Positions 1 to 11,262 of a stretch of DNA of 11,262 bases are shown here, piece by piece. Within the stretch, counting starts at the first letter, position 1; each line of letters starts with the position of its first letter. Location: positions 1-11,262 of the forward strand of contig JAHENP010000045.1 of NCBI GenBank assembly GCA_018609965.1, given 5' to 3'. The notes under the pieces were generated by a model. It saw only the letters and a list, made by a program, of their open reading frames with translations, was not told the origin of the DNA and ran no database searches. The stretch comes from Haloferacaceae archaeon. Lineage in GTDB: Archaea; Halobacteriota; Halobacteria; Halobacteriales; Haloferacaceae. Made by a program: the position numbers and the translations under genes.

Positions 1-41
1 AAGACCACTAGCCACCAACCCGTACACAGCCACACCACACG

Positions 42-50
42 CCATTTTCA
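42..50 (+). promoter_or_regulatory. weak TATA-like box before the alpha/beta hydrolase
   Basis: A short T-run (ATTTTC) is the only A/T-rich stretch in an otherwise C/A-rich leader. Its centre lies about 29 nt before the GTG start at 76, near the distance expected for a haloarchaeal TATA box on a leaderless or nearly leaderless transcript. No Shine-Dalgarno sequence precedes the start. The match is weak, and the window begins too close upstream to exclude other elements. Confidence 0.3.
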
Positions 51-75
51 CCCTACCACGACAACCCCTCAGCCA

Positions 76-1053
76 GTGACCCACGCAGAGTTCGATCCGG
101 AGATGGCCGCCGCGGTCGCAGAGATCGACAGCCTCGGCGTCCCGGCGTGGCACACCCTCGCCACCGCAGACGCCCGGCGCGTCGAAGACGAGTTGTTCTC
201 GACGGACGCACACCTCCCGGTCGCGCGTGTCACGGATCTCGGTTTCGCGGGGCCGGGCGGTCGCGTCCCGGTTCGCGTCTACCGCCCGGAGACGACCCCC
301 GCGCCGACACTCGTCTTCTACCACGGCGGCGGCTGGCAGCTCGGCACGCTCGACTCCGCCGACGGGATCTGCCGCCGGCTCTGTCGCCGACTCGACGCCG
401 TGATCGTGAGCGTGGACTATCGGCTCGCGCCCGAACACCCGTTCCCCGGGGCCGTCGCGGACGCCGTCGCGGCCGTCGAGTGGGTCGACAGCGTCGCGAG
501 CGACCTGGGTGGTGACGGCCGGCTCGGCGTCGCGGGCACCAGCGCCGGGGGGAACCTCGCGAGCGCGGTGGCACTCGCCGTCGGCGACGACCGCACACTG
601 GGATTCGATCTCGACGTGGACCTCGCTGTGCAGGCCCTTTTCTACCCGATGCTCGCGCCCGGGTTCGACGGCGCGTCACGACGCGAACACGCCGACGGCC
701 CACTGCTCACGGCGCAGGATGTCGACGCATTCTGGACGACGTATCTGGCGACCCCGGCCGACGCCGCCAACCCCTACGCCGTGCCGTTGGACGCGCCCGC
801 GGAGTTGCTGTCGGGTCTCGCCCCCGCCGTCGTCGCGGTGGGGAGCCACGACCCACTGCGCTCGGAGGCGGTCGCGTACGCCCAGCGACTGCAGGAGGCT
901 GGGGTCGCCGTCGACTCGGTCGTCGCAGAAGGACTGCCACACGGGTTCCTGTCGTTCGCAGACGACGCGAGCGAGGAGTCGACGGGCGTCGCCGCCGCGG
1001 ATCGGGCGTTCGACACCGTCGCCCGCAGTGTGAACAACAGCCTCTCCGACTAG
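76..1053 (+). CDS. alpha/beta hydrolase, hormone-sensitive-lipase (HSL) type esterase
   Basis: This 325-aa protein is a predicted cytoplasmic carboxylesterase or lipase of the alpha/beta hydrolase fold (family IV/HSL, Abhydrolase_3). The oxyanion-hole motif HGGGW is at residues 83-87. The nucleophile elbow GTSAGGN puts the catalytic Ser at 156, the acid is Asp259 in GSHDPLR, and the His is 289 in LPHGF, so the triad is complete. The motif DYRLAPEHPFP at 114-124 is diagnostic of this family. Length is normal (about 300-330 aa). The GTG at 76 is chosen because it gives a normal N-terminal cap region and has a plausible TATA-like box upstream. The substrate is unknown; short-chain acyl esters are usual for the family. 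It converges with the AIR-synthase-like gene, and the two stop codons overlap. No signal peptide or membrane helix is visible. Confidence 0.93.
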   Translation: MTHAEFDPEMAAAVAEIDSLGVPAWHTLATADARRVEDELFSTDAHLPVARVTDLGFAGPGGRVPVRVYRPETTPAPTLVFYHGGGWQLGTLDSADGICRRLCRRLDAVIVSVDYRLAPEHPFPGAVADAVAAVEWVDSVASDLGGDGRLGVAGTSAGGNLASAVALAVGDDRTLGFDLDVDLAVQALFYPMLAPGFDGASRREHADGPLLTAQDVDAFWTTYLATPADAANPYAVPLDAPAELLSGLAPAVVAVGSHDPLRSEAVAYAQRLQEAGVAVDSVVAEGLPHGFLSFADDASEESTGVAAADRAFDTVARSVNNSLSD

Positions 1054-2327
1054 TCGTCTCCGAGCGCCGCCCACGCGGCCCACGACGGGTCTTCCTCGGG
1101 CGGCCGGACACGCTCACCGTCGACGGAGACCCCCGACCCCTCACGGACCGTGCCCGCGGCCGCGGCAGGGGTGCCACGAGACTCCAACGCCGAGACGACC
1201 GTCTCCGTCGCCGCGGGGTCGACGGACAAGAGGAGACTCCCGGCGGTCGTACACGCCCACGGGTCGATCCCGAGGTGGTCCGTGACCGCCAGCGCCGCGG
1301 GGTCGGTCGGCACCCGGTCACGGTCCACGTCGAGACGCACGCCGCTCGCGGCCGCCGTCTCACACAACGCCCCCCGGAGGCCGCCCTCGGTGGCGTCGTG
1401 CATCGCGGCAATCGGTGCGTCCGTCGCGGCACTCGCCGGGATCGGTGCGTCCGTCACGTCACCGGCCGCGGCGCTCGTCTCGTGTTCGGCGCGTGCAGCC
1501 TCGACGGCGGCGCGAGCGTCGCGGGTGACACCCGTTCGGTTGAGACACGCCTGTGCGTCCGCGACCGTCTCGGCACCCAGCGCGTCGAACTCCGCGGGGA
1601 ACAGGGTCGCGAGCAGGCCCGCGGTCTCGACGGCCGGCCCTTCGGTGACGACGAGATCGTCACCCGGGCGCGCGCCGTCCGGCCGGATTACGTCGTCGTG
1701 ATCGCCGACGCCGAACACGGTCGTCGCACCCACCCACGGGTACGACGCCGCTGGGTACTGGGCCGTGTGGCCCGTGACGACCGCCACACCCAGCTCTGCA
1801 CACTCACTCGTGAGCCCCTGCCAGAACGACGCGAACGCCGACTCGTCCATCTCCGTCGGGAGCGACAACGACACGGCGACGTGTGGCGGCGCCACGCCCG
1901 AGACCGCCACGTCAGAGATCGCGAACGACACCGCGAACCGGCCGGCGCGTTCGAACCCCAACGCCGGCAGGAGTGACAGTGGGTCCGTCGCTGTCACAAG
2001 CGCTTGGCCCCCGCCGGCGTTCGCTCCGCCGTCGCCGGTGTTCGATCCACCGCCGCCGGCGTTTGCCCCGCCCCCGCCGGCGTTCGCTCCGCCCCCACCG
2101 GCGTTCGCTCCACTCCCACCGGCGGTCCCCCCGCCTCTGCCGATGTCGACGACACCGAAGTCGACACCGTGTGCCGGCCCGAGCCGTACGTCCTCGCGGT
2201 CGGCACCCAACTCCGGCGCGATCAGGTCGGCGAAGAAGTCGTCGTCGACCTTCCCCAGCCGGTCCGTCTCGGCGGGGGTGTCGCCCGGGTCGTCGGGTGA
2301 TCCGTCCGGCGTGTCCTCGCCAGTCAC
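1050..2327 (-). CDS. AIR synthase-related (PurM/HypE/ThiL-like) protein with Gly/Ala/Asn repeat insert
   Basis: This 425-aa protein belongs to the PurM/SelD/ThiL/HypE ATP-dependent superfamily. N-terminal family features are DRLGKVDDDFF near residue 22 and a VVD strand near 59. They are followed by VTATDPLSLLP (111-121) and the SDVAVSGV segment (139-146), which fit the ATP/Mg-binding half. The C-terminal domain carries MHDATEGGLRGALCE (309-323), equivalent to the conserved HDxTxGGL segment. The start is taken as GTG 2327 because it overlaps the creatininase stop by four bases (GTGA), implying translational coupling; an ATG at 2375 would add 16 unconvincing residues inside the upstream gene. 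It lacks the C-terminal Cys-containing tail that defines canonical HypE, so a hydrogenase-maturation role is not supported. A seven-residue repeat (about residues 65-107) is inserted between two conserved strands. The substrate is unknown. Confidence 0.85.
   Translation of the reverse strand: MTGEDTPDGSPDDPGDTPAETDRLGKVDDDFFADLIAPELGADREDVRLGPAHGVDFGVVDIGRGGGTAGGSGANAGGGGANAGGGGANAGGGGSNTGDGGANAGGGQALVTATDPLSLLPALGFERAGRFAVSFAISDVAVSGVAPPHVAVSLSLPTEMDESAFASFWQGLTSECAELGVAVVTGHTAQYPAASYPWVGATTVFGVGDHDDVIRPDGARPGDDLVVTEGPAVETAGLLATLFPAEFDALGAETVADAQACLNRTGVTRDARAAVEAARAEHETSAAAGDVTDAPIPASAATDAPIAAMHDATEGGLRGALCETAAASGVRLDVDRDRVPTDPAALAVTDHLGIDPWACTTAGSLLLSVDPAATETVVSALESRGTPAAAAGTVREGSGVSVDGERVRPPEEDPSWAAWAALGDD
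2008..2133 (-). repeat. 21-bp tandem repeat inside the AIR-synthase-like gene (about 6 units)
   Basis: There are six consecutive 21-bp units, at 2008-2028, 2029-2049, 2050-2070, 2071-2091, 2092-2112 and a degenerate unit at 2113-2133. The units at 2008 and 2071 are identical. Each encodes seven residues of the type GGGGANA, so gains or losses keep the frame. The array forms a flexible linker between the N-terminal strand ending in VVDIG and the conserved QALVTATDP segment. On the opposite strand it reads as a Pro-rich shadow ORF. Confidence 0.9.
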
Positions 2328-3094
2328 TTGTGTGGGTCCGGCATCAGGTCGTCGAACGGCTGGTCGTCGAGCCACTTGATCAGGTTGACGAGCTGGTCGG
2401 TGGCGGCCGCGAACAGCTCCGCGCCGGCCTCGGGGGTGGCGTCCGTCTGGTCGCCGAACACGCCGTTGTCGGCGTTGTCGGTCGACTCGTAGAACGTCCG
2501 AGCGCCGAACTGTCGGGTGTCACCGGGCGTGATCTCCGTCAGCCCACCGTCGCGGGCGTCTTCCAACCGATCCTCGCGGACCAACTCGCGGGCGACGTGC
2601 ATGATCATCGCCGTCTCCTTGGGGCCGCCGTGGGGGCCGTTCTGTTCGAACAGTTCGTCGACCAACTCCGGGATCGACTCGTCCCACATCCACTCAATCG
2701 CGTAGGCGGTCCGGTCCCGACGGAGTCGGCGCCCGACCTCACGGAGGTGTTGGACGTTGCCGCCGTGGGCGTTGACGAACAGGACACGGTCGAACCCGTG
2801 GTAGGTGAGGTTTCGGACGACGTTTTCGACGTAGTCGCGGAACAGTCCGGGTTCGACCCACATCGTCCCGTGGAACTGTCGGTGGTGCTCGGAGACGGCG
2901 ATCCGGATCGGCGGCGTGAGCACCGCGTCCGTCTCGTCGGTCGCGGCCGCCGCCAGCGACTCCGCGATGAGGTAGTCCGTCGCCAACGGCAGGTGTGGCC
3001 CGTGTTGTTCCGTCGACCCCGTCGGTACGACCGCCAACGACTCCCCGTCAAGCCCCTCGCGGAGTTCCGGCCAAGTCTGTTTTGCCAGTCGCAT
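2324..3094 (-). CDS. creatininase-family amidohydrolase (possible ArfB-type formamide hydrolase)
   Basis: This 256-aa cytoplasmic metal-dependent amidohydrolase has the family metal-site motifs GSTEQHGPHLPLATD (Glu29, His31, Asp40), VNAHGGN (His110) and GGPKET (Glu160). Its length is typical (about 240-260 aa). The family includes creatininase, mycofactocin MftE and the archaeal enzyme ArfB, which deformylates a pyrimidine intermediate of riboflavin and F420 biosynthesis. Creatinine degradation is unlikely in this setting and ArfB is a reasonable guess, but the motifs alone do not separate these activities. ATG 3094 is chosen because family homology starts there (MRLAKQTWPE) and a TATA-like ATACTT is centred about 27 nt upstream, indicating a leaderless mRNA. 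Its TGA overlaps the GTG start of the AIR-synthase-like gene, so the two are co-expressed. It is divergent from htrA. Confidence 0.88.
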   Translation of the reverse strand: MRLAKQTWPELREGLDGESLAVVPTGSTEQHGPHLPLATDYLIAESLAAAATDETDAVLTPPIRIAVSEHHRQFHGTMWVEPGLFRDYVENVVRNLTYHGFDRVLFVNAHGGNVQHLREVGRRLRRDRTAYAIEWMWDESIPELVDELFEQNGPHGGPKETAMIMHVARELVREDRLEDARDGGLTEITPGDTRQFGARTFYESTDNADNGVFGDQTDATPEAGAELFAAATDQLVNLIKWLDDQPFDDLMPDPHK

Positions 3095-3118
3095 ACCGGT
3101 GCGTCGACTGGCTGGCAG

Positions 3119-3124
3119 AAGTAT
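3119..3124 (-). promoter_or_regulatory. TATA-like box of the creatininase gene
   Basis: On the minus strand this reads ATACTT, centred about 27 nt before ATG 3094. That spacing places transcription initiation at the start codon, as in haloarchaeal leaderless mRNAs. No Shine-Dalgarno sequence is seen. Confidence 0.5.
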
Positions 3125-3142
3125 CCCGGGGGTTGTCGACTG

Positions 3143-3182
3143 CCGTCTGGTCCGCCGGACGAGCGGAGAGACCAACAGACGG
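3143..3182. promoter_or_regulatory. nested inverted repeats between divergent creatininase and htrA promoters
   Basis: The arms CCGTCTG (3143-3149) and CAGACGG (3176-3182) are perfect inverted copies. Between them lies GTCC-GCC-GGAC (3150-3160). The element sits between the two TATA-like boxes (3119-3124 on minus, 3198-3203 on plus), where an operator for one or both genes would be placed. GC-rich DNA gives short palindromes by chance, so a regulatory role is only suggested. Confidence 0.3.
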
Positions 3183-3197
3183 GAGAGGCTGGCCGGG

Positions 3198-3203
3198 GTT
3201 TTA
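3198..3203 (+). promoter_or_regulatory. TATA-like box of htrA
   Basis: TTTTAC is centred about 28 nt before the GTG at 3229. This supports a leaderless transcript starting at, or one or two bases before, that GTG, and it helps reject the longer upstream reading from 2995. Confidence 0.55.
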
Positions 3204-3228
3204 CGCACACGGCGCGTGTAACGTCTGT

Positions 3229-4362
3229 GTGCGACGACGACAGTTTCTCGCAGCCGCCGGCGCCGGTCTCCTGAGCGGGGTGGCGGGTTGCTCGGCGGAG
3301 AACGGACGAGGACTCCCGACCGCACAGGGGTCGGGGTCGGGAGCCGACTCGGGCGAGCGTGAATCCGCGGCCGTAGACGGCGTGGCGTTCGGCGACGACG
3401 CCGGCGTCGGCTCGGCCACTCGGATCTACCGGGAGGTGATCGACTCCGTCGTCGGGATTCTCGTCTACGACCGCGGCGGGCGTGCGGCCACCGGCTCCGG
3501 GTTCGTCACCGGGCTCGGTCCCGGTGGGCCACACGTCGTGACGAACCAACACGTGGTCGCGCCCGGCGACCGGTTCCAACTCCGGTTCCGAGACAACGAG
3601 TGGCGTGCCGCCTCGCTCGTCGGGACGGACGTCTACTCAGACCTGGCGGTGCTCCGGCCGGCCGACCGCCCGGACAGTGCTCGGACGCTTCCGTGGGCCG
3701 ACACGGAGCCGGAGCCGCCGGTCGGGACGGAGGTGTTGGCCATCGGAACGCCGTTCGATCTGGGCGGCTCTGCCTCTCGCGGAATCGTCAGCGGGGTCGA
3801 CCGACTGCTGCCGGCGCCGAACAACTTCTCGATCCCGGACGCGGTCCAGACGGACGCCGCGCTCAACCCCGGCAACAGCGGCGGGCCGGTCGTCACCGCC
3901 GCGGGCGAGATCGCCGCCGTCGCCAGCTCCGCCGGCGGGGAGAACATCGGCTTCGGGATCTCCGCGGCGCTCTCGAAACGGGTGATCCCGGCGTTGATCG
4001 CCGACGGGGAGTACCGCCACTCGTTGCTCGGTGTCGGGCTCAGAGAGGTGACGCCGACCGCCGCCGAGGTGTACAATCTCGACAACGTCGGCGGACTGAT
4101 CGTCACCAGAGTCGTCGGCGAGGGTCCGTCTGACGACAAACTCCGGGCGGCGACCGGGAGCCAGATCGTCCGTGGCGTGCAGGTGGCGACCGGCGGGGAC
4201 GTGATCGTCGGGATCGGCGACGCGGCCGTCGAGACACAGGCGGACCTCTCGAACTACCTCGCGTTAGAGACCAGTCCCGACGACACTGTCCCCGTGACAG
4301 TGGTGCGAGACGGGGAGCAGACGGCAGTCGAAGTGACACTCGGTCGTCGACCGACGCCGTAG
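3229..4362 (+). CDS. HtrA/Deg-type serine protease, Tat lipoprotein with PDZ domain
   Basis: This 377-aa protein is a predicted extracytoplasmic trypsin-like protease that degrades or guards damaged surface proteins. The N-terminus is a classic haloarchaeal Tat signal (RRRQFLAAAGAG) ending in the lipobox SGVAGC, so Cys21 is probably lipid-modified and the protein anchored to the outer membrane face. A Ser/Gly/acidic linker spans about 22-60. The protease domain (about 63-255) has a complete triad: His108 in TNQHVV, Asp138 in SDLAVL and Ser217 in GNSGGP. One PDZ domain follows (about 264-372). GTG 3229 is chosen because it puts the twin arginines directly at the N-terminus and fits a TATA-like box at about -28; reading from ATG 2995 would add an implausible 78 residues overlapping the creatininase gene. 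Clear HtrA/DegP family, not tied to its neighbours by function. Confidence 0.93.
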   Translation: MRRRQFLAAAGAGLLSGVAGCSAENGRGLPTAQGSGSGADSGERESAAVDGVAFGDDAGVGSATRIYREVIDSVVGILVYDRGGRAATGSGFVTGLGPGGPHVVTNQHVVAPGDRFQLRFRDNEWRAASLVGTDVYSDLAVLRPADRPDSARTLPWADTEPEPPVGTEVLAIGTPFDLGGSASRGIVSGVDRLLPAPNNFSIPDAVQTDAALNPGNSGGPVVTAAGEIAAVASSAGGENIGFGISAALSKRVIPALIADGEYRHSLLGVGLREVTPTAAEVYNLDNVGGLIVTRVVGEGPSDDKLRAATGSQIVRGVQVATGGDVIVGIGDAAVETQADLSNYLALETSPDDTVPVTVVRDGEQTAVEVTLGRRPTP

Positions 4363-4384
4363 CTCACGGATCGAGAAACTGAGA

Positions 4385-4410
4385 CGGCCGCCGTGGGGCG
4401 ACGGCAGCCG
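4385..4410 (+). repeat. GC-rich hairpin repeat, copy 1
   Basis: The copy has a left arm CGGCCGCCGT, a six-base loop GGGGCG and a right arm ACGGCAGCCG. One C-A mismatch interrupts a 10-bp stem. It is a 25/26 match to the copy at 4452-4477 and begins 22 bp after the htrA stop. No T-run follows, so it is not a typical archaeal terminator. Confidence 0.75.
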
Positions 4411-4423
4411 GATTGGACCGCTT

Positions 4424-4441
4424 GTGTGCCACGAAGCACAC
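4424..4441. repeat. small stem-loop between the two hairpin repeats
   Basis: GTGTGC (4424-4429) and GCACAC (4436-4441) form a perfect 6-bp stem around a six-base loop CACGAA. It lies midway between the two copies of the larger hairpin, so three stem-loops follow each other within about 95 bp. Confidence 0.5.
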
Positions 4442-4450
4442 GGGGGGAGG

Positions 4451-4478
4451 GCGGCCGCCGTGGGGCGACGGCGGCCGC
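4451..4478 (+). repeat. GC-rich hairpin repeat, copy 2 (perfect stem)
   Basis: The arms GCGGCCGCCGT (4451-4461) and ACGGCGGCCGC (4468-4478) form an uninterrupted 11-bp stem around the loop GGGGCG. Apart from one base it repeats 4385-4410, starting 67 bp later. The restored C-G pair in place of the copy 1 mismatch suggests that the fold itself may be conserved. It could be a REP-like element or part of a 3' structure of the htrA transcript. Confidence 0.75.
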
Positions 4479-4690
4479 GTCAGTCGGGGCAAACGCGGGG
4501 TGGGATCGGCAGACCAATCACACGACGGAGCGTCTGCGTCTGAGTCCCCCTCTCGTGGGTCCACCAACGGTGTCGTCGTCAACCTGTGTTCCGTCGCGTA
4601 TTCACCATAGTCCCCTCACCTATTCGTACTGTCGTCTCGGTCACTGCCGACACGCTCGGATACTGTCACGACTCTGGTTTCCCCTACCAA

Positions 4691-4770
4691 AGTCTGGAAG
4701 GGGGTGGTCGAGTCTGGTATGGGGTGGTCAGATTCAGTAGGGGGTAGTTGAATTCGATAGGGGGATTGTC
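4691..4770. repeat. 20-bp tandem repeat array (4 degenerate units)
   Basis: Four abutting 20-bp units occupy 4691-4710, 4711-4730, 4731-4750 and 4751-4770. The first two match at 17/20. The shared pattern is ARTCTGG, then a T/A-rich step, a GGGG(G) run at unit positions 10-14, and TGGTC. A partial fifth unit begins at 4771 (AATCTGGG). A preceding segment at 4671-4690 keeps the same phase (ACTCTGGTTT) but carries CCCCTACC, which can pair with GTAGGGG at 4737-4743. There are no spacers, so it is not a CRISPR array. The 20-bp period is about two helical turns. Confidence 0.75.
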
Positions 4771-4850
4771 AATCTGGGACGAAACAACAAGAACCGGTCG
4801 GCTGGGCGGGTTCGCGACCGTGTGTCGGCACCGTGTCGTCTTCTGTGGGG

Positions 4851-5423
4851 CTACTCCAGGCGGTCGCTCACGTCTTCCAGTTGGGCGCGGCGTTCATCGA
4901 GTGCCGCCTCCCGGAGTGCAGCCTCTTCGGTCGTCGGACAGTCTAACTCCGGCACCGCAGTCGGATGGCCCCCCTCATCGAGCGCGACGAAAGTGAAAAA
5001 GGAGTTGGTCGTCTCGCGAACCTCGCCAGTCTGCGGATTTTCAGCGCGCACGTCGACTTTCACGTCGACACTCGTTCGGCCAGTGTTGAACACGTACCCT
5101 TCGATCACCACCACCTCGCCGATGTCGATCGGACCGATGAAGTCGACGTGGTCCATCGACGCGGTGACACACTGTCGCGACGAGAACCGCATCGACGCGA
5201 TGACGCCACAGATGTCCATCCAGTGGAGCACTGCCCCGCCAAGCGCACGCCCGAGGTTGTTGGTGTCGTTGGGCAACAACAACTCCGTCATCTCCGTGTA
5301 CGACTCCGCCAGCGTCACGGCATCACTCTCGTTTTCGTCGTCGCTCGTCTGCTCGGGGTCGCCGGTCTTTCCCTCGGAGGACGGACGCGGCCCAGAGCCG
5401 AGCCGACCAGGTGTGTCGTTCAC
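4851..5423 (-). CDS. hotdog-fold acyl-CoA thioesterase (YciA/ACOT type)
   Basis: This 190-aa predicted cytoplasmic enzyme hydrolyses acyl-CoA to free acid and CoA. A disordered acidic N-terminus (1-35) precedes one hotdog domain (about 36-160). Its family signature is PNDTNNLGRALGGAVLHWMD (51-70) with the helix-end Asp70, followed by VDFIGPIDIGEVV (93-105), which matches the second conserved strand pair of the YciA/ACOT group. A Glu/Arg-rich helix (165-190) closes the protein. GTG 5423 is chosen because a TATA-like CTTATC is centred about 27 nt upstream. A longer reading to 5699 would add about 92 residues of Thr/Arg-rich sequence that is only the antisense-frame translation of the 54-bp repeat. 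The substrate chain length cannot be judged. Confidence 0.9.
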   Translation of the reverse strand: MNDTPGRLGSGPRPSSEGKTGDPEQTSDDENESDAVTLAESYTEMTELLLPNDTNNLGRALGGAVLHWMDICGVIASMRFSSRQCVTASMDHVDFIGPIDIGEVVVIEGYVFNTGRTSVDVKVDVRAENPQTGEVRETTNSFFTFVALDEGGHPTAVPELDCPTTEEAALREAALDERRAQLEDVSDRLE

Positions 5424-5446
5424 ACTCGGCGGTCCGGCCGGGCGCC

Positions 5447-5452
5447 GATAAG
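5447..5452 (-). promoter_or_regulatory. TATA-like box of the thioesterase gene
   Basis: On the minus strand this reads CTTATC, in the context GAGACTTATCGG, centred about 27 nt before GTG 5423. It implies a leaderless transcript independent of the upstream membrane-protein gene. Confidence 0.6.
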
Positions 5453-5508
5453 TCTCCCGAGTCTCGTCACCCTTTGACGGTGTCGGCGGCGGACGCTCGC
5501 CCGTCGCC

Positions 5509-5616
5509 GTCAGTCTCTCAGGTCGCGTCGTCGCCGCCGGTCTCGTCCGTGCCGTCGTCGTCGTCAGTCTCTCAGGTCGCGTCGTCGTCGCCAGTCTCAC
5601 TCGTCCCGTCGCCAGA
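5509..5616 (-). repeat. 54-bp tandem duplication of a gene tail with its stop codon
   Basis: The two abutting copies are 5509-5562 and 5563-5616. The first 25 bases are identical and about 44/54 match overall. The right copy encodes the last 14 residues and TGA (5572-5574) of the membrane-protein gene. The left copy lies after that stop, is in frame, and would encode 17 more residues to a second TGA at 5518-5520. Over the 14 repeated residues, 10 are identical (GT..ETG.DDAT). Confidence 0.88.
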
Positions 5617-6072
5617 GTCGTCCGGTGACGCGCCGCCGTCGGCCGCGGCGGTCGCGCCGTTGTCTCTGTTCTGGAACGCCCGGACGGTCTGGTAGACACG
5701 GAGCGTGGCGAAGGCGCCGACGACCGTGACGGCGGCGCCGATCTCGGTTCCGCCGGCTAACAGTGCGTACGCGGGGCCGAGCGTCACCCCTGCTAAGGCG
5801 ACGTTCGTCCAGAGCAACGCCGTCCAGAACGCTCGGTGGACCGCCCCGTCCGCCTCCGACGGGTCCGGGAGGTTCTCGGTGGGGTCGGAGACGCCCGGCG
5901 CCGACGGCGCCTCTTCTTCCGGGTCGCCGAACCGTTCTGTGGGGTCGAACTCCGACGGCTCTCCGAACTTGTCGGCGAGCCTGTTGCCGGCGGCCGCGGG
6001 GTCGCCGTCACCCGCCCCAGTCGGGTCTCCATCGCTCGCCCCACTCGGCTCGCTGTCGTCGCCGTCGCTCAC
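5572..6072 (-). CDS. haloarchaeal two-helix membrane protein of unknown function
   Basis: This 166-aa protein has a long acidic, Gly/Asp/Pro-rich N-terminal tail (1-75) with the internally similar pair FGEPSEFDPTERFGDPEEE. Two hydrophobic helices follow (about 81-105 and 108-129), then a short basic turn and a disordered Asp-rich C-terminus (138-166). The N-terminal EPSEFDPxERFxDPE pattern resembles a family of short haloarchaeal membrane proteins that I recall as a DUF (possibly DUF7322); that label is from memory. Both long tails presumably lie on one side of the membrane. The start is GTG 6072, supported by TTTAGA about 27 nt upstream. The stop lies within a 54-bp tandem duplication that repeats the C-terminal codons downstream. 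Function unknown. Confidence 0.8.
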   Translation of the reverse strand: MSDGDDSEPSGASDGDPTGAGDGDPAAAGNRLADKFGEPSEFDPTERFGDPEEEAPSAPGVSDPTENLPDPSEADGAVHRAFWTALLWTNVALAGVTLGPAYALLAGGTEIGAAVTVVGAFATLRVYQTVRAFQNRDNGATAAADGGASPDDSGDGTSETGDDDAT

Positions 6073-6095
6073 GGAGCGGGGTACGACGACGGCAG

Positions 6096-6101
6096 TCTAA
6101 A
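6096..6101 (-). promoter_or_regulatory. TATA-like box of the membrane-protein gene
   Basis: On the minus strand this reads TTTAGA, in the context CCTTTAGACTG, centred 26-27 nt before GTG 6072. This predicts a leaderless transcript. Confidence 0.6.
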
Positions 6102-6131
6102 GGGAACTGATCGCGGGCCGTGGCTGTCGCG

Positions 6132-6314
6132 CTAGACGAGATCAGAGAGTGTCACGGTGTGTGAGGCTTCGAGCCAGGCGAGTGGGTTCTCCTCGTCGAA
6201 AAAGACGATCTGGCCGTCGTCCTCGTACACCTCGATCGCCTCGGGGGCATCACGCGCTGTGCTCGCCCGGGGCGTCGCCGGCCCCGTCGCGGGGCGGTCG
6301 GTCGGGTGGGTCAT
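6132..6314 (-). CDS. small conserved-looking haloarchaeal protein (60 aa), function unknown
   Basis: This 60-aa acidic soluble protein has a disordered Thr/Pro/Ala-rich first half (1-24) and a compact second half containing IEVYEDDGQIVFFDEENPLAWLEA (27-50 region). The pattern VFxDxENPLAWL resembles a family of short haloarchaeal proteins (possibly DUF7331, from memory). ATG 6314 is chosen because the best TATA-like box (CTTTACC on the minus strand, 6341-6347) lies about 30 nt upstream; an in-frame ATG at 6338 would fall before the predicted transcription start. It is divergent from polB, with about 117 bp between the starts, and is followed on the same strand by the membrane-protein gene after a 59-bp gap. 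Nothing in the sequence indicates a function. Confidence 0.72.
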   Translation of the reverse strand: MTHPTDRPATGPATPRASTARDAPEAIEVYEDDGQIVFFDEENPLAWLEASHTVTLSDLV

Positions 6315-6340
6315 AGCCGTAGTTTGGTAATTGGTCACAC

Positions 6341-6347
6341 GGTAAAG
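6341..6347 (-). promoter_or_regulatory. TATA-like box of the 60-aa gene
   Basis: On the minus strand this reads CTTTACC, centred about 30 nt before ATG 6314, predicting a leader of only a few bases. Confidence 0.45.
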
Positions 6348-6352
6348 CTCTT

Positions 6353-6376
6353 GCCGTCACGGCGGGGTCTGCCGCC
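6353..6376. promoter_or_regulatory. adjacent palindromes between the 60-aa gene and polB
   Basis: GCCGT-C-ACGGC (6353-6363) is a perfect inverted repeat. It partly overlaps GGCGG-GGTCTG-CCGCC (6361-6376). Both sit between the divergent promoters, as an operator would. The region is GC-rich, so chance remains likely. Confidence 0.3.
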
Positions 6377-6402
6377 CGGTCACGAACGGCGAGAGGAGAG
6401 GG

Positions 6403-6407
6403 TTCTT
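6403..6407 (+). promoter_or_regulatory. weak TATA-like box of polB
   Basis: TTCTT, in the context GGGTTCTTCACC, is centred about 27 nt before ATG 6432. The position is right for a leaderless transcript, but the sequence is a poor TATA match. Confidence 0.35.
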
Positions 6408-6431
6408 CACCGAGGCGAACCCAGTTGTGGT

Positions 6432-9251
6432 ATGGATCAGACGACGTTAGACGACCTCTCTGCGTCCGGCGACGACCGGCCGGAGGCGGAGGCGGTCGCG
6501 GTCGCCGACGAGACGGCGACACACGTCAGTGAGGTGATCGGCGCTGGCGACGTGCGGGTGCCCGAGCCGACTGCGGAGACGGCGGTCGAACTGATGGTGA
6601 CTGCCGTCGACTACACCGTCGAAGGGCGCGGCAGCGACGAGTACCCGGTCGTCCACGTGTTCGGCCGGACCACAGACGACGAGCGTGAACACGTCCGCGT
6701 CGTGGGTGTCGAGCCGTACTTCTACGTTCCGACGGCGGATGTCGCCGACCGTGATCTCGTCTCCGAGTACGACGTGATCCTCGACACGCGCGAGCACCCA
6801 CACGGCGAGCCAGAGAACGATCGGTTCGAGAGCATTCGTGGGGAGCCGGTGACGAAGGTCACCACCCGCACGCCACGGGACGTGGGGCAGATCCGTGACG
6901 AGTTCGCGACCACCTACGAGGCAGACATCCTCTTCCCGAATCGGTTTCTCATCGACCACGGTGTCACTGCCGGGCTTCGGGTCGAACCCCGGCGGATCGA
7001 CGGCGACGAGGAGGCGGCGATCCAGGTCACGCCCGAACACCTGGAGGCGACAGATGTCGACGCCGACCTCCGGGTGAACACGTTCGACATCGAGGTCGAC
7101 GACCGCAACGGGTTTCCCGAGAACGGCGAGGAACCGATCGTCTGTCTGACGAGCCACGACTCCTACCGCGACGAGTACGTGTTGTGGCTGTACGACGCGC
7201 CCGACGGCGAGGGGGTCGTCGACGAGTCGTTCGACGACTACGAGTTCATCTCCGAGGGGTCAACGGTGCGAGTCGAACAGTTCGACGACGAAGACGCGAT
7301 GTTGGACGCGTTCCTAGCGTATCTCGACGAGACTGACGCGGATTTGACAACTGGCTGGAATTTCGAAGATTTCGACGCGCCGTACCTGCTCGACCGGATG
7401 GAAGCACTCAACGGAGCTAGCGACTACGACCTCTCACCGGATCGTGCCTCGCGTGTCGACGAGACCTGGCGGTCGGGGTGGGGTGGGCCGGACGTGAAAG
7501 GGCGCGTCGTCTTCGATCTGTTGTACGCCTACCAACGGACGAAGTTCTCCGAGTTGGACTCCTACCGGCTCGACGCGGTCGCGGAGTTGGAGTTGGGGGT
7601 CGGGAAGGAACGCTACACCGGTGACATCGGCGACCTCTGGGAGGACGACCCCACCCGGTTGTTGGAGTACAACCTGCGGGACGTGGAGCTGTGTGTCGAG
7701 ATCGACCGCCAACAGAATCTGATCGACTTCTGGGACGACACCCGGAAGTTCGTCGGCTGTCAGTTGGAGGACGCCCCCACGCCGGGTGACGTGGTGGACA
7801 TGTACGTCCTCCACCAGGCGTTCGGGGAGTTCGTCCTGCCGACGAAGGGCCAACAGGCCGGCGAGGAGTTCGAAGGCGGGGCAGTGTTCGAGCCGATCTC
7901 GGGGGTCGCAGAAAATGTTTCTGTACTCGACTTGAAAAGTTTGTATCCAATGTGCATGGTAACAATAAATGCGTCTCCCGAAACAATCGTCGACGATCCC
8001 GAGTCGTACGACGGGAAGACGTACCGCGCCCCGGACGGCACCCGGTTCCGGAAGGAGCCCGACGGGATGATGCGGGAGATGGTGGACGAGCTCCTCACGG
8101 AGCGGGAACAAAAGAAGACGCGCCGCGACGAACACGAGCCCGACACGGAGGCCTACGATAAGTTCGACCGACAACAAGCTTCAATTAAAGTCATTATGAA
8201 CTCACTCTACGGCGTGTCGGGGTGGGAGCAGTTCCGGTTGTACGACAAGGACAACGCCGCAGCGATCACCGCGATGGGGCGGCGTGTGATCGAGTTCACC
8301 GAGGAGGCCGCCAACGAGATCGACTACGACGTTACATACGGGGACACTGACAGCGTAATGTTGTCTCTTTCTGACATTTCGACCGCGGATACAGAGGTTC
8401 CAGAGGCGGTACGGGAGGCACACCCGGAGATGTCGACCGCGGAGTTGGAGACGACACAGGCGGCGATCGAGGCCAGCGAGGAGATCGAGTCGTACATCAA
8501 CGGGCGGTACGACGAGTTCGCCAGCGAGGAGTTGGGGGCAGACGAGCACCGTTTCCAGATCGAGTTCGAGAAGCTCTATCGGCGGTTCTTCCAAGCGGGC
8601 AAGAAGAAGCGGTACGCGGGCCACATCGTCTGGAAGGAGGGGAAACACGTCGACAGCATCGACATCACGGGGTTCGAGTACACCCGGTCGGACATCGCGC
8701 CGATCACCAAACGGGTCCAACAACGGGTGATCGAGATGATCGTCACCGGGGAGCCGTTGGACGACGTGAAGGAGTTCCTCCACGGAGAGATCCAGTCGTT
8801 CAAAGCCGGCGACGTGGATGTCGACGAGATCGGCATTCCGGGCGGGATCGGGAAGAAGCTGGACAACTACGACACCGACACCGCACAGGTCCGGGGCGCG
8901 AAGTACGCCAACCTCCTGTTGGGGACGAACTTCCAGTCGGGATCGAAACCCAAGCGGCTCTACTTGGAGAAGGTCCACCCGGACTTCTTCGAGCGGGTGG
9001 AGTCGGAGACGGACCTGACCCCGAACGGGCCCCGCGAGGCGGACGCCCTGTACACGGAGTTCAAACGCGACCCGGACGTGATCTGTTACGAGTTCGCGGA
9101 CGAGCTCCCGCCGGAGTTTGAGATCGACTACCAGAAGATGTTGGAGAAGACGCTGAAAGGACCCATCTCGCGGATCACTGAGTCGCTCGGCCTGTCGTGG
9201 GACGAGATCGAGAGCGGGCAGGAACAGACCGGGCTCGGGCAGTGGGGGTGA
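6432..9251 (+). CDS. polB: family B replicative DNA polymerase, intein-free
   Basis: This 939-aa DNA-dependent DNA polymerase has 3'-5' proofreading. The exonuclease motifs are intact: Exo I FDIEVDD (Asp219, Glu221), Exo II NFEDFD (310-315) and Exo III YNLRD (413-417). The polymerase motifs are intact: A DLKSLYP (500-506), B KVIMNSLYG (586-594) and C YGDTDS (636-641). The C-terminus ends in QTGLGQWG, similar to the PCNA-binding (PIP) tail QxGLxxW of archaeal PolB. ATG 6432 is chosen because the conserved N-terminus begins there; upstream in-frame codons from 6306 would run through the promoter region. No intein is inserted at any motif, yet motifs A, B, C and Exo II carry A/T-ending codons foreign to the rest of the gene. 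It lies upstream of the suf genes on the same strand with a 153-bp gap that holds a separate promoter. Confidence 0.97.
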   Translation: MDQTTLDDLSASGDDRPEAEAVAVADETATHVSEVIGAGDVRVPEPTAETAVELMVTAVDYTVEGRGSDEYPVVHVFGRTTDDEREHVRVVGVEPYFYVPTADVADRDLVSEYDVILDTREHPHGEPENDRFESIRGEPVTKVTTRTPRDVGQIRDEFATTYEADILFPNRFLIDHGVTAGLRVEPRRIDGDEEAAIQVTPEHLEATDVDADLRVNTFDIEVDDRNGFPENGEEPIVCLTSHDSYRDEYVLWLYDAPDGEGVVDESFDDYEFISEGSTVRVEQFDDEDAMLDAFLAYLDETDADLTTGWNFEDFDAPYLLDRMEALNGASDYDLSPDRASRVDETWRSGWGGPDVKGRVVFDLLYAYQRTKFSELDSYRLDAVAELELGVGKERYTGDIGDLWEDDPTRLLEYNLRDVELCVEIDRQQNLIDFWDDTRKFVGCQLEDAPTPGDVVDMYVLHQAFGEFVLPTKGQQAGEEFEGGAVFEPISGVAENVSVLDLKSLYPMCMVTINASPETIVDDPESYDGKTYRAPDGTRFRKEPDGMMREMVDELLTEREQKKTRRDEHEPDTEAYDKFDRQQASIKVIMNSLYGVSGWEQFRLYDKDNAAAITAMGRRVIEFTEEAANEIDYDVTYGDTDSVMLSLSDISTADTEVPEAVREAHPEMSTAELETTQAAIEASEEIESYINGRYDEFASEELGADEHRFQIEFEKLYRRFFQAGKKKRYAGHIVWKEGKHVDSIDITGFEYTRSDIAPITKRVQQRVIEMIVTGEPLDDVKEFLHGEIQSFKAGDVDVDEIGIPGGIGKKLDNYDTDTAQVRGAKYANLLLGTNFQSGSKPKRLYLEKVHPDFFERVESETDLTPNGPREADALYTEFKRDPDVICYEFADELPPEFEIDYQKMLEKTLKGPISRITESLGLSWDEIESGQEQTGLGQWG
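7311..7422 (+). other. A/T-richer codon tract over Exo II of polB
   Basis: Codons such as CTA, TAT, ACT, GAT, ACA, AAT, GAA, GCA and GGA cluster around NFEDFD, while flanking codons end almost always in G or C. The core 7341-7373 is about 39% GC. It is weaker and more diffuse than the tract at motif A. Confidence 0.6.
7911..7985 (+). other. A/T-rich atypical codon tract over motif A of polB
   Basis: Of 25 codons, 16 end in A or T, including GTA twice, AAT twice, ACA twice, AAA and ATA. By direct count the tract is about 37% GC (28/75), against a strongly GC-rich remainder. It encodes ENVSVLDLKSLYP and the next residues, spanning the usual intein position DLK|S (7937/7938). Confidence 0.85.
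8169..8204 (+). other. A/T-rich atypical codon tract over motif B of polB
   Basis: Nine of 12 codons end in A or T (CGA, CAA, CAA, GCT, TCA, ATT, AAA, ATT, TCA), giving about 33% GC (12/36). It ends at the N590|S591 junction (8201/8202) of KVIMN|SLYG, a known intein position in archaeal PolB. Confidence 0.8.
8331..8402 (+). other. A/T-rich atypical codon tract over motif C of polB
   Basis: Twelve of 24 codons end in A or T (GTT, ACA, ACT, GTA, TCT, CTT, TCT, ATT, GAT, ACA, GTT, CCA), giving about 49% GC (35/72). It includes YGD|TDS (junction 8345/8346) and extends about 57 bp downstream. Confidence 0.75.
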
Positions 9252-9254
9252 GAC

Positions 9255-9345
9255 GTCTGCGAGCGGTCAGCGGTCGTCTGCCGCAATCCGGGTGGTTTTC
9301 CGAGAATCGAAAGAGATCTTCTCGTCTGTGAAACCGCTCGCGGGC
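9255..9345 (+). terminator. predicted branched RNA fold between polB and sufC
   Basis: The outer arms 9255-9267 and 9333-9345 pair over 13 positions, nine contiguous Watson-Crick pairs (GCGAGCGGT with ACCGCTCGC) plus two C-G pairs and two G-U wobbles. They enclose CGAGAA (9301-9306) with TTCTCG (9319-9324) and a short GCGG/CCGC stem (9270-9273, 9281-9284). The wobbles work only in plus-strand RNA. The fold lies after the polB stop and before the sufC promoter, so a polB 3' end structure or terminator is the simplest reading. No strong T-run follows. Confidence 0.45.
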
Positions 9346-9350
9346 GGATG

Positions 9351-9363
9351 CGAAACGGTTATG
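9351..9363 (+). promoter_or_regulatory. BRE/TATA promoter of the suf operon
   Basis: CGAAAC followed by GGTTATG resembles a haloarchaeal BRE plus TATA element. With the TATA centre near 9360, transcription would start near 9387 and leave a leader of about 18 nt. Confidence 0.6.
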
Positions 9364-9389
9364 GGCCAAAAACCCCACCTTCGAACCAC

Positions 9390-9395
9390 GAGGGA
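9390..9395 (+). promoter_or_regulatory. Shine-Dalgarno-like site of sufC
   Basis: GAGGGA lies nine bases before ATG 9405 and matches the GAGG core complementary to the 16S rRNA 3' end. It supports this start and contrasts with the apparently leaderless genes elsewhere in the window. Confidence 0.5.
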
Positions 9396-9404
9396 CCACA
9401 CAAC

Positions 9405-10337
9405 ATGGCTACATTAGAGCTGTCGAACCTCCACGCGGAGGTCGCTGAAACGGGCGAATCGATCCTGCGTGGCGTCGACTTGGAGGTCGCGAGCGGGGAG
9501 ATTCACGCGCTGATGGGACCGAACGGCTCCGGGAAGTCCACGACGGCGAAGGTCGTCGCGGGCCACCCGGCCTACGAGGTCACCGAGGGTGACGTGACGC
9601 TCCACCTCGACGACGAGGATGTCGAGGACATCGGCGACGAGCATCTCGGGGACGACGACTACGACTGGGAGTTGTTGGATCTCGAGCCCAACGAGCGGGC
9701 GGCGCTGGGGATCTTCCTCGCGTTCCAGTACCCGGCCGAGATCGAGGGCGTGACGATGGTAAACTTCCTCCGGCAGGCGTTGAACGCCAAGCTCGACGAG
9801 CGCGAGGAGCTGTTCGAAGAGGACGACGAGGAGGAAGCCGAGGCCGAAGACGAGACCAACGAGGACGCCGCCGGCTACGACTCCTCGCCGATGGAAGGGG
9901 AGACAGACGACGGCGAGATCGGCGTCGCGGAGTTCCAACAGCTGCTCCAGGAGAAGATGGAGCAGTTGGACATGGACACGGAGTTCGCCGAGCGGTACCT
10001 CAACGCCGGCTTCTCGGGCGGCGAGAAGAAGCAAAACGAGGTGTTGCAGGCCGCGATGTTGGAGCCGTCGGTGGCGGTGCTCGACGAGATCGACTCCGGG
10101 CTGGACATCGACCGGCTGAAGGATGTCTCGGACGGGATCGAGGCGCTCCGTGACGAGCAGAACACCGGCGTGTTGCAGATCACCCACTACCAGCGCATCC
10201 TCGACTACGTCGACCCCGATCACGTCCACGTGATGATCGACGGTGAGATCGCCAAGAGCGGCGGGCCCGAGTTGGCCGAGCAGTTGGAAGACGAGGGGTA
10301 CGACTGGGTGCGCGAGGAAGTGTACGGCACGGCGTAA
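9405..10337 (+). CDS. sufC: SufC, Fe-S cluster assembly ATPase
   Basis: This 310-aa cytoplasmic ABC-type ATPase energises the SufBCD scaffold in iron-sulfur cluster assembly. Walker [10 protein letters not shown] is at 38-46, the SufC-type signature [13 protein letters not shown] at 203-215, Walker B VAVLDE at 223-228 with catalytic Glu228, followed by IDSGLD, and the H-loop His261 in ITHYQ. It is about 60 residues longer than bacterial SufC (about 250). The extra length is mainly two acidic insertions, at about 69-92 (Asp-rich) and 136-173 (Glu/Asp-rich), typical of halophilic surface adaptation. ATG 9405 is supported by GAGGGA nine bases upstream. It is followed after 51 bp by sufB on the same strand; the stop codon overlaps a palindrome. 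Confidence 0.97.
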
Positions 10338-10349
10338 CCACGAGTGGTT
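10336..10349. promoter_or_regulatory. 14-bp palindrome overlapping the sufC stop codon
   Basis: AACCAC-GA-GTGGTT is a perfect inverted repeat with a two-base spacer. Its first two bases are the last two of the sufC TAA stop. It lies just before the putative sufB TATA-like box, so it could be an operator; as RNA it could be a small intercistronic stem. Confidence 0.45.
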
Positions 10350-10357
10350 GGCACAGG

Positions 10358-10365
10358 TACAAAAG
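10358..10365 (+). promoter_or_regulatory. possible internal promoter of sufB
   Basis: TACAAAAG is centred about 27 nt before ATG 10389, and no Shine-Dalgarno sequence precedes that start. A second, leaderless sufB transcript is therefore possible besides read-through from sufC. Confidence 0.4.
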
Positions 10366-10388
10366 CGTAGAAGCCCACGATAACACAC

Positions 10389-11262
10389 ATGAGTTCAGAA
10401 CAAGACGAGCTGCAGAGTACAGACACGGAAGCACGGTTCGACTTCAAGAAGGAGGAGAAGTCGGCCTTCGAGAGCGAGAAGGGTCTCGACGAGGAGACGA
10501 TCCGGCTCATCAGCGAGGACAAAGACGAGCCGGAGTGGATGTTGGAGCGGCGCCTCCGCGCGCTCCGGCAGTTCCAGGCGATGCCGATGCCGAACGACTG
10601 GCCGGAGGCGCCGGACCTGAGTGAGGTCGATGTCGACGAGATCGTCCCGTACATCCGTCCGGACATCGAGGCGCGGGGCGGCGCGGACAGCTGGGAGGAT
10701 CTCCCCGAGGAGATTCAGGACACCTTCGACAAGCTGGGGATTCCGGAGGCGGAGAAGAACGCCCTCTCGGGTGTCGGTGCCCAGTACGAGTCGGAGATCG
10801 TCTACCAGAACATGCAGGAACGGTGGGAGGACAAGGGTGTCGTGTTCTGTGACATGGACAAGGCCGTTCAGGAACACGAGGAAATCCTGAAGGAGTACTT
10901 CATGACGCAGGCGGTGCCGCCCAGCGACAACAAGTTCGCGGCGCTGCACGGCGCGGTGTGGTCCGGCGGCTCGTTCGTCTACGTCCCGGAGGACACCACC
11001 GTCGAGATGCCGGTACAGGCGTACTTCCGGATGAACTCCGAGGTCCACTACATCGAGGGGTGTTCGGCGCCGAAGTACTCGGCGTTCAACCTCCACTGTG
11101 GCGGCGTCGAGGTGTTCGTCGGCGAGGACGCACACGTCCAGTACTCCACGGTGCAGAACTGGTCGAAGAACACGTACAACCTGAACACGAAGCGGGCACT
11201 CGTGGACGCGGACGGCCGGATGGAGTGGATCTCCGGCTCGATGGGATCGAAGGCGACGATGT
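10389..11262 (+). CDS. sufB: SufB, Fe-S cluster assembly scaffold (3' end outside window)
   Basis: The first 291 codons are present and the frame is open to the window edge. SufB is the scaffold on which SufBC(2)D assembles Fe-S clusters in the cytoplasm. The N-terminal helical region includes LISEDKDEPEWMLERRLRAL (about 40-60), typical of SufB. After the conserved GAQYESEIVYQNM segment the beta-helix core begins, with PPSDNKFAALHGAVWSGG, the conserved YIEGCSAP (Cys225) and FNLHCGG (Cys237). By family length (about 470-480 aa) some 185 residues are missing, including the C-terminal domain that contacts SufC. ATG 10389 is the first in-frame start and gives a normal N-terminus. It sits directly after sufC; sufD is expected downstream but cannot be seen. 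Confidence 0.97.
   Translation, partial: MSSEQDELQSTDTEARFDFKKEEKSAFESEKGLDEETIRLISEDKDEPEWMLERRLRALRQFQAMPMPNDWPEAPDLSEVDVDEIVPYIRPDIEARGGADSWEDLPEEIQDTFDKLGIPEAEKNALSGVGAQYESEIVYQNMQERWEDKGVVFCDMDKAVQEHEEILKEYFMTQAVPPSDNKFAALHGAVWSGGSFVYVPEDTTVEMPVQAYFRMNSEVHYIEGCSAPKYSAFNLHCGGVEVFVGEDAHVQYSTVQNWSKNTYNLNTKRALVDADGRMEWISGSMGSKATM

Follow-up and report, generated by a model that had tools for sequence, protein, structure and literature searches.

Silent, A/T-raising codon changes at a vacant intein site of haloarchaeal polB: a candidate recoded homing target

An intein-free polB with unusual codons at motif A

The window, by which we mean the entire 11,262-nt stretch of Haloferacaceae DNA analyzed here, carries a gene for a family B DNA polymerase, polB, recognized by Pfam matches to DNA_pol_B (1.9e-43) and DNA_pol_B_exo1 (2.4e-22). 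We set its start at position 6432, internal to a longer ORF, and no second such match occurs in its genome, which is 74% complete and assembled in 361 contigs. A/T-ending codons average 15.3% across the gene, and its deepest dip in G/C-ending codons lies on catalytic motif A. The polB features discussed below are as follows, with insertion points marked by a slash; limits of the exonuclease (exo), B and C tracts were judged by eye.

6432 to 9251, plus strand: polB, family B DNA polymerase of 939 aa, intein-free (ORF, Pfam matches)
7908 to 7985, plus strand: candidate recoded tract at motif A, codons 493-518 (best-fit segment, permutation, branch-specific silent changes)
7937/7938, plus strand: vacant intein insertion point DLK/SLYP in motif A, codon 502/503 (intein there in congener G054, locus L067)
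7314 to 7397, plus strand: A/T-ending tract at the exonuclease motif, z +3.1; insertion point TGWN/F at 7361/7362, codon 310/311 (G054 intein of 450 aa)
8169 to 8204, plus strand: A/T-ending tract at motif B, z +4.2; insertion point MN/SLYG at 8201/8202, codon 590/591 (G054 intein of 421 aa)
8331 to 8414, plus strand: A/T-ending tract at motif C, z +4.4; insertion point YGD/TD at 8345/8346, codon 638/639 (G054 intein of 437 aa)

Elsewhere in the window, positions 1050-2375 of the minus strand encode a predicted protein with a Gly/Asn/Ala-rich repeated linker made of GGANAGGG-like units.

Positions 7911-7985 translate to ENVSVLDLKSLYPMCMVTINASPET. A first-pass annotation, made from the sequence alone, had singled out this segment for its composition, and our counts agree with it: 16 of the 25 codons end in A or T, and GC is 37.3%. 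When codons were shuffled among identical amino acids, the maximum over 20,000 shuffles was 14/25, so that 16 was never reached. Conditioned on amino acids, and with the background drawn from polB away from its four intein sites, the 24 codons around DLK/S contain 14 A/T-ending codons versus 2.5 expected (z +8.3). With a whole-gene background the tract scores z 6.56, and away from the four sites the same gene peaks at z 2.36; that is, a scan of polB found no equally deep dip elsewhere.

The four tracts lie on intein insertion points

The annotation took motif A for a vacant intein site, and a close relative bears this out. The ORF of the window is uninterrupted with Ser at the +1 position, as a vacant site should be, while congener G054 carries a 401-aa intein after DLK. 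Indeed, the polB of G054 holds four inteins, after codons 310, 502, 590 and 638 (exo, A, B and C), and all four junctions match an A/T-ending excess in the polB of the window. The tracts which the annotation had also placed on motifs B and C are real at the z scores listed above, the former being one-sided (left z +5.9, right none) and the latter reaching z +5.7 on its right side. The exonuclease tract is a fourth, which it had not mentioned. Leaving motif A aside, exo, B and C are jointly above chance (P 0.0035). In the other two congeners, G009 and G035, polB is uninterrupted.

Three of the four G054 inteins (A, exo and C) were scanned for domains. The motif A intein has a LAGLIDADG_3 match barely above the cut-off and splicing-domain matches below it, the exo intein has both Hom_end and Intein_splicing above the cut-off, and the motif C intein shows a splicing match below the cut-off only and no endonuclease match. 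Thirteen A-site inteins were spliced out in all, 11 from distinct family genomes plus two duplicate named records; within the family, the carriers belong to one congener and seven other genera. Duplicates included, the last intein residue is Gln in 13/13 cases at A, Gln in 49/55 and Asn in 6/55 at B, and Asn in 6/6 at exo and 30/30 at C. Codon 311 of polB, directly after the exo site, is Cys in the four exo-occupied family loci (L061, L064, L066, L067) and Phe in 129 of 132 exo-vacant ones, L063 and L065 being vacant yet Cys. Invasion of the exo site therefore seems to need co-conversion of codon 311.

How common are such tracts? Our family search covered 148 genomes, the three congeners among them, as an even draw from a larger group, and found a polB match in 147. 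From these, 139 loci were fetched and 136 kept after L060, L101 and L108 were dropped as unresolved. One family genome also has a second polB, 53% identical (G040:C4:62275-64863); a plasmid record of Halobaculum halophilum, matched at almost identical coordinates, may be the same replicon.

Among 131 low-background loci, out of 153 distinct loci including named records of other families, tracts with z > 3 occur at exo in 14, at A in 7, at B in 53 and at C in 70, in a count whose mapping misread site C on its right flank. In haloarchaeal polB, tracts are thus frequent at B and C and less so at exo and A. For comparison, z 3 is exceeded by 0.5% of the 4,847 control windows drawn from these polB genes, and z 5 by none. 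Among control genes other than polB, 0/107 reach z 5, with a maximum of 4.86 over 32,589 windows, and only 2/21 polB genes in that run pass it; the polB of the window lay outside the run's filter, and its 6.56 was computed separately by the same recipe. The annotation had conceded that its case would suffer if most haloarchaea used the same A/T-ending codons at motif A, but in low-background family genomes only 9 of 110 vacant A alleles carry a tract.

Silent change at motif A

Neither G009 nor G035 has a tract at A, and the silent divergence of the window from them is concentrated there: within the tract, 92% of synonymous codons are unlike those of either congener, versus 29% or 33% over the whole gene. 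Where G009 and G035 agree, and a codon can hence be scored, 17 of 21 codons changed on the branch of the window within codons 491-520, compared with 65/410 elsewhere (Fisher 4e-10). Non-synonymous changes number 0/21 in this segment and 24/410 elsewhere. Of the 17 changes scored, 14 increase A/T and 13 are transitions. Multiple silent changes across the target with the protein untouched are what a recoded target should show. All 30 residues of codons 491-520 match both intein-free congeners, and the tract retains the pair A493 and I519, which 0/132 loci of other genera combine. It follows that the tract was either rewritten in place or derived from an unseen congener; to judge from its sequence, it looks recoded in place.

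The second possibility deserves a closer look. A gene conversion whose donor was an A/T-rich, intein-free allele of the same genus outside our sample would fit the four genomes by which the genus is represented in the search, as well as the A/T-ending codons found in G054 3′ of this site. Yet G054 shares only 12/30 tract codons, the other two congeners lack the tract, and such a conversion would merely shift the recoding to another lineage. We consider it improbable.

The annotation had favored no single origin, naming synonymous recoding of an endonuclease target and, alternatively, homing followed by loss, with flanks co-converted from a lower-GC donor. In the latter, the intein would have been lost again through recombination with an intein-free allele. 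Both steps have precedent in the available text of PMC3943268 and PMC1654191, where co-conversion during homing is an established process and recombination a proposed route of loss. The position of the tracts on intein sites also agrees with it, as does codon identity: the tract alleles L153 and L124 of other genera share 14/30 codons with the motif A tract, compared with 8/30 for G009 and 7/30 for G035. This closeness is as expected of import, but shared A/T endings alone could explain it. Codon sharing between genera is above chance at exo, B and C, which favors import at these sites; at A it is not (0.432 versus a null of 0.462). At site C of genus g13, the protein sequence also distinguishes vacant from occupied alleles, and vacant tract alleles from tract-free ones. 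Import therefore had a part there, and the contrast between vacant and occupied alleles may reflect intein-borne flanks.

For motif A itself we found neither donor residues nor a donor. A blastn search for a low-GC donor in 391 genomes of the class, its own included, gave matches in 122, none identical, the best after the window itself being 82-84% over 68-76 bp in other families. Phage records yielded three short matches at E about 5, haloviral PolB proteins among the 40 matches listed were about 31-35% identical, a pattern scan of viral contigs returned three stretches, none of them PolB, and none of 47 plasmid records matching PolB reached 60% identity. With genus-specific residues retained at A and no donor in these searches, homing followed by loss is poorly supported as the origin of the motif A tract, and we rate it unlikely.

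Tracts track intein exposure at three of four sites

We reasoned from the distribution of inteins across genera. Vacancy and exposure counts use 119 loci, 17 with a background A/T-ending share of at least 0.2 being excluded; genus g3, which has other occupied loci at both sites, was set by hand as A- and B-exposed owing to L101. At A, vacant alleles carry a tract in 7/26 cases in genera with an A intein and in 2/84 elsewhere (Fisher 5e-4; genus permutation 2e-4, uncorrected for 16 comparisons). For exposure at exo, B or C, no significant link with A tracts is seen (P 0.11 to 0.68 among the same 16 comparisons). Similarly, vacant alleles of exposed and unexposed genera have tracts in 25/50 versus 2/30 cases at B and 10/41 versus 5/75 at exo, although tracts at B are also linked to exposure at the remaining sites, and those at exo to exposure at B and C. 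Site C tracts do not follow C exposure (45/73 exposed versus 13/24 unexposed vacant alleles). The link with exposure that a recoded target should leave is thus present at A, with B and exo in agreement and C not.

Occupied alleles tell a related story. Tracts are found in 0/9 of them at A, 0/3 at exo and 3/22 at C, but in 18/39 at B, where they are at least as frequent as in vacant alleles (27/80). At C, 58/97 vacant alleles have a tract, a contrast that holds when stratified by genus (P 0.001, the 17 high-background loci included). When exo, A and C are pooled and compared within genera, again with those 17 loci, 3/33 occupied alleles have a tract versus 10.1 expected (P 5e-5), a signal that is mostly C; taken alone, 0/9 versus 9/110 at A is not significant. 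In the window's own genus, tracts mark 9/12 vacant site-alleles and 0/4 occupied ones. These numbers cut both ways for homing followed by loss: tracts at A, B and exo are commoner in intein-bearing genera, and those at B flank resident inteins, but the nine occupied A alleles are tract-free, and at exo all 15 vacant tract alleles have Phe311, whereas all four occupied alleles have Cys311.

Exposure could also leave its mark through damage. If repeated cutting and imperfect repair had increased mutation around the vacant site, with purifying selection sparing only silent changes, tracts would be centered on the insertion point and linked to exposure, as they are at A, B and exo, and the predominance of A/T-raising changes and transitions would be natural. 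The available text of PMC7521656 also describes shortening of the target region in 55% of colonies given a short-flanked endonuclease target on a plasmid. Strand-specific damage was considered and rejected; the left/right asymmetry expected of single-strand damage is absent, with G>A at 3 left and 4 right and C>T at 3 left and 2 right, all small numbers. The absence of any replacement among 21 codons, even at positions that vary between genera, is a second point against break-associated mutation, which we hold to be about as improbable as conversion within the genus.

Tracts at an mcm intein site

The mcm gene offers a comparison. We examined 71 of 145 matching genomes, 40 of them chosen to cover occupied alleles and their genera; dropping five without a polB background left 66 rows, 60 with low background. 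At the junction EQQ/S, tracts with z > 6 occur in 7/46 vacant and 0/14 occupied alleles. At z > 3 there is no vacancy bias (14/46 versus 4/14, not significant), and as a replicate of that bias the site fails at this threshold. In a post hoc comparison whose Ser carriers come from three genera, 7/10 vacant alleles with Ser at +1 have a tract versus 7/36 without; Ser, which is splice-compatible, occupies +1 in all 17 occupied alleles examined. In the window's genus, three vacant genomes have their gene's top dips at EQQ/SISIS, while G054, occupied there, is GC-rich beside the junction. At the mcm P-loop, a tract adjoins the occupied site in the genome of the window, and another lies at the vacant site of G009.

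The vacant EQQ/S tract of the window's own genome is, at z +10.7, even stronger than that of polB motif A. The same mcm (G000:C66, L215) is split by two inserts, seen as gaps of ~170-180 aa between its Pfam matches, which look like mini-inteins. Another gene, DP2, shows A/T-ending dips (L211, L212, L213) around CDGDEDCVMLL(L/M)DGLLNFS, near the DP2 intein region, in loci taken together regardless of intein occupancy.

Could the motifs themselves favor such codons? Codon choice for translation speed, folding or RNA structure, with no role for inteins, would account for tracts on conserved motifs and for C tracts that are common with or without an intein in the genus. However, motif A is tract-free in 101/110 vacant alleles, tracts at A, B and exo are linked to the intein exposure of the genus, and an mcm intein site has tracts too. 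We regard this explanation as very improbable.

A recoded target for a homing endonuclease?

Of the two origins named by the annotation, synonymous recoding fits better; its vacant site and its tracts at other sites stand, and homing with subsequent loss is poorly supported. We give an even chance to the reading that the vacant intein target at motif A was recoded synonymously and has become hard for a homing endonuclease to cut. It builds on the location of the tract, on silent change in place and on the link to exposure at A, B and exo; that cutting is lost, and that this loss was selected, we infer.

Recoding might have proceeded as follows. A-site inteins are present in the family, and a LAGLIDADG endonuclease of the kind found there would cut the usual GC-rich target. 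The host presumably could not escape by an amino acid change, because the residues of motif A are catalytic. According to the available text of PMC3024317, polB homing works efficiently in vivo, and a single change in the target is tolerated by the endonucleases if it is synonymous but not if it is non-synonymous; according to that of PMC3943268, the tolerant positions of one enzyme coincide with wobble positions. Since single wobble changes are tolerated, escape would need many silent changes at once. The recoded allele would then be cut poorly and remain vacant. Given the plasmids shortened in 55% of colonies in the accessible part of PMC7521656, cutting without homing can be costly. The A/T richness of the tract need not be a donor signature, because where ~85% of a gene's codons end in G or C, silent changes will mostly add A/T.

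Several observations speak against recoding. Site C ignores exposure, B tracts flank inteins, and mcm has no vacancy bias at z > 3. In addition, the tract of 78 bp is longer than the 14-40 bp targets quoted in the available text of PMC3024317, with more changes than resistance should need, and the tolerance of endonucleases at wobble positions (PMC3943268, PMC3024317) likewise counts against recoding.

The available text of PMC3024317 and PMC4071816, which names the polB inteins polB-a, -b, -c and -d, treats the same gene and the same class of vacant target, but does not describe recoding of vacant targets. Titles and abstract openings of a literature from which subscription journals were mostly missing contain no report of synonymous recoding of vacant intein sites. 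A close known case, as far as the accessible portion of PMC10643990 goes, is that of mcm alleles that resist invasion through a proline after the site. These are likewise vacant and invasion-resistant, a resistance that for the tract of the window is inferred. There, resistance is attributed to splicing blocked by the proline and not to failed recognition, whereas here the protein is unchanged and codons alone differ. Co-conversion tracts of homing introns and inteins are similarly short and centered on the insertion point; unlike them, the motif A tract has no donor that we could find, keeps the residues of its genus and is absent from nine occupied A alleles.

More broadly, and somewhat more tentatively than for motif A alone, we propose that vacant intein sites in haloarchaeal polB and mcm may evolve in place, codon by codon, into protein-identical, uncuttable targets that are scars of past exposure. 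If true, this may explain how alleles stay vacant amid active homing, and such sites would be natural targets for testing how many wobble changes defeat an endonuclease. Inteins occupy residues that their hosts can hardly change; if recoding is a means of escape, vacant sites would record this arms race in genomes.
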